Source: Archaeoglobaceae archaeon (GTDB lineage: Archaea > Halobacteriota > Archaeoglobi > Archaeoglobales > Archaeoglobaceae). Taken from it: a stretch of DNA of 64,000 nucleotides. Below the pieces are notes generated by a model. The model did no database searches. It was not told where the DNA came from and saw nothing but the letters and a program-made list of their open reading frames with translations. A program made the position numbers and the translations under genes. Position 1 is the first letter of the stretch; the number at the start of each line of letters is the position of its first letter. Shown here in pieces: positions 1 through 64,000 of this stretch. The stretch covers positions 62,001 to 126,000 of the forward strand of contig JANXDX010000004.1 of NCBI GenBank assembly GCA_025058735.1, read 5' to 3'.

Positions 1-600
1 CACTTTAAACTTCACATGGTTGCTGGAATAGGTGGAAGCATAAAGAACGTCGGAGTTGGATGTGTAGCTAAGCCGAGCAAATTTGACATCCATGCACAGG
101 GTTATCCTAAGATAAACGATAAGTGCATTAAATGTGATGAATGCGTAAAACTTTGTCCTGTAAAAGCTATAGAAGATTACAGAATAGTTGAAGAAAGATG
201 TTTAAAATGTTTAGGATGTGAAGAAGTTTGTAGATACGGTGCAATAGATGTAAGTTGGCTTCCAGGAAAAATAATTTCAGAAAGGATAGCTGAATGCGCA
301 AAAGGAGTTTTGAGTGTTAACAAAAATTTTGTTTACATAAACTTTCTCTTAGACATCTCACCTCACTGCGACTGCCATCCGTACAGTGATGTTCCAGTTG
401 TTAGAGACGTAGGCATCTTAACATCTAAAGACTTAGTAGCGATAGATCTTGCATCTGTAGAACTCTACGAGAAGGAGTCGAAGATAGGTTTCATTCCAGA
501 CGAAAAATACTGGCCATGGACTGATCCGCATAGAATGATCGAATACGCTGAAGAACTTGGCATCGGAAAAAGGAGCTACAGGATAATTGAAATAGAATAA
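1..600 (+). CDS. DUF362 family protein with two [4Fe-4S] motifs, 5' end missing
   Basis: The reading frame is open from base 1 (His-Phe-Lys-Leu-His before the first Met at base 16), so this is the C-terminal part of a longer protein cut by the window edge. The segment around GIGGSIKNVGVGC resembles the end of DUF362 domains. It is followed by two ferredoxin motifs, CIKCDECVKLCP and CLKCLGCEEVC, expected to hold two [4Fe-4S] clusters. The last 100 residues contain a conserved-looking HCDCHPYSD stretch. The substrate of DUF362 ferredoxins is unknown; electron transfer is inferred. It converges on the histidine kinase with a 29-base gap that is almost pure A+T. Confidence 0.85.
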   Translation, partial: HFKLHMVAGIGGSIKNVGVGCVAKPSKFDIHAQGYPKINDKCIKCDECVKLCPVKAIEDYRIVEERCLKCLGCEEVCRYGAIDVSWLPGKIISERIAECAKGVLSVNKNFVYINFLLDISPHCDCHPYSDVPVVRDVGILTSKDLVAIDLASVELYEKESKIGFIPDEKYWPWTDPHRMIEYAEELGIGKRSYRIIEIE

Positions 601-629
601 AAATAATTTTTAATAATTTTATTTAAAAA

Positions 630-1928
630 TTAAATTTTATCTTCTGTTCTTCTTAATCTAACTTCAAAAACTGCTCCATGAGGAGCGTTATCGTAAACTT
701 CAATCTCTCCTCCATAAATTTCTAGTAACTTTTTAACGATGTAAAGTCCAAGCCCGCTACCTTTTTTCGTAGTGAAACCTTCTTCAAAAATTTTATCTCT
801 TAACTCGACAGGTACACCATCTCCTTTATCTTTAACTCTCAAGATCCCCCATTTATCAGTCCTTAAAACCTCTACTTCAACCCCTACTTTACCGTGGGTT
901 ACGGCGTTGTGTATTAAGTTATTTATCAAACTTTTTAGTCCCTCGTTTGCAAGGACTGTTACAGGTTCAGCTTTTACATCAACTCCATAACTTTTGGCAA
1001 CATCTTTAGCATACTCGTCTAATCTAACAGCTTTAAGTTCTTCAACAGCTGTTTCAAGTTCTCTAACATCGTTTATCAAACTTTTAATATATTCAGCTTT
1101 TTCAAGAGCTTTATCTAATAGTTTGCAATCTTTCTCCTCTAAAGCAAGAACTATGACGGTTAAGGCATTTGCGATGTCATGTCTTAATATTTTGTTGAGA
1201 AGCTTCAGGTAACTGTAGCTTTGTTGAAGTTTTTCTCTCAAGTTATAGATTTCAGTTGTATCCAAAGATACTAGAATTTTTGCAGGTTTACCTTTGTAAG
1301 TTATTTCCGAACACCTTGCAGTTACCCATTTGGTTCCATATTTCGTAACTATTCTAAAGCTGCAGTCCTGTTTCTGTAACGGCGATAATTTTAGATCATC
1401 AGGATAAATTAAAGATTCGAAATTTTTTCCTATAATCTCCTCTTCTTTGTACCCTGTAACTTTTTCGGTAGTTTTGTTAGCGTAAACTATTATTCCATCT
1501 TGAATTATATAAATTGGAGCTAAACCCTCGTCTACTAAAGATCTCCAAAACTGTTCACTCTCTTTGATCTTCTCTTCATACTCCTTGGTTCTTGTAACGT
1601 CTATCCAGTTTCCTAAGATGTAAGATTCATCACCTATTTTTATTGGAGTAATGAATCCCCAGGCCCAACGAACTTCTCCACTTTTTGTTAAGTACCTAGT
1701 CTCATAAAAAGTTCTACCCTTATCAAAAACTTTTTTATGTGCTCTCCTCATCTCATCTCTATCCTCTGGATGTGCCAACTCGAATACACTTGGTAAAGAG
1801 TAGAGTTCCTCCCTACTGTACTTAGTAGCTTTTTCAACTATTTCGTTTACATACAAAATCTTCCCATCCTTGTCAGTTAAGTATATTGCAGCGAGAGTTT
1901 TATCTGCTACGAATTTCCAATCGATCAC
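630..1928 (-). CDS. PAS-PAS sensor histidine kinase (soluble)
   Basis: This 432-residue kinase has two PAS domains (about 1-118 and 125-235), a phosphoacceptor H-box with His250 in LRHDIANAL, an N-box near 334-346 (INNLIHNAVTHG), and ATP-lid boxes DKGDGVP (367-373) and GSGLGLYIVKK (390-400). No transmembrane segment or signal peptide is seen, so it should sense a cytoplasmic signal. Start is GTG, overlapping the OapC stop as GTGA. This makes it the last gene of the OapA-OapB-OapC run. No response regulator lies nearby, so the phosphorylation target is unknown. Confidence 0.9.
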   Translation of the reverse strand: MIDWKFVADKTLAAIYLTDKDGKILYVNEIVEKATKYSREELYSLPSVFELAHPEDRDEMRRAHKKVFDKGRTFYETRYLTKSGEVRWAWGFITPIKIGDESYILGNWIDVTRTKEYEEKIKESEQFWRSLVDEGLAPIYIIQDGIIVYANKTTEKVTGYKEEEIIGKNFESLIYPDDLKLSPLQKQDCSFRIVTKYGTKWVTARCSEITYKGKPAKILVSLDTTEIYNLREKLQQSYSYLKLLNKILRHDIANALTVIVLALEEKDCKLLDKALEKAEYIKSLINDVRELETAVEELKAVRLDEYAKDVAKSYGVDVKAEPVTVLANEGLKSLINNLIHNAVTHGKVGVEVEVLRTDKWGILRVKDKGDGVPVELRDKIFEEGFTTKKGSGLGLYIVKKLLEIYGGEIEVYDNAPHGAVFEVRLRRTEDKI

Positions 1929-2266
1929 ACTTTCTCACCCTTCTTCTTTTTTAGCAGAGATGGCAGATGTATGATGTACCTTCCATTCTCCTGTAGAGCT
2001 ATGACGATCTCATCCCTCTCAAGTAACTTCTCGATGTTTATCTCATACTGTCCAGGAGCTATTATTTTAATACTTTCTATTCCAAAACCTATCTCTTTAA
2101 AGCTGATCTCTTTTTTGTCTTTAACTTCTTCAAAATCAAAAATTTTCCTCTCTTTTGGCTCTTTTGGAACGTATATGAATCTATTGTTCCCACAATCACA
2201 GCCTTTCAGTATTCTTATATCCCCATCAGCGTAAGTTTTCTCACACTTAGTACAACGATGTGGCAT
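1925..2266 (-). CDS. oapC: OapC-like zinc-ribbon protein
   Basis: A 113-residue protein. An N-terminal zinc ribbon (C5-x2-C8 and C23-x-C25) leads into a charged linker and a C-terminal segment rich in beta-strand-like residues ending in Lys/Glu. It matches the archaeal zinc-ribbon family that travels with an Era-like GTPase and a DUF2073 protein, named OapC in comparative studies of archaeal replication genes. It begins one base after the DUF2073 gene ends and its stop overlaps the kinase start. The role in replication is a genome-context inference from the literature and has not been shown biochemically. Confidence 0.8.
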   Translation of the reverse strand: MPHRCTKCEKTYADGDIRILKGCDCGNNRFIYVPKEPKERKIFDFEEVKDKKEISFKEIGFGIESIKIIAPGQYEINIEKLLERDEIVIALQENGRYIIHLPSLLKKKKGEKV

Positions 2267-2267
2267 C

Positions 2268-2609
2268 TTAGATCTCTACTATAGCTCTAATAAAATCTTC
2301 TCTCTTTTCTATTGTTTTTAGTCTATTTGCTGGTCCTATTACCATCAATCTACCCTTCTTTTTACCAAAGATCTTCTCAAAAATAGACTTCTCTCTTATC
2401 GGATATGTTTCTACTTCTATTCCAACGAATTTTTCATGATCTATTTCAAGCATCGTCAACTCTATAAGCTTTGCCTGCTCCTCAGGAGTTAGACCTGATT
2501 CCAGCACGACAATTTTACCATCTTTCACGTTATCTAATATCATCCTGAGCTTCTCCATTGAAGGCATTCTATCTAGTTTTTCTTTAGAAATTAAATTCAG
2601 TTGGATCAT
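2268..2609 (-). CDS. oapB: OapB (DUF2073 family)
   Basis: About 113 residues of the archaeal DUF2073 family, recognised by SGLTPEEQAKLIELTM and the basic FGKKKGRLMVIGP segment. An in-frame TTG exists 12 bases upstream (2621), but a near-perfect GGGTGATC Shine-Dalgarno sequence lies just before the ATG at 2609, which I take as the start. That ribosome site sits across the end of the upstream GTPase gene, so translation is probably coupled. No catalytic motif is visible. It is the middle gene of the OapA-B-C set. Confidence 0.85.
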   Translation of the reverse strand: MIQLNLISKEKLDRMPSMEKLRMILDNVKDGKIVVLESGLTPEEQAKLIELTMLEIDHEKFVGIEVETYPIREKSIFEKIFGKKKGRLMVIGPANRLKTIEKREDFIRAIVEI

Positions 2610-2613
2610 AAGA

Positions 2614-3249
2614 TCACCCAAACTTTTCAGCTATAGCTCTGTAGAGAGAATCTATATTTATTCCCTTTAATGCAGAAACAGGAACAACTTGATGTTGAGG
2701 GAAAGCAGCTCTTATTCTTGCTGGAGATGCATTTGGCAAATCTATTTTGTTTGCAACTATTAAAAGCGGAAGTTTTCTAGCTTCTATGTTACCAACTATC
2801 GTTACATTAACCTGGGTATAAGGATCTTCCGTCGCATCCATCACTAGAAGAATTCCATCAAGATCATCTAACCATTTTATAGCTTCTATAACTCCTTCAG
2901 TAGCCTCTTTAGCTCTCCTCTTAGCTTCTTCCTCACTTAAACCGTACTTTAAGAAATCGTGGAAATCTATCTTAGTTGCGAGTCCAGGTGTATCTAGTAT
3001 ATCTATTGTAAGAGTTTTTTTATCTACTTGTATCTTTACTCCTTCCCTTAGCCTAGCTCTCCTAGTTTCGTGAGGTATTTCGCTTGGAATTCCCATTATG
3101 TCTCCAGTCCAATCTCTAAGTATTCTATTTGCAAGAGTTGTCTTTCCAGCGTTTGGTGGACCGTATATACCAATTCTAACTTTATCTTTTCTTAAAAACA
3201 ATCTCAGTATAAACCTAAGTTTTTTTCTCAAATTTAGCATAAGTCCCAT
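2614..3249 (-). CDS. oapA: Era-like GTPase, OapA
   Basis: A 211-residue small GTPase. G1 is GPPNAGKT (30-37), G3 DTPG (86-89), G4 NKID (167-170) and G5 VSAL (191-194). The first 25 residues are basic and hydrophobic ([17 protein letters not shown]), possibly an amphipathic membrane- or nucleic-acid-binding helix. It heads the oapABC-kinase run, preceded by a 25-base gap after mptA. Family context links it to Orc1/Cdc6 neighbourhoods in other archaea, but no orc gene lies in this window. The GTPase assignment is secure; the replication role is inferred. Confidence 0.88.
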
Positions 3250-3274
3250 TGATAAGTCATTTCCGAAAAATTAT

Positions 3275-4195
3275 TTAAATTTTACTTAGTTCACTTCTAA
3301 GTTCACCGAGAGTTGCAATCCTCTCTGCAACTATGTTGTGTTGATGTATACTTTCTTCGTTCTCTTGCCTAATAAAAATTAAAACATCGTCTGGAACATC
3401 TTTAAAATATTCTACGATCTTTGCAGCAATTATTCTAACACTGTCTTCAACAAATCTAGTATTTCTGTGTGCAATTTCTACTACTTCTAGTTCATCCTCT
3501 CTTTTTAAAATTTCATAAGTTTCCGAGCTCATCGAAGCTTTTACTATTTCGATCAACTTGCTAATCGGAACTTTAAAATTCTTTACTTCAACTTTTACTG
3601 TAGCTTTTCCCCTTTGATTATGGCTAGCAATAGGAACTAGCTTCAGTATTTCTTCAACAGTTTCATCGTCGTATCCTTTCTCTTTCAACCTTTCTTTGGC
3701 CCTTACTTTTAAGAGCTCTTGAGCACAAGGACAGGCGGTTAATCCAGCTACTTCAACACCTACAAAGACTTTTCTGTTATTGTTCTTATCCAAAAAAGCT
3801 TCACATATAATTTTTACAACTTCTTGAGTATGTATGTTACTTTTTGGAGTCTTCTTTTTTATTATCAATTCTGATTCCATGAAAACTTCAGCTTTGGTAG
3901 CATATTCGTGTCTTTGAAGCAAACTTTCTGCTATTTTAATTACAAGCTCTTCAACTTGTTTAATCGGTTTAGCAGTTAGAGATTCTAAAACTTCATCTAC
4001 TACTTCAAAGTTTCTGCTCAAGCTAACACCTTTTAGATTTGAAGGTAGATCAACGAAAACTGAGAAATTAGAAATGAGGATTATTGGTCTTCCAAACTTT
4101 CTTTCAACTTCAACCAACTTTTTTACTCCTACAACTCCTACTCTACTTATTCCTATTGGATATTCTGGCTTGAGAAGTTGAACGTCTGGAAGCAT
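3275..4195 (-). CDS. mptA: GTP cyclohydrolase MptA (type IB)
   Basis: A 306-residue FolE2/MptA-family enzyme that converts GTP to a cyclic dihydroneopterin phosphate, the first step of tetrahydromethanopterin biosynthesis in archaea. The signature GLTACPCAQ places Cys155 and Cys157 in the metal site. [11 protein letters not shown] and HQHNIVAER supply the other conserved histidines. Length is normal for the family. ATG start; the upstream A+T-rich stretch (4210-4225) has TAATAAAATT as a plausible TATA element. Tetrahydromethanopterin use fits a methanogen- or Archaeoglobus-type C1 metabolism. Confidence 0.93.
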
Positions 4196-4513
4196 GTATT
4201 GGCTAATTAAAAAATTTTATTAGTTTTTCTTTTTGTGTCAAAGCATCATTTCAAAAGAAAAGTTTGAGTTTTTAAGAAAATCTACTTAAAATTCTGCTGT
4301 TGAACTCTGTAAAAATTTAGAGTTAGATCTCTGATAAATAGAATTTTGAATCAGCTGTATAACTTAATTATTTATAAATATAAAAATAATTAATTTAATT
4401 AAATTATTTAATAATCAATATTAAATATACTAATTTTGATCTTCTTGTTAGGCTCTATGTCTAGAAAGAAAATTCTACAAAATGCTTAAAAATTCTAAAG
4501 AATAATTTTACTA
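4196..4513. other. Divergent intergenic region mptA / Lrp regulator
   Basis: A 318-base region between divergent genes. It is extremely A+T-rich at 4361-4435. A TATA-like CTTAAAAAT about 26-30 bases before the Lrp ATG and a TAATAAAATT before mptA are plausible promoters. Two copies of AAATTCTA flank the Lrp TATA region, which could be regulator sites but are too short to assert. I find no open frame longer than chance and no tRNA. Confidence 0.5.
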
Positions 4514-4966
4514 ATGGTCAAAATCGATAAACTCGATTTAGGAATACTGAGATCTTTGCAAGAAGATGCTAGAAAAAGCTTGAAAGAGATAGCCAAAGAA
4601 CTTGGAGTTGTAGAAGGAACAGTTTACAATAGAATAAACAAAATGATCAAAATTGGATTGATAAAGAAATTCATTCCAGTTGTTGATTATTCAAAGTTAG
4701 GATATGATCTGACTGCGATAATCGGTATAGTAGCTGAGGGTGGACATCTGATTGAGATTGAGAATGAAATAGCTAAATATGGAAACGTTATGGCTGTTTA
4801 CGATGTGACTGGAGAGTTCGATATAATAGTTGTTGCAAGGTTTAAAGATAGGGATAGTTTGAACGAATTTGTAAAAAAGATCGGTGCAATGAACAATGTA
4901 AAGAGAACCTATACAATGCTAGTACTCAACGTTATTAAAGAAAGTTATACGATGGAACTTTTGTAA
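4514..4966 (+). CDS. Lrp/AsnC family transcriptional regulator
   Basis: A 150-residue regulator: N-terminal winged helix-turn-helix (about 1-55, IKLD..ILRSLQEDARKS then VEGTVYNRINKM) and a C-terminal RAM ligand-binding domain (about 65-140, GYDLTAIIGI, GEFDIIVVARF, TMLVLNVIKE). Such proteins are dimers or octamers that sense amino acids and bind promoters. It stands alone, with its own TATA-like element, and its stop is two bases from the stop of the convergent mini-zinc protein. The ligand and targets cannot be read from the sequence. Confidence 0.92.
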   Translation: MVKIDKLDLGILRSLQEDARKSLKEIAKELGVVEGTVYNRINKMIKIGLIKKFIPVVDYSKLGYDLTAIIGIVAEGGHLIEIENEIAKYGNVMAVYDVTGEFDIIVVARFKDRDSLNEFVKKIGAMNNVKRTYTMLVLNVIKESYTMELL

Positions 4967-4968
4967 AA

Positions 4969-5091
4969 TTAGCCTCTCAGCTTTTTGTAGCAGTCAATGC
5001 AGAGTCCATGGTGGAAGTAACATCTTTTGCAAACAAGTTTACCGCATCTTCTACATAAAAATTCTGCAACTCTACCGCATGTGCAGATCAT
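4969..5091 (-). CDS. 40-residue cysteine-rich zinc-binding protein coupled to Thi4
   Basis: A tiny ORF starting [20 protein letters not shown]. Its ligands are C3, C5, C13, C16, C21, C24, H27, H28, C31 and C34: eight Cys plus two His in 40 residues, enough for two zinc sites in a B-box or HIT-finger-like fold. Its ATG overlaps the thi4 TGA as ATGA, so it is probably translated by re-initiation after thi4. Spacing of CxxC pairs and normal codon use argue it is real. Function unknown; it could hold metal or sulfur for Thi4 or bind a partner. Confidence 0.75.
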
Positions 5092-5843
5092 CTTAGATCT
5101 TTAGATACTATTTCTGCAACCCTTTTTCCACTTTTTAGCATCCCTCCAAATATTGGCCCCATCCTTGGTAAATTGTATACAGCTGCAACTGCCATTCCTG
5201 CAACATAAAGCCCATCGACTATCTTTCCAGTCTTTTCAACTACCAGTCTCTCTCCTTCTTCTGCAAAAGCAGATCTTTCTCCCAATATACTTATCCCCAA
5301 TGGAACTTTTCTCGATGCGATCGCAACTACTTCAGCATCGTGACCCGTAGCATCGATCACAGCTCTACTTTCAATAAACATAGGATCGACGTGCAGACCA
5401 CTCATTTCAACTGAACTCCACTGAATGCAAACTCCTACAATTCTCAGTGGATCTTTTCTAAATATAACATCGTCAACAGTAACACCGAATACAATTTTTG
5501 CTCCAGCATCGACACACTTTGAAGCTAGTTTTGCCATAAATTCTGAAGTGTCGCAAACAAGAATTTCTCCTTTTTCAATTGTTCTTATTCCAAAGTTTTC
5601 TAACATGTCTTTAACATCCTTTTCTAAAGCAATTTTGTGGAAAAGCATTCCTCCACCACCAATACCTCCGCCGAAGCTAAGTCTTCTTTCGAATATTAGT
5701 GTTTTATATCCTTTTTCTGCTAAATATTTTCCAGCAGTTAATCCAGCTGGGCCTGCTCCTGCTATTACAACGTCACAACTTGCAAATTCAATCCAATCCT
5801 TCAGGGCCTCATCGATTATAGCCTTAGTTATCTTTGCCTCCAT
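5088..5843 (-). CDS. thi4: Sulfide-dependent ADP-thiazole synthase (archaeal Thi4) / ribose-1,5-bisphosphate isomerase family
   Basis: A 251-residue FAD/NAD-fold protein with Rossmann motif GAGPAG near residue 30 and a glycine-rich FGGGIGGGG. In yeast Thi4 the sulfur donor is a cysteine; here the equivalent segment is LHVDP, with His, as in archaeal enzymes that take sulfur from free sulfide with iron. The product is the thiazole moiety of thiamin. Related archaeal proteins have been annotated as ribose-1,5-bisphosphate isomerase, and the two are hard to separate by eye. TATA-like CTTTTATA about 25 bases upstream suggests a leaderless mRNA. Confidence 0.88.
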
Positions 5844-5896
5844 ACCGCTTTTTTTAATCCATTGCTATAAAAGTTTTATTGTTGTAGAGTTTCATT

Positions 5897-5916
5897 TGTA
5901 GACGTTTAAGTCTACA
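5897..5916. promoter_or_regulatory. Palindrome upstream of thi4 (possible operator)
   Basis: TGTAGAC, six bases, GTCTACA: a perfect 7-base inverted repeat about 25 bases upstream of the thi4 TATA-like element. An outer partly overlapping pair GTTGTAGA (5881) and TCTACAAC (5911) reuses the right arm. Its position upstream of TATA suits an activator or a repressor. No factor can be assigned. Confidence 0.4.
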
Positions 5917-5974
5917 ACACTTCCATTCCTATTAAAACGAACGTTTTCTAAGAAGTTTCAGTTTTTTCTTGAAA

Positions 5975-7573
5975 TTATAAGAGAAGTTCTACCTCTCTAC
6001 CTAAAATACTTTTTACCTCTTCAAGATCTTTAAAAGGTCTTCTCTTAACAATTTCTTTAGCTTTTCCTTCTCCTAGGAGCATCTTTAATTCTTCAAAACT
6101 AGATCTGTTTAGATCGAGTGGAATTTTTACAGCAGTTATACTTCTTGATCCATGATCTACAACTCTGCCATCTAAGAAACTGTTTCTCTGAAACTTTCCA
6201 ACAAGCCCTACTAAGATCGGGTAAGTTGCCAGCTGTCTCGCAAAACTTATTTTTTCTCCATCAATTTCAACTCTAAGATCTGTAATTTTTCTTCCCTTTG
6301 GAATAACTCTTCTTAACATTTCCACATCTATCTTCTCCCTAACTATGTTCTTGAATATCCTGAAATATTTTTTATGCTTTTTCAAAATTGAATAGCCAAC
6401 TTTTTCCATCGGGGTTCCTGGTAAAATCTTTACTTGTCTTATATTTATTCTTCTAACTAAAAGTCCTTTTTCAAGAATTTCTTCCAAAAAATTCAGATTT
6501 TTCTCAAAAGTCTCTTTTGTCTCACCTTTCAATCCTATAACAAAGTTTATTCCAGGAAGAAAACTTGGAAGACCGTTATAACCAAAAGCAGAACCATATT
6601 CATTGATTATCTCTACAGCTGTCATAACTTCTTCAACAGTTGCGCAGAGAGTATTCTTTTTTATTACTCTCTCATCAGCACTCTCCAAGCCCATTGCAGC
6701 TATGTTTCCAGGTGTTTGATAGGTGACGATCGTCTTCGTAATCTCTTTAGATTCTTCAGGATACGTTGCAAGAGTTTTTGGATTTACATTGTCTAAATGC
6801 AGCGTTTTTATCTTTGGACAAAGCTGCCATATGGCTCTATGGAAGTTCTTAAGCTTTTCATGATCGGGTTTTGGTATCTCATAACTGAAATCTGCAAGAT
6901 AAGTGTAGAAGTCAGTCTGCCTTCCAAGTCTAAAGTAGCGAACTCCTAGATCGTAGAGGGCTTTTATTTCAGAAAGAACAGCTTCAGCACTTCTCATCCA
7001 AAAACCTTGGAATCTCTCTATGCAAAAAGAACACTTTCCCCAGTAGCAACCTCTGTATGTTTCTATTTCACATATAACGTATGGGTAATCTGGGTGTTGT
7101 TTGACAACTTCAGCTCCAAGGATCGAAAACTTGTCAAGATCTAGTTCCATTTTTTCTTTGAAAAAGTTGCACAGATATTTGAAGAGTTCTTTTTCAAATG
7201 GAAACATCAAAACATCTATGTTACAATCTCTCAACTGTTCTATTTCCTTCTTTGAAAACTCTATAGCCATTGGACCTACAAAAACATTTTTTTCTGAAAA
7301 ATTTAGAGAGAAAAGCTCTCTCTTTTCCAAAGGTCTTCCTCCGAGATATTTTCCTGGAACAGCTATTCCACCAACTATTATTAAAAGATCGAAATTTTTC
7401 AACTCTTCTCTAACTTTTGGATTATCTCTCAAATGATCTATTGTTAAATACTTTGCTACAACTTTAAAGTTTCTCAGCATTCCGTAGATGTACCTGGGGT
7501 ATGGTGCTATGTAAGGTGGAACTCCTAGACAGGAAGGTTCATCAACGTAGCCGTCAAGTATTGCTACCTTCAT
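5975..7573 (-). CDS. Radical SAM protein with C-terminal helix-hairpin-helix
   Basis: A 532-residue protein of the archaeal radical SAM family with a C-terminal helix-hairpin-helix (COG1031 type). Residues 1-150 are a Rossmann-like domain. The cluster motif is C176-x4-C181-x2-C184, one residue longer than the usual CX3CX2C. The tail (about 490-530, LNRSSFEELKMLL to LEEVKSIL) is a helix-hairpin-helix pair that suggests nucleic-acid binding, as in methylthiolation-type or RNA-modifying enzymes. Substrate unknown. ATG overlaps the preceding nucleotidyltransferase stop as ATGA. Confidence 0.82.
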   Translation of the reverse strand: MKVAILDGYVDEPSCLGVPPYIAPYPRYIYGMLRNFKVVAKYLTIDHLRDNPKVREELKNFDLLIIVGGIAVPGKYLGGRPLEKRELFSLNFSEKNVFVGPMAIEFSKKEIEQLRDCNIDVLMFPFEKELFKYLCNFFKEKMELDLDKFSILGAEVVKQHPDYPYVICEIETYRGCYWGKCSFCIERFQGFWMRSAEAVLSEIKALYDLGVRYFRLGRQTDFYTYLADFSYEIPKPDHEKLKNFHRAIWQLCPKIKTLHLDNVNPKTLATYPEESKEITKTIVTYQTPGNIAAMGLESADERVIKKNTLCATVEEVMTAVEIINEYGSAFGYNGLPSFLPGINFVIGLKGETKETFEKNLNFLEEILEKGLLVRRINIRQVKILPGTPMEKVGYSILKKHKKYFRIFKNIVREKIDVEMLRRVIPKGRKITDLRVEIDGEKISFARQLATYPILVGLVGKFQRNSFLDGRVVDHGSRSITAVKIPLDLNRSSFEELKMLLGEGKAKEIVKRRPFKDLEEVKSILGREVELLL

Positions 7574-8565
7574 CCTCCTTGGATCTTAGCATTACTCCCT
7601 ACGATCGAACTTTTAAGTTCAATGTTCCTTATCTCACAATTACTGTCTATAAGACTTCTCCACAGAGTAACTTTTTTCAAAATACAACCGTTAAAAACGA
7701 CACTTTCACTTAGATCACAGGAATCTATTTCACAACCTTCAGCTATGTAGGTGTACGGGCCTATTATCGATCTTCCGGAAATCCTAACGTTCTTTTCTAC
7801 AACTACTGGTTCGATTATCTTTGAAGCTCTACTCACTTCAACGTTTCTTGAAACATCGTTTTCCATAAAAGTCTTTATAGCTTCTATGTACGAATCTGGT
7901 GTACCTATATCAAACCAGTTTCCATTGAACTTTACGTATCTAACTTTTTCAATTTTGCAAAGATAAGAAAGGAATTCTCCTAATTTATCAGCTTTATCTT
8001 TTCTCTCTTTAGAATACTTCGTTAGAAAAGGTATAACTTTTTCTGGAAATATGTATATTGCTACACCAACTAATGAAGATTTGGGATTCAAAGGTTTCTC
8101 CTCGAAATCAACGACAAGATCTCCACTTAACTCTGCAACTCCGTACCTTTTCGCAAGTTCAAGATCTCCAACATCGTACAAAGCTACAACCGGATCTTCA
8201 GTCTCTTTGAAGACCTCGAGGAGTGGTTGCAAGTTGAAATCGAAAACATTGTCGCCAGCAATTACAAAAAGGTCATCATTTATCTCTTTAGCGATCTCTG
8301 CTAAAGCTTTAACAGCTCCAAGTTTTTCTTCTTCAGATCTAGTTTCTTCAACAACGATCTCAACTTTTTTTCCTTCAGCCCATCTTCTAAAATCATCTTC
8401 AAATCTTTTATTCGTTGAAACTAAAACATCTCCAAAATCTCTAACTTTCTCAAAAACGAGATCTATTATTTTCTTTTTTCCTAAAGGCAGGAGAGGTTTT
8501 GCCCTATTCTTTGTTATTGGCCAAAGCCTTGTTGCGTAGCCACCTGCCAATATTACAACTTTCAC
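7570..8565 (-). CDS. Sugar-phosphate nucleotidyltransferase (NDP-sugar pyrophosphorylase)
   Basis: A 331-residue enzyme. The N-terminal nucleotidyltransferase fold starts VVILAGGYATRLWP (G8-G9-x-A-T-R-L), with the lysine of NRAKPLLPL as the usual sugar-phosphate contact. The C-terminal third (about 235-331) has hexapeptide-like repeats (VEVSRASKI, VRISGRSIIGP, SSIVGSNAKI) expected to form a left-handed beta-helix. The reaction is NTP plus sugar-1-phosphate to NDP-sugar; the specific sugar cannot be read. First gene of a two-gene unit with the radical SAM protein. Confidence 0.88.
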   Translation of the reverse strand: MKVVILAGGYATRLWPITKNRAKPLLPLGKKKIIDLVFEKVRDFGDVLVSTNKRFEDDFRRWAEGKKVEIVVEETRSEEEKLGAVKALAEIAKEINDDLFVIAGDNVFDFNLQPLLEVFKETEDPVVALYDVGDLELAKRYGVAELSGDLVVDFEEKPLNPKSSLVGVAIYIFPEKVIPFLTKYSKERKDKADKLGEFLSYLCKIEKVRYVKFNGNWFDIGTPDSYIEAIKTFMENDVSRNVEVSRASKIIEPVVVEKNVRISGRSIIGPYTYIAEGCEIDSCDLSESVVFNGCILKKVTLWRSLIDSNCEIRNIELKSSIVGSNAKIQGG

Positions 8566-8612
8566 AGTAAACAGTTAGTTATATATATTTATGTGTATTG
8601 GTTTTACTTTGA

Positions 8613-9512
8613 ATGCTTCACAAGTTCGAAAGGTGTTTGCTTGGATTAGCAGTTGGAGATGCTTTAGGAATGCCCGTAGAAGGGTTGAGTAGAGAACAGA
8701 TAAAAAAAATTTATGGAGAGATAAACGATTTTTTACCATCTCCCTACAAAGATCTGGAAGCAGGTGAATTTACAGATGACACTGAACAAGCTTTACTTGT
8801 AGCAGAGGTAATAATAGAAAACTTGTTTTTTGATCCTGAAAAGTTTGCAGAAAAATTGAAAAATTGGTTTTTAAGAGCTAAAAGAATTGGTCCAACTTCT
8901 TCTAAAGCTATTCATAGACTTCTAATTGGTTACGATTGGAGAAGTTCTGGATTACCTAGCGATACTTGCGGTGCAGCTACTAGAGTAGCGCCGATAGGTT
9001 TAGTCTACAGTTTTAACTTAGATCTTGTCGAGAAGTATGCTGAAATCTCTGCAATTGTAACTCACAGGAGTGATGTAGCTATTGCTGCAGCTTCAGCTGT
9101 AGCTTTAGCAGTTACTTGCAATATTTTAGGATACAAAGATGATGAAATGTTGGAAATTGTTACAAAGAGAATAAAAGACGAAATTTTAGCAGATAAAATT
9201 TTGCTATCCTATGAAATAAAAAGTGAAGGATTGGACGTTGCAGTTGAAAAGATCGGAAACTCGATCTCATCTTACGATACAGTTCCAATAGCTTTTTACT
9301 GCTTCTTTTCTGGTAAAAATTTTGAAGAATCTTTAAAATTAGCAGCAAATGCTGGAGGAGATACAGATTCAATTGCTGCAATATGTGGAGCTTTGAAAGG
9401 ATCTGCTGGTTTTGAAATACCAAGAAGATGGCTTGAAAAGTTAAAAGATAGAGAAAGAATTCAAGAAATTTCCTCAAAACTTTTTGAAACTCACAGTTTG
9501 ATCTTGAGTTGA
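8613..9512 (+). CDS. ADP-ribosylglycohydrolase (DraG family)
   Basis: A 299-residue alpha-helical hydrolase that removes ADP-ribose from acceptors using two Mg ions. Metal-site motifs are intact: FTDDTEQA (T54-D55-D56-T57) near the N-terminus and GGDTDS (248-253) near the C-terminus. It starts at the ATG after a TATA-like TATATATTTATG at about 8580-8593. A 36-base gap separates it from CetZ on the same strand. No ADP-ribosyltransferase is visible in the window, so the acceptor is unknown. A macro-domain protein at 45.4 kb may share this chemistry. Confidence 0.92.
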   Translation: MLHKFERCLLGLAVGDALGMPVEGLSREQIKKIYGEINDFLPSPYKDLEAGEFTDDTEQALLVAEVIIENLFFDPEKFAEKLKNWFLRAKRIGPTSSKAIHRLLIGYDWRSSGLPSDTCGAATRVAPIGLVYSFNLDLVEKYAEISAIVTHRSDVAIAAASAVALAVTCNILGYKDDEMLEIVTKRIKDEILADKILLSYEIKSEGLDVAVEKIGNSISSYDTVPIAFYCFFSGKNFEESLKLAANAGGDTDSIAAICGALKGSAGFEIPRRWLEKLKDRERIQEISSKLFETHSLILS

Positions 9513-9548
9513 ACGAAGAATTTTTAAGTAAAAAGAATTAGTTTTTCT

Positions 9549-10706
9549 GTGAGGTTCTTTATCATAGGCTTTGGACAGGCCGGAGGGAAAATACTAGACA
9601 TGTTCTTAGAAAATGAAAAGAGAAGAGGATCTAAAATTAAGATGAGACATCTAGCTGTAAATACTGCAAGAACTGATTTGCTTGGATTAAAACATGTTCC
9701 AATGGAAGATAGAATTTTAATAGGGCAAACTGTTGTTAAGGGTCATGGAGTTGGAACCGACAATGAACTTGGAGCAAAGATAGCTGAGGATGAAATAGAA
9801 ACAATACTGAATGCAATAGATGAAAGAGGAACTCATGATATGGATGCATTCATAATAATAGCTGGTTTAGGCGGAGGAACTGGGAGTGGAGGAGCTCCTG
9901 TTCTTGCAAAGTATTTGTCAGAGATGTATTCTGAGCCTGCTTATTGTTTAGGCATAATACCTGCTCCAGAGGAGGGAAAGCTTTACTCTTTAAATGCAGC
10001 AAGAAGTATAGCATCTCTACTTAAATATGTTGACAGTTTAATACTTGTAGACAATGGAGCCTGGAAGTTTGAAGGATTAAGTTTAAGAGAATCTTTTGCA
10101 AAAATAAATGAAGAAATAGTAAGAAGACTGGCAATTTTATCGAGAGCTGGAGAACCTGTTGAGGAGGAACTTGTTGGAGAAATGGTTGTTGATAGCAGTG
10201 AAGTTATAAATACGCTGAAAGGAGGAGGAATAGCTTCGATAGGTTACGCAACTGCTCTAGCTGAAATACATAAGAAAAGCTTCTTCTCATTTTTTAAAAA
10301 TAAAAAAGATGAACTTGAACCGCTTGAAAATGATAAAGCTATAAAGATAGCTACACTAGTAAAGAGGGCTGCACTTGGAAGGTTAACGATTCCTTGTAAT
10401 ATAAAAAGTGCAGAAAAGGCTTTGATACTCATAGCCGGCCCCCCAGAACATTTAGATAGAAAAGGACTTGAAAAAGCAAAAATTTGGCTTGAAGAACAAA
10501 TATCTGGTATAGAAGTTAGAGCTGGAGATTATCCAACAAGGAGAACGAAATACGTAGCAGCATTAGTTGTCCTCGCAAACGTAACTGACATACCTAGACT
10601 AAAAGAATTGCAGAAACTTGCAATAGAAGCTAAAATTGAAACTGAAGAAATTGAAAAAAGCAAAAAAACTGAGATCTTTGATGAAGATATAGAACCACTC
10701 ATATGA
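9549..10706 (+). CDS. cetZ: Tubulin/FtsZ-family protein CetZ
   Basis: A 385-residue GTP-binding cytoskeletal protein. The tubulin signature loop is GLGGGTGSGGA (106-116) and the N-terminal strand-loop is FIIGFGQAGGK. The T7-loop region ESFAKINEEIVRRLAIL is of CetZ rather than FtsZ type. CetZ proteins shape cells and control motility in haloarchaea; the role in thermophiles is little known. GTG start. Its stop overlaps ubiX as ATGA. A charged C-terminal tail (about 360-385) may bind partners. Confidence 0.9.
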   Translation: MRFFIIGFGQAGGKILDMFLENEKRRGSKIKMRHLAVNTARTDLLGLKHVPMEDRILIGQTVVKGHGVGTDNELGAKIAEDEIETILNAIDERGTHDMDAFIIIAGLGGGTGSGGAPVLAKYLSEMYSEPAYCLGIIPAPEEGKLYSLNAARSIASLLKYVDSLILVDNGAWKFEGLSLRESFAKINEEIVRRLAILSRAGEPVEEELVGEMVVDSSEVINTLKGGGIASIGYATALAEIHKKSFFSFFKNKKDELEPLENDKAIKIATLVKRAALGRLTIPCNIKSAEKALILIAGPPEHLDRKGLEKAKIWLEEQISGIEVRAGDYPTRRTKYVAALVVLANVTDIPRLKELQKLAIEAKIETEEIEKSKKTEIFDEDIEPLI

Positions 10707-11254
10707 AATTTGTCGTAGCTTTAACAGGAGCATCTGGTCAAATAGTTGGTTTAAAATTGGTTGAGAGACTAAAAGAGCATGGAGAAGTCTATGTAATAAC
10801 AACAAGAGCTGCTAGAGTTACTTTGAAAGTTGAAACTGATTTTGATGAGATGTACGTTAAAAGCTTAGCTACAAAGTACTACGATGAGGATGAAATACAT
10901 GCTCCTCTAGCTAGTGGTTCCTTCAAATTCGATGCAATGGCAATAGTTCCTTGCAGCATGAAAACTGCATCAGCTATAGCAAATGGATTCACAGACAATC
11001 TAATCACAAGGGCTGCAGATGTAGCTTTAAAAGAAAGGAGAAAACTTTTACTTGCTGTAAGAGAAGCACCTATGAATGCAATTCATCTGAGAAACTTAGC
11101 AAAGCTTTCAGAAATAGGAGCGATCGTTTTTCCTCTGGTTATGAGCTTTTACACTAGACCAAAGAACTTAGAAGAGATGATAACTTTCACTGTAAGTAGG
11201 ATAATGGAACTCCTCGGAGTTGAGGTTGAATACAAGAGGTATGAACTGTCCTAG
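10703..11254 (+). CDS. ubiX: UbiX-family flavin prenyltransferase
   Basis: A 183-residue flavoprotein that attaches a prenyl group to FMN to make the cofactor of UbiD decarboxylases. It has the N-terminal GASG (9-12), the PCSMKTASAIANGFTDNLI segment typical of the FMN/prenyl-phosphate pocket, and the REAPMNAIHLRN motif. Length is normal. It overlaps cetZ by four bases and the small zinc ribbon by 14 bases, so all three are likely cotranslated. No UbiD is in the window; in archaea the cofactor supports decarboxylases of mevalonate or quinone routes. Confidence 0.92.
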   Translation: MKFVVALTGASGQIVGLKLVERLKEHGEVYVITTRAARVTLKVETDFDEMYVKSLATKYYDEDEIHAPLASGSFKFDAMAIVPCSMKTASAIANGFTDNLITRAADVALKERRKLLLAVREAPMNAIHLRNLAKLSEIGAIVFPLVMSFYTRPKNLEEMITFTVSRIMELLGVEVEYKRYELS

Positions 11255-11399
11255 GTGTAAGAGAGAAGAAGTAGATTTGAGGTATATAACATGGAATGGA
11301 TTTGAAGCTCGGAGATGTAGAATTTGCGGTCTTTACTTTTACGTTAAAGGTTCATCACTTATATTGAGCGTTGTTGAAAAGAGTGAGGAGGAAGAATAA
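11241..11399 (+). CDS. Small zinc-ribbon protein downstream of UbiX
   Basis: A 52-residue ORF starting MNCPRCKREEVDLRY. Cysteines C3-x2-C6 and C26-x2-C29 (RRCRICGLYFYV) form a rubredoxin-like zinc ribbon, followed by a short acidic tail. It starts inside the end of ubiX with ACAAGAGGT as a ribosome site. Its last 41 bases overlap the 3' end of the convergent B3/B4 gene. Paired CxxC motifs and the operon position make it likely real. Function unknown. Confidence 0.7.
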   Translation: MNCPRCKREEVDLRYITWNGFEARRCRICGLYFYVKGSSLILSVVEKSEEEE

Positions 11400-12081
11400 T
11401 TTTACAAGTTCCAGCTTTTCCTCCAGCTAGAGAAACTATGTATTGAGAAGCTTTTTTACAAGCCTCTAGAACTTTTTCAACCTCAACCCCTGGAACTCCG
11501 CATGCAACGATCAATACGTTTTTTGTAGATTCAGTGACCATTGTCAACTTTGAATCTCTGTAAGGATAAATGTGCAAAACTTTTTCATCGTCAGCCAAAA
11601 CTATTTGATTTTCCATTAGAATTTCTTCTTGTCCATCTATAGGATAAAACTTTTCTCCCCTTTTGGCAAACCTTATTCTTAAGTTACCTCTTATTTTGTC
11701 TAAATCGTATACACCTATTGGAATGAGCGTTTCAATGCTTGCAATGTTTCCAGCATCAACTACGTTGTTTATCAATGGAATTTTTCCTCTAAGTACTCTT
11801 CTAAGTAGAGCTTCACTACTTGGTCTCTGTTTAGTAGGATCAATTCCGATTTTCCAGTAAAAATTTCTAAAAGCTTTCATCGTTGGATCATCTTTTAAAT
11901 TTTCAATTCTGTATAATTTTCTGATTTCTTCGACAGCTTTGCTGAACAAATCTTCAGATCTTCGACTTTTAACAACTTCAACTCCTAAAACTTCATTTAT
12001 ACAAACAAATATTTCCTGCACGTTCACTTCAACTTCCACAGAAAATGTTGCAGAATAAATTATTTGTAGAAGTTTTTGCAA
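11359..12081 (-). CDS. B3/B4 domain protein (tRNA-synthetase beta-like editing fold)
   Basis: A 240-residue protein built mainly from the B3/B4 domain found in the beta chain of phenylalanyl-tRNA synthetase, where it edits Tyr-tRNA(Phe). Recognised by DPTKQRPSSEALLRR, then LINNVVDAGNIAS and LIPIGVYDLDKI, in order at about 90-150. Free-standing B3/B4 proteins occur in many prokaryotes; activity on D- or mischarged aminoacyl-tRNA is suggested but not settled. The 3' end overlaps the convergent zinc-ribbon gene by 41 bases. It has its own upstream region and no partner. Confidence 0.85.
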   Translation of the reverse strand: MQKLLQIIYSATFSVEVEVNVQEIFVCINEVLGVEVVKSRRSEDLFSKAVEEIRKLYRIENLKDDPTMKAFRNFYWKIGIDPTKQRPSSEALLRRVLRGKIPLINNVVDAGNIASIETLIPIGVYDLDKIRGNLRIRFAKRGEKFYPIDGQEEILMENQIVLADDEKVLHIYPYRDSKLTMVTESTKNVLIVACGVPGVEVEKVLEACKKASQYIVSLAGGKAGTCKIILPPHSFQQRSI

Positions 12082-12433
12082 AATCGTCGTATGATCACAC
12101 TTTTAGGTAAAGTTAAAACGTTTAAACTGCAAATTCCGTCGTTTTCATATCGCATTTGTATACTTCCTTTTACTAAAACAAGTCCTAAAATGTTTTAATT
12201 GTTTTCAAATTTACTTTTTGCACTTTTAAAGTCTCATGAAATTGTTGTAGTTGATTTTTCTGTTTCTTTCTTCTTACAAATTCACTTTGTTCTCTTATAT
12301 TCTCTCAGCACATCGTTGGAGTTGATCACTTATTGCGATCAATAGAGCGATAATCTTTAAAGGTATCAAAACTTCAGAAATACAGCTTTCAACTTTTTTC
12401 CAACTTCTTACATCATCCATGAATACTTCAGAG
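12082..12433. other. Intergenic region between B3/B4 gene and HdrD-like gene
   Basis: A 352-base stretch with no recognised gene. It must hold the promoter of the B3/B4 gene. It contains a minus-strand 41-codon ORF (listed separately) and, downstream of it on the same strand in another frame, a further open stretch of 39 codons rich in Lys and Gln (12160-12305). The two frames could be halves of a decayed gene, but in such A+T-rich DNA chance is also plausible. A small inverted repeat TTGATC-N9-GATCAA lies near 12320-12340. Confidence 0.35.
12295..12420 (-). CDS. Possible 41-residue protein after the HdrD-like gene
   Basis: ATG-started frame beginning MDDVRSWKKVESCISEVL, then a hydrophobic stretch LIPLKIIALLIAI that could be a short membrane helix. 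It lies 13 bases after the stop of the HdrD-like gene on the same strand, so it could be the last cistron of that unit. No good Shine-Dalgarno sequence is seen and I recognise no family. It may instead be a chance ORF or the front half of a decayed gene. Confidence 0.25.
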   Translation of the reverse strand: MDDVRSWKKVESCISEVLIPLKIIALLIAISDQLQRCAERI

Positions 12434-13690
12434 TTAATCGAAAATTAATGCATTTGCAACCAAATCAACTACTCCAACACAAACTATTTCTTCAGAGATC
12501 TCTGAAATTACTCTTTTACAGTTGCTGCATGGAGCACAAACGTACTTCTTTGGAAAATTTTTAAGTGCGTTCATGATTTGCTCGAACTTCATCTTCGTTG
12601 AAACTTTAATTCTAAAATCTCTCATCGAATCAATAACTGCTAGACCACCACCGCCGCCGCAGCAATAGTTGTAGATTCCGTTTGGATTCATTTCTATGAA
12701 TTTGCTGCAAACTTTTTTCAGTATTTTTCTTTGAGGTTCTACAATTCCAAGTTTTCTAACTATGTTGCATGGATCGTGTAGAGTTACTGGGAAATTGTTC
12801 TTTTCTGGATCTAGTTCTAGTTCCTTAACTAATTTCCAAAGTAAAGGGAGGTAACTTTCTCTCTTTATCTCACTTTCAACTGGAATAAGTGCTTTATGTG
12901 CATGGCCACATTCACCTACAACAATTTTTTCTACATCCAGTTCTCTAGCAATTTCCAGATGCCTCTCAACTATTCTTAAATACTGAAAATCGTCGTACCA
13001 CAGACCGTAGTTTACAGCATCTCCTTTACTACTCAAAGTCCAATCTAATCCGGCTTTTTCAAAAATAACTACGAAAGATTCTATACATTCAATTCTTGAA
13101 AAGAAATCTCCAGCGTTGTTGATCAAGAGTATCTCAGCTCTCTTTTTATCTACGGGGATTTTTACTTCTATTCCAAACCTTTCGGCAATATCTTCTTCCA
13201 TGAATTTTACTATATTTTTGAATCCATCAACACTTAACCCAGTGTGGTAACCTGTATTTAACTGTTTAACAGTACCTTCATGCAAGGCCTTTGGAGCAAT
13301 ACCGAATTCTTGTGAAAAGAATTTTCTTATTTCTCTAGCTATCAATCCATTTTCTAAGCTCAAAGGACAGAAGAGTTTACACCTCATGCACAAGTTGCAG
13401 CGATAAGCTAGTTCTATTAAATTTGAGTTTTTGTTTTGTTTTTTAAGTTTTTTCAAAATTTTTGCTCTATAAGTTGGCTTGTAAATTTCTTTTTTACTCG
13501 ATAGGTATATGTGGCAAGCTTTGTCGCAAGTTTTGCAGTTTGTACAGTATTTCAGAGAAACTTCTAATGGAACTGCTAACCAGTTAGCTTCTCTATCGAA
13601 CAATTTTTTCAGTTCAAAGTTTGGAATTTCTTCATCTACTGCTCTGTACTCATCTATCATATCTGATGTGAGGTGCGTTCCATTTTTCAA
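12434..13690 (-). CDS. HdrD/DsrK-like iron-sulfur oxidoreductase subunit
   Basis: A 418-residue soluble protein with two ferredoxin motifs near the N-terminus (CTNCKTCDKAC and CNLCMRCKLFCP) and one full CCG domain near the C-terminus (HDPC, then CCGGGGG, then CAPCSNC). CCG cysteines ligate the noncubane cluster used for heterodisulfide or DsrC-trisulfide chemistry. The first CCG copy is reduced to GECGHAHK. It overlaps the upstream NarI-like gene by 41 bases. The pair resembles HdrDE, DsrMK or TmcBC modules that pass menaquinol electrons to a cytoplasmic disulfide. Exact substrate unknown. Confidence 0.87.
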   Translation of the reverse strand: MKNGTHLTSDMIDEYRAVDEEIPNFELKKLFDREANWLAVPLEVSLKYCTNCKTCDKACHIYLSSKKEIYKPTYRAKILKKLKKQNKNSNLIELAYRCNLCMRCKLFCPLSLENGLIAREIRKFFSQEFGIAPKALHEGTVKQLNTGYHTGLSVDGFKNIVKFMEEDIAERFGIEVKIPVDKKRAEILLINNAGDFFSRIECIESFVVIFEKAGLDWTLSSKGDAVNYGLWYDDFQYLRIVERHLEIARELDVEKIVVGECGHAHKALIPVESEIKRESYLPLLWKLVKELELDPEKNNFPVTLHDPCNIVRKLGIVEPQRKILKKVCSKFIEMNPNGIYNYCCGGGGGLAVIDSMRDFRIKVSTKMKFEQIMNALKNFPKKYVCAPCSNCKRVISEISEEIVCVGVVDLVANALIFD

Positions 13691-14162
13691 AGTTTACCTT
13701 AAAACTCTTCTTTACTTTACCAAAAAATAGAAGGAAGTGTGACAACTTGGTCAGAAAAATGAAAAGCAAAAATGAAAAAATTATCAAGTGGAAGATGAAG
13801 AGCAAAAAACCTTCTGCTAAAATACCTAGGGTTGTTATAGATAGAATGATAACTAGGTTTATGCTCTCCTCCAAAGAAGTAAAAAGTCTATATAAGAGAA
13901 GGAGAGAACCGAAAAACAAGATCAATGAAACTGCTGCGTAGAAAATTGCCTCAATTTCTAAATGCATTAGATGTACGGAAATTATGTGCAGGATGCTCCA
14001 AAGGATGAAAAGATAGACCCCTATGTGGAATGGATAAGATAGACTCCACAAAAATTTGTTGTGTAAAAAAAGTTTTCTAAAAAAGATTATCTCTAAAAAT
14101 TTTTGTTGTTCGTAGTTTTCAGAGTAGATCGGTTGAATCCATGGACATATTGGCTTAATCAT
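13650..14162 (-). CDS. NarI/DsrM-like membrane cytochrome b subunit, short
   Basis: About 170 residues with four hydrophobic segments: SYPFHIGVYLFILWSILHII, then about 88-112, then two packed in IILSITTLGILAEG through FIFLTKLSHFLLFF. Membrane histidines (FH, LH, FH, SH) are candidate b-heme ligands. A TTG at 14183 is possible, but TATA-like ATATTTATAC at 14182-14191 lies about 25 bases before the ATG at 14162, so I choose that start. Family members normally have five or six helices; this one seems to lack the first. It overlaps the HdrD-like gene, indicating one complex. Confidence 0.7.
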   Translation of the reverse strand: MIKPICPWIQPIYSENYEQQKFLEIIFFRKLFLHNKFLWSLSYPFHIGVYLFILWSILHIISVHLMHLEIEAIFYAAVSLILFFGSLLLLYRLFTSLEESINLVIILSITTLGILAEGFLLFIFHLIIFSFLLFIFLTKLSHFLLFFGKVKKSFKVNFEKWNAPHIRYDR

Positions 14163-14721
14163 TGATTTTTGGCTTATTACCAAGTATAAATATGTTTTGG
14201 TCGATTCTGTTATTGAAATAAAAGATCTCTCAGATGTCGCAACTCCTCTAGATCTTTTAAAGTCGTTCCATCGTCCTTAAATCTGTCTAGGATTAAATCT
14301 AACTTTTCTATTTCTGTTTTCAAATGGTGGTACTACATAGTTACCAAGCTTTTGATGGTACTTAGAGTATACTTCACCTATCTTGTCGAACTTTGTCGTT
14401 TTTATATCTGAGCCTTACATTCATACTAAAAAAGCACATGCTTGAAGCACGTTTAGGGCTGAAAAAGCTTTTTTAGTTCATTGTCTATCTTTAAGACAAT
14501 TCCAACACTTCTTAATTTTTTAGCTTGTATTTTTTTATTATATTAGTTTGTTTAATTTTCACAACACGTGTATCGGATTTTCTTGCAGAAGTTCTTATTC
14601 TTCAGAAGTTATTTCTTAACTTTTTAGCAGCTGCAGTACCGAGAAAGTTATGAAAGCTATCGATTCGCGAACCTTTTAATTTAGCTCTTTAATAAAGAAT
14701 TAAAAATAATAAAATATTAAT
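14163..14721. other. Long gene-poor region with traces of decayed coding sequence
   Basis: A 559-base stretch, the longest without a recognised gene. On the minus strand two overlapping open frames (14210-14332, and 14277 to about 14411) read like protein but in different frames; the first ends with an acidic-basic helix KLDLILDRFKDDG. This may be a relic with frameshifts. A hairpin at 14425-14477 is listed separately. The promoter of the NarI-like gene lies at the left end. I see no tRNA or repeat family. Confidence 0.35.
14425..14477. repeat. Hairpin with perfect 11-base stem
   Basis: ACTAAAAAAGC (14425-14435) and GCTTTTTTAGT (14467-14477) are exact reverse complements separated by 31 bases. 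The loop contains TGCTTGAAGCA, itself nearly palindromic. It could be a bidirectional terminator, part of a small RNA, or a remnant of a small inverted-repeat element. No neighbouring gene end is adjacent. Confidence 0.4.
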
Positions 14722-15243
14722 TTAAATATCAAATTTGTTAGAGATGAAAGGTAGAAGAGCCATTATTACGGCAATTCTAGAAAGTTCAATTCTAGAAACA
14801 ACACCTTTGCTAAGATAGTAAATTGCTCCAAATTTTTTTCCAAGATTTTTTATACCAGTCATTTCTTCCATAACTTTACCTACTTCCCTTCCCTTCAAAA
14901 CTTCTTCAACAACTTTTCTAGGATACTCAAAACCTGGGCCAAAACCTATTGAAAGTTTTTCACCGTTGTAAACTGCTGCAACTTGGAAGTCCATGTATCC
15001 TGTAGAAGTGTATGGAACTTTAAAAAGGCCAGCTTCAATTCCTACACTAAAATTAAAATCTTTTTTGTAGCATTTTTTAGCTCTTTCAATAGCACCTAAA
15101 ATTGTTTGCTCGTTGAAAGGTTGTAGAGGTATTGATGTTTTAACTTCAAACGGATGTATATCAACTTTACCAAAGAACTCCTCGAAAGCTTTTCTAACTC
15201 CTTCAATTTTCGTTGGATTTTTCGATCCTACAGCAACTTTCAC
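14722..15243 (-). CDS. Inosine/xanthosine triphosphatase (YjjX/DUF84 family)
   Basis: A 173-residue house-cleaning nucleotidase that hydrolyses non-canonical ITP/XTP. Starts KVAVGSKNPTKIEGV, the phosphate-binding SKNPTK motif, followed by FNEQTILGAIERA and SVGIEAGLF, all characteristic of the family. It overlaps endA by four bases (start within the endA stop). It forms the tail of the leftward TatD-EndA-YjjX unit. A long gene-poor region follows. ATG start and full length. Confidence 0.9.
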   Translation of the reverse strand: MKVAVGSKNPTKIEGVRKAFEEFFGKVDIHPFEVKTSIPLQPFNEQTILGAIERAKKCYKKDFNFSVGIEAGLFKVPYTSTGYMDFQVAAVYNGEKLSIGFGPGFEYPRKVVEEVLKGREVGKVMEEMTGIKNLGKKFGAIYYLSKGVVSRIELSRIAVIMALLPFISNKFDI

Positions 15244-16136
15244 AACTTTACCCTCTCAACTTTCAAGTAAAAACTCCCAACGACGAAAAGCATCGTTTTT
15301 CTAACGTTTTGTGCAAGCCTTACAGCTCTAACTATTTCGTTTAACTTGAACTCTTTATCGTCAGCTATTGTTATCAAATACTTTGAATGTGGAAGATCTA
15401 AAACACTTGAAACTTTTTCATACGCTCTAAAATCACTACCAAACTTGAAACCAGTCTTCACAATCAATCCCCTCTTTTTTAAATCTTCGTACACTTCAAG
15501 TTTTCTCTTTATTTCATCTTCGACTTCAAAGTTGTTCATCTTCAGAACACCTTTCTTAGCCAAGTAAGCAGCTTCAACGAGAGAGAGTGTTACAAACTTT
15601 TTTCTTTCACTTCCATAAAAATGAAGGTTGAAGATTTCCTTGTCTTTAACAAAGACAGTGTTTCCTACTAGTATTCCATCGAAAGGTTTCAAAATTTCTT
15701 TTTGTTCTCCAAGAGGTTCATAAATTGACAAACTGTAGTAAGTTACTTCACTTTCCTCATCAACTACTGCAATTGTAAAGTTTGGAAATTTCTTACAGAA
15801 TTCAATTAATTCAGACAGTTTAATTTTTTCCTTTTCGTACAAAGGCATGTAAACTTTTTTTCCAACCAAAAATTTTCCATTTATTCTAACTTTAATTCCC
15901 TTATTTCTTAGATCTTCAAAAACGAAGTACATAGTTTCAAAGTTTTCAACACAGCTTTTAGCCCATTTGAAAAGTTCTTCTAATTCAGCAAAGAAATAAT
16001 CCATGTTCAACTGCAAATAGACAGCTTCTATTGGATGCAAATATATTTTGTCTTCCATCCTTAAACCAAAACCATCTTTCAAAATTTTTGAATCTGCAGA
16101 AATTACAGCGCAGTTACCTAAGATCTTGCCCTTCAT
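15240..16136 (-). CDS. endA: tRNA-intron splicing endonuclease EndA
   Basis: A 298-residue endonuclease that cuts bulge-helix-bulge introns from archaeal tRNAs. Its length shows the two-repeat homodimer form, with a degenerate N-terminal copy and a catalytic C-terminal copy. The catalytic triad is visible as Tyr239 (FRAYEK), His250 (LPHSKYL) and Lys280 (NVRKTML), with gaps of 11 and 30 residues, the spacing I recall for the Archaeoglobus fulgidus enzyme. ATG start overlaps the TatD-family stop as ATGA. Neither tRNA gene in the window has an intron. Confidence 0.95.
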   Translation of the reverse strand: MKGKILGNCAVISADSKILKDGFGLRMEDKIYLHPIEAVYLQLNMDYFFAELEELFKWAKSCVENFETMYFVFEDLRNKGIKVRINGKFLVGKKVYMPLYEKEKIKLSELIEFCKKFPNFTIAVVDEESEVTYYSLSIYEPLGEQKEILKPFDGILVGNTVFVKDKEIFNLHFYGSERKKFVTLSLVEAAYLAKKGVLKMNNFEVEDEIKRKLEVYEDLKKRGLIVKTGFKFGSDFRAYEKVSSVLDLPHSKYLITIADDKEFKLNEIVRAVRLAQNVRKTMLFVVGSFYLKVERVKL

Positions 16137-16951
16137 AACTCTACACCGTAAACTTTCTCAACATTTTCGACACAAACTTTGTAAGCTACATCTTCGTAAC
16201 CTCTAGCTACAAGTTCTTTTATCTTTTTTGGTACAGTCTTTGGCCCTAAAACAGCTCCAGGTCTATCTTTATCATCTAGATAATCTGTTTCTACAAAAAA
16301 TCTACTTCCCTGTTCTGCAGCTTTTAAAACGTTGTTTTCACTAGCTATTACTGAAGGAAAAATACCAATTTCTTCAAAATCTTTTATTAGAGGAGGAGAA
16401 AAATGTTTTACTATCTTATCAATTTTGAATCCTACTTTTTTTGCTATCTCAACTATCTCCTCCATTCCTTCTCTAGAATAACTTTCTGTATGAAGCTGTA
16501 CTGCACAGTTTGCATCTTTTGCAACTTCAAAAGCATGCATAAGAACTTTGTTGCTGAGTTTCCAGACTTTCTCACTTACACTGTAATGAGGTCTTCCACT
16601 TTTTATAGCTACAGCTTTTCCCTCTAAAACGTATTTAACTGCAACATCTAAAGCTTCCATCATTATTTCTGCAGCCTTTTCAACTCCATACCTACTCCCA
16701 AGGACAGTTATTTCAGCAGGATGAACACTTAGAATTGCATAGGCTTTAACGATCTTTTTAGCTTTTTCAACCAATTTTACATGTTCATCAAAAGCTACAG
16801 AGAAATCTTTTCCAGTTTTTGGAACAAAGTTGTAGTGATGACTTAGGAGTGAAACTAAGAAAACGTGCGTCCCTCCAGCAGCTTTGAATTCTTCCAAAGC
16901 TTTCAAGCGTAAATGGTTGTATAAATGCATGTGGTTATCGGTTATTATCAT
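16133..16951 (-). CDS. TatD-family metal-dependent hydrolase
   Basis: A 272-residue TIM-barrel amidohydrolase-like protein. Metal ligands are the N-terminal D5-x-H7-x-H9 (TDNHMHLYNH), AVQLHTES near residue 155, KHFSPP near 188, and VETDYLDD near 222. Family members include 3'-5' DNases and other hydrolases; the archaeal branch is uncharacterised. TATA-like element at about 16955-16965 is absent; a 15-base gap separates it from ychF, so it may be part of that unit. Substrate not predictable. Confidence 0.85.
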   Translation of the reverse strand: MIITDNHMHLYNHLRLKALEEFKAAGGTHVFLVSLLSHHYNFVPKTGKDFSVAFDEHVKLVEKAKKIVKAYAILSVHPAEITVLGSRYGVEKAAEIMMEALDVAVKYVLEGKAVAIKSGRPHYSVSEKVWKLSNKVLMHAFEVAKDANCAVQLHTESYSREGMEEIVEIAKKVGFKIDKIVKHFSPPLIKDFEEIGIFPSVIASENNVLKAAEQGSRFFVETDYLDDKDRPGAVLGPKTVPKKIKELVARGYEDVAYKVCVENVEKVYGVEL

Positions 16952-16966
16952 ATAACTTTAAAACCA

Positions 16967-18121
16967 CTACGCTGAAGAAACTATTTTTATTACATCGTTG
17001 TTCTTTAAAATGTAGTCTTCTCCGATCCTTTTTCCAGTTCTAACGTCTATTGCACATATAAAATTCTTTCCTATTTCAGTGTGTATTTTGTAAGCTAATT
17101 CTCTAGCATTTGTACCTTTTTTAACGAGAAAAGCATCTGGTAAAACGTTTCCCTTTGAATCTGTAAGTTTATTTTCATCCTCTACAGGATAAACTACTGC
17201 ATATTCAAGAACGTCAAAAACTAGCTTGTTTATAGTTTTTTGTATTCCAGTGTCTCCCCATTCTTTCAAGTATTCTTTGATTTTTCTTAGGACAGTTCTT
17301 TGTTTTTCATTAAGTTCCTTCAAAATCTCAAAATCTCCATCTCCTGGAAAGTACTTTATATAGTTGTTTTTTGCAGCAGTCCTCAGAACTAACTCGTAAA
17401 CTGAGGAGCACGGTATAGCATCTAATTTGATCAACTTTTTTACAAAATCCTTTGGAGCTATGTCGCACTTGTTTGCAGCAATTACCATTTTCATTCTTCT
17501 TTTTCTGAGCTCTCTAGCAAACTCCAGCAAATCTTCATCGTTCAAGTTGTAAAGATCAAAGTTCTTAGATGCATCTCTTATCATCCACTCCTCAAAACCC
17601 AAACCTGAGAGATTTTCTACTATTAACTTTACAATATCTCTCTTTTCAGCTCTTCCTTTTCTTAAAATCTTTTCCCAGTTCCTTTTTAGAATTCCATAGA
17701 ACCACATGTCAAGTTCATGGTTCAAAAACTTGACGTCTTCCAATGGATCTCTTTCACCTATCCCTACAATGTTTCCATCTGCATCAGTCGATCCGCTTGC
17801 ATCGACGACGTGTATTATCCCTTCTGCTTGTCTCAAGTTATCTAAAAATTCATTTCCTAATCCTCTACCTTTGTGGGCATCTGGTACCAAGCCTGCAACA
17901 TCTATAAGTTTGACAGGTACAAAACGCCAACCATCTACACATTCTCTGCATTCAACATCGAACTCTTTGCAAACACATTTAACTTTAACATGGCCAACTC
18001 CAATGTTTGGTTCTATAGTTGTAAAAGGATAATCAGCAATTTCAACATCTATCAACGTTGAAGCTTTGAAAAATGTTGATTTACCAGCGTTTGGCTTTCC
18101 AGCTATTCCCAACTCGATCAG
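16967..18121 (-). CDS. YchF/Obg-related GTPase (NTPase) with TGS domain
   Basis: About 384 residues. P-loop GKPNAGKS, DVAGLVPDAHKGRGLG as G3 region, AANKCD as G4, and a C-terminal TGS domain (about 300-384). Related OLA1/YchF proteins bind ribosomes and can use ATP. The first standard start in frame is TTG at 18112, but that removes most of strand beta-1 and sits 14 bases from the ribosome site. Extending to CTG at 18121 restores the conserved-looking MIELGIAGKP and puts it eight bases after AGGAGG. I use 18121, with this start uncertain. Confidence 0.85.
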   Translation of the reverse strand: MIELGIAGKPNAGKSTFFKASTLIDVEIADYPFTTIEPNIGVGHVKVKCVCKEFDVECRECVDGWRFVPVKLIDVAGLVPDAHKGRGLGNEFLDNLRQAEGIIHVVDASGSTDADGNIVGIGERDPLEDVKFLNHELDMWFYGILKRNWEKILRKGRAEKRDIVKLIVENLSGLGFEEWMIRDASKNFDLYNLNDEDLLEFARELRKRRMKMVIAANKCDIAPKDFVKKLIKLDAIPCSSVYELVLRTAAKNNYIKYFPGDGDFEILKELNEKQRTVLRKIKEYLKEWGDTGIQKTINKLVFDVLEYAVVYPVEDENKLTDSKGNVLPDAFLVKKGTNARELAYKIHTEIGKNFICAIDVRTGKRIGEDYILKNNDVIKIVSSA

Positions 18122-18381
18122 ATCAATCCCCTCCTAGCATAATCTCCTCTTTTCCTAGTTCCAAAAAGGGGTCTAAGATCTTCTACGTGTTCCCTTAGAT
18201 ACTTGGCGTACTCTTTACTTATTTCTCCAACCTTTTCAAAGAAGTTTATGATCTCTATTGCCTGCTGATCGTTTTCACATACTTCTAAGTGATCGAACAA
18301 AGTTGGAATTACACGATCTTCAAACATTTCCTTGTAGAGGTTTGGAAACATCTTCTTGAACTTCTCCTTCTCTACCTCCAT
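18118..18381 (-). CDS. DUF2095 family protein
   Basis: An 87-residue archaeal protein with FKKMFPNLYKEMFE at the N-terminus and FFEKVGEISKEYAKYLREH in the middle, mainly helical, ending GDYARRGLI. It matches DUF2095, a family of unknown function restricted to archaea. An in-frame TTG occurs six bases upstream, but the ATG at 18381 is more likely. It overlaps the bactofilin-like gene by about 60 bases and its stop overlaps the proposed ychF start, so the three form one unit. Confidence 0.75.
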   Translation of the reverse strand: MEVEKEKFKKMFPNLYKEMFEDRVIPTLFDHLEVCENDQQAIEIINFFEKVGEISKEYAKYLREHVEDLRPLFGTRKRGDYARRGLI

Positions 18382-19165
18382 ATTCAACTACCTTCTGCCT
18401 TATCAACACTCCTTTCTTAGCAAAAATACTGCCCTCAACACTACATCCTACTTCCATAAAAACTTTTTCAGCGTTAACGTTGCTCATGACTATGGAAACA
18501 TCTTTTATATAAACTTCAGATCCTTCAACAGATCCATGGATAATACTTGAACTTATAACTATTTTTTCTCCCCTTAGACTTCCAAAGACTTCGCACTTAG
18601 AAATTCTTATGTTTTTAGCTTTTATGTTTCCAAGAACTTTGCAGTCAGAGACTTCGAAATCCTTGTCAGTTTCAATTCTATCTATTTCTATTACACTGTT
18701 TTCAGGAATGATCATCGGATTTTCGAACTTTTCTTCAAAGATCTTACTAGCTTCATCCAGCTTTCCAAGCCTTAGAAGTAGCATCAAGTAAAAGATCAAG
18801 AACATTATCAGGGGCATTGGATCTTGAATAGTTATAAGCCCTCTAGCCTCGAACCCTTTCTTTATTCTAACATTTCTACCTATTTCCAGATCGCCAAAAA
18901 CTGTTAATTTTCCATTTATCGTTGCAAACTCTGCTATGTAAGCATCTCCTTTAGAAACTACGTTTCCATCAACTACACTCAATCTATCGAGTCTAACTTC
19001 TTCAGCTAAGATATCTCCATCTACTTTTGCTCTTTCTCCAACGAAAACCTTTCTAGCAATAATTCCATAACCTAACTTCGAGTTGTCTCCAAGTACAAGG
19101 TCTCCATCAACTACTAAACTTCTCTCTTCGAACTTCGTTTTAGCAGGTATTACTAACTTTTCCAC
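18320..19165 (-). CDS. Bactofilin-like polymer-forming protein with central hydrophobic segment
   Basis: A 281-residue protein of short beta repeats with many I/V-x-G-x-I/V steps (VVDGDLVLGDNS, AKVDGDILAEEV, SVVDGNVVSKGDAY, ATINGKLTVFGDLE), predicted to form a right- or left-handed beta-helix like bactofilins. Residues about 137-152 (LIMFLIFYLMLLLRLG) form a hydrophobic helix that splits the repeats, suggesting a membrane anchor between two beta-helical arms. A second repeat array runs from about 180 to 265. Likely a scaffold at the membrane; partner unknown. Starts just downstream of a TATA-like region divergent to the HIT gene. Confidence 0.75.
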   Translation of the reverse strand: MEKLVIPAKTKFEERSLVVDGDLVLGDNSKLGYGIIARKVFVGERAKVDGDILAEEVRLDRLSVVDGNVVSKGDAYIAEFATINGKLTVFGDLEIGRNVRIKKGFEARGLITIQDPMPLIMFLIFYLMLLLRLGKLDEASKIFEEKFENPMIIPENSVIEIDRIETDKDFEVSDCKVLGNIKAKNIRISKCEVFGSLRGEKIVISSSIIHGSVEGSEVYIKDVSIVMSNVNAEKVFMEVGCSVEGSIFAKKGVLIRQKVVEYGGREGEVQEDVSKPLQGNV

Positions 19166-19206
19166 AGAAAAAATAACAGATATATTTTTTAAGATTTTCT
19201 TATGTC

Positions 19207-19728
19207 ATGGAGAGAATCTTTGCCCCCTGGAGGATAAGGTACATACTATCGGAGAAGCCAAAGTTCTGTATATTCTGTGAATATCCAAAACAAAAAAATG
19301 ATAAAGAGAATCTTATACTCTTTAGGGGGAAAAAGAACTTTATTATAATGAACAGAAATCCATACAACCCTGGACATTTGATGGTCTGCCCTTATAGGCA
19401 CATAGCATCGACTGAAGATCTTGAGGAAGATGAAATGCTCGAAGCTTTCAACTTGATCAATTTATCAATAAAAATTATAAAAATTTCTATGAGTCCAGAT
19501 GGATTCAACGTTGGAATAAACTTGGGAAAAGTTGCGGGGGCAGGTATTGCGGATCATCTTCATATTCATGTAGTTCCAAGGTGGAGTGGAGATACATCTT
19601 TCATGCCAATTTTAGCTGATGTCCAAATAGTTTCTGAAGCTTTAGAAGAAACTTATGAAAAATTGAAGAAAAAAGTTGACGAAATTACTCAACAACTTCT
19701 CCAAAACCGTATTTACGCAAAACTTTAG
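19207..19728 (+). CDS. HIT-family nucleotide hydrolase/phosphorylase
   Basis: A 173-residue histidine-triad protein. The catalytic motif is HLHIHVVPRW, preceded by the typical GFNVGINLGKVAGAGIADHLH. N-terminal C21-x2-C24 (CIFCEYP) with the downstream histidine probably binds zinc, as in Ap4A phosphorylase-like archaeal and mycobacterial members. Expected substrates are dinucleoside polyphosphates or adenylylated compounds. Its last 44 bases overlap the 3' end of the convergent TRAM gene. ATG start with a nearby TATA-like TATATTTTTTAAG. Confidence 0.93.
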   Translation: MERIFAPWRIRYILSEKPKFCIFCEYPKQKNDKENLILFRGKKNFIIMNRNPYNPGHLMVCPYRHIASTEDLEEDEMLEAFNLINLSIKIIKISMSPDGFNVGINLGKVAGAGIADHLHIHVVPRWSGDTSFMPILADVQIVSEALEETYEKLKKKVDEITQQLLQNRIYAKL

Positions 19729-19885
19729 TTATTTTTATTTTCACTTCATCATTTAGCTTTGTTCCAGGAACGAAGATTACGAACCCATTTATTTTTGCTA
19801 TTCCATCTCCTCCACTACCTATTGCCTCAATTTTCACATCTCTTACATCTCCAACCTTTACCGGAGGTCTTCTAAAGTTTTTCAA
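19685..19885 (-). CDS. TRAM-domain small RNA-binding protein
   Basis: A 66-residue stand-alone TRAM domain: basic N-terminus, VKVGDVRDVKIEAIGSGGDG, then AKINGFVIFVPG and VKIKITKVLRKYGFGEVV. This OB-like fold binds structured RNA. Stand-alone archaeal TRAM proteins act as cold-adaptation RNA chaperones in methanogens; the role in a thermophile is not known. The 3' end overlaps the convergent HIT gene by 44 bases. Full-length for the family. Confidence 0.92.
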   Translation of the reverse strand: MKNFRRPPVKVGDVRDVKIEAIGSGGDGIAKINGFVIFVPGTKLNDEVKIKITKVLRKYGFGEVVE

Positions 19886-19986
19886 ATTTCACACCCCTTC
19901 TGAAATTTCAAAATGCTTACATTGAAATAATAAAAACTTTTTGGTTGAACAAAAATATTTTGTTAATCTATAATTAAAAATCAAAT

Positions 19987-22275
19987 TTAATTAACTTTGT
20001 ACCTCTTCAACAGGAGAGAGTTCGTAACTACACTCAAACTGCTCAAACTCATAGCTGCTGCAGCCCATTCCGGTCTAAAGGTTATTCCAAAAAGAAGGTT
20101 AGTAAGACCAGCTGAAAATGGAATAAGAACAGCGTTGTAAATTGTTGCCCAGAAGAAATTTTGTTTTATTTTCGAAAAAACCTTCTTTCCAAGCTTTATA
20201 GTATTAAAAACGTTTTTCAAGTCGTTTTTGATCAAAACCACGTCTCCAGCATCGATAGCTAAATCACTCGCATTTCCGACAGCTATTCCAACGTCTGCCT
20301 GTGCTAGAGCAGGAGCATCGTTTATACCATCTCCAACAAAAATTACGATTTCGCCATCTTTTTGAAACTTTTTAACTACATCTACTTTGTCTTTTGGTAG
20401 AACTTCGGATTTCACAAAGTTTACTCCGATCGATCTTGCTATCCTTTCAGAAGCTTGTTTGCTATCTCCGGTAACTATTCCAACTTTTAAAATTCTTTTC
20501 ATCTCTTCAATCGTCTCTACAGCATCATCTCTGATCACTTCTGAAACTCCAATTATCCCAGCAATTTTTCCGTTTATAGAGACAAAAACTACGGTTTTAT
20601 CTTTTTCAAGTTTTTCAGCGATGTTTTCAACATCTTTTTGAATTTCTATTCCATTTTCTAAAATAAATGTTTTGCTACCAATTAAGACGTTCAAACCTCT
20701 TACTTTAGCTCTAACTCCTTTTCCAACTATTTCTTCAAATTCTTCAGGATCTTCTACAGAATCAACTCTTTTTAGGATAGCTCTCCCTATTGGATGTTGA
20801 GAGTTCTTTTCAGCTGACGCAGCAATCTCTATAAGTTCATCTCGATCTATAAAACTTACAACTTCTGTAACTTCCAAGCCTTTCGTGATCGTTCCAGTTT
20901 TGTCTAGGAGGATCGTAGTTGCTTTGCTTAGATTTTCGAACACATCTCCCCTCTTTATTAAAATACCAAGTTCGATACCTCTACTTATACCAGCTAATAG
21001 AGCAGTTGGCGTTGCTAAACCAAAAGCACATGGACAAGCTACAGCTAGAACACTCAGCATTACAGTAAAAGCTAGAAAGACGTCAGAAATCAAGTACCAG
21101 TAGATGAAAGCTGCAATAGCTATGGAAACTACTGATGGTATGAAGTACGAAACGATCCTGTCAGCAAACTTTTGAATAGCTGGTTTTGTGAACTGTGCCT
21201 CTTCTACGATTCTGATCATTTGAGAGATTAGAGAATCTTCAATTCTTTTAACTCTAACTTTTATCGTTGAACTGAGATTCATCGTACCTCCAAAAACTTC
21301 ATCTCCAACTTTTTTCGGTTTTGGAAAAGCCTCACCTGTGATAGTAGACTCATCTACATAACTTTCTCCCTCAACAACTTCCCCATCTACGGGTATTTTT
21401 TCTTTCGGCTTTACGATTAAAATTTCTCCAATTCTAATTTCACCGATCGCAACTTCGACTTCTTTTCCATACCTTAAAACTCTAGCTTTCTTAGGCTGTA
21501 GCTCTGCTATTTTTAAAATTTCAAGTTTCCCTTTAGCTCTCTCTTCAAGGTATTTTCCAAGAAGTAAAAAGGTTATTAAAAAAGTACTAGCCTCGTAGAA
21601 GTTTAAATTTTCTTTTGTTAAAGTTGATAAGACACTTACAAAGTAGGCTGAACCTATACCTAATGAATACATGACCTCCATCGTAAGAACTCCAGACTTC
21701 AGCGATTTGAATGCTTTTGAAAAAATTGTTCTTCCACTGTAAACTATCGTAAGTGTTGCGAGGAAAAAGTCTGCAAGATCGAAGTTTAAAAACATGATTA
21801 GAAAACTTGCAATCAAAGAAAAAATTATATGTTTCATCATTTTTTTCAACTTTTTCTTTCTGAATTCTTTCTCTAACTCAAACTCCTTCTCTTTTTCAGA
21901 AAATGGTTTGTAACCAAGTTTTCTTATAGCTTCTAGTATCTCTTCTTTTGAAACGGATCTAGGATCGTACAAGATCCTTGCAGATCCTATCGTTAAATTA
22001 AACTCTACTATTCCGGGAATTGACCTTAAAGTTTTCTCTACTGCTTTGACACACATTGCACAACTCATACCTTCGATCCTAACTTTCAGATCTCTCTCTT
22101 CTCTGATTACTCTACAACCAGAAATTTCCAAAAATCTTACTAATCTTTCGATACTGATCTTTTCTTCTTCAAATTCGATTGAAACTATTCCAGCATTTAC
22201 AGAGATTTTTTTAATTCCTTCTATTTTCAGTTTTTCTACGTTGCAAGTACCGATTACTCTCAAAGTTAGTTTCAC
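19987..22275 (-). CDS. copA: Copper-exporting P1B-type ATPase CopA
   Basis: A 762-residue heavy-metal ATPase. Residues 62-130 form a heavy-metal-associated domain with the copper motif M-S-C72-A-M-C75. Residues 1-60 look like a second such domain in which GMTCxxC has become GTCNVEK. The membrane CPC motif is in AVACPCAFGLATP, the phosphorylated aspartate in DKTGT and the hinge in GDGINDAP. These mark Cu(I) export. GTG start. Divergent from the DtxR-like regulator with 65 bases between, so a shared control region is possible. Confidence 0.93.
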   Translation of the reverse strand: MKLTLRVIGTCNVEKLKIEGIKKISVNAGIVSIEFEEEKISIERLVRFLEISGCRVIREERDLKVRIEGMSCAMCVKAVEKTLRSIPGIVEFNLTIGSARILYDPRSVSKEEILEAIRKLGYKPFSEKEKEFELEKEFRKKKLKKMMKHIIFSLIASFLIMFLNFDLADFFLATLTIVYSGRTIFSKAFKSLKSGVLTMEVMYSLGIGSAYFVSVLSTLTKENLNFYEASTFLITFLLLGKYLEERAKGKLEILKIAELQPKKARVLRYGKEVEVAIGEIRIGEILIVKPKEKIPVDGEVVEGESYVDESTITGEAFPKPKKVGDEVFGGTMNLSSTIKVRVKRIEDSLISQMIRIVEEAQFTKPAIQKFADRIVSYFIPSVVSIAIAAFIYWYLISDVFLAFTVMLSVLAVACPCAFGLATPTALLAGISRGIELGILIKRGDVFENLSKATTILLDKTGTITKGLEVTEVVSFIDRDELIEIAASAEKNSQHPIGRAILKRVDSVEDPEEFEEIVGKGVRAKVRGLNVLIGSKTFILENGIEIQKDVENIAEKLEKDKTVVFVSINGKIAGIIGVSEVIRDDAVETIEEMKRILKVGIVTGDSKQASERIARSIGVNFVKSEVLPKDKVDVVKKFQKDGEIVIFVGDGINDAPALAQADVGIAVGNASDLAIDAGDVVLIKNDLKNVFNTIKLGKKVFSKIKQNFFWATIYNAVLIPFSAGLTNLLFGITFRPEWAAAAMSLSSLSVVTNSLLLKRYKVN

Positions 22276-22340
22276 ACCCCATGTAAGATCGGGTCTTTAA
22301 CTTTTTAGCAAAATTTTTATTTCAAAAACATAGTTTAGAT

Positions 22341-22718
22341 ATGCGAACAGTGTTTTTGATGAGAAAAGTTTACGAATTATGGAACGAAGATTGCATAGTG
22401 ACACCTTCAAAGCTCGCAGAAAAGCTTAGCGTATCGAAATCTACAGCGCACAAGATACTTTTATCGATTTCAAAAAAAGGTTTTGGAAGATATATAGAAA
22501 GAAAAGGTCTTATTTTAAATGAAGAAGGAATTAAAATTGCAAAAAAAGCTTTAAGAACTCATAGATTGCTTGAATGCATGCTTCAGGAAATAGGCGTTGA
22601 AAATGTTTGCTTTGAAGCAGAAAAAATAGAAGACAACATTGGAGAAGGATTACTTAAAACTTTGGAAGAAAAGTACGGTAAAAGGAGGATTTGCCCATGT
22701 GGAAAATATATACCTTAA
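22341..22718 (+). CDS. DtxR/MntR-like metalloregulator lacking the SH3-like domain
   Basis: A 125-residue repressor-type protein: winged helix (about 1-62, PSKLAEKLSVSKSTAHKIL), then a dimerisation/metal domain HRLLECMLQEIGV, FEAEKIEDNI and a terminal CPCGKYIP. In typical members the last motif is CPHGxPIP, so here His is replaced by Cys, and extra cysteines (C60s region and after) suggest a softer metal such as Zn. It heads the operon with the ABC metal transporter and its end overlaps that gene by 22 bases, so it probably controls uptake. Confidence 0.85.
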   Translation: MRTVFLMRKVYELWNEDCIVTPSKLAEKLSVSKSTAHKILLSISKKGFGRYIERKGLILNEEGIKIAKKALRTHRLLECMLQEIGVENVCFEAEKIEDNIGEGLLKTLEEKYGKRRICPCGKYIP

Positions 22719-23587
22719 TTTTAATGCTTTTAATAATATACAATTCTTCAGCCTACGTAGTGGTTACAATCCCAGACGTTAAGAGTTTAGTTGAAAAAGT
22801 TTGTGAATGCGAAGTCTATTCTTTAAGTTTAACAGATCCACACACTTACGCTTTGACAAGAAAAGATCTAGATGTTCTTTCGAAAGCTGAACTGATAGTT
22901 CTTGTAAACTCTGAAATTTTAGATTTTGAAAGAAAGATAAAAGAAAAATTTGGTAACGTAGTTGATTTTAAAGATTACGAAGTTGAACTAGAAGACCATG
23001 CAGATTACATTTCAAATCCGCACGCATATTGGATGAAACCTAAGAATGCTTTAGCTATTGTTAAAGCTGTAAAAGACAAGTTGTCTGAAATTCATCCTGA
23101 GAAAGCTAAAAAGTACGAAGAAAATTATTTGGCAATTGAAAAGATCTTAAATTTAGCTGAAGAAGCATCTATAAAACTGGCTGGAATCGAAGGTAAAAAG
23201 TTTGTAGCTTTGGATTCGCACGTATGCTACATAATAACTTCTCTTAAAGGAGAAGTTAGTTTAGTTTTGTTTGAAGAAGCTGTAGGAGTGGCTTCAGTTA
23301 AACTAGAAGAACTTAAAAAAGAGCAAATTGACAACATAGTCGCACCAGTTTTTGCAAAAGACTTGGCAGAAAAGATCGCTGAAAAATTAAATGTAGAAAT
23401 CATTTACGTCGAAGTCGTTACTGAGGAAGATTTTATTGTAAAGATGTTAAAAAACGCTGCAAACTTTAGAAAAAGTGAAGAGAGAAGTGAAAGCAAAGGA
23501 GCAGATGAAAAAATGATCGTCTACATTTTGTCATTTTTGTGTTTAGTTGAAGCTTTTGTAATAGCTTACCTTGCATTGAAAAGATGA
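22697..23587 (+). CDS. Metal ABC transporter substrate-binding protein, C-terminally anchored
   Basis: About 296 residues of the ZnuA/TroA cluster A-I family. A signal-like segment (about 3-20) precedes a bilobed domain with candidate metal ligands at DPHTYAL, NPHAYWM and DSHVCYI. No His-rich loop is seen. Residues about 273-296 form a C-terminal membrane helix ending ALKR, so the protein is tethered outside the membrane. TTG at 22691 is in frame, but GGAGG at 22684-22688 is well placed for ATG at 22697. Its stop overlaps the ATPase start as ATGA. Zn or Mn is the likely cargo. Confidence 0.87.
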   Translation: MWKIYTLILMLLIIYNSSAYVVVTIPDVKSLVEKVCECEVYSLSLTDPHTYALTRKDLDVLSKAELIVLVNSEILDFERKIKEKFGNVVDFKDYEVELEDHADYISNPHAYWMKPKNALAIVKAVKDKLSEIHPEKAKKYEENYLAIEKILNLAEEASIKLAGIEGKKFVALDSHVCYIITSLKGEVSLVLFEEAVGVASVKLEELKKEQIDNIVAPVFAKDLAEKIAEKLNVEIIYVEVVTEEDFIVKMLKNAANFRKSEERSESKGADEKMIVYILSFLCLVEAFVIAYLALKR

Positions 23588-24276
23588 TAAAGGTCGAAGA
23601 TCTTTGTTTTAGATACAAAGAAATTGTTCTCGAAGATGTAAGTTTTGAAGTTGAAAGAGGAGAATTTGTAGCGATCTTAGGACCAAATGGTGCTGGAAAA
23701 AGTACACTTTTAAAGCTAATAGCTGGAATACTAAAACCTTACAGAGGAAAAATTGAGTTGAAGACGAAAAGAATAGCTTATTTACCTCAAAAAGAGAGAA
23801 TAAATCCAGAGATACCGTTAAAAGTTAGAGAAGTTTTCGAATTTACAGCTAAAGCACTAGGAGTAAAAGACTTTGAAAAGTTCATTAAGTTAGCTGAAGT
23901 AAACGAGAACCTACTTTTTAGGGAACTCAGTGGAGGTATGCAGCAGAGGGTTTTGGTGGCGAGACTCTTGATGAGTGATCCAGAAATAATACTTTTGGAT
24001 GAGCCTTTCAACGGTATAGATCTTAAAACACAGAGTAAAATAGTAGAAATTTTGAGAAATCTATCTTTTGAAGGTAGAACTGTAGTAGTTGTAGTTCACA
24101 ACGTCAATCCAATTCTGCACGAAGTTGATAGAGTTATGCTTCTGAACAGAAGAGTCGTTGCCTTTGGAAAACCGGAAGAAGTATTTAGTAAAGATGAAAA
24201 TATAATAAAAACTTATGGAGAAAAGATTCCATTAGCTATCTGTGAAAAAGGTTTTAAGCATCCTCTCTATGCTTGA
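23584..24276 (+). CDS. Metal ABC transporter ATP-binding protein
   Basis: A 230-residue ATPase with Walker A GPNGAGKST (33-41), signature LSGGMQQRV and Walker B IILLDEP followed by the H-loop VVHNV. It belongs to the ZnuC/MntB group. It overlaps the upstream binding protein by four bases and the downstream permease by eight, so the three subunits are made in a coupled way. The ATPase runs on the cytoplasmic face and dimerises on the permease. Confidence 0.92.
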   Translation: MIKVEDLCFRYKEIVLEDVSFEVERGEFVAILGPNGAGKSTLLKLIAGILKPYRGKIELKTKRIAYLPQKERINPEIPLKVREVFEFTAKALGVKDFEKFIKLAEVNENLLFRELSGGMQQRVLVARLLMSDPEIILLDEPFNGIDLKTQSKIVEILRNLSFEGRTVVVVVHNVNPILHEVDRVMLLNRRVVAFGKPEEVFSKDENIIKTYGEKIPLAICEKGFKHPLYA

Positions 24277-25012
24277 GTTCATAGCAATTCCTTTTTTGGC
24301 CATTATTTCATCCATAGTTGGATGTTTAACGATCTTTAGAAAGGCAAATTTTTTAATAGCCGCAGCATCTCATTCAGCTTTTGCAGGAGTAGCTTTATCT
24401 CTATTCTTCGACAACAACTTTTTGATAGCTCTCCTCTTTACTTTAGTTTTGATGACAATTTCCCGAATATCTAAAGATGTAAACGTTGGATTGGTTGTAA
24501 GTTTTGGACTTTCGATGGGGCTTGCAGCAACTTTTTTATCTTTTTCAAGAGATAAAGCTGCTTTTGCGTGGAAAATAATGTTTGGGGATATATTACTTTT
24601 AACTTTTGAAGATCTGATTATTATAGTCTTTACAGCTGTTGTACTTTTAGCTCTTGTAGCTATCTATTTACCAAAATTCATCCTAGTCTCTTTCGATGAA
24701 GATGCCTCAAGCTGTTTTGGAATCAAGAGTAAGTTAGTAGACGTCCTACTTATAGTTTTAACGGCCTTTGCAACAGTTTCTACAATAAAAGCTGTAGGTG
24801 CAATACTTGTTTATGCAATATTTACAACCCCCGCAGCGATAGCGACAATTTTAGCTAGAAGTATTAGACAAGCAATGATCTTATCTCTCATCTTATCTAT
24901 TTTTTCTCTTATTTTTGGTCTTCTGTTATCTTTTCTGATCCCGATACCTCCAAGTGCTTTAACTGCTTTAACTGTAAGCTTTATTTACCTAGCGATGAAT
25001 TTGAAGAGATGA
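24269..25012 (+). CDS. Metal ABC transporter permease (ABC-3 family)
   Basis: About 247 residues with seven to eight hydrophobic helices and the ABC-3 signature around AAASHSAFAGVALSLF. This type moves Zn or Mn across the membrane. An in-frame GTG at 24242 is possible, but the ATG at 24269 gives an eight-base overlap with the ATPase and a normal N-terminal helix. Its stop overlaps ccmC as ATGA. Partner of the ATPase and anchored binding protein. Confidence 0.9.
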   Translation: MLEFIAIPFLAIISSIVGCLTIFRKANFLIAAASHSAFAGVALSLFFDNNFLIALLFTLVLMTISRISKDVNVGLVVSFGLSMGLAATFLSFSRDKAAFAWKIMFGDILLLTFEDLIIIVFTAVVLLALVAIYLPKFILVSFDEDASSCFGIKSKLVDVLLIVLTAFATVSTIKAVGAILVYAIFTTPAAIATILARSIRQAMILSLILSIFSLIFGLLLSFLIPIPPSALTALTVSFIYLAMNLKR

Positions 25013-25656
25013 AGTTGATACTGTTCGTACTGGGCTTTGTAATACTTGCATATGGAACGGTGAATGTGTACGCTCTACCTCCTTTGAACGCTCCAACCAT
25101 CGCTGAAAATTACAGGATCATATTTTTCCATGTTCCAGCTGCTATTTCATCCTTTTTAGCCTTTTCTGTAACTTTTGCATCTTCTTTAGCTTATTTAAGA
25201 AAAAATAAGAAAAACTTTGACATATTAGCTGAAAGTTCTGCAAGGTTTGGATTTGTAATGATAACAGCAGCAATTTTGAGTGGTTCAATATGGGCGAAGG
25301 TTGCCTGGGGAACTTATTGGCATTGGGATCCTAGACAGACCTTTACCTTAGTTTTATGGTTCGCATTTGCAGCTTACATTGCTTTAAGAGCTTCAATAGA
25401 TGATGAAGTTCAGAAGATGAAGTATTCTTCAGTTTATTCAATTTTTGCTTTCTTTTCAGTTCCAATGACGTACTTCTCTTCAATAATATTCCCATCATTG
25501 CATCCTACAACTTCTGAACTGAGTTTTGATTTTATAAGAGCTCTCTTTTTGATCATCATGCTTTTAGCGTTTGTTCTAATATTTTTATCATACTTGCTTT
25601 TGGATTATTCAATTAGAAAAAGGGAGGTGATGCTACGGACGACTACACAGCTGTAA
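25009..25656 (+). CDS. ccmC: CcmC-like heme handling protein
   Basis: A 215-residue membrane protein with six hydrophobic helices. The heme-handling tryptophan-rich motif is WGTYWHWDPRQT, between helices 3 and 4, with flanking His in FFHVPAA and SLHPTTS as candidate axial ligands. CcmC places heme onto CcmE or directly into cytochrome c maturation. It starts four bases before the ABC permease stop. No CcmE, CcmF or CcmAB is in the window. It is followed at once by a CcmD-like peptide. Confidence 0.88.
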   Translation: MKLILFVLGFVILAYGTVNVYALPPLNAPTIAENYRIIFFHVPAAISSFLAFSVTFASSLAYLRKNKKNFDILAESSARFGFVMITAAILSGSIWAKVAWGTYWHWDPRQTFTLVLWFAFAAYIALRASIDDEVQKMKYSSVYSIFAFFSVPMTYFSSIIFPSLHPTTSELSFDFIRALFLIIMLLAFVLIFLSYLLLDYSIRKREVMLRTTTQL

Positions 25657-25745
25657 CTTTAGCGTCTTTGATAGTTTTAATAGCTATATTGATAGTTTTT
25701 TTGATGACTTACAAAAAAGCAAGAGAGATCGAAAAAAAACTTTAA
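25635..25745 (+). CDS. ccmD: CcmD-like single-helix peptide with apparent ACG start
   Basis: A 36-residue frame overlapping the end of ccmC: DDYTAVTLAS, a membrane helix LIVLIAILIVFLM, and a charged tail YKKAREIEKKL. That layout is that of CcmD, which stabilises CcmC. No ATG, GTG or TTG precedes the helix in this frame. A perfect GGAGGTGA sits seven bases before ACG at 25635, so ACG is the likely initiator. Its TAA shares TTAA with the stop of the convergent nucleotidyltransferase gene. A sequencing error or TTG start inside the helix is the alternative. Confidence 0.6.
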   Translation, partial: TDDYTAVTLASLIVLIAILIVFLMTYKKAREIEKKL

Positions 25746-26416
25746 GATCTCCTTCTTATAGCAGGATTTTCAGACATTATCTCTTTTAGGGCTATCTCTA
25801 AATTTTTTTCGTGCGGAACAGTTTCGCAGAGAAATATTCCAGTTCTACCTACTTCTTTCCTTCTGGTTAAAACTCTTATCCTTTCCTCAACTATCTCTAC
25901 TGAAACTTTCAAAAGTTTTGCAACATCGCTCGAATGGAGCTCGCAGAGTGGGATTTCTTTGTGACCTTTAGATGTTGGTAAAATCAAGATCAGTTTCTTA
26001 TTTACACCTGCAACTCTTTCATCGTTTTTCAAACCATCGTAATTTAAACAGCCACCGAATTTGTAGAAATCCAATTCTCTTTCTCTCATCTTTACAAGGG
26101 GAAAACTTACGGTTGTATTGTCTGATAGAATTATTTCACCTTTTATCGCATAACTTGGAGTAGCTTGAACTATTCTCTTTTCAACTATACCAAAAGTTTC
26201 GAGGGCTATCTCAACTTTGTAAGACGGTACTATGTGAGGTATGAAGATATCGACATCACTTCTTTCATCAATGTCTCCCCTTGCAACACTTCCATAAACT
26301 AGGCTTTGCAAATCCATTTCAATCAAAGCATCCATTACTTCTAAAGCCTTTTTCCTTTTTTCTTTCAGAATTTTCCAATGCTTTTGATCGTACTCAACCT
26401 CTCTTCTACTAGTCAT
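25742..26416 (-). CDS. Nucleotidyltransferase-domain protein (Pol beta superfamily)
   Basis: About 224 residues. The N-terminal half has the minimal nucleotidyltransferase motif GSVARGDIDERSDVDIFI, that is GS followed by DVD, expected to bind two Mg ions. The C-terminal half has a predicted winged-helix-like segment (HSSDVAKLLKVSVEIVEERIR). Upstream in-frame codons exist to 26437, but ATG at 26416 overlaps the cutA stop as ATGA, so I use it. Archaeal family of unknown substrate. Likely in one unit with cutA and aMBF1. Confidence 0.82.
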   Translation of the reverse strand: MTSRREVEYDQKHWKILKEKRKKALEVMDALIEMDLQSLVYGSVARGDIDERSDVDIFIPHIVPSYKVEIALETFGIVEKRIVQATPSYAIKGEIILSDNTTVSFPLVKMRERELDFYKFGGCLNYDGLKNDERVAGVNKKLILILPTSKGHKEIPLCELHSSDVAKLLKVSVEIVEERIRVLTRRKEVGRTGIFLCETVPHEKNLEIALKEIMSENPAIRRRS

Positions 26417-26739
26417 TCCACTGTAACTTCTATCCAATCGAGGAATTCTCTTAACCCTCTCTCAATTGGAATTTCGCATATGCATGGTACCTTATAGCTG
26501 TGCAACTTCTTTACTTCATCTCTTACTTCTGAAAATTTTTCTGCTTTCGTTTTTACAATCATAGCGTGTTCTTCTACTCTTTCAATCTTTCCTTCCCACC
26601 AGAAAAGAGATTTTATAGGAAAAATGTTTATACAAGCTGCAAGTTTTTTCTCTAACAGAACTTTAGCTATCTTTTCAGCCTCCTCTAGTGAAGGTGTAGT
26701 TATGTATATGAAGCTGAACATGATCAAAGTCTGAAACAT
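26413..26739 (-). CDS. cutA: CutA divalent-ion tolerance protein
   Basis: A 108-residue trimeric PII-like fold protein: FIYITTPSLEEAEKIAKVLLEKKLAA, SLFWWEGKIE and TKAEKF, HSYKVPCICEIPIE. These are the family's hallmark blocks. A second ATG at 26721 (MFSFIYITTP) matches the usual N-terminus better than the first at 26739, which follows the upstream stop directly. Function is linked to copper or other divalent ions but is not settled; here it lies between aMBF1 and a nucleotidyltransferase. Confidence 0.92.
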   Translation of the reverse strand: MFQTLIMFSFIYITTPSLEEAEKIAKVLLEKKLAACINIFPIKSLFWWEGKIERVEEHAMIVKTKAEKFSEVRDEVKKLHSYKVPCICEIPIERGLREFLDWIEVTVE

Positions 26740-27195
26740 CTATTTTTCTTTTTTCCTTAAAACTGCAACGTCACCGAAAGTTAAAGTTAAAGACTTCTTA
26801 CTTTCAACTCTGATATCTGGTATATTCTCCTTAAGTTTAACGCTGAACAATCTTTCCAACTTTTCTATCAACTCTTTTTCAGGAACAAGTTCCCTATTTT
26901 CGATTTTTTTTATAATAGATTCTTTTTCTTGGATTTTTTTAGCAAGTTCAGCTTGACTCCATCCTCTTTTCTCTCTCTCTTTTTTAATTATTTCGTGAAA
27001 ATCCTCTACCAGTTCGTATTCAAATTCGATTTTTGTTTTTTGTTGTCTCTTTTTTTGTACAGTTTTACTTTGCTTAGGCAAAATTGGTTTCTCTATTCCG
27101 AGTTGTTTGCATGAAGAGCAAACTGTAACTTCACATCCCTCTACTATGACCTTGTATCCTTTTTCAATTTTTTTTCCGCAGATCTCACAATCCAT
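26740..27195 (-). CDS. Multiprotein bridging factor aMBF1
   Basis: A 151-residue archaeal MBF1. N-terminal zinc ribbon C3-x2-C6 and C26-x2-C29, a basic linker (KQSKTVQKKRQQK), and a helix-turn-helix of Cro/XRE type (EREKRGWSQAELAKKI) at about 75-130. aMBF1 binds the ribosome or basal transcription factors. First gene of the leftward run with cutA. The region just upstream is highly A+T-rich. Confidence 0.92.
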   Translation of the reverse strand: MDCEICGKKIEKGYKVIVEGCEVTVCSSCKQLGIEKPILPKQSKTVQKKRQQKTKIEFEYELVEDFHEIIKKEREKRGWSQAELAKKIQEKESIIKKIENRELVPEKELIEKLERLFSVKLKENIPDIRVESKKSLTLTFGDVAVLRKKEK

Positions 27196-27621
27196 AGCAC
27201 CTTTTTGATCGAAAATTTAAAAGTTTTGTTAAATTTAAAAATATTTAAATTTTAAATTATTATTTTATTGAATATATAATATATTAAACACTAAAACTTT
27301 TAAACTGATGAACTCAAATGAGAGTACGGTTTCTATTCTGAACGTATTTACATTTAATTTGAACTCAGAACTGATGCAATTAAAAAAGTTTAAAAAGTTG
27401 AACAATACTTGAAAAACGGATGTTTTAAATGATGTTTAATATAAAATTGAAAGACAATTTGAAATACAAACAAAACATAAATTTTAAATTTTATTTTTAT
27501 AATTTTTTGAAGTAATATTTTCCCGAGATTACTAAAATCAAAATTAATTTAATTTGTTTTTCGATCATTAAATTAATATAGGGGTTGCAACTATATTGTT
27601 TCGGAGGCTCCAGGTGAAAGT
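27196..27621. other. Divergent intergenic region aMBF1 / pan
   Basis: A 426-base stretch of mostly A and T. It holds divergent promoters for aMBF1 and pan. Near pan, TTAATATAG at about 27573-27582 is a TATA candidate, followed by GGAGGCTCCAGGTGA, which contains two ribosome-site-like blocks. No gene, tRNA or clear RNA motif is seen. I looked for box C/D RNA motifs; the spacing at 27308-27375 is wrong. Confidence 0.45.
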
Positions 27622-28815
27622 ATGGATAAAGACATGCAGTACCTTTTAGAAAAACTTCAGAAACTTGAGGAAGAGTATTATAGACTTAAGGAACTTTATA
27701 GAAGATTGGAAGATGAAAAAAGATTTATTGAAAGCGAAAGAATTAGATATGAAAGAGAGGTTAGGAGACTTAGAAGTGAAATTGAAAGATTAAGGTCACC
27801 TCCTTTACTAGTTGGAATTGTTTCCGATGTCCTTGAAGATGGAAGAGTAATCGTTAGAAGTTCTACTGGGCCAAAGTTTGTTGTTTACGCTTCTCAGTAT
27901 ATAAATCCAGAAGATCTGAAGCCAGGTGTGAGAGTAGCTTTAAACCAACAAACCTTGGCAGTCGTAAGTATTTTGCCTTCATCGAAAGATCCGATGGTCT
28001 ACGGTTTTGAGGTTGAAGAGAGGCCAAACGTTACATACGAAGATATAGGGGGACTTGATCAGCAAATAAAAGAAATTAAAGAAGCTGTAGAGCTTCCAAT
28101 GCTTAAGCCAGATCTTTTCAAAGAAGTTGGGATTGAACCACCAAAAGGTGTTCTTCTATACGGCCCTCCTGGGACTGGAAAAACTTTATTAGCAAAAGCT
28201 GTAGCAAATCAAACAAAAGCAACCTTTATAAGAGTTGTTGGAAGCGAATTTGTCCAAAAGTACATAGGGGAAGGTGCGAGACTAGTTAGAGAAGTGTTTC
28301 AGCTTGCTAGAGAAAAGGCACCTTCAATAATATTCATAGATGAACTGGATGCGATTGCAGCTAGAAGAATTAGCAGCGATACTAGCGGTGATAGAGAAGT
28401 TCAAAGGACAATGATGCAACTACTATCTGAGCTGGACGGCTTTAATCCTAGAGAAGATGTTAAAGTAATTGGTGCGACGAATAGGATAGACATCCTAGAT
28501 CCAGCGATACTCAGACCTGGTAGATTTGATAGGATAATAGAAATTCCACTACCAAACTACGAAGGTAGAATACAGATCTTCAAGATCCATACAAGAAAAA
28601 TGAAGTTGGCTGAAGATGTAGATTTCTCCGAACTTTCCAGAATAACTGAAGGAGCAAGTGGAGCTGACATAAAAGCCATCTGTACGGAAGCTGGAATGTT
28701 TGCAATAAGAGAAGAAAGGCTAAAAGCTACAATGACAGACTTTGTAAAAGCTGTAGAGAAAGTTCTCAAGAAAGTTCCGCCTGCAAAGGAATTAAAGGGA
28801 GTAATGTTTGTCTAA
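27622..28815 (+). CDS. pan: Proteasome-activating nucleotidase PAN
   Basis: A 397-residue AAA+ ATPase that unfolds proteins for the archaeal 20S proteasome. The order is N-terminal coiled coil (about 1-62, alternating E/R/K heptads), OB domain (about 70-130), and AAA domain with Walker A GPPGTGKT, Walker [10 protein letters not shown] and the second region of homology around LRPGRFD. The terminal MFV is an HbYX-like tail with Phe instead of Tyr, for opening the proteasome gate. GGTGA lies five bases before the ATG. DNA ligase follows after 12 bases. Confidence 0.95.
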
Positions 28816-28827
28816 TCTGGAGCCTCC

Positions 28828-30480
28828 ATGCTTTTTAGAGATTTTGCAGAGTTCTGTAGTACGATTGAAAAAATATCATCTACCTTAGAACTTGCAGCGA
28901 GAGTTTCAGTCGTCATGAAAAAGCTGAGCGACGATGATCTTTACAACTTCACACTATTTTTGATGGGTAGAGTTTTTCCAACCTGGGATGAGAGAGATCT
29001 TGGAGTAGGAATAGGAATGATCTACGAAGCCCTTGAAGACGTTTCTGGAATCAAAAAAGAGAGAATCGAAGATTACGTTAGAGAACTTGGTGATCTTGGA
29101 TTAGCAGCAGAGAAGGTATTAAAAAATAAAAAAATATCAACATTAGCTTCTGAAGAATTGACGATAAAAAGAATTAGAGAGACTTTCAATGAGATTGCAG
29201 AACTTTCAGGAGAAGGAAGTAGAAAAAAGAAAACTTTGCTCTTGACAGGGCTTTTTACATCTGCATCACCAATTGAGGCTAGGTATTTAGTCAGAATTAT
29301 TCTGAAAGAGATGAGGTTGGGAGTTGGGGAGGGAATAATTAGAGATGCTATAGCTAGGGCTTTCAACGTTCCAGTTGAATTGGTTGAAAGAGCTTATATG
29401 GTTACAAACGATCTTGGAAAAGTAGCGGTTATAGCTAAAAACAACGGAAAATCTGGACTGGAATCTGTAAAAATTGAACCACACATACCTGTCAAAATGA
29501 TGCTTGCTCAAAACGCTGAAAGTGCAAAGGAGGCTGTTGAAGAGATTGGAGAAGTTGCAGTTGAATGGAAGTTTGATGGAAGTAGGATTCAAGTTCATTA
29601 TGCAAATGGAAAAGTAACAATTTATTCGAGGAGACTTGAAAATGTAACAAACGCAATTCCAGAAATAGCTGAGGCTGTAAAAAAGAACGTTGAAGATGGA
29701 GTAATTTTGGATGGGGAAGTTATTGCTGTCAAAGATGGAAAGCCAATGCCTTTTCAACAAGTTCTAAGGAGATTTAGAAGAAAACACGATATATCAAAGA
29801 TGATGGAGAAAATATCTCTACAGGTCTACTTTTTTGACATACTTTACAAAGACGGTGAACTGATAAACTTGCCTTTGAAAGAGAGAAGAAAGATACTAGA
29901 AAAGGTTGTTAGTGAAAACGAAATAGTGAAGATAGCTGATCAAGTTGTAACAAAAGATCCTGAGAAAGTTGAAGAAATTTTCAAAGCTTCGATAGATGCA
30001 GGTCATGAAGGAGTTATGATAAAAGATCCAAACTCTCTTTACATTCCGGGGAGAAGGGGGAAACATTGGTTGAAGTTGAAGACTGTAATGGAAACTTTAG
30101 ATCTTGCCGTCGTAGGAGGAGAATGGGGGGAAGGGAAGAGGAGTAAATGGTTCAGTAGTTTTGAACTTGCTTGTAAAGATCCTATTACAGAAAAACTTTT
30201 AAGAGTTGGAAAAGTTGCTACTGGATTTACAGATGAAGACCTTGAAGAGTTAACAGAGCTTTTCAAACCTTTGATAATAAGACAGATAGGTAAAAGAGTC
30301 GATTTCGTTCCAAAGTATGTTTTTGAAGTCGCATATCAGGAAATTCAAAAAAGTCCAAAGTACGAAAGTGGCTTTGCATTGAGATTTCCGCGTTTTGTAA
30401 GGTTAAGAGATGATAAGAGCGTTGAAGAAATAGATACGGTTGATAGAATAGATCAACTATTTGCTAGGCAGGTAACATGA
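28828..30480 (+). CDS. lig: ATP-dependent DNA ligase
   Basis: A 550-residue archaeal ligase that seals nicks in replication and repair. N-terminal DNA-binding domain (about 1-215), adenylation domain with Lys248 in VEWKFDGSRI, further nucleotidyltransferase motifs LDGEVIA and EGVMIKDP and LKLK, then a C-terminal OB domain. Length is right for the family. The start is ATG with GGAG five bases upstream. The stop overlaps the next gene as ATGA. A 12-base gap to pan suggests co-transcription. Confidence 0.95.
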   Translation: MLFRDFAEFCSTIEKISSTLELAARVSVVMKKLSDDDLYNFTLFLMGRVFPTWDERDLGVGIGMIYEALEDVSGIKKERIEDYVRELGDLGLAAEKVLKNKKISTLASEELTIKRIRETFNEIAELSGEGSRKKKTLLLTGLFTSASPIEARYLVRIILKEMRLGVGEGIIRDAIARAFNVPVELVERAYMVTNDLGKVAVIAKNNGKSGLESVKIEPHIPVKMMLAQNAESAKEAVEEIGEVAVEWKFDGSRIQVHYANGKVTIYSRRLENVTNAIPEIAEAVKKNVEDGVILDGEVIAVKDGKPMPFQQVLRRFRRKHDISKMMEKISLQVYFFDILYKDGELINLPLKERRKILEKVVSENEIVKIADQVVTKDPEKVEEIFKASIDAGHEGVMIKDPNSLYIPGRRGKHWLKLKTVMETLDLAVVGGEWGEGKRSKWFSSFELACKDPITEKLLRVGKVATGFTDEDLEELTELFKPLIIRQIGKRVDFVPKYVFEVAYQEIQKSPKYESGFALRFPRFVRLRDDKSVEEIDTVDRIDQLFARQVT

Positions 30481-30995
30481 TCGCGATATTTTTATCTCTA
30501 CTTACAATTTTCATACTATCAATTTTTGTAGGTTATTTAACGAATGGAGAAACGATCAAACCAATTTTGGAAGAATTTACCAAGATTACAAAACTGGATC
30601 CTTTAACTCTAGCAGTAATAATATTTGCAAACAACTCTTTCAAATCTTTTCTAGCTTTAATCCTTGGATCTTTCTTCGGCATATTCCCAATAACTTTCGT
30701 GATCACCAACGGTTACATCTTAGGAGCTGTTATAGCTTTGAAAAAAGATATCGGTTTAAGCAAAATACTGCTTGCAATACTACCACATGGTATAATAGAA
30801 ATTCCAGCCGTTCTGATCGCAAGCTCCTATGGTGTTTTTCTAGGATACAGGTTTTTTTTAAGAATTTTTAGAAAGCAGGCGTTCAAACCTCATTTAGTTA
30901 GAGCTTTAAAAGTTTACTTTAAAATAGTTTTGCCAATGCTACTAGTTGCAGCTTTGATAGAAGCTTTTATAACTCCAGTACTCATAAGGATGTGA
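30477..30995 (+). CDS. SpoIIM/DUF95-like membrane protein
   Basis: A 172-residue protein with five hydrophobic helices. Characteristic blocks are FANNSFKSFLALILGSFFGIFP and the LPHGIIEIPAVLIA motif typical of SpoIIM-type proteins widespread in archaea. Its job is unknown outside spore-formers, where related proteins help build a membrane-remodelling complex. It overlaps the ligase by four bases and dtdA by four (GTGA), so it is part of the pan-lig-dtdA run. Confidence 0.88.
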   Translation: MIAIFLSLLTIFILSIFVGYLTNGETIKPILEEFTKITKLDPLTLAVIIFANNSFKSFLALILGSFFGIFPITFVITNGYILGAVIALKKDIGLSKILLAILPHGIIEIPAVLIASSYGVFLGYRFFLRIFRKQAFKPHLVRALKVYFKIVLPMLLVAALIEAFITPVLIRM

Positions 30996-31822
30996 AACTC
31001 GTAATCTGCAGTACAAAAGATCCAGCATCTATGAACATATTTGAAGTTTTGCTTACTCTTGAAAATTTTGATAGAAAAACCTTCGACAACTACACTTTCC
31101 ACTTTTCAGAAAGCTTTGGAATAGCAGTTTTAGATGAGAAGTTAATATACGCTGATCAAATAGATAAAAGGCTTTCAAAATACTGTAAATTCGATGAGAT
31201 ACTTTTTGCTTCACGTCACAGCAGTAAAGATGGTAGGAAAATCTTTACAACACATGTTACTGGGAATTTATCAAACGCTGACTTTGGAGGAAAACCTTTC
31301 AGCTTAGCAAAGCCTGCACCTATGACCATCAAAAATTACGTCTTAAGTTTGAAAGAGAAGATCGAAGGAACTGGTTACGAATTCTCTTTAGAAGTAACTC
31401 ACCATGGCCCCTCTGAAATAAAAGTACCATCAGCTTTTTTTGAAATTGGAAGTGATGAAAGTGCTTGGAAAGATAAGCTAGCTGCAGAAGTTGTAGCGGA
31501 ATCTATTTTTGATGCTATAAATTCTAAAAAATACGACTGGAATGTTGCTGTAAGTGTAGGAGGCACTCACTACGCTCCAAGACAGACAGAAATAATTTTA
31601 GAGACGAATATAACTTTTGGACATAACTTTGCAAAGTACCACTTCGACGATCTTACTTCAGATTTTTTAGCTAAGGCTGTAGAAATAAGTGATGCTGAAA
31701 TGATAGTTTACGATGAAAAGTCTGTAACTTCAAAAATCAGAAGTTTAATCTTGGAAGCTGCCGATAGATCGAAAATTGAAGTTTTAAAAGCTAGTGAAGC
31801 TAAAAAGAAATTTAAATCTTAA
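30992..31822 (+). CDS. dtdA: D-aminoacyl-tRNA deacylase (DtdA)
   Basis: A 276-residue archaeal-type enzyme that hydrolyses D-aminoacyl-tRNA. Recognised by the opening KLVICSTKDPASMNI, by FTTHVTGNLSNADFGG, LEVTHHGPSEI and GGTHYAPRQTEI, which hold the conserved histidines of this zinc-dependent family. GTG start overlaps the SpoIIM-like stop. It is the last protein gene of its operon, followed by tRNA-Gly with its own promoter. Confidence 0.95.
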   Translation: MKLVICSTKDPASMNIFEVLLTLENFDRKTFDNYTFHFSESFGIAVLDEKLIYADQIDKRLSKYCKFDEILFASRHSSKDGRKIFTTHVTGNLSNADFGGKPFSLAKPAPMTIKNYVLSLKEKIEGTGYEFSLEVTHHGPSEIKVPSAFFEIGSDESAWKDKLAAEVVAESIFDAINSKKYDWNVAVSVGGTHYAPRQTEIILETNITFGHNFAKYHFDDLTSDFLAKAVEISDAEMIVYDEKSVTSKIRSLILEAADRSKIEVLKASEAKKKFKS

Positions 31823-31854
31823 ATTTATTTTATTTTTTTATTTTATATATAGAT

Positions 31855-31870
31855 CGAAAATCTTATAAAA
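31855..31870 (+). promoter_or_regulatory. Promoter of tRNA-Gly
   Basis: CGAAAA (31855-31860) is a clear BRE and TTATAAAA (31863-31870) a TATA box, centred about 25 bases upstream of the tRNA 5' end. The combination is close to the archaeal consensus and is the best standalone promoter in the window. Confidence 0.75.
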
Positions 31871-31891
31871 CTGATAAAAAAACTTCTCTGA

Positions 31892-31965
31892 GCGCCGATG
31901 GTGTAGCCTGGTTAACACGGGGGCTTGCCGAGCCCCCGCCCCGGGTTCAAATCCCGGTCGGCGCA
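31892..31965 (+). tRNA. tRNA-Gly(GCC)
   Basis: The acceptor stem GCGCCGA pairs with TCGGCGC, followed by discriminator A. The anticodon arm is GGGGC-TTGCCGA-GCCCC, with anticodon GCC reading GGC/GGU. The T arm is CCGGG-TTCAAAT-CCCGG. No intron; CCA is not encoded, as common in archaea. Stems are nearly all G-C, in contrast to the A+T-rich surroundings, as in thermophiles. A T-run follows directly and may terminate transcription. Confidence 0.96.
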
Positions 31966-32400
31966 TTTTTATTTTCTCAGACTTTGTAGCAAGAATAATA
32001 GTTAGCAAGCTTTGATCTGTTCTTTTGTATTTTTACTAAAGTTCACTTTTTCATTTTTTTGTCAATGCTAATTTGTCTTGCGTTCAAAAACTTCGTTGGA
32101 ATCTATAATTGCTGAGAAAAACTATTATTCTCTGAATTGTTTGTAAAAAATAAAAACAACCTTCTCGAACAAGACTAAATTAAGCTTTGATAAAGCGAAA
32201 CTAAGTTTTCTCAATAATTTTCTCTTTTCTAATTGTTAAGTTTTGTTTGTTAAGTAAAGTTGCAAAGCTCATCAATTTATTTTTGCATACTTTCCGAACG
32301 TTCACAAGAGCAAAGTCTGCTGTTTTAAAAAATTAATGATCATTTAAAAAATTAATTGATCAAATGGAAAAGCAAAAATTTAGAAGTTCAGAAGGGAACT
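31966..32400. other. Gene-poor region after tRNA-Gly
   Basis: A 435-base stretch without a recognised gene. It starts with T-runs that may end the tRNA transcript. It holds a perfect 12-base inverted repeat AGAATAATAGTT (31992-32003) and AACTATTATTCT (32120-32131), 116 bases apart. At the right end are two TTAATGATCA/ATTGATCA-like blocks (32331-32360) that may bind a regulator of the next gene. No integrase or duplicated tRNA end is seen, so an integrated element is not supported. Confidence 0.4.
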
Positions 32401-32991
32401 ATGTTGAAAGTTGAAATAAGAACACGAGTTTCAGATGAATGCATACTCAAAAAACTTAAACCTTTGACAGAAATAAGTGTAGAAGGTTTGTTAAGTAAAG
32501 AAAATTTAGTAAAATGCCTTTTAAAACTTAAAGCTGATGATATAGACGAAGTTTTGAAAAATTTACCAGAATTTTGCGAATGGAGTAAAGTTGGACGATG
32601 TTCTTTAAGAATACTTTTGAAAGAACATCCATGCTCGATAGTTTTAACTCTGCTAAAGGCTGGCGGAATGGTAACAAAGATAAGGATTGATAATGATAAA
32701 ATTGTGTTAAGCTTGATTTGTAACGATGACTGTTTTCTCGAAATTCTAAGAGCTCTCGACAATTCTAGAATAGATTACGAAGTAGTGTACAAAGGAAAAC
32801 TTGAGTCTGAAAGAGAAATAACTTTTAGAGAGGAGGAAATTCTAAAAATTGCTTTAGAAAAAGGATTTTTTGATTATCCGAAAAGAATTAAACTCGAAGA
32901 TCTTGCAAACGAATTGGAGATCTCTCCATCTACTTTGTCTGAAATTGTTAGGAGAGGTTTGAAGAAAATTTTACAGAAATATTTTTATTAA
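32401..32991 (+). CDS. Bacterioopsin-activator-type HTH regulator (HTH_10)
   Basis: About 196 residues. The N-terminal part (to about 130) resembles the sensor-like portion of Bat-type regulators, and the C-terminal 60 residues ([43 protein letters not shown]) are the HTH_10 DNA-binding domain. Several cysteines (ECIL, KCLL, EFCEW, RCSL, HPCS, CNDDC) suggest redox or metal sensing. A TTG at 32356 could add 15 residues. Its stop shares TTAA with that of rps2. Confidence 0.85.
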
Positions 32992-33575
32992 ATTTCTGCT
33001 TCAAATTCTTCGACGCTGTAGTTGAATTCTAGACTCTTGATCTTTGCAACTTCTCTTGCTATCAGCCAGTAAACTAAAGCTAAAGCTTTTCTACCTTTGT
33101 TGTTTGTTGGTATTACTAGATCTATATCTGAAGTTGAATTGTTCGTATCGCAAAGAGCAACTACTGGAATACCTATCTTCGTAGCCTCGTTGACAGCTTG
33201 CTTATCTATAGTTGGATCGTTCACAAAAACTAGATCTGGCTCCTTGTACTCTTTAAGCGCTGGATTAGATAGAGTTCCAGGAATAAATCTTCCTATAACA
33301 TAATCTGTACCAATAACTTTAGAAAACATTTGAATTGGTTTAAAAGCGTACTGCCTCGCTGCTACAAGTAAGATCTTTGAAGGTTCATATCTTGACAAGA
33401 ACTTGGCAGCAATTCTTATCCTTTCATCCAATTTTCTTATGTCCAATATGTACAAACCATCTTGCCTAACTTTGTATATGAACTTCATCATATCGTGAGT
33501 CTTTATCTGAGTTCCAATGTGTACTCCTGCTGCTAAGTAATCGTCTGGAGAGATTAGGTACTCGTATTCGATCAT
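32988..33575 (-). CDS. rps2: 30S ribosomal protein S2
   Basis: A 195-residue small-subunit protein, recognised by [42 protein letters not shown] and [11 protein letters not shown], the archaeal S2 blocks. Its start overlaps the enolase stop as ATGA. This is the distal end of the L18e-L13-S9-RpoN-RpoK-Eno-S2 cluster, a conserved archaeal order. Its stop is shared with the convergent regulator. Confidence 0.97.
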
Positions 33576-34783
33576 AGTCTCACCATTCTGCAGCCCATAA
33601 CTTCTTCAATCCTTATGAGTTCGTTTAGCTTTGCAACCCTTTCCCCACCAACTATACCTGTCTTTATTAACTTTGCGTTGAAAGCTATTGAAAGGTGAGC
33701 TATAGCATTGTCTTCACTTTCTCCACTTCTATGACTTACAACTACTTCGTAGTTTCTCTCTTTAGCAACTTTAACAGCTTTGAAAGTATCTGTTAATGTT
33801 CCAACTTGGTTTGGTTTTATTAGGACTGTGTTTGCTGCCCCAATTTCTGCACCTTTCTTTATCCTTTCACTTCTAGTTGCAAAAAGGTCATCTCCACAAA
33901 CAAAACATTTTGCTCCCATTCTCTTTATCTCTCTAGTAACCTCTGCAAAACCTTCAAAATCGTCTTCATGGAGAGGATCCTCTATGTAAAGTACATTGTA
34001 ATTTTCTACTAGATCTAGTAAAAAATTTATTTGCTCTTCTCTATTCAACTTTCTATCCTTGTAAACGTACTTTTCTCCATCCCAAAGCTCATTTGCAGCA
34101 AAATCTAGTCCAATCTTTATTTCTACTCCTTTATCTTTTTCTAAAATTTCAATAGCTTTTCTTAAAATTTCAATAGCTTTCTCATCGCTTATTTGAGCAG
34201 CCCATGCTCCTTCATCTCCTTTAGCAGCGAAAATACCTTCCTCTTTTAGGATCTTTTTTACAGTTTTGTGAACTTCTGAGTTGATCTTTTGAGCTTCAAA
34301 GAAGCTCCTTGCTCCAACTGGAATTACCAAAAACTCTTGAATGCTAGTAGATCCTTCGGCATGCTTTCCTCCTCCAACTACGTTACCAAGTGGGTACGGT
34401 ATTTCTTTAGCAAAAGTTCCGCCCAAGTAAGTGTAAAGTGGTATGTTTAGAAGTTCTGAAGCTGCCCTAGCAGCAGCTATGCTACAAGCTATTGCAAAGT
34501 TTCCTCCTATTTTTGAGAAATTGTCTGTCCCATCAATTTCTTTCAAAGTTCTGTCTATCCCTTCTTGATCAAGGACACTCATACCTATCAAAGCTTTTGA
34601 AACTTTCTCTTCAACTTCCTTAACCTTGTAAGGATCCACCACTGAAGCCTCAATCTTACCTCTCGAAGCCCCACTTGGAGCTACAGCTCTCCCAAAAACT
34701 TCTCCAGCGTAAACCTCACATTCAACTGTTTCATTCCCTCTAGAATCGAAAACGATCCTGTATTTTACATCGTCTATTATCAA
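33572..34783 (-). CDS. eno: Enolase
   Basis: A 403-residue glycolytic enzyme that interconverts 2-phosphoglycerate and phosphoenolpyruvate. Motifs: [11 protein letters not shown] near the start, [31 protein letters not shown] with the metal acidic residues, KPNQVGT and [10 protein letters not shown]. Slightly shorter than bacterial enolases at the C-terminus. Located between rpoK and rps2, a placement typical of archaea. ATG start. Confidence 0.97.
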
Positions 34784-34792
34784 TTAACCACC

Positions 34793-35017
34793 TCAGAAAA
34801 GATCGTACCTCTCCAACCAAATGAAAGATTCTCTTCTCCTTTTAACAGTTACAGGTATAACTCCTCTTTCAAACTCCTCTACAGCTATTTCCAAAGGTTC
34901 TGTTTTATTAGTTTCAATCAAAACAGGAGCTCCCATTGCTATCTGTAAAGCTCTAGCTCCTACTATGCGAGCTCTCTCAAATCTTGTGTATTTAAACGGA
35001 AATACGATCAAGACCAC
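34793..35017 (-). CDS. rpoK: RNA polymerase subunit K (Rpo6)
   Basis: A 74-residue subunit (omega/Rpb6 equivalent) with the core [24 protein letters not shown] and the C-terminal [13 protein letters not shown]. The GTG at 35017 lies seven bases after the tRNA-Pro 3' end. TTG at 35011 is also possible and sits closer to GGGGTGG. Family members are often shorter at the N-terminus. Essential for polymerase assembly. Confidence 0.93.
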
Positions 35018-35023
35018 CCCTTA

Positions 35024-35098
35024 TGGGGCCGCCGAGATTTGAACTCGGGTCACGGCGCCCCGAACGCCGTAGGATTTTCCAGGCTACCCCACGGCCCC
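35024..35098 (-). tRNA. tRNA-Pro(CGG)
   Basis: Acceptor GGGGCCG pairs with CGGCCCC, with discriminator A. The anticodon arm is CGGCG-TTCGGGG-CGCCG, anticodon CGG for codon CCG. The T arm is CCGAG-TTCAAAT-CTCGG. No intron and no encoded CCA. It lies inside the ribosomal operon between rpoN and rpoK, and its first 15 bases are also the last codons of rpoN, so processing of the operon transcript must release it or it has a promoter within rpoN. Confidence 0.94.
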
Positions 35099-35317
35099 AT
35101 GAAATCTAATAAGTTCTTTAATTATAGACTTGTGAGTTAGAAACATCCTCCTACAACAGTATCTCTTTATTCCAAGTTCATCTAAAGCTTGTTTTGGAGT
35201 TCTACCTTTTTTAATTAGATCCTTGTATTTCTCGTAAAAGTGAGCTATAACTGCTCCGCATGAAAAACATCTTATCGGAAAGTCTGAGGAATTTTCATCA
35301 AACGGAATTCCAGACAT
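35084..35317 (-). CDS. rpoN: RNA polymerase subunit N (Rpo10)
   Basis: A 77-residue zinc-bound subunit. Zinc ligands are RCFSCG and the paired cysteines of KRYCCRRM. The N-terminus has about ten extra residues (SGIPFDENSS) before FPIRCFSCG compared with typical 60-70-residue proteins. The frame continues through the tRNA-Pro 5' end, giving FHGAVG and stopping at the TAG in its D arm. Part of the S9-RpoN-RpoK conserved cluster. Confidence 0.94.
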   Translation of the reverse strand: MSGIPFDENSSDFPIRCFSCGAVIAHFYEKYKDLIKKGRTPKQALDELGIKRYCCRRMFLTHKSIIKELIRFHGAVG

Positions 35318-35319
35318 AG

Positions 35320-35715
35320 CTATCTGTAAGATGTTTGACCTCTCTTTCTAGCCCCTCTTCCACCTTGTAACTTAGGTAGCTTTCTTCTAATGTCACTTAC
35401 TAGTAAAGTTCTATCGTATTCTAGGTAAGCTTTCTTCAGCTCCTCATCTTTACTGTATTCAACCAAAGCCTTTGCTATAGCTGTCCTAGCAGCTTCAGCT
35501 TGTCCCATGAACCCTCCACCCTTTACAGTTACATCTACATCTACTTGTTTAGCTAGATCTTTCGCTATTATCAAAGCCTCCATAATTTTCAACCTCGCCA
35601 TCTCAGGTTTATGGATCTCTATCGGAATGTTGTTTATCCTAACTCTACCTTTTCCAGGTCTTAAAACTGCTTTTGCTACAGCAGTTTTCCTTTTACCAGT
35701 TGTTAAAACTATCAT
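35320..35715 (-). CDS. rps9: 30S ribosomal protein S9
   Basis: About 131 residues with VLTTGKRKTAVAKAVLRPGKG at the start, KGGGFMGQAEAARTAIAKAL in the middle and the basic tail LQGGRGARKRGQTSYR that contacts P-site tRNA. Codons upstream to 35724 are open, but ATG at 35715 overlaps the rpl13 stop as ATGA and matches the family start. Conserved operon with rpl13 and rpoN. Confidence 0.97.
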   Translation of the reverse strand: MIVLTTGKRKTAVAKAVLRPGKGRVRINNIPIEIHKPEMARLKIMEALIIAKDLAKQVDVDVTVKGGGFMGQAEAARTAIAKALVEYSKDEELKKAYLEYDRTLLVSDIRRKLPKLQGGRGARKRGQTSYR

Positions 35716-36170
35716 ACTTTCCACCCTAAGTGTTTACATATCTCTTCTAAAGTTACAAACTTGTCTGTTTTTGAAACTTTCTCAAACAAAGCCTCCTCAA
35801 CTACTTCAAATTCCATGCTTTTTAATTTTTCAGGAACTCCTATAAACACTCTTAACCTTTTATAGGCTTCTCTTCCTCTTCTACTTTTCCATGGAAGCAT
35901 TCCCCTTACAGTTCTTTTGAACACCTTTTCCGGATGCTTTGGGAAGTAAGGGCCTTTTTCTTTACTTCCCCTATCGTACTTTTCTTTATAGATTTGTAGT
36001 ACTACTTCTGGTTTTCCAGTTACTATAGCTTTTTCAGCATTGATTACGACTATCTTTTCACCCTTTAACAACCTCTTAGCTATTACGCTTGAAAGTCTGC
36101 CAAGTATGTGACCTTCGGCGTTTACGACTTTAAAAGTTTCAAAATTTTTCAAAACCCTTTCAACGTTCAT
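35712..36170 (-). CDS. rpl13: 50S ribosomal protein L13
   Basis: A 152-residue protein: VVNAEGHILGRLSSVIAKRLL, the NAEKAIVTGKP block and RTVRGMLPWKSRRGREAY, all typical of archaeal L13. GAGGTG lies five bases before the ATG. It starts nine bases after rpl18e and overlaps rps9 by four bases. C-terminal region (VTLEEICKHLGWKV) is the archaeal extension. Confidence 0.97.
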   Translation of the reverse strand: MNVERVLKNFETFKVVNAEGHILGRLSSVIAKRLLKGEKIVVINAEKAIVTGKPEVVLQIYKEKYDRGSKEKGPYFPKHPEKVFKRTVRGMLPWKSRRGREAYKRLRVFIGVPEKLKSMEFEVVEEALFEKVSKTDKFVTLEEICKHLGWKV

Positions 36171-36179
36171 CGTAACACC

Positions 36180-36551
36180 TCAAGTTATTATCCTGACGTT
36201 GCTACCACTTGGGTTCATTTTTAGAAGTTCAGATATGTTTAAACATTCACCTCCTGCAGCTTTTATTTTTTCCTTTGCAGTCTCTGAAAAACTTAAAGCT
36301 GCAACTTTTACAGATTTACTGATGTTTCCAGATCCTAAGACTTTTCCAGGAACTACAACGAATTCATCAGCTTTAGCGTACCTTTCTATCTTTGAGACGT
36401 TTACCGAAGCGTAAAGTTTTCTAGGCTTAGCAAGTCTTTCAGCTAGATCTTTCCAAACTGCAGCATTTTTACCAGCTTTAATTAGCTCTTCGATGAGAGT
36501 TACAAGGTTTGGATTGCTTTTTCTCTTCAACATCTTTCTAATCCTACTCAC
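36180..36551 (-). CDS. rpl18e: 50S ribosomal protein L18e
   Basis: A 123-residue protein with KRKSNPNLVTLIEEL, AVWKDLAERLAKPRKLYASVNVSKI and VPGKVLGSGNISKSV. GTG start with GGTGA five bases upstream. It is the first gene of the ribosomal cluster and is divergent from the DUF151 gene with 66 bases between, which must contain both promoters. Confidence 0.96.
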   Translation of the reverse strand: MSRIRKMLKRKSNPNLVTLIEELIKAGKNAAVWKDLAERLAKPRKLYASVNVSKIERYAKADEFVVVPGKVLGSGNISKSVKVAALSFSETAKEKIKAAGGECLNISELLKMNPSGSNVRIIT

Positions 36552-36617
36552 CCAATCACCTTTGCGATGCTTGTAGATGTGAATTTAAACTTTTGCGAAG
36601 CACAAGTGTTATAACTT

Positions 36618-37073
36618 ATGCTGTCGATTTTAATTGTGCTCGTGGCTGAAGTGTTTGGAGTGTTTGCTGAAAGAAGTATGCTTGGATTTTCTCCGGTAGT
36701 AGTTTTAAGGGCTGAAAATGGCAGAGTTCTTCCAATATATATAGGTATAGCTGAAGCTTTGGCAATATACACCGCTCTACGTGGTGAAATTCCTCCAAGG
36801 CCAATGACTCACGATTTACTTGCAGACGTTATAAGGAAGTTGAACGCAAAAGTTGAAAGGATCGTAATAGACGACCTGATCGAGAACACTTTTTACGCTA
36901 GGATCGTTTTAAAGCAAGACGATAGAGTTGTTGAAGTCGACGCTAGGCCAAGCGATAGTATAGCTATTGCTGTTAGGATGAAGGTTCCAATATACGTTGA
37001 AGAGTTCATCCTAAACGAAGCTGGAAAAGATGATGTTCCAGAAACTTTTGTTGATCTAGGATCTTTAGTTTAA
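36618..37073 (+). CDS. Bifunctional nuclease family protein (DUF151)
   Basis: A 151-residue protein with [64 protein letters not shown], the DUF151 core. Plant and bacterial members have been reported to act on DNA and RNA; activity in archaea is untested. The first 12 residues are hydrophobic, perhaps an added N-terminal helix, or the true start may be internal. TATA-like ATTTAAACTTTT at 36581-36593 suggests a leaderless start. Shares a TTAA stop with purA. Confidence 0.88.
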
Positions 37074-38083
37074 CATTTTTCCCTTCTCAAATCTACTATC
37101 TGTTTCAAATCTGGCCCAGTTGAGATCAAAGTTACTGGAACTTTTACATCATCTTCAACTTGTTCTACGAACTTTTTTGCTTTGTAAGTTAACTTGTCCC
37201 ATTCTCTTACACCAAAACATTCTTTGTCAAGCTTGTCCATTCCAGTTAAAGCTATCTGAGTAGCTCCGTTCACTATTGCTGAATATCTGGCAAATTTACC
37301 ATCCCAGTAGCCGATCCTTCTCCTTCTTCCAGTTACGGTTCCATATTCAACTATTCCAAGTTTTTCAGCATCCTCCTGAGACATTTCTGTTGGAAATGGG
37401 CCACCACCAACTCTTGTTGGAAAACATTTGAACACGACAATTACTTCGTCAACTTTCGTAGGTCCTAAACCAACGTCCGAAGCTATAGCTGAAGCAGTTG
37501 TATCTTTTGAAGTTACGTAGGGATAAGTTCCGTAGTACAAACTCAGACCAAAGCCTTGGGTCCCTTCAACCAGTACATCTTCTCCCCTATCCAAAGCCTC
37601 GTTTATTTCTAAAGGGACATCTGTAAGAAAATTCTTCAACTGTTCTACATCTTTGGCTTGTTTTGCAATTCTTTTAACTCTATCAACGTTTGCAGGCCCG
37701 CAACCGGTTCCGGTTGTTCCTATTTTTCCCTTTAGATGAACATCACTTTTATCCTCTTCTATATGTTTCTCCTCTATTATTGCACATCTATAGTCAAGTT
37801 TTGTTCTCTTTTCAACTTTCAAAGTTTGAACTTCGCTGAGAAAAACTTTTGGATCGACCAAAACTCCTGCACCGATCAAAAGTTTAGCCTTTTCGTATAT
37901 AAAACCGGATGGGATCATTCTAACTCCAAACTTCTGACCATCTATTTCAACTGTATGTCCAGCGTTTGGTCCAACTCCACCTCTAGCAACTATGGACGGC
38001 AAGTCTTTCATAGATAAGTAAGAGATAATTTTTCCTTTTCCCTCATCTCCCCAAAATCCACCTACTACTATCGTCGCAACCAT
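37070..38083 (-). CDS. purA: Adenylosuccinate synthetase
   Basis: A 337-residue enzyme of AMP synthesis (IMP plus aspartate plus GTP). Motifs: [12 protein letters not shown] phosphate loop, [37 protein letters not shown] and [11 protein letters not shown]. It is shorter than bacterial PurA (about 430), as known for archaeal forms. ATG start. Divergent from the GTPBP1-like gene. Shares the TTAA stop with DUF151. Confidence 0.96.
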
Positions 38084-38218
38084 GATCCAAGTTTTGCTTT
38101 GAATTTAAAAACTTGTACATTTTTAAATTTTATTTAATTAGATTATTTAATATATAAATAAAAATAAATATTTCAAGTTTACACTGAAAAAATTTAAAGT
38201 TCGACGCAAGATCTATCT

Positions 38219-39787
38219 GTGCAAAAACTTGCAGAGTTACTTGAGAAGGGAGAGGGAGAAAATGTAGAGTTCAAAGAATATCTAAGTGATCACCACCTGA
38301 GAGAGGGTAGGTTTCGGCAGTTGGCATGTCAAATGAACCACAGAGTTATAATGGGTAAAGGAAAAGCTTACTATGTTGTAGGAGTTTCAGATTCTGGAAA
38401 ACTTCAAGGTTTAGACAGTTCAAGCTTTTCAAAGACAGTTGAAATATTAAAAAAGCTTGCCGAGGAAATAGAAGCAGAAATAAGTTCTGTGGAAAAATAC
38501 GAAATAGATCTTGGAAGGTTCGTTGGAATAGTTGAAATATCTAAGAAAAATGCAAAAGAACACATAGTAGTTGGAACTGCCGGTCACGTAGATCATGGTA
38601 AATCTACACTCGTAGGCTGTTTAATAACTGGAAAACCAGACGATGGAAATGGAGCTAGTAGAGTTTATCTTGATGTACTAAAACATGAAATAGAAAGAGG
38701 CCTGAGTGCTGAACTCAGTTTTGCAGTTTTGGGATTTAAGAATGGAAGATCTGTAAGGATGCTAAATCCTTTGAATAAGTTTGAAAAAGCGTCAGTTATA
38801 GAAAAGTCTGAGAAAATTGTTAGCTTTGTAGATACAGTTGGACACGAACCTTGGCTTAGAACAACTATAAGAGGCCTTTTAGGACAAAAGATCGATTACG
38901 GCTTACTAGTTGTAGCTGCAAACGATGGAATAATGAGGATGACAAAGGAACACTTAGGAATACTCGTTGCAATAGAAATACCTGTGATCATAGCTGTAAC
39001 AAAGATAGACATGGTTTCCAAAGAAAGAGTAAGGGAAGTAGTTTTAGACATATTCAAGCTTTTAAGGAACATTGGAAGGTCACCGATTTTGATTAAGAAC
39101 TGCGATGAAGCCAAAAAAATTTCAAAGATCTTGAGTGAAAATCCACTAGTAGTTCCGATCATCTTAACTTCAGCTTTAACGCTTGAAGGCTACGACTTGC
39201 TCGAGACACTTTTACTACACTTACCGAAAAGGTACTCGGTTAAAGACGACTTCCTAATGTATATAGATAAGATATACACGATAACAGGTGTAGGAACTGT
39301 TGTCAGCGGAAGTGTAAAGTCTGGTGAACTTAAAGAGGGAGAGGAGGTATTTGTAGGCCCACTCAACGATGGTAGTTTCATTAAAGCAAAAGTAATGAGC
39401 ATAGAAATGCATCACTTTAGGATAGGTAAAGCTAAAACTGGAGACATCATTGGAATAGCTCTAAAAAATGTTCGCTACGACGAACTAAGGAGAGGAATGG
39501 TAGTTTCAAAGAAGATCTTGAAGACTGTAAAAGAGTTTGAAGCTGAGGTTTTTGTTTTTACTCATCCAACTTTAATAAAGCCAGGCTACGAGCCAGTTTT
39601 ACACGTTGAAACCGTCAGTGAAACTGTTATATTCGAAGAAATAGAGAAAGGTTACCTGAAAGCTGGAGACAGAGGGAATGTAAAGATGAAATTCAAATAT
39701 AAACCAAACGTCGTATTTGAAGGTCAGAAGTTCATATTCAGGGAAGGCAGAAGTAAGGGTATGGGGGAAATCAAGAAAATTTTTTAA
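38219..39787 (+). CDS. GTPBP1-like translational GTPase with AlbA_2-like N-terminus
   Basis: A 522-residue protein. Residues 1-110 (NVEFKEYLSDHHLREGR through GVSDSGKLQGLD) resemble an AlbA_2/Schlafen-type module. The GTPase follows with G1 GHVDHGKST (122-130), G3 DTVGHE and G4 TKID, then EF-Tu-like domains 2 and 3. GTPBP1 homologues bind aminoacyl-tRNA and exosome in eukaryotes; the archaeal role is unclear. GTG start. A 22-base gap to nikR. Confidence 0.9.
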   Translation: MQKLAELLEKGEGENVEFKEYLSDHHLREGRFRQLACQMNHRVIMGKGKAYYVVGVSDSGKLQGLDSSSFSKTVEILKKLAEEIEAEISSVEKYEIDLGRFVGIVEISKKNAKEHIVVGTAGHVDHGKSTLVGCLITGKPDDGNGASRVYLDVLKHEIERGLSAELSFAVLGFKNGRSVRMLNPLNKFEKASVIEKSEKIVSFVDTVGHEPWLRTTIRGLLGQKIDYGLLVVAANDGIMRMTKEHLGILVAIEIPVIIAVTKIDMVSKERVREVVLDIFKLLRNIGRSPILIKNCDEAKKISKILSENPLVVPIILTSALTLEGYDLLETLLLHLPKRYSVKDDFLMYIDKIYTITGVGTVVSGSVKSGELKEGEEVFVGPLNDGSFIKAKVMSIEMHHFRIGKAKTGDIIGIALKNVRYDELRRGMVVSKKILKTVKEFEAEVFVFTHPTLIKPGYEPVLHVETVSETVIFEEIEKGYLKAGDRGNVKMKFKYKPNVVFEGQKFIFREGRSKGMGEIKKIF

Positions 39788-39809
39788 ATAATGATAAAGA
39801 AAATATTGT

Positions 39810-40223
39810 ATGGAAGAAGAGATCGCAAGAATTGGAGTAAGTTTACCAAAAAATCTGCTTGATGAATTTGATAAAGTCATAGCTAATAGGGGTTACTCTT
39901 CTAGAAGTGAAGCTATAAGAGATGCTATAAGAGCTTACCTGCTCGAATACAAGTGGCTTGAAAAAGAGGAAGGACAAGTTGTTGGAGCTATAAGTTTGGT
40001 TTACGATCATTCAGTTAAAGGAATAAGCGATGCGATAACTGATGTTCAGCATGAGTTTAACGTCTACATAAGTGCAAGTGTTCACCTTCATTTGGATGCT
40101 GAACAGTGCCTGGAGATAGTACTTGTTAGGGGAGATATAGCTCAGATAAAGAAGTTGATTGATAAGCTTATATCCTTGCGCGGAGTTCTGAACGTAAAGT
40201 TCATGACTGCATTCAGATTATAA
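39810..40223 (+). CDS. nikR: Nickel-responsive regulator NikR
   Basis: A 137-residue ribbon-helix-helix plus ACT-domain regulator. N-terminal RIGVSLPKNLLDEFDKV with SRSEAIRDAIR is the DNA-binding part. Nickel ligands H81, H92, H94 and C100 keep the spacing of E. coli H76, H87, H89, C95. It should repress nickel uptake when nickel is plentiful, but no nickel transporter gene is in this window. The stop is next to that of polB on the other strand (TTATAA). Confidence 0.94.
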   Translation: MEEEIARIGVSLPKNLLDEFDKVIANRGYSSRSEAIRDAIRAYLLEYKWLEKEEGQVVGAISLVYDHSVKGISDAITDVQHEFNVYISASVHLHLDAEQCLEIVLVRGDIAQIKKLIDKLISLRGVLNVKFMTAFRL

Positions 40224-42539
40224 AAATTTGTCCAAGCTAAGTTGCGAGCTACCTTTGATCGATGCTTCACTGTAACCAAATCTTTCAAGGATTCTAAGAA
40301 CTACTGGGACTATTTGGTGGTCTATGTAGTAGTCTTTATCTATTTTTTTGTTCTCAATTCCATTTTTCGTTCTAATCTTTAAGTTCTCTCCATCAAAATT
40401 TTCTATCAGATCTATCGGATAAGCTCTATCTCCTACATTTCCAGAGCCTTTCACTACAACATATCCAACTTTAGATCCGACAGAATAGTAGAAACCGAGC
40501 TCTATAGCTCTCAAAGCTGCTTTAACGTGGGCCTGCATGGCTTCATATTTCGATGGCTTCTTTGTCAATCCCTTGTATATTACAACTTCTTCGAGCTCAA
40601 CCTCTCCATTTTTAACCTTACTTATAACCTCTCTAACGAACTTCACAGCTTTCTCAGGATTTCTTTCTCTCAATATGATCTCTACAACTTTACTTTGGAC
40701 TCTTTTTGCAAGTTCGCACCAATCTCCTCTTCTAACTTCTAATCCTCTAACTACGATTTTTTCATCTGAAGTAAGGCCAGCATATCTTTTCTTTTCTACA
40801 AAGAATATAGTTTTGTAAAACTCATCTATTTCTATCTGTATAGGCATCTCTGATGAAATTCTTTCTATCAGCCTGTAGACTTCTTTTTCAATTTCTTCTA
40901 AATTTTTTCCTGGAATTTTTATAAATATACTGTCAGTATCTCCGTAGAGAACTTCGAAACCCATTTCACTAGCTATTTTTATTGAACTCTTTATAAAATA
41001 CCTTCCCCATGCAGTAGTTGCCTCAGCACATTCCTTGCAATACCATCTTGCCAAATTCCATCCCATGTATCCATAAAAAGAATTCGTCAAAATTTTCAAA
41101 GTTTGTTGTTTTATATCTAATAGTTTGTAATCTTCAGCTTTCGCTTTGAGCATAGCCTTCTTTATTTCTCTTCTTTTCTCTATCAACCTTTTTATTATAG
41201 AAGTGAAAAATCCATCTGGTCTTTTTCTGAACTTATGACCAACTTCTGGGGCTTTGTAGCAATCTCCTTCAAAGCTCAAAGTATCTGGGCTTATGTTGAA
41301 AGCTAGCATTATGGAAGGATACATGCTGGCAAAATCTAAACAGACAACGTTTTCATGTAAACCTCTAGCAGGTTCAAGAACAAAGCCGCCTTCATAGCTT
41401 TCAGCAAGTTCTGGTGGATTCGGTGCAATCTCTCCATTTTTTTTCGCTTCACTCATCAAAAGCCACTCAACTTGCTTTCCCCTTCCGATCCTTGTAACGT
41501 CATCTAATGGGATCCTTATCATCTTAGAAAGTTCATAGTTCATCGGTAGCAGTTCGTTTGCTATTAAATACGTCTGGATTACATCCTTCTTAGCGTGTGC
41601 CAAAACTTTTTCCTTTTCTCCACTTGTCCAAAACTTGTAGATGTCTTTTGCTTCTATATCTTCAACTTCAACTTTTGCACCGAGGTATTCTGCGATGTTT
41701 TCAAGTTTTTTAACTTTGACCTCGCTTATTCTCATGGCCAGATCGTAAAGATCAACGTTCAGCCTTCCAGCGATCTTAGGTCTTCCACCTCTGAAAGTTA
41801 ACTCAGATCCATCTCTCCCAATCTCAACTGGAATGTTCCACTTCTCAGCTCTCTTTTTTATGTAAGGCCAGTCGAAGGAGTCTTGATTGTAGCCGACGAT
41901 TATGTCCGGATCGAAGTCTTTCACAATTTTTACAAAATTTTTAATTATGTCCCTCTCACTTCCTTCGAGTAAAAATTCTTTGTCACCTATCTTTACGGCT
42001 ATCACAATTATCTGATCTCTCTCAGGATCTGGCATTCCAAAAGACGATAGCATTTCGCAGTCGAAAGCTAAAATTTTTAGATCAGGAAAATCAATTCTGT
42101 TAACTCTTTCAACTCTCTCAACTTCGTAAGTTCTTACGAGTGAATCTCCAACTAATTTCCCCTCTACTTTGATTCCATCCATGCAGGCCAGATCCTTATC
42201 TATAAGGTAGCGATAGGCAAAAGGTATGTCCGCTTCTCTAACTTCAAAGAACTTCGAAAAATACTCTCTCAAAATTGGAACATGCTGTGGATGCTTAGCA
42301 TAAACCTTTGTAACTTCAACTTCTTTTCCAAGGATCTTGACCTTTACTTTTTCATAAGATTCTGGAGAAACTTCAGCCTTTTTAAAAATTTCATCGTCAA
42401 AGCCTAAAACGTAGAAGTAAGGCTTGAAGTTTCGATCGTAAGCTACGAAAATTCCTTCTGAATCTTTACACCACATCCTTATTACCGCTTTTCCTCCAAC
42501 TGTAACGTAATCGACATCCAACAACCAACCTTCAACCAC
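40218..42539 (-). CDS. polB: DNA polymerase, family B
   Basis: A 773-residue replicative-type polymerase. 3'-5' exonuclease motifs FDCEML (Exo I), GYNQDSFDWPY (Exo II) and YAKKDV-like HAKKDVIQTY (Exo III). Polymerase motifs DFASMYPSIM (A), KILTNSFYGYMG (B), YGDTDSIFIK (C). The N-terminal region is the uracil-reading domain. No intein is seen; the frame is uninterrupted. ATG start, with a 122-base divergent region to the FAD gene. Confidence 0.96.
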   Translation of the reverse strand: MVEGWLLDVDYVTVGGKAVIRMWCKDSEGIFVAYDRNFKPYFYVLGFDDEIFKKAEVSPESYEKVKVKILGKEVEVTKVYAKHPQHVPILREYFSKFFEVREADIPFAYRYLIDKDLACMDGIKVEGKLVGDSLVRTYEVERVERVNRIDFPDLKILAFDCEMLSSFGMPDPERDQIIVIAVKIGDKEFLLEGSERDIIKNFVKIVKDFDPDIIVGYNQDSFDWPYIKKRAEKWNIPVEIGRDGSELTFRGGRPKIAGRLNVDLYDLAMRISEVKVKKLENIAEYLGAKVEVEDIEAKDIYKFWTSGEKEKVLAHAKKDVIQTYLIANELLPMNYELSKMIRIPLDDVTRIGRGKQVEWLLMSEAKKNGEIAPNPPELAESYEGGFVLEPARGLHENVVCLDFASMYPSIMLAFNISPDTLSFEGDCYKAPEVGHKFRKRPDGFFTSIIKRLIEKRREIKKAMLKAKAEDYKLLDIKQQTLKILTNSFYGYMGWNLARWYCKECAEATTAWGRYFIKSSIKIASEMGFEVLYGDTDSIFIKIPGKNLEEIEKEVYRLIERISSEMPIQIEIDEFYKTIFFVEKKRYAGLTSDEKIVVRGLEVRRGDWCELAKRVQSKVVEIILRERNPEKAVKFVREVISKVKNGEVELEEVVIYKGLTKKPSKYEAMQAHVKAALRAIELGFYYSVGSKVGYVVVKGSGNVGDRAYPIDLIENFDGENLKIRTKNGIENKKIDKDYYIDHQIVPVVLRILERFGYSEASIKGSSQLSLDKFL

Positions 42540-42661
42540 AGAGAAAATACTCGAAAAAGTTAAAGTTTTTTGCTCGAATAATTTTTTAATTTAATATTTA
42601 TTTTTTTAATTTCAATTTAACTTTGAGAAACTCTTTTTATGCAGTAAGATGAAATTTTTTT

Positions 42662-43384
42662 GTGGTAACAGTAGATTACGTAGTAGTTGGTGCAGGATAC
42701 GCTGGATTGATGTGTGGAAAAAAATTGACAGAGAAGGGATTGAATACTCTGATCTTTGAAATGAGAGAATCTGGAGGAGAACTAGTCGTTTTTTCAAAGC
42801 TCGATTATTTCAGAGAAAAGTACGAAAAGTACATAAAAGAGGTTGAAGAATTGAAAAGTTTGCTTTCAGTTGAAAAGGGGACAGTTATAAAATCGAAACC
42901 TGTAATAGTTAGCGGTGAAAATGGGCTGAAAAGATTGGATGCTAGGAAAGTACTCATATGCACAGGTGCAGCAGACTTGCTACCTCTGAAGCTGAACTTT
43001 TTAAGAAAGAAGATGAACGGAATTTATACACTTGACAACGCGTTGAGGTTGATAGCTGAGAAGAATAGAATAGGAGAAAAGATACTTATAGCTGCTAAGA
43101 ATGAAGAAGTTGTAAAGATTGCAGAGCAGCTATTTTTAAGCTTAAACTACAACGTAGAAACTGTGGAAATATCTGGAGAAATAAACGTCTTCGGAAAGGA
43201 AAGAGTTGAGAGTGTTGAAGCTGGTGGTGAAAATTTTAAATGTGACACTTTGGTAATTTACAAGGGAAGAGAAGCTTTCAATCCACTAAAACTCCGAGGA
43301 ACTCCAGTTGGTAACATAGTTACATGTACTTACAACTACTCAAAGGTTGAAAGCAACGTTAAAAACTTCCTAGCAAAGCTTTAG
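42662..43384 (+). CDS. Small FAD-dependent oxidoreductase
   Basis: A 240-residue Rossmann protein with VVVGAGYAGLMCGKKL (GAGYAG at 10-15), acidic FE at the end of strand 2, and a central ICTGAADLLPL typical of thioredoxin-reductase-like flavoproteins. It lacks a CxxC redox motif and is short for the family, with one domain missing or reduced. GTG start. Seven bases before arfC, so likely cotranscribed. No reaction can be assigned. Confidence 0.75.
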   Translation: MVTVDYVVVGAGYAGLMCGKKLTEKGLNTLIFEMRESGGELVVFSKLDYFREKYEKYIKEVEELKSLLSVEKGTVIKSKPVIVSGENGLKRLDARKVLICTGAADLLPLKLNFLRKKMNGIYTLDNALRLIAEKNRIGEKILIAAKNEEVVKIAEQLFLSLNYNVETVEISGEINVFGKERVESVEAGGENFKCDTLVIYKGREAFNPLKLRGTPVGNIVTCTYNYSKVESNVKNFLAKL

Positions 43385-43390
43385 GTCAAT

Positions 43391-44068
43391 ATGCAAAGAT
43401 CAAAACCGTACGTGATCGTAAACATGGCAGCAAGTTTAGATGGAAAGATAAGCGATGAGAGTAGAAGACAGTTGAGGATTTCTTGTGAAGAAGATCTGAA
43501 AAGAGTTGATGTTTTGAGAGCCGATTGCGATGCAATAATGGTGGGGATTGGAACAGTTTTCTCAGACGATCCAAGTTTAAAAGTTAAGAGTGAAGCTTTA
43601 AGAATGAAGAGGATAGCAAGTGGAAAGAGCGAAAACCCTATCAGGATCGTTGTAGATAGCAAGTGCAGAATTCCCTTGAATGCAAAAGTTTTGGATAGAA
43701 GTGCTAAAACTATAGTTGCAGTTTCAAAGGCTGCAGACAGAAATAAAGTAGATGAAGTTAAAAAAAGGGGAGCTGAAGTTTTAGTTTTTGGAGAAGATCT
43801 AGTAGATTTGGAAGCTCTAATGGATCATTTGGCTAAAATTGAAATCAAAAAGCTTTTGGTTGAAGGCGGAGGAACTTTGGTTAGTTCTCTAGTAAAGCTT
43901 GGCCTTTTCGATGAGATAAACATATACTTCGCCCCTTTAATAGTTGGAGGAAAAGATTCGCCGACGATATGTGATGGAAGATCTTTCCTTAGAAAACTTG
44001 AAATAATTTCAATAGAAAAAATTGGAGAAGGTTTTTTGGTTAAAGCAAAGCCTTCAACTTTTCTTTAA
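43391..44068 (+). CDS. arfC: 2,5-diamino-6-(ribosylamino)pyrimidinone 5'-phosphate reductase (ArfC)
   Basis: A 225-residue RibD-C-type reductase of archaeal riboflavin/F420 synthesis. Motifs: [40 protein letters not shown] and [19 protein letters not shown]-dependent reduction before deamination distinguishes the archaeal/fungal route. The 3' end overlaps fumB by 29 bases. ATG start. Confidence 0.95.
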
Positions 44069-44597
44069 CTTTTTTCTCAACTTCTTCGTATATACTATTT
44101 CCATGAGCATCTATAGCTACTATGCATGGAAAATCTTCTACTTCAAGTTCCCAAACAGCTTCAGGCATTCCTAACTCTTCCCAGTAAACGTTTTTTATTT
44201 TTAAAATTCTTTCAGCAGCAAGAGCTCCAGCCCCTCCTGTGAAAGCTAAGTATACTGCTTTCCCCTTCATAGCATTAACTACTTCCCTACTCATCCCACC
44301 TTTTCCTATGAAAGCTATACAGTTAACTCTTTTCAATATCTCTAGTGAAAATTTGTTCATTCTTGCAGAAGTAGTTGGGCCTGCTGAGATAACTTTGTTA
44401 TCTTTTACAATTGGACCACAGTGGTATATTACAGATCCGTCTAGTTCAAAAGGTAGTTTTTCTCCTTTTTTTAAAAACTCAACAATCTTTTCATGAGCTT
44501 CATCTCTAGCTGTATAAACTGTTCCAGTTACAGTTACTTCCTGTCCAACTTTTAGTTTTAAAACATCTCCAACTTTAACGGGTGTCCTCAAATTCAT
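44040..44597 (-). CDS. fumB: Fumarate hydratase (class I), beta subunit
   Basis: A 185-residue C-terminal-type subunit: [16 protein letters not shown], then [18 protein letters not shown] and AFIGKGGMS, with [10 protein letters not shown]. This is the TtdB/FumB-C-type partner of the Fe-S alpha subunit. It overlaps fumA by four bases. Class I dehydratase; the pair could also act on tartrate or mesaconate, but fumarase in the reductive or oxidative TCA is the likeliest. Confidence 0.92.
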
Positions 44598-45409
44598 AAG
44601 ATCACCTCAGCTCTTCTGTTCGCCCAACATTGAATATTTACGGCAACTGGAAGAGAAGCTGTATGGCAATGTGCATAGTTTATTAGAACAGATAAAGCTG
44701 TAAATTTTCCACCCATTCCCATTGGTCCTATTTCTAGAGAATTTATAGCTTCAAGCACTTCTTTTTCAAATTCGTCCATCTTCAAAACGTTTCTAAGTAG
44801 AGCTTTTTTTGCGAGCTTTGCAGCTAGATCAAAAGTACCTCCAACACCAACACCTACAAATATTGGTGGACAAGGCTTTCCTCCTGCTAAAGCTACCGTT
44901 TCAACTATGAAACTTTTTATCTTTTTAGCATCACTCGGCAACATCATCTTCAACACTGAAACGTTTTCACTTCCGGCACCTTTTGGAAGAACAGAGATCT
45001 TAATTCTATCACCTTCGACTAAATCTAAATCTATGTACGGAATGAAAAGACCTGTGTTATCGTTGCTGTTTTCTCTAGTTATTGGATGAACTGCGTTAGG
45101 TCTTAAAGGAACTTCTTTGGTAGCTTTTTTAACACCATCTATTATAGCTTTTTTTATATCAAAATCTAAGCAAAGTTCTCTACCAATTTCCAAAAAGAAG
45201 GCAAGAATTCCGGTATCTTGACAGATCGGTATTTTTTTCTTCTTTGCAACTTCTACGTTTTTCAGTATTATTTCAAAGTTTTTTCTAGCTATTTCATTTT
45301 CTTCTTGTTCATAAGCAATTTTTATAGCCTCGACAACATCTTCAGGTAACTCTGTTTGAGCTTTTTTTAACAGATCAACTACAACTTCTACAAAATCGTG
45401 GTACTCCAT
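44594..45409 (-). CDS. fumA: Fumarate hydratase (class I), alpha subunit
   Basis: About 271 residues with [35 protein letters not shown] and [23 protein letters not shown]. The cysteines in CQDTG and CPPIFV/AHCH are candidate [4Fe-4S] ligands. GTG at 45418 is in frame, but ATG at 45409 follows the macro-domain stop by two bases and fits the family. It forms the catalytic half of the heteromeric enzyme with fumB. Confidence 0.93.
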
Positions 45410-45411
45410 AT

Positions 45412-45984
45412 CTACCACACTTTTTCAGCTTTTTTAACTGAGTTTTCATCAAAGAGAAAAAGCCAAACTTCTTTCAAATTTTTTGCTTTTTCTGAAAACT
45501 CTTTGACAGCTTCTAGGAAAGTTCTAACAACTTCTTCAATTGGACATCCGTATATTCCAGCACTTACTGCAGGAAAAGCTATCGTTTTTAACTTCATCTC
45601 TTCTGCTTTTTCCAAAGGAGCTTTGAAAGCTAGATATAGTTTTGTTTTTAGATCATCGTTCCAAACTCCACTACAAATTGGTCCAACTGTGTGTATAACG
45701 TACTTAGTTCCCTTCTCTTCCAACTTCATCGCTGGAGTTACAACAACTTCTCCATGTTCTAAGTAATTTCTACCTATCTGTTTTAACATCTCCTCCTTAC
45801 TTATCCTGGTGTATTCATGAGTGCTACCTACGCAAGCTTTAGCAATTGCTGCAGCGACACCTCCTCCATGCTCTAAGTACTTGTTTGCAGCATTTACAAT
45901 AACTTCAGCTCCGCTCTGCGTTATATCTCCTTGAAAAAGCTTTAACTTCAAATTCTTTTGTTCCAAAATTTTGACGAGCTTCAT
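45412..45984 (-). CDS. Macro-domain ADP-ribose binding/deacetylase protein
   Basis: A 190-residue macro domain: LKLFQGDITQSGAEVIVNAANKYL, GGGVAAAI, VHTVGP-like YVIHTVGPICSG and FPAVSAGIYGCP. Such domains bind ADP-ribose and can hydrolyse O-acetyl-ADP-ribose or ADP-ribosylated residues. It lies directly upstream of fumAB with a two-base gap, so the three are probably one transcript. Relevant with the ADP-ribosylglycohydrolase at 8.6 kb. Confidence 0.93.
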   Translation of the reverse strand: MKLVKILEQKNLKLKLFQGDITQSGAEVIVNAANKYLEHGGGVAAAIAKACVGSTHEYTRISKEEMLKQIGRNYLEHGEVVVTPAMKLEEKGTKYVIHTVGPICSGVWNDDLKTKLYLAFKAPLEKAEEMKLKTIAFPAVSAGIYGCPIEEVVRTFLEAVKEFSEKAKNLKEVWLFLFDENSVKKAEKVW

Positions 45985-46008
45985 GTTTTGAAGTTAGCAG
46001 GAATATTT

Positions 46009-46329
46009 TTATTTTTCTAAAAAGTGTTTCAACTCTTCAACCTTTGTTGCGTCCTTTTTTATCAAAGAGAAAATTCTTTTCATAATTTCTACATCTGCAT
46101 TCAGCACCTCTTTCAATTTTTTTGCGATTTCAATTCCCTTTTCATCGTAATCAGTTAAAACTACAACTTTTTTACCGAAAAGGTCTGAAAATGCTCTCCT
46201 ATAACCGTTGAAGATGTAGACGTTTTTTATTCCTAGATCTTTCAAAACTTCAAAGTCTTTTATCCCCTCAACAACCACTATCCATCCATCTTCATCTCTG
46301 CTCTTCATCTCCTCTATGAGTTTTTCCAC
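46009..46329 (-). CDS. Stand-alone Toprim-domain protein
   Basis: A 106-residue protein with the Toprim acid motifs VVVEGIKDFEVL (Glu) and VLTDYDEKG (Asp-x-Asp), and an N-terminal basic helix. Small archaeal Toprim proteins are related to the catalytic part of RNase M5 and DnaG primase and are thought to nick nucleic acids. GTG start inside the end of the HyuA-like gene, overlap 16 bases. Target unknown. Confidence 0.88.
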   Translation of the reverse strand: MEKLIEEMKSRDEDGWIVVVEGIKDFEVLKDLGIKNVYIFNGYRRAFSDLFGKKVVVLTDYDEKGIEIAKKLKEVLNADVEIMKRIFSLIKKDATKVEELKHFLEK

Positions 46330-47789
46330 TTTATCCCAGGCTCCAGCTGTACTACTAAATCGTATATAGCCCCCCTCCTGATTCCACCTCTAACCACAGT
46401 ATAACTGTCGATGTTTAAAACTTTTAGCTTTCCAAACTCAGACTCTTTTGCAAAATTTCTTGCGATCTCGTACAACTTTTTTACTGCAACCTCAACGACT
46501 TCCTCTTCACTTGGTAAGCTTCCAGTTCTAAATGGACATTTTTCAACTACACCGTTGTAAGTAGCAATTCCCTTTTCCGTGTCGAACCTTGCAAACAACG
46601 TTAAACTTAGCTTTGAAACTGCTACACCTATTGCTCCTGAAAATTGATTGTACTTTGGAATAACGTAGTCAAATTTGCAGCTTTCAGCAATCTTTGGAAC
46701 GAGGATAGAGGATAAGTTGCCAACTCCAACTATTTTCTTAACATCAAGTCCTTTTAGAACATCGCATACCAAAGAAATGTACTGTTGTAGGATTTTTTCG
46801 CAGTCAAATTTTTTTCCTTCCTCCCTTGAAGCTTTGTAGTCTCCTATTTCATAGCCTAAGCAATTTAAAGCATCTATAAAAGTAAAATCTTTTCCACCAA
46901 AAGCTATTGGTTTTGAACATCTCTGGCTTAATCTTTCTGCTACTATTGAATCTCCCCCAAAAGGTAACTCAATAGAGTTTATACTTCTTATCAACGTTTT
47001 TTTACCATGAATAGTTATTCCATCGACGATCTTTGGCATACCGTTTTCTACAACAATTATTTTTGTCAAAGAGCCACCGATGTCTATTACAACTGCATTC
47101 TTTTCCTTAGTTAAATAGATTGCTCCAATGGCTGAAGAGGCTGAGCTTGAATTGTAAAGAAGTGATGGATTCTCTACGACAAACTGCCAAGGAGTTATTC
47201 CACAATCTCCTTTGTAATAATAGAAGTTATCAAAAACACTTTTTATCTTGTTTGTAAAATCAAAAATTAAAGACTTCACCTTAGCATTTATAACAGTCGT
47301 ATTTATTCTTGCTAGGTAGTTGAAGCCGCCAACGTGGTAACTCAAAGCTATTTTTGACTCATCAACAAACTCTATCGCAACATTTTTTACTTTCTCTTCA
47401 ATGGAAGAATTTCTAACAGAAAATTTTGCTGCAATAGCTATATTGTCATATTTTTTTGACTTTAAAAGTTCTCTTATTTCTTTTTCATCTACATTTTCAA
47501 CTACGTCACCTCTATGGTTTACAAAACCTCTCACTATTTCACCATAGTTGCTGTAGTTCATTCCCGGACCCGGAATAAGAATTGTTAAAGTTCTAAATTC
47601 ATCCAACCTATGGATCAGTTGGTTTAGAAGAGATGTACTGATGACAGCTCTTTCTTTTTCTGCCAAACTTTTTATTTTTGACAGTATATTAGAAATTCCA
47701 AGTTCGTTTGGAAGTTCGATCGTGTCAATTTCATCGTCTTTGAAAACTGCTACATGTGTATTGGTCCAACCAACGTCTATTCCGATCAC
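46314..47789 (-). CDS. Hydantoinase/oxoprolinase-type ASKHA-fold protein
   Basis: A 491-residue protein with two ASKHA phosphate blocks: GIDVGWTNTHVAV at the N-terminus and VVIDIGGSLTKIIVV near 230. A long middle (IPGPGMNYSNYGEIVRGFVNHRGDV) resembles HyuA-type proteins. These are ATP-binding enzymes of hydantoin, oxoproline or acetone carboxylation type. No HyuB partner is near. GTG start. Substrate unknown; context with Toprim suggests a different role. Confidence 0.82.
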   Translation of the reverse strand: MIGIDVGWTNTHVAVFKDDEIDTIELPNELGISNILSKIKSLAEKERAVISTSLLNQLIHRLDEFRTLTILIPGPGMNYSNYGEIVRGFVNHRGDVVENVDEKEIRELLKSKKYDNIAIAAKFSVRNSSIEEKVKNVAIEFVDESKIALSYHVGGFNYLARINTTVINAKVKSLIFDFTNKIKSVFDNFYYYKGDCGITPWQFVVENPSLLYNSSSASSAIGAIYLTKEKNAVVIDIGGSLTKIIVVENGMPKIVDGITIHGKKTLIRSINSIELPFGGDSIVAERLSQRCSKPIAFGGKDFTFIDALNCLGYEIGDYKASREEGKKFDCEKILQQYISLVCDVLKGLDVKKIVGVGNLSSILVPKIAESCKFDYVIPKYNQFSGAIGVAVSKLSLTLFARFDTEKGIATYNGVVEKCPFRTGSLPSEEEVVEVAVKKLYEIARNFAKESEFGKLKVLNIDSYTVVRGGIRRGAIYDLVVQLEPGIKWKNS

Positions 47790-48051
47790 AGTTTTTGTAA
47801 GATCGTAGAATTAAAAATTTCCTTTTTAACTAATTTTTATAAAAGATCATCAAACATTTTTATCCTTTTGGACGAAGAATAAAAAGATGTAAAGAGAACT
47901 TTTTGATATTCTCATCGATCATTCGTCGAAAACTTCGTAAATCAACATCTTTATCAAATTTGCTGATTTTTACCTAAGCAATTTAAAGATAGCTAAACAT
48001 CAGCTTTAAAATGCCGAGTAGCAACAAAATAAAAAAAGTTGAAAATCTTTG

Positions 48052-48591
48052 ATGAAGATCGCTGGGATCGATGTCGGCATTAAATCTTGTAAACTTGCGA
48101 TCTTAGAAGATAAACTTATCTACATTGGTGATTATGAAAAGGAAAAAATAAAAGGAGTTTTCGCTGTAGGGATCGATGCTCCGTTATCTTTTCCAGAAAA
48201 GGGAACTCTTAGAGAGTGCGAAAAGAAATTGTTGAATCTTGGTATTAAAATCTTCCCATCTGGGGCGAAGTTTTTCAAGAGAATAACACTTAAGGGGATA
48301 GAGATTGCTGAAGAACTCAGAAAGGAGGGAATTCTGGTTTTTGAGGTATATCCGTTTGCTTCACGAGTTCTAATGAAAATTGCACCAAATGTAAAAAAGA
48401 GAACAAAAAGTGGGATTGCAGAGATAAGGAAGGAGCTTCAGAAGTTTATAGAGATCCCAGAACTTACACACGATGAGATCGATGCTGTAATCTCAGCTTT
48501 AACGGTTAAAGAGTTCTTAAATGGTCGTGGATTTGTTTTAGATGGAAAAGATGGAAAAATAATTTTACCAGGAGTTAACATCAATAAATGA
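48052..48591 (+). CDS. DUF429 family RNase H-like protein
   Basis: A 179-residue protein with GIDVGIKSCKLAIL, AVGIDAPLSFPEKG, FEVYPFASRVL and LTHDEIDAVISALT, the acidic blocks of DUF429 in an RNase H-like fold. Activity not known; predicted nuclease. A TTG three bases upstream is in frame, but ATG at 48052 fits better. The 259-base region upstream shares with hyuA the divergent promoters and shows no other gene. Confidence 0.85.
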   Translation: MKIAGIDVGIKSCKLAILEDKLIYIGDYEKEKIKGVFAVGIDAPLSFPEKGTLRECEKKLLNLGIKIFPSGAKFFKRITLKGIEIAEELRKEGILVFEVYPFASRVLMKIAPNVKKRTKSGIAEIRKELQKFIEIPELTHDEIDAVISALTVKEFLNGRGFVLDGKDGKIILPGVNINK

Positions 48592-48693
48592 TAGACTTAG
48601 AGTCTTTTGTAGCTAAAGAAAGTTGCACTCACTCCGCTGAACTTCGATAAAAAATTAAAAAAATATGAAATATAGAAATAGTATAGTACACTA

Positions 48694-49356
48694 TTATAAT
48701 AAATTATCTAAAATTTTTAGCAATTCCCTTGGAGAATCTATCTTGTAATCAGCTTTAACTTTCTCAAAAAATCTCCAGTCTCCATAAGCTGCATAAACAG
48801 TTATCATTCCAAGTTTTTTTCCAACTTCTATGTCTCTTCTTATACTATCTCCAACAATTATTGCTTCTTCAGTGCCAACTTTTAGGTTTTCAAGTGCTAA
48901 AATTACTGAATCGGGTTCTGGCTTCTTTTTTCTAGACACATCAAAAGTTATTATTATGTCGAAGTAATCTAAAATCTCAGCTTTCTTTAACCTTTTAACA
49001 GCTTGATCTTTTTCAGCATCCGTTACTACTGCAAGCTTTAAACCTCTTTTTTTAAGTTCGATCAAAACCTCTTTAATTCCAGGGTAAGCCTCTGTTTTTT
49101 CAATTTTTATTTTTTCATAAATTTCACAACATTTTTTATAAAGTTCTTCATTAAAAACTCCGTGGTCTTTCAAAAAATCTGCTATGTTTTCATGACTTTC
49201 GAACCCATGTTTTCCGCTCAAAAAATATTCAAACAACTTCTTAGCATTCCCGCAATTTGCCACTTTGCAAACCTCTTCACAGGACTTCAGCTTTGCACTT
49301 ATGAAGTCTACAAGTGTATTGTCAAGATCAAATATTACAGCTTTTATCTTTTTCAT
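48694..49356 (-). CDS. HAD-superfamily phosphatase
   Basis: A 220-residue haloacid dehalogenase hydrolase: nucleophile D10-x-D12-x-T14 (FDLDNT), LAVVTDAEKDQAVKRL as motif II (Thr/Asp area), KKPEPD as motif III and VGDSIRRDIEVGK as motif IV. The helical cap is type C1. Phosphoglycolate-phosphatase-like, substrate unsure. ATG start, divergent from moaE with a 71-base gap. Ends in A+T-rich DNA. Confidence 0.9.
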   Translation of the reverse strand: MKKIKAVIFDLDNTLVDFISAKLKSCEEVCKVANCGNAKKLFEYFLSGKHGFESHENIADFLKDHGVFNEELYKKCCEIYEKIKIEKTEAYPGIKEVLIELKKRGLKLAVVTDAEKDQAVKRLKKAEILDYFDIIITFDVSRKKKPEPDSVILALENLKVGTEEAIIVGDSIRRDIEVGKKLGMITVYAAYGDWRFFEKVKADYKIDSPRELLKILDNLL

Positions 49357-49427
49357 CGTCCCAAGGTTTCGCTTTGTAGATAAACTTTTGTTTGCAAAAA
49401 CTTTTTATCAAAAGTAGAATTTGTATC

Positions 49428-50093
49428 ATGAAAATTTTTATACCTTCAAACGAGAAAATAAAAATTGAAGTAAAAAAATTTGGAAAACTTGCAGAGATAA
49501 GAAACAAGTACAGAATCTTCGGAGAAAGTATAAACATTTCAACTGAAGAGATGAACTTAAAAGAAATTTTGGAGCTTCTTTGCGATCTTGGTTTCGATTT
49601 TGCAGCTTTAGAGGATTTTGATGTTGAAACTTTAGAAAAAGATGTTGGCTTCAAAGTTCCTGTAGTTTCAAAGTTGGAGGACGTTTTTAAAGCTCCAGAG
49701 GTTGAATCTCTTAAATCTATGATACGAAAAATTAAAAGCAGTGAATTTGCTGATGAATGTGGAGCTATAGGAATTTTTGTTGGTTTTGTTAGGAAGAAAT
49801 CTGATGGAAAGATCGTAAAAAGAATGGAATATGAAGCTTATGAAGAAATTCTGAAAGAAGCTTGCGAAAAAATTGAAAAAAGACTTGCAAAAAAAAGTGT
49901 AATCGCTAAAATATATCACAAGAGAGGTACCATTATGCCAAAAGAGGACATAGTCTATGTTCTAGTAATGGGAAGACACAGAAAAGATGTTTGGGAGCCT
50001 TTGATGGAAGCTGTTGAAGCTATGAAATCGGAGCTTCCAGTTTGGAAAAAAGAAGTGTTCAACGGTGAGACGTGGGTTCATGATAAGAGATGA
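49428..50093 (+). CDS. moaE: Molybdopterin synthase large subunit (MoaE) with N-terminal extension
   Basis: About 221 residues. The C-terminal 130 residues are MoaE: GAIGIFVGFVR, YEAYEEILKE, YHKRGTIMPKEDIVYVLV, and the catalytic lysine block PVWKKEVFNG. The first 90 residues form a mixed domain that does not end in Gly-Gly and so is not a normal MoaD. TATA-like CTTTTTATCA 18-27 bases upstream of ATG 49428 supports this start over the upstream TTG. Its end overlaps the thioesterase by 35 bases. Confidence 0.87.
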   Translation: MKIFIPSNEKIKIEVKKFGKLAEIRNKYRIFGESINISTEEMNLKEILELLCDLGFDFAALEDFDVETLEKDVGFKVPVVSKLEDVFKAPEVESLKSMIRKIKSSEFADECGAIGIFVGFVRKKSDGKIVKRMEYEAYEEILKEACEKIEKRLAKKSVIAKIYHKRGTIMPKEDIVYVLVMGRHRKDVWEPLMEAVEAMKSELPVWKKEVFNGETWVHDKR

Positions 50094-50445
50094 AAGTTGC
50101 TGTTGCAAATGCTACAAGTTCACCGTTGTTGTAAGCTTCTGCATATCCAACTGCACTTTTTTCACCGATCCTTAAAACTTTAGCTTTTGCAACAATCTTT
50201 CCAGACTTTACTGGTTTAAGGTAATGAACGTTTAACTGAGAAGTAACAAAGATCTTGTCGCTTGTAGTATTTATCGCTAAACCTATAGCTGTATCTAGTA
50301 AGGAAGCTATAACTCCACCATGAACGAAACCTAGAATTTGTAAATGTTTTTCTTCAACTTCAAGTTCTAAAGAATCTTCAGAGATCTTAGTTCCCAAAAG
50401 TTTGTGCCATGGAGCAGAGAAGACAACGCTAACATCTCTTTTCAC
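50059..50445 (-). CDS. PaaI-type hotdog thioesterase
   Basis: A 128-residue hotdog-fold protein with GFVHGGVIASLLDTAIGLAI (the HGG motif), TSQLNVHYLKPVKSG and GELVAFATATF. Expected to hydrolyse acyl- or aryl-CoA thioesters; the acyl group cannot be read. GTG start. The last 35 bases overlap moaE on the opposite strand. Confidence 0.93.
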   Translation of the reverse strand: MKRDVSVVFSAPWHKLLGTKISEDSLELEVEEKHLQILGFVHGGVIASLLDTAIGLAINTTSDKIFVTSQLNVHYLKPVKSGKIVAKAKVLRIGEKSAVGYAEAYNNGELVAFATATFISYHEPTSHR

Positions 50446-50524
50446 AGAGTTAGATCTTGCAGAGAATTTAATGTTTTTCCTCCAATCTTTGAAAAATTTA
50501 TTTAAAACGCATCAAATTAAAACT

Positions 50525-51100
50525 TCAACGTTGAGCAGAGTAGCTTTTAATAGTTTTTCCCAATGCTGCGTACAGCAAGATCCATGCTAGGAATCCCATT
50601 ACAGGAACAAATATTGAAACTATAAATAGAATTGCTGCTACAAAGTATAAAGTGTTTCTTTCTCTGCTGTAGAGGTTAAAACTCAAAAGTACTATACCAA
50701 TAAATCCTACTATTAAGAATAAAATTCCTAGGAAAAATATTGGTATTCCTAAGAGTAAAAGGCTCAGTACTGCTCCAACGATTATCAGAACTAATCCCCA
50801 TACATATCCAACTCTTACAAGTTTCGAAGCTATCGAATAGCTGGCATCTGCTCTAGCCAACTCTGAAACTCCTGGAATGAACTTCGCATAAAATCCAAGA
50901 AGGATGACTATCGCACCTACGATCAAGAGCATTAGTCCTGCAGCTGCTGTTAAGAATCCACCAATTAAAAACGTCAATATTCCAAAAAATTTTGAAGCCA
51001 ATCCTAGGCCTAAAAGGATCCATCCAATCAAACTTATCAGTATTCCAGTCCTCATGAGCTCAAACGCTCTAAGGAGTTGTACAGGTTGTCTTACCTCCAT
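50525..51100 (-). CDS. DUF996 membrane protein
   Basis: About 191 residues with at least five hydrophobic helices (GILISLIGWILLGLGL, FLIGGFLTAAAGLMLLIVGA, VWGLVLIIVGAVLSLLLL, FFLGILFLIVGFIGIVLL, YFVAAILFIVSIFVPVMGF) and YSIASKLVRVGYVWG in a loop. It matches DUF996, found in archaea, function unknown. A TTG at 51124 is in frame; I choose the ATG. It follows rlmB after a short gap. Confidence 0.8.
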   Translation of the reverse strand: MEVRQPVQLLRAFELMRTGILISLIGWILLGLGLASKFFGILTFLIGGFLTAAAGLMLLIVGAIVILLGFYAKFIPGVSELARADASYSIASKLVRVGYVWGLVLIIVGAVLSLLLLGIPIFFLGILFLIVGFIGIVLLSFNLYSRERNTLYFVAAILFIVSIFVPVMGFLAWILLYAALGKTIKSYSAQR

Positions 51101-51129
51101 AGCTATCGCCGAACAACTTAACAAAATTG

Positions 51130-51828
51130 CTATATATGCTTTCTCATTACCATCTTTTTAACAACTTCGTACATAGCTATTCCGGCAACAACTGCTAAGT
51201 TTAAACTGTCAACTTTTCCAAAACCTTTTATCTTAACAACTTCATCGCATTGACTTTTTACAGGTAAAGAAATTCCCTTATCTTCTCCACCGATAACCAA
51301 CGCTATGGGAGGAGAAACATCTACTTCACTTAGATCACTTTTACCGTCAAGATCTAAAGCTAATACAAAGAAGCCCATTTTTTTCATTTTTTTTATTGCA
51401 GAAGCTAAATTTTCTTCTCTGGCAATTGGAATGTGAAAAACTGCTCCAGCAGAAGTTTTAATTGCTCCCTCTTCTATCGAAGCTACTCTTCTCTTAGGTA
51501 TCAATACACCTGCAGCTCCAAAGAATTCAGCAGATCTTAAGCAAGCTCCAAGGTTTCTCTGATCTGTTACATTGTCTAAAATTAAGATAAAGTTGTTCTG
51601 ATTTAAAGCTCTCTGGATCAAGTGATCTAGATCGACGAAACTTACAGGAGAAACTTCTGCAGCAATTTTTTCTCTAAAATCTTCTACTTTGTAAATCGGA
51701 ATTCTTTTCTTTTTAGCTTTTTCTAAAATTTTTTTTATTTTTTCAGAGATTTCTGATGAAACATAAATTTTGCTCACTTTTTCTGCTTTTAAAGCTTCAG
51801 AAACTGCATTGTATCCATAAACTTTCAT
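51130..51828 (-). CDS. rlmB: TrmH-family 2'-O-methyltransferase (RlmB type)
   Basis: A 232-residue SPOUT enzyme: N-terminal L30e-like substrate domain ([13 protein letters not shown]), then [36 protein letters not shown] and [16 protein letters not shown], the knot motifs. Such enzymes methylate ribose in 23S rRNA (G2251-type) or tRNA. ATG overlaps the livF stop as ATGA, so it is at the end of the liv operon, an unusual companion. Confidence 0.9.
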
Positions 51829-52532
51829 TCAACTAACCCTAGACAGAGTTTTTCGAACTTTCCACTTCCTAGAAGTTCTTGAGCAGATCCTTCAAAGGCA
51901 ACTCTTCCACTAACTAATATGTAGACTTTCTCACTTATTTCCAAAGCTTTTTTTGCATTCTGTTCAACCAACAAGATCGTCATCTTGTGCTCATCTCTTA
52001 GCTCAACTATCTTTTTGACTATCATATCTACGAACTTTGGAGAAAGTTGTGCAGTAGGTTCATCGAGCATTAAAACTTCAGCTTTCCTTATTATAGCCAT
52101 GGCCATAGCTAGCATTTGCCTCTCTCCACCACTCAAAGTCCCAGCTTTTCTTTTTAGAAAATTTGAAAGTTCTGGAAAGATGTTCAGAGCAAGTTCGATC
52201 CTATCTCTAGCATCATCTTTCAGCGTATAAGCTGCGATGTTCAAGTTCTCTTTTACAGTTAAATTCGTAAAAACGTTCTCAGTTTGAGGCAGGTATACTA
52301 AACCCAACTTTGCTTTTTCATGTGGAGATGTGAAAGTTATCTCTTTACCGTTCAAATAGATTTTTCCAGAAAATATGTTCGCTAAGCCAAAGATCGATTT
52401 CAGCAAAGTAGATTTACCACTTCCATTTGGACCAAGGATAGCTGTTATCGTATTGCTATCTATCCTAGCATCTACATCGAAAAGTATATGTAACTCTTTG
52501 TATCCGGAGTTCAATTTTTCAACCCTTAGCAC
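51825..52532 (-). CDS. livF: Branched-chain-type ABC transporter ATPase LivF
   Basis: A 235-residue ATPase: Walker [24 protein letters not shown], Walker B VLMLDEP and the LivF block [11 protein letters not shown]. Overlaps livG by 14 bases and rlmB by four. Powers import of branched-chain amino acids or similar hydrophobic solutes in this family. GTG start. Confidence 0.93.
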
Positions 52533-53265
52533 TCAGGTACACCTCTACAACTTTCGGATCTTCAAACACTTCCTCTCTTCCCTCAGCTATTATTTTTCCA
52601 TTTGCCATCACGTATATGTAGTCTGTGTACTTAAGAACTATGTCAAGCCTGTGTTCTACAAGTAAGAAGCTCATTTCATCTTTCAACTTTAAAAATCTTG
52701 AAAGGATCTCATGCGCAAGCACAGGGTTTACACCAGCTACCGGTTCATCGGCTATAAAAAGTTTTGATTCTCTCATCAAAGCTCTTCCAATCTCAAGTAA
52801 TTTAAGCTGCCCTCCGCTCAAGTTTTGAGCTTGAACATCCCATAGATGATCGAGTTTTAAAAATTCTAAAATCTTGAAAGCTTTTTCTGTTGCATCGCTT
52901 TCCTTCTTTTTCCATTTTCCATTTACAGCTTCAATTAGTTCTGTTCCATAGTTGTAAAAAACCAAGAGATTTTCCAAGACTGTTAACTTTTTCAGAGGTT
53001 GAGGTATCTGGAAAGTTCTAGTTATTCCGAGTTTACTTATTTCGTGTGGAGGTTTGTTTGTTATATCTTTTCCGTCGAAAAATACTTTACCAGAATCGGC
53101 TTTGTAAAAACCGCTCACAGTGTTTATCAGAGTAGTCTTTCCACTTCCATTTGGACCAACTATCAAAGTTATCTTGTTCTTTTGAATTGAAACATTTACA
53201 TTGTCCAATGCTTTTAAACCACCAAAAAATTTTGAAAGATTTTGAGTTTTTAGTACTATTTCCAT
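52519..53265 (-). CDS. livG: Branched-chain-type ABC transporter ATPase LivG
   Basis: A 248-residue ATPase: Walker [38 protein letters not shown], and VEHRLDIVL with the H-loop. Larger spacing before Walker B and [16 protein letters not shown] are typical of LivG. Overlaps livK by 10 bases. Works with LivF under the divergent permeases LivH and LivM. Confidence 0.94.
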
Positions 53266-54497
53266 TCTATTTTTCCTGTTTCAAATTTCCAAACACCAAC
53301 CTTTTCCCAGGTACACTTCGGTGTTACTTGGAATATAGCAAAGTCTCCACTAGCTCTATCGTTCCATACGTTTAACTGAATGAAACCACTTACAGTTTTA
53401 ATTCCATATTCTCCAGCACTGTATTTCTTAGTTACATCTATTATCTTCTTAGCCATTAGATCTGCATCATATTTTCCTTTCTCTCTTACAACTTCAATGT
53501 ATGACAAAGTTAAAACCCACGCTGCATCGTAAGCGTTTAAAGCGTACTGATAAGGATCATCTTTAATTCCCTTTTCTCTCATCTTTTTAGTAAGATTCTC
53601 CAGTCCTCTACCGTAAGATTCAAACAGTGTACTGAAGAGTTTAACCTTTGAAGCTTTATCGCAAACTTCTCCAACAACTTTCGCACTCTTTGCAGTTCCA
53701 TCGCATCCGATCCATAAAACGTTCAAAAGTATGCTATCAGCTTTTGTTTGGGCTAAGATTGTAGCTACTTCCTCGTAACTAAAAGCTACTATAGCTATTT
53801 TTCCTCTGAATTTTTCGTAGTTTCCTGAAATTGCTCTTTCAAGCTCAGCTATGTATGGAGAGAAATCTGCTGGTGGTGGTGAAGGATACTCTACTTTCGT
53901 TAAGATTTCTACTTTCTTCTCTTTTAGAAGAGGTTCAATTGCCTCACAAAGTCCTCTACCCCAGGCGTTTCCTATATGAATTATTGCAACAGCTTTTATT
54001 TCTAGGCTTTCAATTTCTGAGGCTATAGCTCTTGTTTGAAAATCATCCGTAGCAACAAATCTGAAGATGTACGTTTTATCTTCAGGTTTAGTAGCTCCGA
54101 GGAGGTGTGGAAGAGCTGTTGAGGATGGAGAAACTATTATCAGTTTGTTTGCATTTACGTAACCCATTATCCCTCTCACTTCTCCACTTGCCATCGGACC
54201 GATGAAAATTTTAACACCTTTGGCATCTAAAGCCTGAACTTTTTCAAGTGCAACCTTTGGATCGACTTTCGTATCTTCGTAGTAGAATTTTACTCTGTAA
54301 GGTAAACCTTTTCCTTTCAAATAACTGTTTATATCCTCCTCAGCAACGACTAGAGTGTTTTTTATGTTTGTTCCAAAAGTTGTCAGTGGACCAGAAAGGT
54401 CTACCAAAACTCCTATAGGTATTTCTTTAGGTTGCTCTGCTGGTTGTGCACAAGCAGCAAGCAAGGCTAAAGCAAATACAATAAGCAGTTTCTTCAT
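53256..54497 (-). CDS. livK: Branched-chain-type ABC substrate-binding lipoprotein LivK
   Basis: About 413 residues. The N-terminus MKKLLIVFALALLAACAQ is a signal peptide with a lipobox-like LAAC, so the protein is probably lipid-anchored outside the cell. The periplasmic-binding fold type I follows (IPIGVLVDLSGPLTTFG, FIGPMASGEVRGI, YDAAWVLTLSY). Upstream in-frame starts exist, but ATG at 54497 lies 25 bases from the shared TATA box. Ligand not certain; amino acids or related solutes. Confidence 0.9.
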   Translation of the reverse strand: MKKLLIVFALALLAACAQPAEQPKEIPIGVLVDLSGPLTTFGTNIKNTLVVAEEDINSYLKGKGLPYRVKFYYEDTKVDPKVALEKVQALDAKGVKIFIGPMASGEVRGIMGYVNANKLIIVSPSSTALPHLLGATKPEDKTYIFRFVATDDFQTRAIASEIESLEIKAVAIIHIGNAWGRGLCEAIEPLLKEKKVEILTKVEYPSPPPADFSPYIAELERAISGNYEKFRGKIAIVAFSYEEVATILAQTKADSILLNVLWIGCDGTAKSAKVVGEVCDKASKVKLFSTLFESYGRGLENLTKKMREKGIKDDPYQYALNAYDAAWVLTLSYIEVVREKGKYDADLMAKKIIDVTKKYSAGEYGIKTVSGFIQLNVWNDRASGDFAIFQVTPKCTWEKVGVWKFETGKIEWK

Positions 54498-54518
54498 AGC
54501 ATAACTTTCATGCATCAA

Positions 54519-54526
54519 TTTATAAA
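54519..54526. promoter_or_regulatory. Palindromic TATA box shared by divergent livK and livH
   Basis: TTTATAAA is its own reverse complement and lies 22 bases before the livK ATG (54497) and 20 bases before the livH ATG (54546), measured from its edges. Either orientation puts transcription at or near the start codon, so both mRNAs would be leaderless. The livK side has a better BRE (CCAAAAG). One TBP site could serve both operons. Confidence 0.6.
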
Positions 54527-54545
54527 CTTTTGGCAAGTTAACTTC

Positions 54546-55478
54546 ATGATACTCGAAGGTGCACTGGTGTATTCGAACCTATTGGCCATGCTCTGCATAG
54601 GCCTTACGCTTACATACATAACAACTTCAGTTCCAAACTTTGCTCAAGGATCTTTTGCTGTTTTTGGATCTTATATGTCTTTAACTTTTCTCAGACTCTT
54701 TTCAGTCCATCCTTATCAATCCATCCCAGTCGTATTTTTCCTCGGTGGAGTTCTTGGAATCTTAGTTTATCTTTTAATCCTTAAACCTTTGATAAAGAAA
54801 GGTGCATCTGTAGTGATCCTCATGATCACAACTCTAGCTCTAGATCTAATTTTGCTAGGTTTTATAGGAGCTTACTCAGAATTTTTGAGAAATATAACTG
54901 GAAAACCTTCAGCTAAATTTATTTTTACACCACACGACTTTACATTTAATGGACTATCTGGAGTTCTCTTCGTTTCTACTTTCCTGATAACTGCAATTTT
55001 AATTTTCCTTAGCATCTTACTTTACAAAACAAAGTTTGGAATAGCTTTGAGAGCATCTATGGAAAAGCCTTTCCTTGCAGAAGTCATGGGTATTGATGTT
55101 GAAAAGATGAGGATATTTTCTTGGTTCTTGTCTGGGAGCTTTGCAGCCTTGTCAGGATGCCTTCTTCCTTTTAGACAAGAAATTGTTCCTGCTACTGGAA
55201 GTATAATAATAGTTTCAATATTTGCTGCAAGTATAGTTGGTGGAATTTACAGCTTAGCAGGAGCTGTTGTAGGTGCTTACCTCATAGGCTTTTCTGAAAC
55301 ACTTTTAACCTTCCATCTTTCAAACCTTTTTGGAGTTTCAGTTTTACTTTACAGCAGAGTTATCTCTTTAGTGATCTTATCTTTAACACTTCTACTAGCT
55401 CCGAGAGGTTTAACTGAGGTGAAGTTCAGATGGAAATTCTTTTCAGCTTTGCGCTCTGGTTCGGATTATACGCGATAG
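54546..55478 (+). CDS. livH: Branched-chain-type ABC permease LivH
   Basis: About 310 residues with eight or more helices. The conserved permease blocks are VPNFAQGSFAVFGSYMSL, GIALRASMEKPFLAEVMGIDVEKM and FAASIVGGIYSLAGAVVGAYL. ATG at 54546 is chosen because of the TATA box; an ORF extends 36 bases further upstream. Its end overlaps livM by 49 bases. It forms the channel with LivM. Confidence 0.9.
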   Translation: MILEGALVYSNLLAMLCIGLTLTYITTSVPNFAQGSFAVFGSYMSLTFLRLFSVHPYQSIPVVFFLGGVLGILVYLLILKPLIKKGASVVILMITTLALDLILLGFIGAYSEFLRNITGKPSAKFIFTPHDFTFNGLSGVLFVSTFLITAILIFLSILLYKTKFGIALRASMEKPFLAEVMGIDVEKMRIFSWFLSGSFAALSGCLLPFRQEIVPATGSIIIVSIFAASIVGGIYSLAGAVVGAYLIGFSETLLTFHLSNLFGVSVLLYSRVISLVILSLTLLLAPRGLTEVKFRWKFFSALRSGSDYTR

Positions 55479-56470
55479 TTGCTTTGAGTTTGAATTTAGA
55501 ATACGGATTTGCTGGAATTCCAAACTTTGGAAAAGCTCTAGCAGTTTTAGTTGGAGCAATAAGTGTTGGAGGAATAATGAACAGAATTTTAGCATATTTT
55601 TACGGAATATCTGAGGATAACGTGATATCTTTAAGTAGTTCCGTACGTGGAATTGTGAACGATGCAATCTTATCTGATCCAGTTCTCGGAATAGTAATTT
55701 TCTTGTCATCTATAACTTTGGCCTCACTGCTGGGAGCTGTGGCTGGAGTGATCTTCATACTACCAAGCGTTAAGTTGAAGCAAGATTACTTGGCCATAAC
55801 TTTACTTGCGATAAGTGAAGTTGTCTTCTTAGTAACTAACTACTCTACCGAAATAGTAGGTGGTTACTACGGTGTATCAGTCCCAGACGTATTTACTTTT
55901 TCTGGAAACTATAGGAACACCTTTTTCATTTTAGTTATCCTCTTATTTGCTTTTTTAGTATACTTTTTTGTAGAACGTATTTCAAATTCCCCTTTTGGAA
56001 GAGTTCTTAAGGCTATGAGAGAGAATGAAGATGTTTTAAAAGCAAGTGGAAAAAATATAATAGTTCTTAGAATAAAAGCTGCTGCAATTGGATCGGCAAT
56101 AGCATCGATCGCTGGTGCTTTGTTCTCCTTGTATTCTTTGAATGTCATAGCTTCAAGCTTTACAAGGGTAGAATGGACTTTTTATCCTTTTCTCATGGTT
56201 CTTTTAGGTGGAGCTGGAAACAACAAGGGAGTTTTAGCTGGAGTGGCTGTTTTTGTTTTTGCAAAAATTTTTCTTACTATGTTTAAGTTCGAAATAACTG
56301 CACTCTTAAACTTACCTTTTGAAGCTATTTGGTTCGAATACATGCTCTTTGGAATTTTGATGTTCTTAGTACTATACTACAAACCGGAAGGAATATTTAA
56401 AGAGAAGCCGATATTCACAAAACCTATAAAGAAAGTTGTGTACAAGATCAGTGGAGCAAAAAATAACTAA
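55430..56470 (+). CDS. livM: Branched-chain-type ABC permease LivM
   Basis: A 346-residue permease with ten helices: LSLNLEYGFAGIPNFGKALAV, LKQDYLAITLLAISEV, GRVLKAMRENEDVLKASGK and LVRVEWTFYPFLMVLLGG-type block. ATG lies in the last 49 bases of livH, indicating coupling. Completes the transporter whose ATPases and binding protein lie on the other strand. Confidence 0.9.
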   Translation: MEILFSFALWFGLYAIVALSLNLEYGFAGIPNFGKALAVLVGAISVGGIMNRILAYFYGISEDNVISLSSSVRGIVNDAILSDPVLGIVIFLSSITLASLLGAVAGVIFILPSVKLKQDYLAITLLAISEVVFLVTNYSTEIVGGYYGVSVPDVFTFSGNYRNTFFILVILLFAFLVYFFVERISNSPFGRVLKAMRENEDVLKASGKNIIVLRIKAAAIGSAIASIAGALFSLYSLNVIASSFTRVEWTFYPFLMVLLGGAGNNKGVLAGVAVFVFAKIFLTMFKFEITALLNLPFEAIWFEYMLFGILMFLVLYYKPEGIFKEKPIFTKPIKKVVYKISGAKNN

Positions 56471-56578
56471 GTATCTTTCAGTTACAGAGATCAATCTAGA
56501 AAGAGTTAGGGTTTTGCTTTTACATTCTATTGTTTACAATAAAAGAGATAAAAAGTTTTGTTTTAGATAGGTGAGAAA

Positions 56579-57535
56579 ATGAAAGTTGTAGGATTTGTTG
56601 GATATCCATTAAGCGGAAAGACTACTGCAAGTCAAGTAGCTGTAGAGATTGGGATTCCTACAGTCAACATGGGAGATGTTGTAAGGGAAGAAGTTGCAAA
56701 AAGGAATTTGCCATTGACTGATGAAAATCTAGGAAATGTAGCTTCTGATCTTAGAAAAAAGTTTGGAATGGATATAATTGCTAGACTTTGTATACCAAAG
56801 ATTAGAAAAATTCTAGATGAGAAAGGAGTGGTTGTTGTTGATGGAATAAGAGGTATAGATGAGGTTGAAAGATTTAAAAAAACCTTTGGAGATGATTTTA
56901 TTTTAATAGCAATAGAGGCTCCTTTGGAAATTAGATTTGAAAGAGCAAAGAGGAGGATGAGGAGTGATGACGTTTTAACGATCGAAGAACTGAAAAAGAG
57001 AGATGAAAGAGAAGAAAGTTTTGGACTTAAAAAAGCCATGGAGGTTGCAAACTTTACTGTTGAGAACAGTGGAGACATCGAGATTTTTAAAGAAAAAATC
57101 AAAGAACTTTTGAAAAGTGTAGCGAGTGGTGTAGAGGTGATCGTTGAAACCTACGTTCATCCAACTGAAGATGAGGAGAAAGTGAAGAAAGCTGTAAGGA
57201 ACCTTTTTCCAGATTCCGAAATAGAGATAAAGGAAGGTAAATTGATTGCTAAAGCTAGAGACCTTAGAAAGTTTAGGGAACTCCTAAGAATTCAAAAGAT
57301 ATTGGATACTGCGAGATCTGAAATTACAAGGGGAAGAATAGGAAGTGAAGTAATAATATATTTAAATAAACAAGCTGCAACTGTCTCTAAAGTTAATTTT
57401 ACAGATGAGGATGCAATTCTTTCACCACTGAAAGTTACTTTTAGACTTATGAACGTCCCATTCAGTAGATTTTTAGATTACATAGCTCCAGAAACAAGGA
57501 ATGGGAAAATTATCAAAGAAATCGATAAACTTTGA
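56579..57535 (+). CDS. UPF0200/UPF0201 fusion: dephospho-CoA-kinase-like P-loop kinase plus DUF54
   Basis: A 318-residue protein. Residues 1-185 are a nucleoside-kinase-like P-loop (GYPLSGKT, 8-15; VVVDGIRGIDEV) of UPF0200, and residues 187-318 are UPF0201/DUF54, an alpha/beta domain of exosome-linked context. In many archaea these are separate genes; fusion is known in Archaeoglobus. Substrate unknown; dephospho-CoA or nucleotide kinase activity is possible. Convergent overlap of 23 bases with the QueF fusion. Confidence 0.9.
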   Translation: MKVVGFVGYPLSGKTTASQVAVEIGIPTVNMGDVVREEVAKRNLPLTDENLGNVASDLRKKFGMDIIARLCIPKIRKILDEKGVVVVDGIRGIDEVERFKKTFGDDFILIAIEAPLEIRFERAKRRMRSDDVLTIEELKKRDEREESFGLKKAMEVANFTVENSGDIEIFKEKIKELLKSVASGVEVIVETYVHPTEDEEKVKKAVRNLFPDSEIEIKEGKLIAKARDLRKFRELLRIQKILDTARSEITRGRIGSEVIIYLNKQAATVSKVNFTDEDAILSPLKVTFRLMNVPFSRFLDYIAPETRNGKIIKEIDKL

Positions 57536-58226
57536 CCCTTGCAGAAATGCCACTTCTTCTTTCAAATAGACCTTCAACTTCGAGTTTTTTTGGTTTAATA
57601 GCTTCCCAAACGTCTTCCAAGATCTTTTTCACTACAGCTTCGTGGTGCATAGTCTTCTCTTTAAAATCTTTGAAGTACTCATCTAGAGATTCGTATTCAA
57701 GCAAAAAATCTTTTGGAATATATTTAATTTTTATTTTAGCTCTATCTTCCATTCCGGTGACTGGGCAGATACATCTGAAATCTTCATACTCAAACTCAGT
57801 TTCATGTTCTCCATAGATGTTCGGAATAACTTTCAATCTTTTTCTTTCAAAAGATCTTAATACGTTTAAAAGCTCTTCAAAGCTTGAAGCTTTTTCAACT
57901 GAAACTATGAATGGCCATGGAGATTGAACTTTCGATGGACAGTAAGCTACAACAACTTTTCCCATCATCGATGCATAGATAGCTTCAAACATTGCTCCAA
58001 AACTTGGGTAGGTAGCTAATAGAACAACTAGGTCTGCTTTAGAAACTAGCTGCAGATCGTTCTTAAATATCTCTTTGCAGATCTCATCTTTGTCTCTAAA
58101 ATCTTCAATCTTTGTGTAATCTAAGAAAAATTGGTTTAAAACTTCAAATCCCTCATTTGAAAGTTTTTTCTGAATTTCTAAGATCTCGTCTTTAGCTTTA
58201 CTACTACCAGCTATGAATACTTTCAC
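57513..58226 (-). CDS. Nucleoside deoxyribosyltransferase-like / QueF-like fusion
   Basis: A 237-residue two-domain protein. Residues 1-123 resemble nucleoside 2-deoxyribosyltransferases (MKVFIAGSSKAKDEIL, ADLVVLLATYPSFGAMFEAIYASMMGK). Residues 125-237 are a QueF-type tunnel fold with Cys154 in CPVTGMED, Asp161 and His195-Glu196. The NADPH motif of bacterial QueF (ESKSLK) is EYESLD here, so reduction of preQ0 is doubtful. Archaeal QueF-like proteins add ammonia to preQ0 in tRNA to make archaeosine; that is the best guess. The role of the fused N-terminal domain is unknown. Confidence 0.8.
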   Translation of the reverse strand: MKVFIAGSSKAKDEILEIQKKLSNEGFEVLNQFFLDYTKIEDFRDKDEICKEIFKNDLQLVSKADLVVLLATYPSFGAMFEAIYASMMGKVVVAYCPSKVQSPWPFIVSVEKASSFEELLNVLRSFERKRLKVIPNIYGEHETEFEYEDFRCICPVTGMEDRAKIKIKYIPKDFLLEYESLDEYFKDFKEKTMHHEAVVKKILEDVWEAIKPKKLEVEGLFERRSGISARVKVYRFL

Positions 58227-58348
58227 AATTTTTTTAGTGTTTGAAGAAGAAGTTTTTTAATTAGAATTTTTTTAATAAATTTATAAAAATAAAATTTTTA
58301 ATTTTTACATGATCTACAAATATTTATATCCTAAAACAAACATTCACC

Positions 58349-59344
58349 ATGGAATTCAGAAGAGAAGTAGAAATTGCAAAAATATACGTCAATGGAAAGA
58401 TAGAAGAGAATCCTGTAGAGATTAGATTCGATCCGTTAACTCTACAAACATCAAGAATAATAAAAAAAAGCATCAACCTAAATTTTGGTGGATTTGAAGA
58501 AGAAATCGAGTCAACTAGAAGTTGGTGTCCATTTTGCAGCGAAAGAATAGAGAATTTAGCTGCAAGAGAACCAATTATCATGAAATCCGAACTCTGGAAG
58601 AGAGGAGAGGCTATAATGTTTGCAAATCTAATGCCATATTCAAAGTTCTCTTTAGTTTTAAGGGTAACAGAAAAACACTATTTGAAGTTGTCTGAATTCA
58701 AAACTGAACATTTCTTTGATGCTTTTAAATTGATCCAAGAGTTCTTCTCAAGATTACCAGAAGGAAAAATCTACGCTACAATTGGTATGAACTATTTAAA
58801 ATCTGCTGGTAGCAGTATTATGCATCCTCACATTCAAGTTCTATTTTCAGAAAATTCAACAGATTACTTTGCAAGACTTGAGTGGGGCGCTTTCAGTTTT
58901 GCAGAATTGAACAAAAAAGATTTCTGGATGGCCTTAGTTGAAGAGGAAAAGAAAAACAAAGAAAGATTTATTGGAACAACTGAAAAGACCTATTGGCTAG
59001 CAACTTTTGCACCTAAAGGTTTTTACCATTTCATGGGGATTCCTGAAGAGAGAAACTTTGTCGATATGAGCGATGAACAGCTTATTGGTTTATCGAAAGG
59101 AATTACGAAAATTCTAAAATTCTACGAAAGGAAAGGGTTTAACTCTTTCAACTTTTCAATCTTTTGTGCAGATAGGATAGGGAGTAGTTTTAGAACTAAC
59201 TTACAGATCTTAGCAAGATCACCTTTTGGAAAATACTACTGGTGCGACGTATTTTTCACAAAAATGTTGCAAGACGAAAGTGTAACGTTCTTTATGCCTG
59301 AGGATTATGCGAAAGAGCTGAGGGAAATTTGGGAAAAATTATGA
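58349..59344 (+). CDS. Galactose-1-phosphate uridylyltransferase-like protein
   Basis: A 331-residue GalT/HIT-superfamily protein. Zinc pair in CPFCSERI, the active histidine in SSIMHPHIQVLF (HPHxQ), and FANLMPYSKFS. Related to nucleotidylyltransferases of sugar-1-phosphates or ADP-sulfurylase. TATA-like elements lie just upstream in A+T-rich DNA. Its stop overlaps the AmrS start as ATGA. Substrate is not certain. Confidence 0.85.
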   Translation: MEFRREVEIAKIYVNGKIEENPVEIRFDPLTLQTSRIIKKSINLNFGGFEEEIESTRSWCPFCSERIENLAAREPIIMKSELWKRGEAIMFANLMPYSKFSLVLRVTEKHYLKLSEFKTEHFFDAFKLIQEFFSRLPEGKIYATIGMNYLKSAGSSIMHPHIQVLFSENSTDYFARLEWGAFSFAELNKKDFWMALVEEEKKNKERFIGTTEKTYWLATFAPKGFYHFMGIPEERNFVDMSDEQLIGLSKGITKILKFYERKGFNSFNFSIFCADRIGSSFRTNLQILARSPFGKYYWCDVFFTKMLQDESVTFFMPEDYAKELREIWEKL

Positions 59345-60339
59345 TAGTTGAATCTTATCTTTATGAAAAACTGAATGGAGATGTCCGCTGCAAGACTTGC
59401 TGGCACAGATGTGTACTGAAGGATGGAAAATGGGGAATATGTCAAGTTAGGAAAAATGAAAATGGAAAACTTCTTGTATATAATTATGGACTCGCATCGT
59501 CTATAGCTCTTGATCCAATAGAAAAAAAGCCCATGCATAACTACAAACCAAGAACAAGGGTTTTATCTTTTGGAAGTGTTAGTTGCAATTTCAAGTGCGA
59601 TCATTGCCAAAACTTCGAAATTTCTTTTGCAGATCTAAGCTATCCTTATCTTAAAGAACTAAAGCCAGAAGATGTTCTAATGTTGTGCAAGGAGTACAGA
59701 GCAGATGGTGTAGCTTGGACATACAATGAACCATCTATATGGCACGAATTTGCTCTTGATGCATCGAAGATCTGCAGGGAAAACGGATATTTCATAGTTT
59801 ACGTCACAAACGGTTATATGACTCCAGAAGCTCTAGATCAATTCAATTTTTTAGATGCAGCAAACGTAGATGTAAAAGCTTTTAGACAAGATTTCTACAG
59901 TAAAATTTGTAAAGCTAAACTTGAAAACGTTCTTGAAACTGTGAAATACATGTTAAAAAAAGGTGTTTTTGTTGAGATAACTTATCTAATAATCCCTGGA
60001 TACAACGACAGTAGTGAAGAGATAAGGGATTTTGCAAACTGGGTTGTAAGTGTTGATAAAAGAGTTCCAGTGCATTTCTCAAGGTTTCATCCAGAACACA
60101 AGATGATGCACGTCCCTCCAACTCCGGTTAAAACGATAGAGAGAGCTATAGAAATTGCAAAAAAAGTTGGAGTTGAGTACGTTTATGCTGGAAACGTTTG
60201 GGGACATAAAAATGAGAACACTTTTTGTCCAAACTGCAACGAAGTTTTGATAGAGAGGTACGGTTTCTACGTGAAAAAAATAAATCTAAACAAAGATCGC
60301 TGTCCAAGCTGTGGATACAAACAAAACATAATTCTTTAA
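59341..60339 (+). CDS. amrS: AmmeMemoRadiSam system radical SAM enzyme (AmrS)
   Basis: About 332 residues. N-terminal cysteine motif CKTCWHRC, radical SAM motif C-x3-C-x2-C in SCNFKCDHCQNFEIS, GVAWTYNEPSIWHEF and the terminal zinc-like CPNC/CPSC. Known as AmrS, which travels with AMMECR1 and Memo proteins; neither of those lies here. TTG at 59329 is in frame, but ATG at 59341 overlaps the GalT-like stop. Substrate unknown. Confidence 0.92.
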   Translation: MIVESYLYEKLNGDVRCKTCWHRCVLKDGKWGICQVRKNENGKLLVYNYGLASSIALDPIEKKPMHNYKPRTRVLSFGSVSCNFKCDHCQNFEISFADLSYPYLKELKPEDVLMLCKEYRADGVAWTYNEPSIWHEFALDASKICRENGYFIVYVTNGYMTPEALDQFNFLDAANVDVKAFRQDFYSKICKAKLENVLETVKYMLKKGVFVEITYLIIPGYNDSSEEIRDFANWVVSVDKRVPVHFSRFHPEHKMMHVPPTPVKTIERAIEIAKKVGVEYVYAGNVWGHKNENTFCPNCNEVLIERYGFYVKKINLNKDRCPSCGYKQNIIL

Positions 60340-61505
60340 ACTATATTTACATTTTTGAATCTAATAGGGGCTGAAACTGTATTTTCAAACTGCTCAACTT
60401 TTCCAACGTAGCCATCTAAGTTTTTTAAAAGTTCAAAAACGTTTCCATAAACCATCACTTTTACAGGTTCATCGTTCAAAGTTGCATGGTGAGTTTCGTA
60501 GCTGAAATCACCGCTTACCGGATTTGCCGTATGTGAGCCTATGAAGTAGTGTACATATATGGCATCATCTGTTGAACTCTTTCTTCTTACATCCAAGATA
60601 ACGTTACTAGGTTTTGGTGTTGGATAGGATGACAGATCATCTTTAAAGCCGTTACCGGTTACTCCAAAATCTTTTGAATTTTTCCAATCAGAAATAAAAC
60701 TCAACACTTCCTTATCTACTAGAATCTTTCTTCTACTTCTGCAACCTTCATCGTCAAAGTTGCAGCTAGCTATTCCTCCGTCTAAAGTTCCATCGTCTAT
60801 AACTTTGATCTCTCCCAAATATTCACCGATTTTAAGTTTGCTTCTTCCTTTTGCTACGTTTTCTGCTGAAAAAGAAGGATATAAGGTTGCTGAGAAAAGT
60901 TGATGTAAGGCTTGTGTAGATAGAATTATATCATATCTTTTTTTCTCTTCAATCCTTTTAGTTTTGGAGGAAATTTTCTCTAACTCTTCTGCTTTTTTTA
61001 CAGCCTCTTCTAAATTCAAATCTAGTTTTCTGCTTTCAAAGAAGCTATAACCACTTCCCTTTTCTGCAACCTCGACTGTAACTGAAGAAAGAGTAGATTT
61101 TTCGTAAAGGTCTACTCCATTAGAATTTCTTATTCTAACTTCCATTAAGGAATGGATAACTGAAGCTTGGGCTAATACTTTTGAAGCTGAAGAGATCAAA
61201 GTTTCTGCTTCCTCTTTTAAAAAATCTATTCCAATACTTTCAAACTTTTTATCGTATATTCCAGAAACTTTTTCAGGTTCTTCAAATGGAAAAGAATCTA
61301 ATTTTTCTTCAGAAAATTTTGCTATTTTTTTTGCAAGTTCTAAAGCTTTTTCTTCGTTTTCAGCTACTGCAAAGCCAAGTTTTCCATTTATTATAACTCT
61401 TGCTGCATAACCTTTATCAAAAAGTGAACCTACTTTTTTCAGCTTATTTCTTTCAATTTCAGCAAAAGTTTGATAAGTTTTAGCCTCATACACTTCCCAT
61501 TCCAT
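60336..61505 (-). CDS. TldE/PmbA-family metalloprotease-like subunit
   Basis: About 389 residues of the TldE (PmbA) family, which forms a heterodimer with TldD and lacks the zinc motif. Recognised by ALHQLFSATLYPSFSAENVAKGRSKL, IASCNFDDEGCRSR and VSGDFSYETHHATLNDE. ATG at 61505 overlaps the tldD stop by one base (TGATG), chosen over upstream in-frame codons. Shares TTAA stop with amrS. Confidence 0.9.
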   Translation of the reverse strand: MEWEVYEAKTYQTFAEIERNKLKKVGSLFDKGYAARVIINGKLGFAVAENEEKALELAKKIAKFSEEKLDSFPFEEPEKVSGIYDKKFESIGIDFLKEEAETLISSASKVLAQASVIHSLMEVRIRNSNGVDLYEKSTLSSVTVEVAEKGSGYSFFESRKLDLNLEEAVKKAEELEKISSKTKRIEEKKRYDIILSTQALHQLFSATLYPSFSAENVAKGRSKLKIGEYLGEIKVIDDGTLDGGIASCNFDDEGCRSRRKILVDKEVLSFISDWKNSKDFGVTGNGFKDDLSSYPTPKPSNVILDVRRKSSTDDAIYVHYFIGSHTANPVSGDFSYETHHATLNDEPVKVMVYGNVFELLKNLDGYVGKVEQFENTVSAPIRFKNVNIV

Positions 61506-62773
61506 CAAGAACCACCAACTATTGCTCTGCAAAGTATATGCGGTGCTCCATCGCTTACAGGAACGAATTGTCCAGCTTTTCCGCAGAAGCCTGGATCAAA
61601 GTTCAGTTCTTTTCCAACTTTAACATTCATCAATATTTCTATGTTTCCAGAAATGGATACGTCTCTTATCATTTCAAAAATTTCACCGTTTTTGATTATG
61701 TAACCGTACTGAGCTGCAAACTGAAAGTTTCCAGTAGTAGGATCTGTTTCTCCTCCTCTGCTTCCTGCCAAATATACTCCATTCTTACACTCTTCAAGCA
61801 GCTCATCGATCTTCCAATTTCCTGGCTCTATAAATGTATTACTCATTCTTACAATTGGAAAAGCAGTCCCATCAGCTCTTGCATTTCCAGGTTCTTCTTT
61901 AAGTTTTTTTGCAGTCTCTCTTGAATTTAAAAAACTTTTAAGTATACCTTTATCAACCAAAACAGTTCTTTTTGCCTTTACACCTTCATCATCAAATGGA
62001 TAGAACCCAAACTCTTGTATAGTTGGATCATCTACTATGTTAACTTCTTCACAAGCAATCCTTTTTCCAATCTTATCTTTAAGAATAGAAGATCCTTGTA
62101 GAACGTGATCTCCTTCAGCTGCATGTCCAAAAGCTTCATGAACAAACAACCCTGCTAGAGATGGATCGCAAACAACATTCATTTCTCCACCTGGAGGAGT
62201 TTTGGCTTTTAACAGCTTCGAAATTACTTCATTTACTTCTCTAGCTAAATTTTCAGCATTTTTTAAAACTTCAAATCCTCCAGCTTTCATCAGCTTTCTT
62301 GAATAAGACTGAATAATCGAAAACTCTTTTTTTACGGCAAACAGAACTATTCCACACCTAAAAACTTTGTAGCTAACCGATGTTCCACAGGAATCTTCAT
62401 ATTCTAAAGTTTTTATGTTTTCAAAGTAAGATATCCTTACACTGTCAGCTGAGATGATCGAGTTTAGATCTTTCAAAAATGCAATTTTTTCTTCAGTTGG
62501 CACGTCTCTAGGATCAATTTTCACTTTCATCTCATAATTTCCATCGTTTTTTACCTCCAATATTTCGGAATCTCCACTAAAGAAGGCGTTCTTTTCAGCC
62601 AACTTTAAACCTTCATCATCATTTACATTTCCAGCGAAGTAGCCCCAGAATCCATTTTTAAGAACTCTAAATGCTTTAGAATAAGATCTAATAATTTTTG
62701 GCTTTTCAATTTTTCCATTTTCAATGTTTATTGAGAAATTTTCTGAAGCTATTCTTCTAATGTCGTAGAACAT
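61505..62773 (-). CDS. tldD: TldD-family zinc protease subunit
   Basis: A 422-residue metalloprotease subunit with the zinc motif HEAFGHAAEGDHVL (HExxxH) near residue 205, the GTSVSYKVFRCG and the C-terminal block GNIEILMNVKVGKELNFDPGFCGKAGQ. Bacterial TldDE matures modified peptides. With TldE it forms a two-gene unit, preceded by an FAD dehydrogenase with a 25-base overlap. Confidence 0.93.
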   Translation of the reverse strand: MFYDIRRIASENFSINIENGKIEKPKIIRSYSKAFRVLKNGFWGYFAGNVNDDEGLKLAEKNAFFSGDSEILEVKNDGNYEMKVKIDPRDVPTEEKIAFLKDLNSIISADSVRISYFENIKTLEYEDSCGTSVSYKVFRCGIVLFAVKKEFSIIQSYSRKLMKAGGFEVLKNAENLAREVNEVISKLLKAKTPPGGEMNVVCDPSLAGLFVHEAFGHAAEGDHVLQGSSILKDKIGKRIACEEVNIVDDPTIQEFGFYPFDDEGVKAKRTVLVDKGILKSFLNSRETAKKLKEEPGNARADGTAFPIVRMSNTFIEPGNWKIDELLEECKNGVYLAGSRGGETDPTTGNFQFAAQYGYIIKNGEIFEMIRDVSISGNIEILMNVKVGKELNFDPGFCGKAGQFVPVSDGAPHILCRAIVGGS

Positions 62774-64000
62774 CCTTCTTCCTCCAGTATGTTTTCTGCA
62801 GCTATCAATCCAGTCACAGCAGCACCAACTATACCTCTACTTATTCCAGCCCCATCTCCAACTGCGTAAATGAAGGGTATGTTTGTCCTCATTTTTTCAT
62901 CTACCTTCAACCTTAAAGAGTAGAATTTAACTTCTGGAGCATATAAAAGTGTGGAATCATCAGCAACTCCTGGAATAACTTTATCTAATCCCTCTAAAGC
63001 ATCTATTATATCATCTATCACTCTTCCTGGATAGGCTAAACTTATATCTCCTGGAGTTGCTGTTTTAAGAGTTGGTTGAACTAATCTGTTGTTTTTTATT
63101 CTACTCTCAGTACTCCTCCTTCCAAACCTTAAATCTTTAAGTCTCTGAACAATAGGATTCCCTCCACCAAGTTTTGTTGTTATTCTAGCTAAATCTCTTC
63201 CCCATTCGTTTGGCTCTTCAAAAGGTTCTGTAAAGATGTAATGGCCTAAAAGGGCAAAATTTGTATTGTTTGTTTTCTCTCTAGCTTTGCTGTGACCATT
63301 CACTAAACAGAAGTCTCCGTAATCTTCTCTTATAACCCACCCCCTTGGACATGTGCAGAAAGTTCTAACGTAGTCGTCGTGCCTTTTGGTAGTAACTCTA
63401 AGCTTTGGATCGTAGATCGTGGAGGTTATTTCATCCATTATCGATGCTGGAACTTCAACTCTAACACCTATATCTATAGCTTTTTCTTTGTTTATGACCT
63501 CTATCTTGTAATTTTTTACCCAGCTTTCAAGCCAACTCGCACCACTTCTCCCAACTGCTAAAATTAAGTATTCGTACTTGAAAACATCATCGTCTTCACA
63601 CCTCAAGATCTTCTCGTTCGGATCTATGTCAATTACTGTTTTCTTGGTGTATATTTTAACGCCTTTCCTTTTCAACTCATTTTCAATGCTCTCTATGACT
63701 TTAGGCAATACATCAGTTCCAACGTGTCTTTGACGGAGTGGAACAAATTCTATTCCAGCTGCATTAGCTTTTCTTAAAAATTCGTTCATCTTTTGTTCAT
63801 CATTCCCATAAATTTCGTTTGGAGCTCCATGTTTTAAAAAAATTGCATCAACTTCTTCCATCTTTTTTATTAAATATTCTGGATCTATAAAATCAAAATT
63901 TCCACCTACTGTAAAGCTCGAAGGATAATTTGGGTTAACATAATTTAACTTTCCATCTGAAAGTCCACCAGCTCCTCCAACTCCACACAATATGTTGCAA
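62749..64000 (-). CDS. FAD-dependent dehydrogenase (COG2509-like), N-terminus outside window
   Basis: The frame runs off the right edge (Cys-Asn-Ile-Leu precede GVGGAGGLSDGKL), so about 70 N-terminal residues with the FAD dinucleotide motif are missing. The visible part has LILAVGRSGASW, FCTCPRGWVIRE, GRRSTESRI and IYAVGDGAGISRGIVGA, as in uncharacterised FAD dehydrogenases of this cluster. Overlaps tldD start by 25 bases, so it is probably upstream in the same transcript. Substrate unknown. Confidence 0.88.
   Translation of the reverse strand, partial: CNILCGVGGAGGLSDGKLNYVNPNYPSSFTVGGNFDFIDPEYLIKKMEEVDAIFLKHGAPNEIYGNDEQKMNEFLRKANAAGIEFVPLRQRHVGTDVLPKVIESIENELKRKGVKIYTKKTVIDIDPNEKILRCEDDDVFKYEYLILAVGRSGASWLESWVKNYKIEVINKEKAIDIGVRVEVPASIMDEITSTIYDPKLRVTTKRHDDYVRTFCTCPRGWVIREDYGDFCLVNGHSKAREKTNNTNFALLGHYIFTEPFEEPNEWGRDLARITTKLGGGNPIVQRLKDLRFGRRSTESRIKNNRLVQPTLKTATPGDISLAYPGRVIDDIIDALEGLDKVIPGVADDSTLLYAPEVKFYSLRLKVDEKMRTNIPFIYAVGDGAGISRGIVGAAVTGLIAAENILEEEGCSTTLEE

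Follow-up and report, generated by a model that had tools for sequence, protein, structure and literature searches.

A gene joining nucleotide N-glycosidase-like and QueF-like domains in Archaeoglobi, possibly for 7-deazaguanine salvage

We found that a gene of Archaeoglobi joins a domain of the nucleoside deoxyribosyltransferase (NDT)/DNPH1 fold to a domain of the QueF tunnelling fold, and we tentatively propose that its product is a two-domain 7-deazaguanine nucleotide salvage enzyme, whose activity, substrate and direction we infer. The gene lies in a window of 64,000 nucleotides (the whole stretch of DNA that was analysed) from an Archaeoglobaceae archaeon, and its features are listed in Table 1. 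The specific form of the proposal is more doubtful: the single polypeptide might cut archaeosine-5'-monophosphate and turn the freed base into preQ0 by reversed QueF-L chemistry, and would then be the first archaeosine-recycling enzyme.

Archaeosine is present in virtually all archaeal tRNA, and routes for queuine salvage from degraded tRNA are known in bacteria and eukaryotes. In the open-access literature searched, we found neither an archaeosine salvage route nor a description of an architecture combining QueF with a deoxyribosyltransferase; the preliminary description of this DNA likewise knew of no described activity for the fusion. Both domain families are already known, and it is their fusion that is so far undescribed in the literature searched. 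The fusion offers a concrete, testable candidate from thermophiles for archaeosine salvage. If the proposal is true, the tRNA-base recycling loop would be closed in archaea, and a QueF-type domain would have lost its reductant site a second, distinct way.

Table 1. Features of the fusion gene, in positions of the window.
Feature	Position	Strand	Basis
Complete NDT/DNPH1-like – QueF-like fusion gene	57513..58226	-	GTG start, 237 aa; single open frame
N-terminal NDT/DNPH1-fold domain, aa 1-125	57852..58226	-	PF05014, AlphaFold, Foldseek
Asp57, matching D80 (general acid) in human DNPH1	58056..58058	-	Invariant in 13 copies, 24 residues ahead of Glu81; HMMER alignment to Rcl
Ser75, matching S98 (5'-phosphate ligand) in DNPH1	58002..58004	-	Invariant in 13 copies, 6 residues ahead of Glu81
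Glu81, matching E104 (nucleophile) in DNPH1	57984..57986	-	Invariant in 13 copies
C-terminal QueF-like tunnelling-fold domain, aa 131-237 (~131-236)	57516..57836	-	PF14489, TIGR03139, Foldseek to 5jyx and 4f8b
Cys154, thioimide-forming Cys of QueF and QueF-L	57765..57767	-	Alignment; invariant in 13 copies
Asp161, general acid/base of QueF and QueF-L	57744..57746	-	Alignment; invariant in 13 copies
EYESLDEY (aa 177-184) at the QueF NADPH-motif site (ESKSLKLY in B. subtilis)	57675..57698	-	Aligned to 4f8b
His195-Glu196, 7-deazaguanine pocket residues of QueF and QueF-L	57639..57644	-	Alignment; invariant in 13 copies

Domain architecture

The fusion is a genuine gene architecture. The uninterrupted frame noted in the preliminary description, which gave no strand, was confirmed on the minus strand, and the same join is unbroken in 13 other genomes; the copy of genome G028 alone is frameshifted. 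A frameshift or an assembly artefact joining two genes, which had been named as a possible refutation, is therefore ruled out.

In Pfam and Foldseek, each half matched the family or fold assigned to it. In Pfam, residues 161–233 match PF14489 QueF (E 4e-19), while residues 10–100 match PF05014 Nuc_deoxyrib_tr (E 1e-6) with 29.2 bits, barely above the cut-off of 28.8. The AlphaFold model of the whole protein contains two domains (pLDDT 89, pTM 0.80), and in Foldseek its QueF half matches the QueF-L structure 5jyx (TM 0.92 of the target, 1.2 A) and also B. subtilis QueF (4f8b). When residues 1–125 were modelled alone (pLDDT 92), the model matched the NDTs 7o62, 8pqs and 6evs, as well as DNPH1. 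The deoxyribosyltransferase-type N-terminus and the QueF tunnel fold, both first read from the letters of the DNA, are thus borne out; a failure of the N-terminal half to match its fold, the other refutation that had been named, was seen neither in Pfam nor in Foldseek.

N-terminal domain

Residue conservation was scored in an alignment of 13 fusion copies. The spacing of Asp57, Ser75 and Glu81 is identical to that of D80, S98 and E104 in human DNPH1, which act as general acid, 5'-phosphate ligand and nucleophile, respectively (PMC10603095); MilB employs Asp78, Ser97 and Glu103 (PMC4081090). HMMER also aligns the three residues to those of Rcl, with an E-value of 0.004 that is weak on its own. 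The position of DNPH1 Tyr24 corresponds to residue 4 of the fusion, where the 13 copies have F, V, I, L or M and never Tyr. Within this superfamily, a preference for ribonucleosides accompanies Phe instead of Tyr at this position, as described for AvNRT, an N-ribosyltransferase of Archaeoglobus veneficus (PMC7308715). The domain has the NDT fold with catalytic Glu and Asp, and the Asp that serves the nucleoside 5'-OH (Asp79 in AvNRT) is missing, with Ser75 in its place. Ser102 is invariant as well and by eye may match S128' of DNPH1, the second phosphate Ser, contributed by the partner subunit; the MAFFT alignment was not decisive on this match.

From the Asp, Ser and Glu at DNPH1 spacing and the lack of Tyr at residue 4, we predict, somewhat in favour rather than firmly, that the domain is a ribonucleoside-5'-monophosphate N-glycosidase and not a nucleoside deoxyribosyltransferase. 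It shares the fold and the Asp, Ser and Glu spacing with DNPH1/Rcl (2'-deoxynucleoside 5'-phosphate N-hydrolase) and MilB (CMP N-glycosidase). However, identity to them is about 20%, Tyr24 is absent (a MilB-like ribose preference would be expected), the base-side loop differs and a QueF domain is attached. AvNRT belongs to the same superfamily, comes from a related archaeon and also has no Tyr at the 2'-OH position, but it is a stand-alone, nucleoside-type enzyme (Asp79 for O5') that moves ribose between bases. The preliminary description had allowed that the domain could deliver or release a base or bind a preQ0-like purine; among these options release is best supported, by the presence of the catalytic Asp, the catalytic Glu and the phosphate-binding Ser seen in DNPH1 and MilB. 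The window copy is without two residues of a GSIGYGG loop that the other copies keep.

Stand-alone close relatives of the domain (about 35% identity) are encoded at L081:1489-1899 and L082:1507-1905 in another family of the phylum. No QueF domain was found in them, His replaces the catalytic Asp57, and their neighbours are uninformative.

QueF-like domain

In a gapless alignment, the QueF-L counterparts of Cys154, Asp161 and His195-Glu196 are C21, D28 and H62-E63, so the early reading that these residues are kept holds, and so does that of a degraded NADPH motif. The corresponding stretch ESKSLKLY of B. subtilis QueF is its NADPH-binding motif. In the 13 copies this site reads EYESL(D/E/K)xY, with EYESL and the final Tyr invariant, the first Lys always Glu and the second Lys variable. 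Because the motif is replaced by an invariant EYESL, nitrile reduction by this domain is unlikely.

The QueF half scores 71.8 bits against bacterial QueF and 29.6 bits against the archaeosine synthase QueF-L, and by this higher score to QueF it seems to derive from QueF and to have lost its NADPH binding independently of QueF-L. The protein also passes the curated NCBIfam cut-off for TIGR03139 preQ(1) synthase (92.1 vs 86.9); since it does so without the NADPH motif, this call is probably a misannotation. The archaeosine synthase QueF-L of Pyrobaculum calidifontis (5jyx, 5k0p) resembles the QueF half in the tunnelling fold, the thioimide Cys, the Asp, the His-Glu pair and the absence of an NADPH motif. 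Unlike the fusion, it consists of one domain (about 105 aa) and lacks an NDT-like half; it has 17–18% identity to the fusion and carries AIEEFKKM at the NADPH-motif site. The unimodular nitrile reductase QueF of B. subtilis (4f8b) is nearest by sequence, with about 31% identity in the structural alignment and its pocket residues kept in the fusion, whereas the fusion has the NADPH motif replaced and an N-glycosidase-like domain attached.

Distribution and conservation

Among the phylum's 394 genomes, 14 carry the full-length fusion, the window genome being one of them. All are Archaeoglobi, falling in the window's family and in Candidatus Mnemosynellaceae; G028 holds the one further, frameshifted copy. 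The copies of the 13 other genomes have 44–55% identity to that of the window. The dN/dS ratio is about 0.07 for close pairs and 0.055–0.083 for the separate halves, so both domains are under purifying selection. In the tree, the G028 copy, from the window's family, clusters with Mnemosynella copies (supports 89/81 and 92/89), a grouping that hints at horizontal transfer. Divergence is greatest for the window copy, which has the longest branch among the fusions and whose place the tree does not fix; the fusion was found in no other of the ten genomes of the window's genus. A scan of genome contigs gave no match with a single protein as query and 12 loci, all in Archaeoglobi, with an alignment as query; the latter used strict peptide patterns, which could miss divergent copies elsewhere. 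A viral origin was rejected, as nothing was found in the viral-contig scan and phage records match the QueF half only.

Archaeosine and preQ0 pathway context

ArcTGT, ArcS and RaSEA are all present in 11 of the 11 holders examined, namely those among the first 60 genomes. The ArcS match of the window genome is weak (17.5 bits), but its frame has the expected length and adjoins ArcTGT. So a role of the fusion as archaeosine synthase is not needed, and a replacement of ArcS or RaSEA by the fusion is rejected for these holders. Holders of QueF-L are mostly without ArcS; in contrast, mapping the fusion against ArcS and ArcTGT, a check proposed at the outset, gave co-occurrence in the eleven holders instead of the inverse distribution with ArcS that is typical of QueF-L. 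The conversion of preQ0 in tRNA to archaeosine, suggested early on by analogy with QueF-like proteins, is disfavoured by these genes and by the closer likeness of the QueF half to bacterial QueF.

Its nine genus mates have QueC and QueD; the window genome lacks both and has two queuosine-precursor transporters. It is alone in its genus in lacking these genes and in having the fusion, and with a second-type transporter present (L121:1287-1997) it has likely switched from preQ0 synthesis to salvage. Among class genomes at least 95% complete, all nine without QueC are also without QueD, and the second-type transporter, a type assigned by the start position of the match in the profile, is present in 9/9 of them vs 13/30 with QueC (p=0.002; the genomes are not independent). 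The loss of QueC and QueD together with this transporter makes dependence on imported preQ0 likely in part of the class. The fusion itself shows no significant association with QueC loss (6/17 genomes without QueC vs 9/42 with it, p=0.33), and compensation for QueC loss is therefore unsupported.

A link to bacterial-type Tgt was also ruled out, since none was found in six of the eleven holders (G015, G017, G020, G027, G030 and G035). In the window genome, a bacterial-type tRNA-guanine transglycosylase (TIGR00430, 526 bits) lies beside a queuosine-precursor transporter (TIGR00697), and a weak Qng1-like protein (PF10343, 22.9 bits) falls below the cut-off of 25. This set (L045:6335-8214 on contig C4 and L119:1233-2099 on contig C8), common to several Archaeoglobaceae genera, suggests salvage of queuine or preQ1 into tRNA position 34 in an archaeon.

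Gene neighbourhood

In the window, no 7-deazaguanine gene was recognised next to the fusion. The fusion gene is convergent with a gene at 56579-57535 that encodes a P-loop kinase domain plus PF01877 RNA_binding, whose 3' end overlaps it by 23 bases on the opposite strand (57513-57535). Divergent from it is a GalT-like gene at 58349-59344, encoding 331 aa with no Pfam match and a weak 21 bits to galactose-1-phosphate uridylyltransferase models.

An HD-domain gene adjoins the fusion in G015, G027, G030, G035, G140, G157 and G276, and this adjacency is seen in three genera. In G017, a triple NDT–QueF–HD fusion (L035:6819-8072) has 406 aa counted from the Met of the NDT domain, with HD at the end of the fusion. 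Because 52 of the 59 genomes of the class have HD homologues and the search found none in five holders (G020, G028, G038, G039 and G294), the link is suggestive only, and the case for the HD hydrolase as a dedicated partner is weakened. A half-length MFS_1 protein is encoded near the fusion in G017, G020, G027, G030, G140, G157 and G276; a Bartonella MFS protein carries preQ0 and preQ1 (PMC11130926).

Discussion

In the proposed reaction, the substrate of the N-terminal domain would be a 7-deazaguanine ribonucleoside 5'-monophosphate, for which the likeliest candidate is archaeosine-5'-monophosphate derived from decaying tRNA. Glu81 would attack C1' as the nucleophile, Asp57 would serve as the acid and Ser75 would hold the phosphate; the base would be freed and ribose 5-phosphate left. 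The QueF-like domain would hold the freed base on Cys154 as a thioimide and, without an NADPH site, may run archaeosine-synthase chemistry in reverse, from formamidine to nitrile and ammonia. The product would be preQ0, the substrate of ArcTGT. A 7-deazaguanine compound is the probable substrate; for the reverse amidine chemistry in the QueF half, the chance seems somewhat below even. Free archaeosine base readily deaminates to preQ0, canonical ArcTGT is unable to use archaeosine base, and both free preQ0 and preQ0-tRNA form a thioimide with QueF-L (PMC5485725). A base freed from a ribonucleotide and held on a QueF-type Cys without NADPH fits the route from archaeosine-5'-monophosphate through archaeosine base to preQ0.

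The invariant Asp57, Ser75 and Glu81, the lack of Tyr at residue 4, the kept Cys154, Asp161, His195 and Glu196 with the lost NADPH motif, the HD and MFS neighbours and the purifying selection support salvage. So do the archaeosine synthase genes already present in the eleven holders and the signs that part of the class relies on preQ0 salvage. Against it, the fusion does not track the loss of preQ0 synthesis, the sequence likeness of the N-terminal domain to DNPH1 is weak, nearly every genome of the class has the HD gene, and the window copy has diverged most, with its GSIGYGG loop two residues short. An enzyme for the deamination step may also be dispensable, because free archaeosine base deaminates unaided. 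The queuosine nucleosidases QueK and Qng1 resemble the fusion by proposed role alone, freeing a 7-deazaguanine base from tRNA decay products, but they belong to unrelated protein families and act on a different base. An NDT domain is tied to this type of pathway in a further, separate case, where another QueC-family cluster is linked to a PfkB-PF05014 protein of purine salvage (PMC13329287).

Among the alternatives to salvage, the fusion may be a nucleotide-pool sanitiser or regulator, whose N-terminal domain hydrolyses stray modified nucleotides, much as DNPH1 hydrolyses hydroxymethyl-dUMP, and whose QueF half only selects 7-deazaguanine bases, with neither preQ0 conversion nor salvage. The DNPH1-type residues, the patchy distribution and the lack of a significant tie to preQ0-synthesis loss agree with this; we consider it rather unlikely, as the QueF half keeps its nucleophilic Cys and its general acid Asp in all 13 copies, which goes beyond the needs of simple binding.

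The kept pocket residues with a lost NADPH motif, like QueF-L, and the fold match to 5jyx at 1.2 A would also suit an additional, QueF-L-type archaeosine synthase, its QueF domain adding ammonia to preQ0 in tRNA and its NDT-like domain just binding nucleotide or tRNA. Such a role is unlikely, given the complete ArcTGT, ArcS and RaSEA set of the eleven holders, the closer sequence of the QueF half to QueF, and a full catalytic set in the N-terminal domain that mere binding makes superfluous.

An enzyme that swaps nucleoside bases and whose QueF half presents preQ0 or a like base would accord with the NDT fold and with the nucleoside ribosyltransferase AvNRT known from an Archaeoglobus (PMC7308715), yet it is improbable, as Ser replaces the 5'-hydroxyl Asp of nucleoside-type enzymes and thereby points to nucleotides and hydrolysis. 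Least probable is a true QueF reducing preQ0 to preQ1 with NADPH, perhaps for the bacterial-type Tgt of some holders: the TIGR03139 cut-off is passed and the window genome has such a Tgt, but the NADPH motif is replaced with its first Lys always Glu, six holders show no bacterial-type Tgt, and most genomes with this Tgt have no fusion.

QueF genes with normal NADPH motifs were observed in genome G256, where two divergent ones (L086:1420-1848 and 2556-2963) lie about 0.7 kb apart. One of them overlaps a gene that is TGT/DpdA-like by eye, and the locus is possibly a DNA 7-deazaguanine modification cluster.
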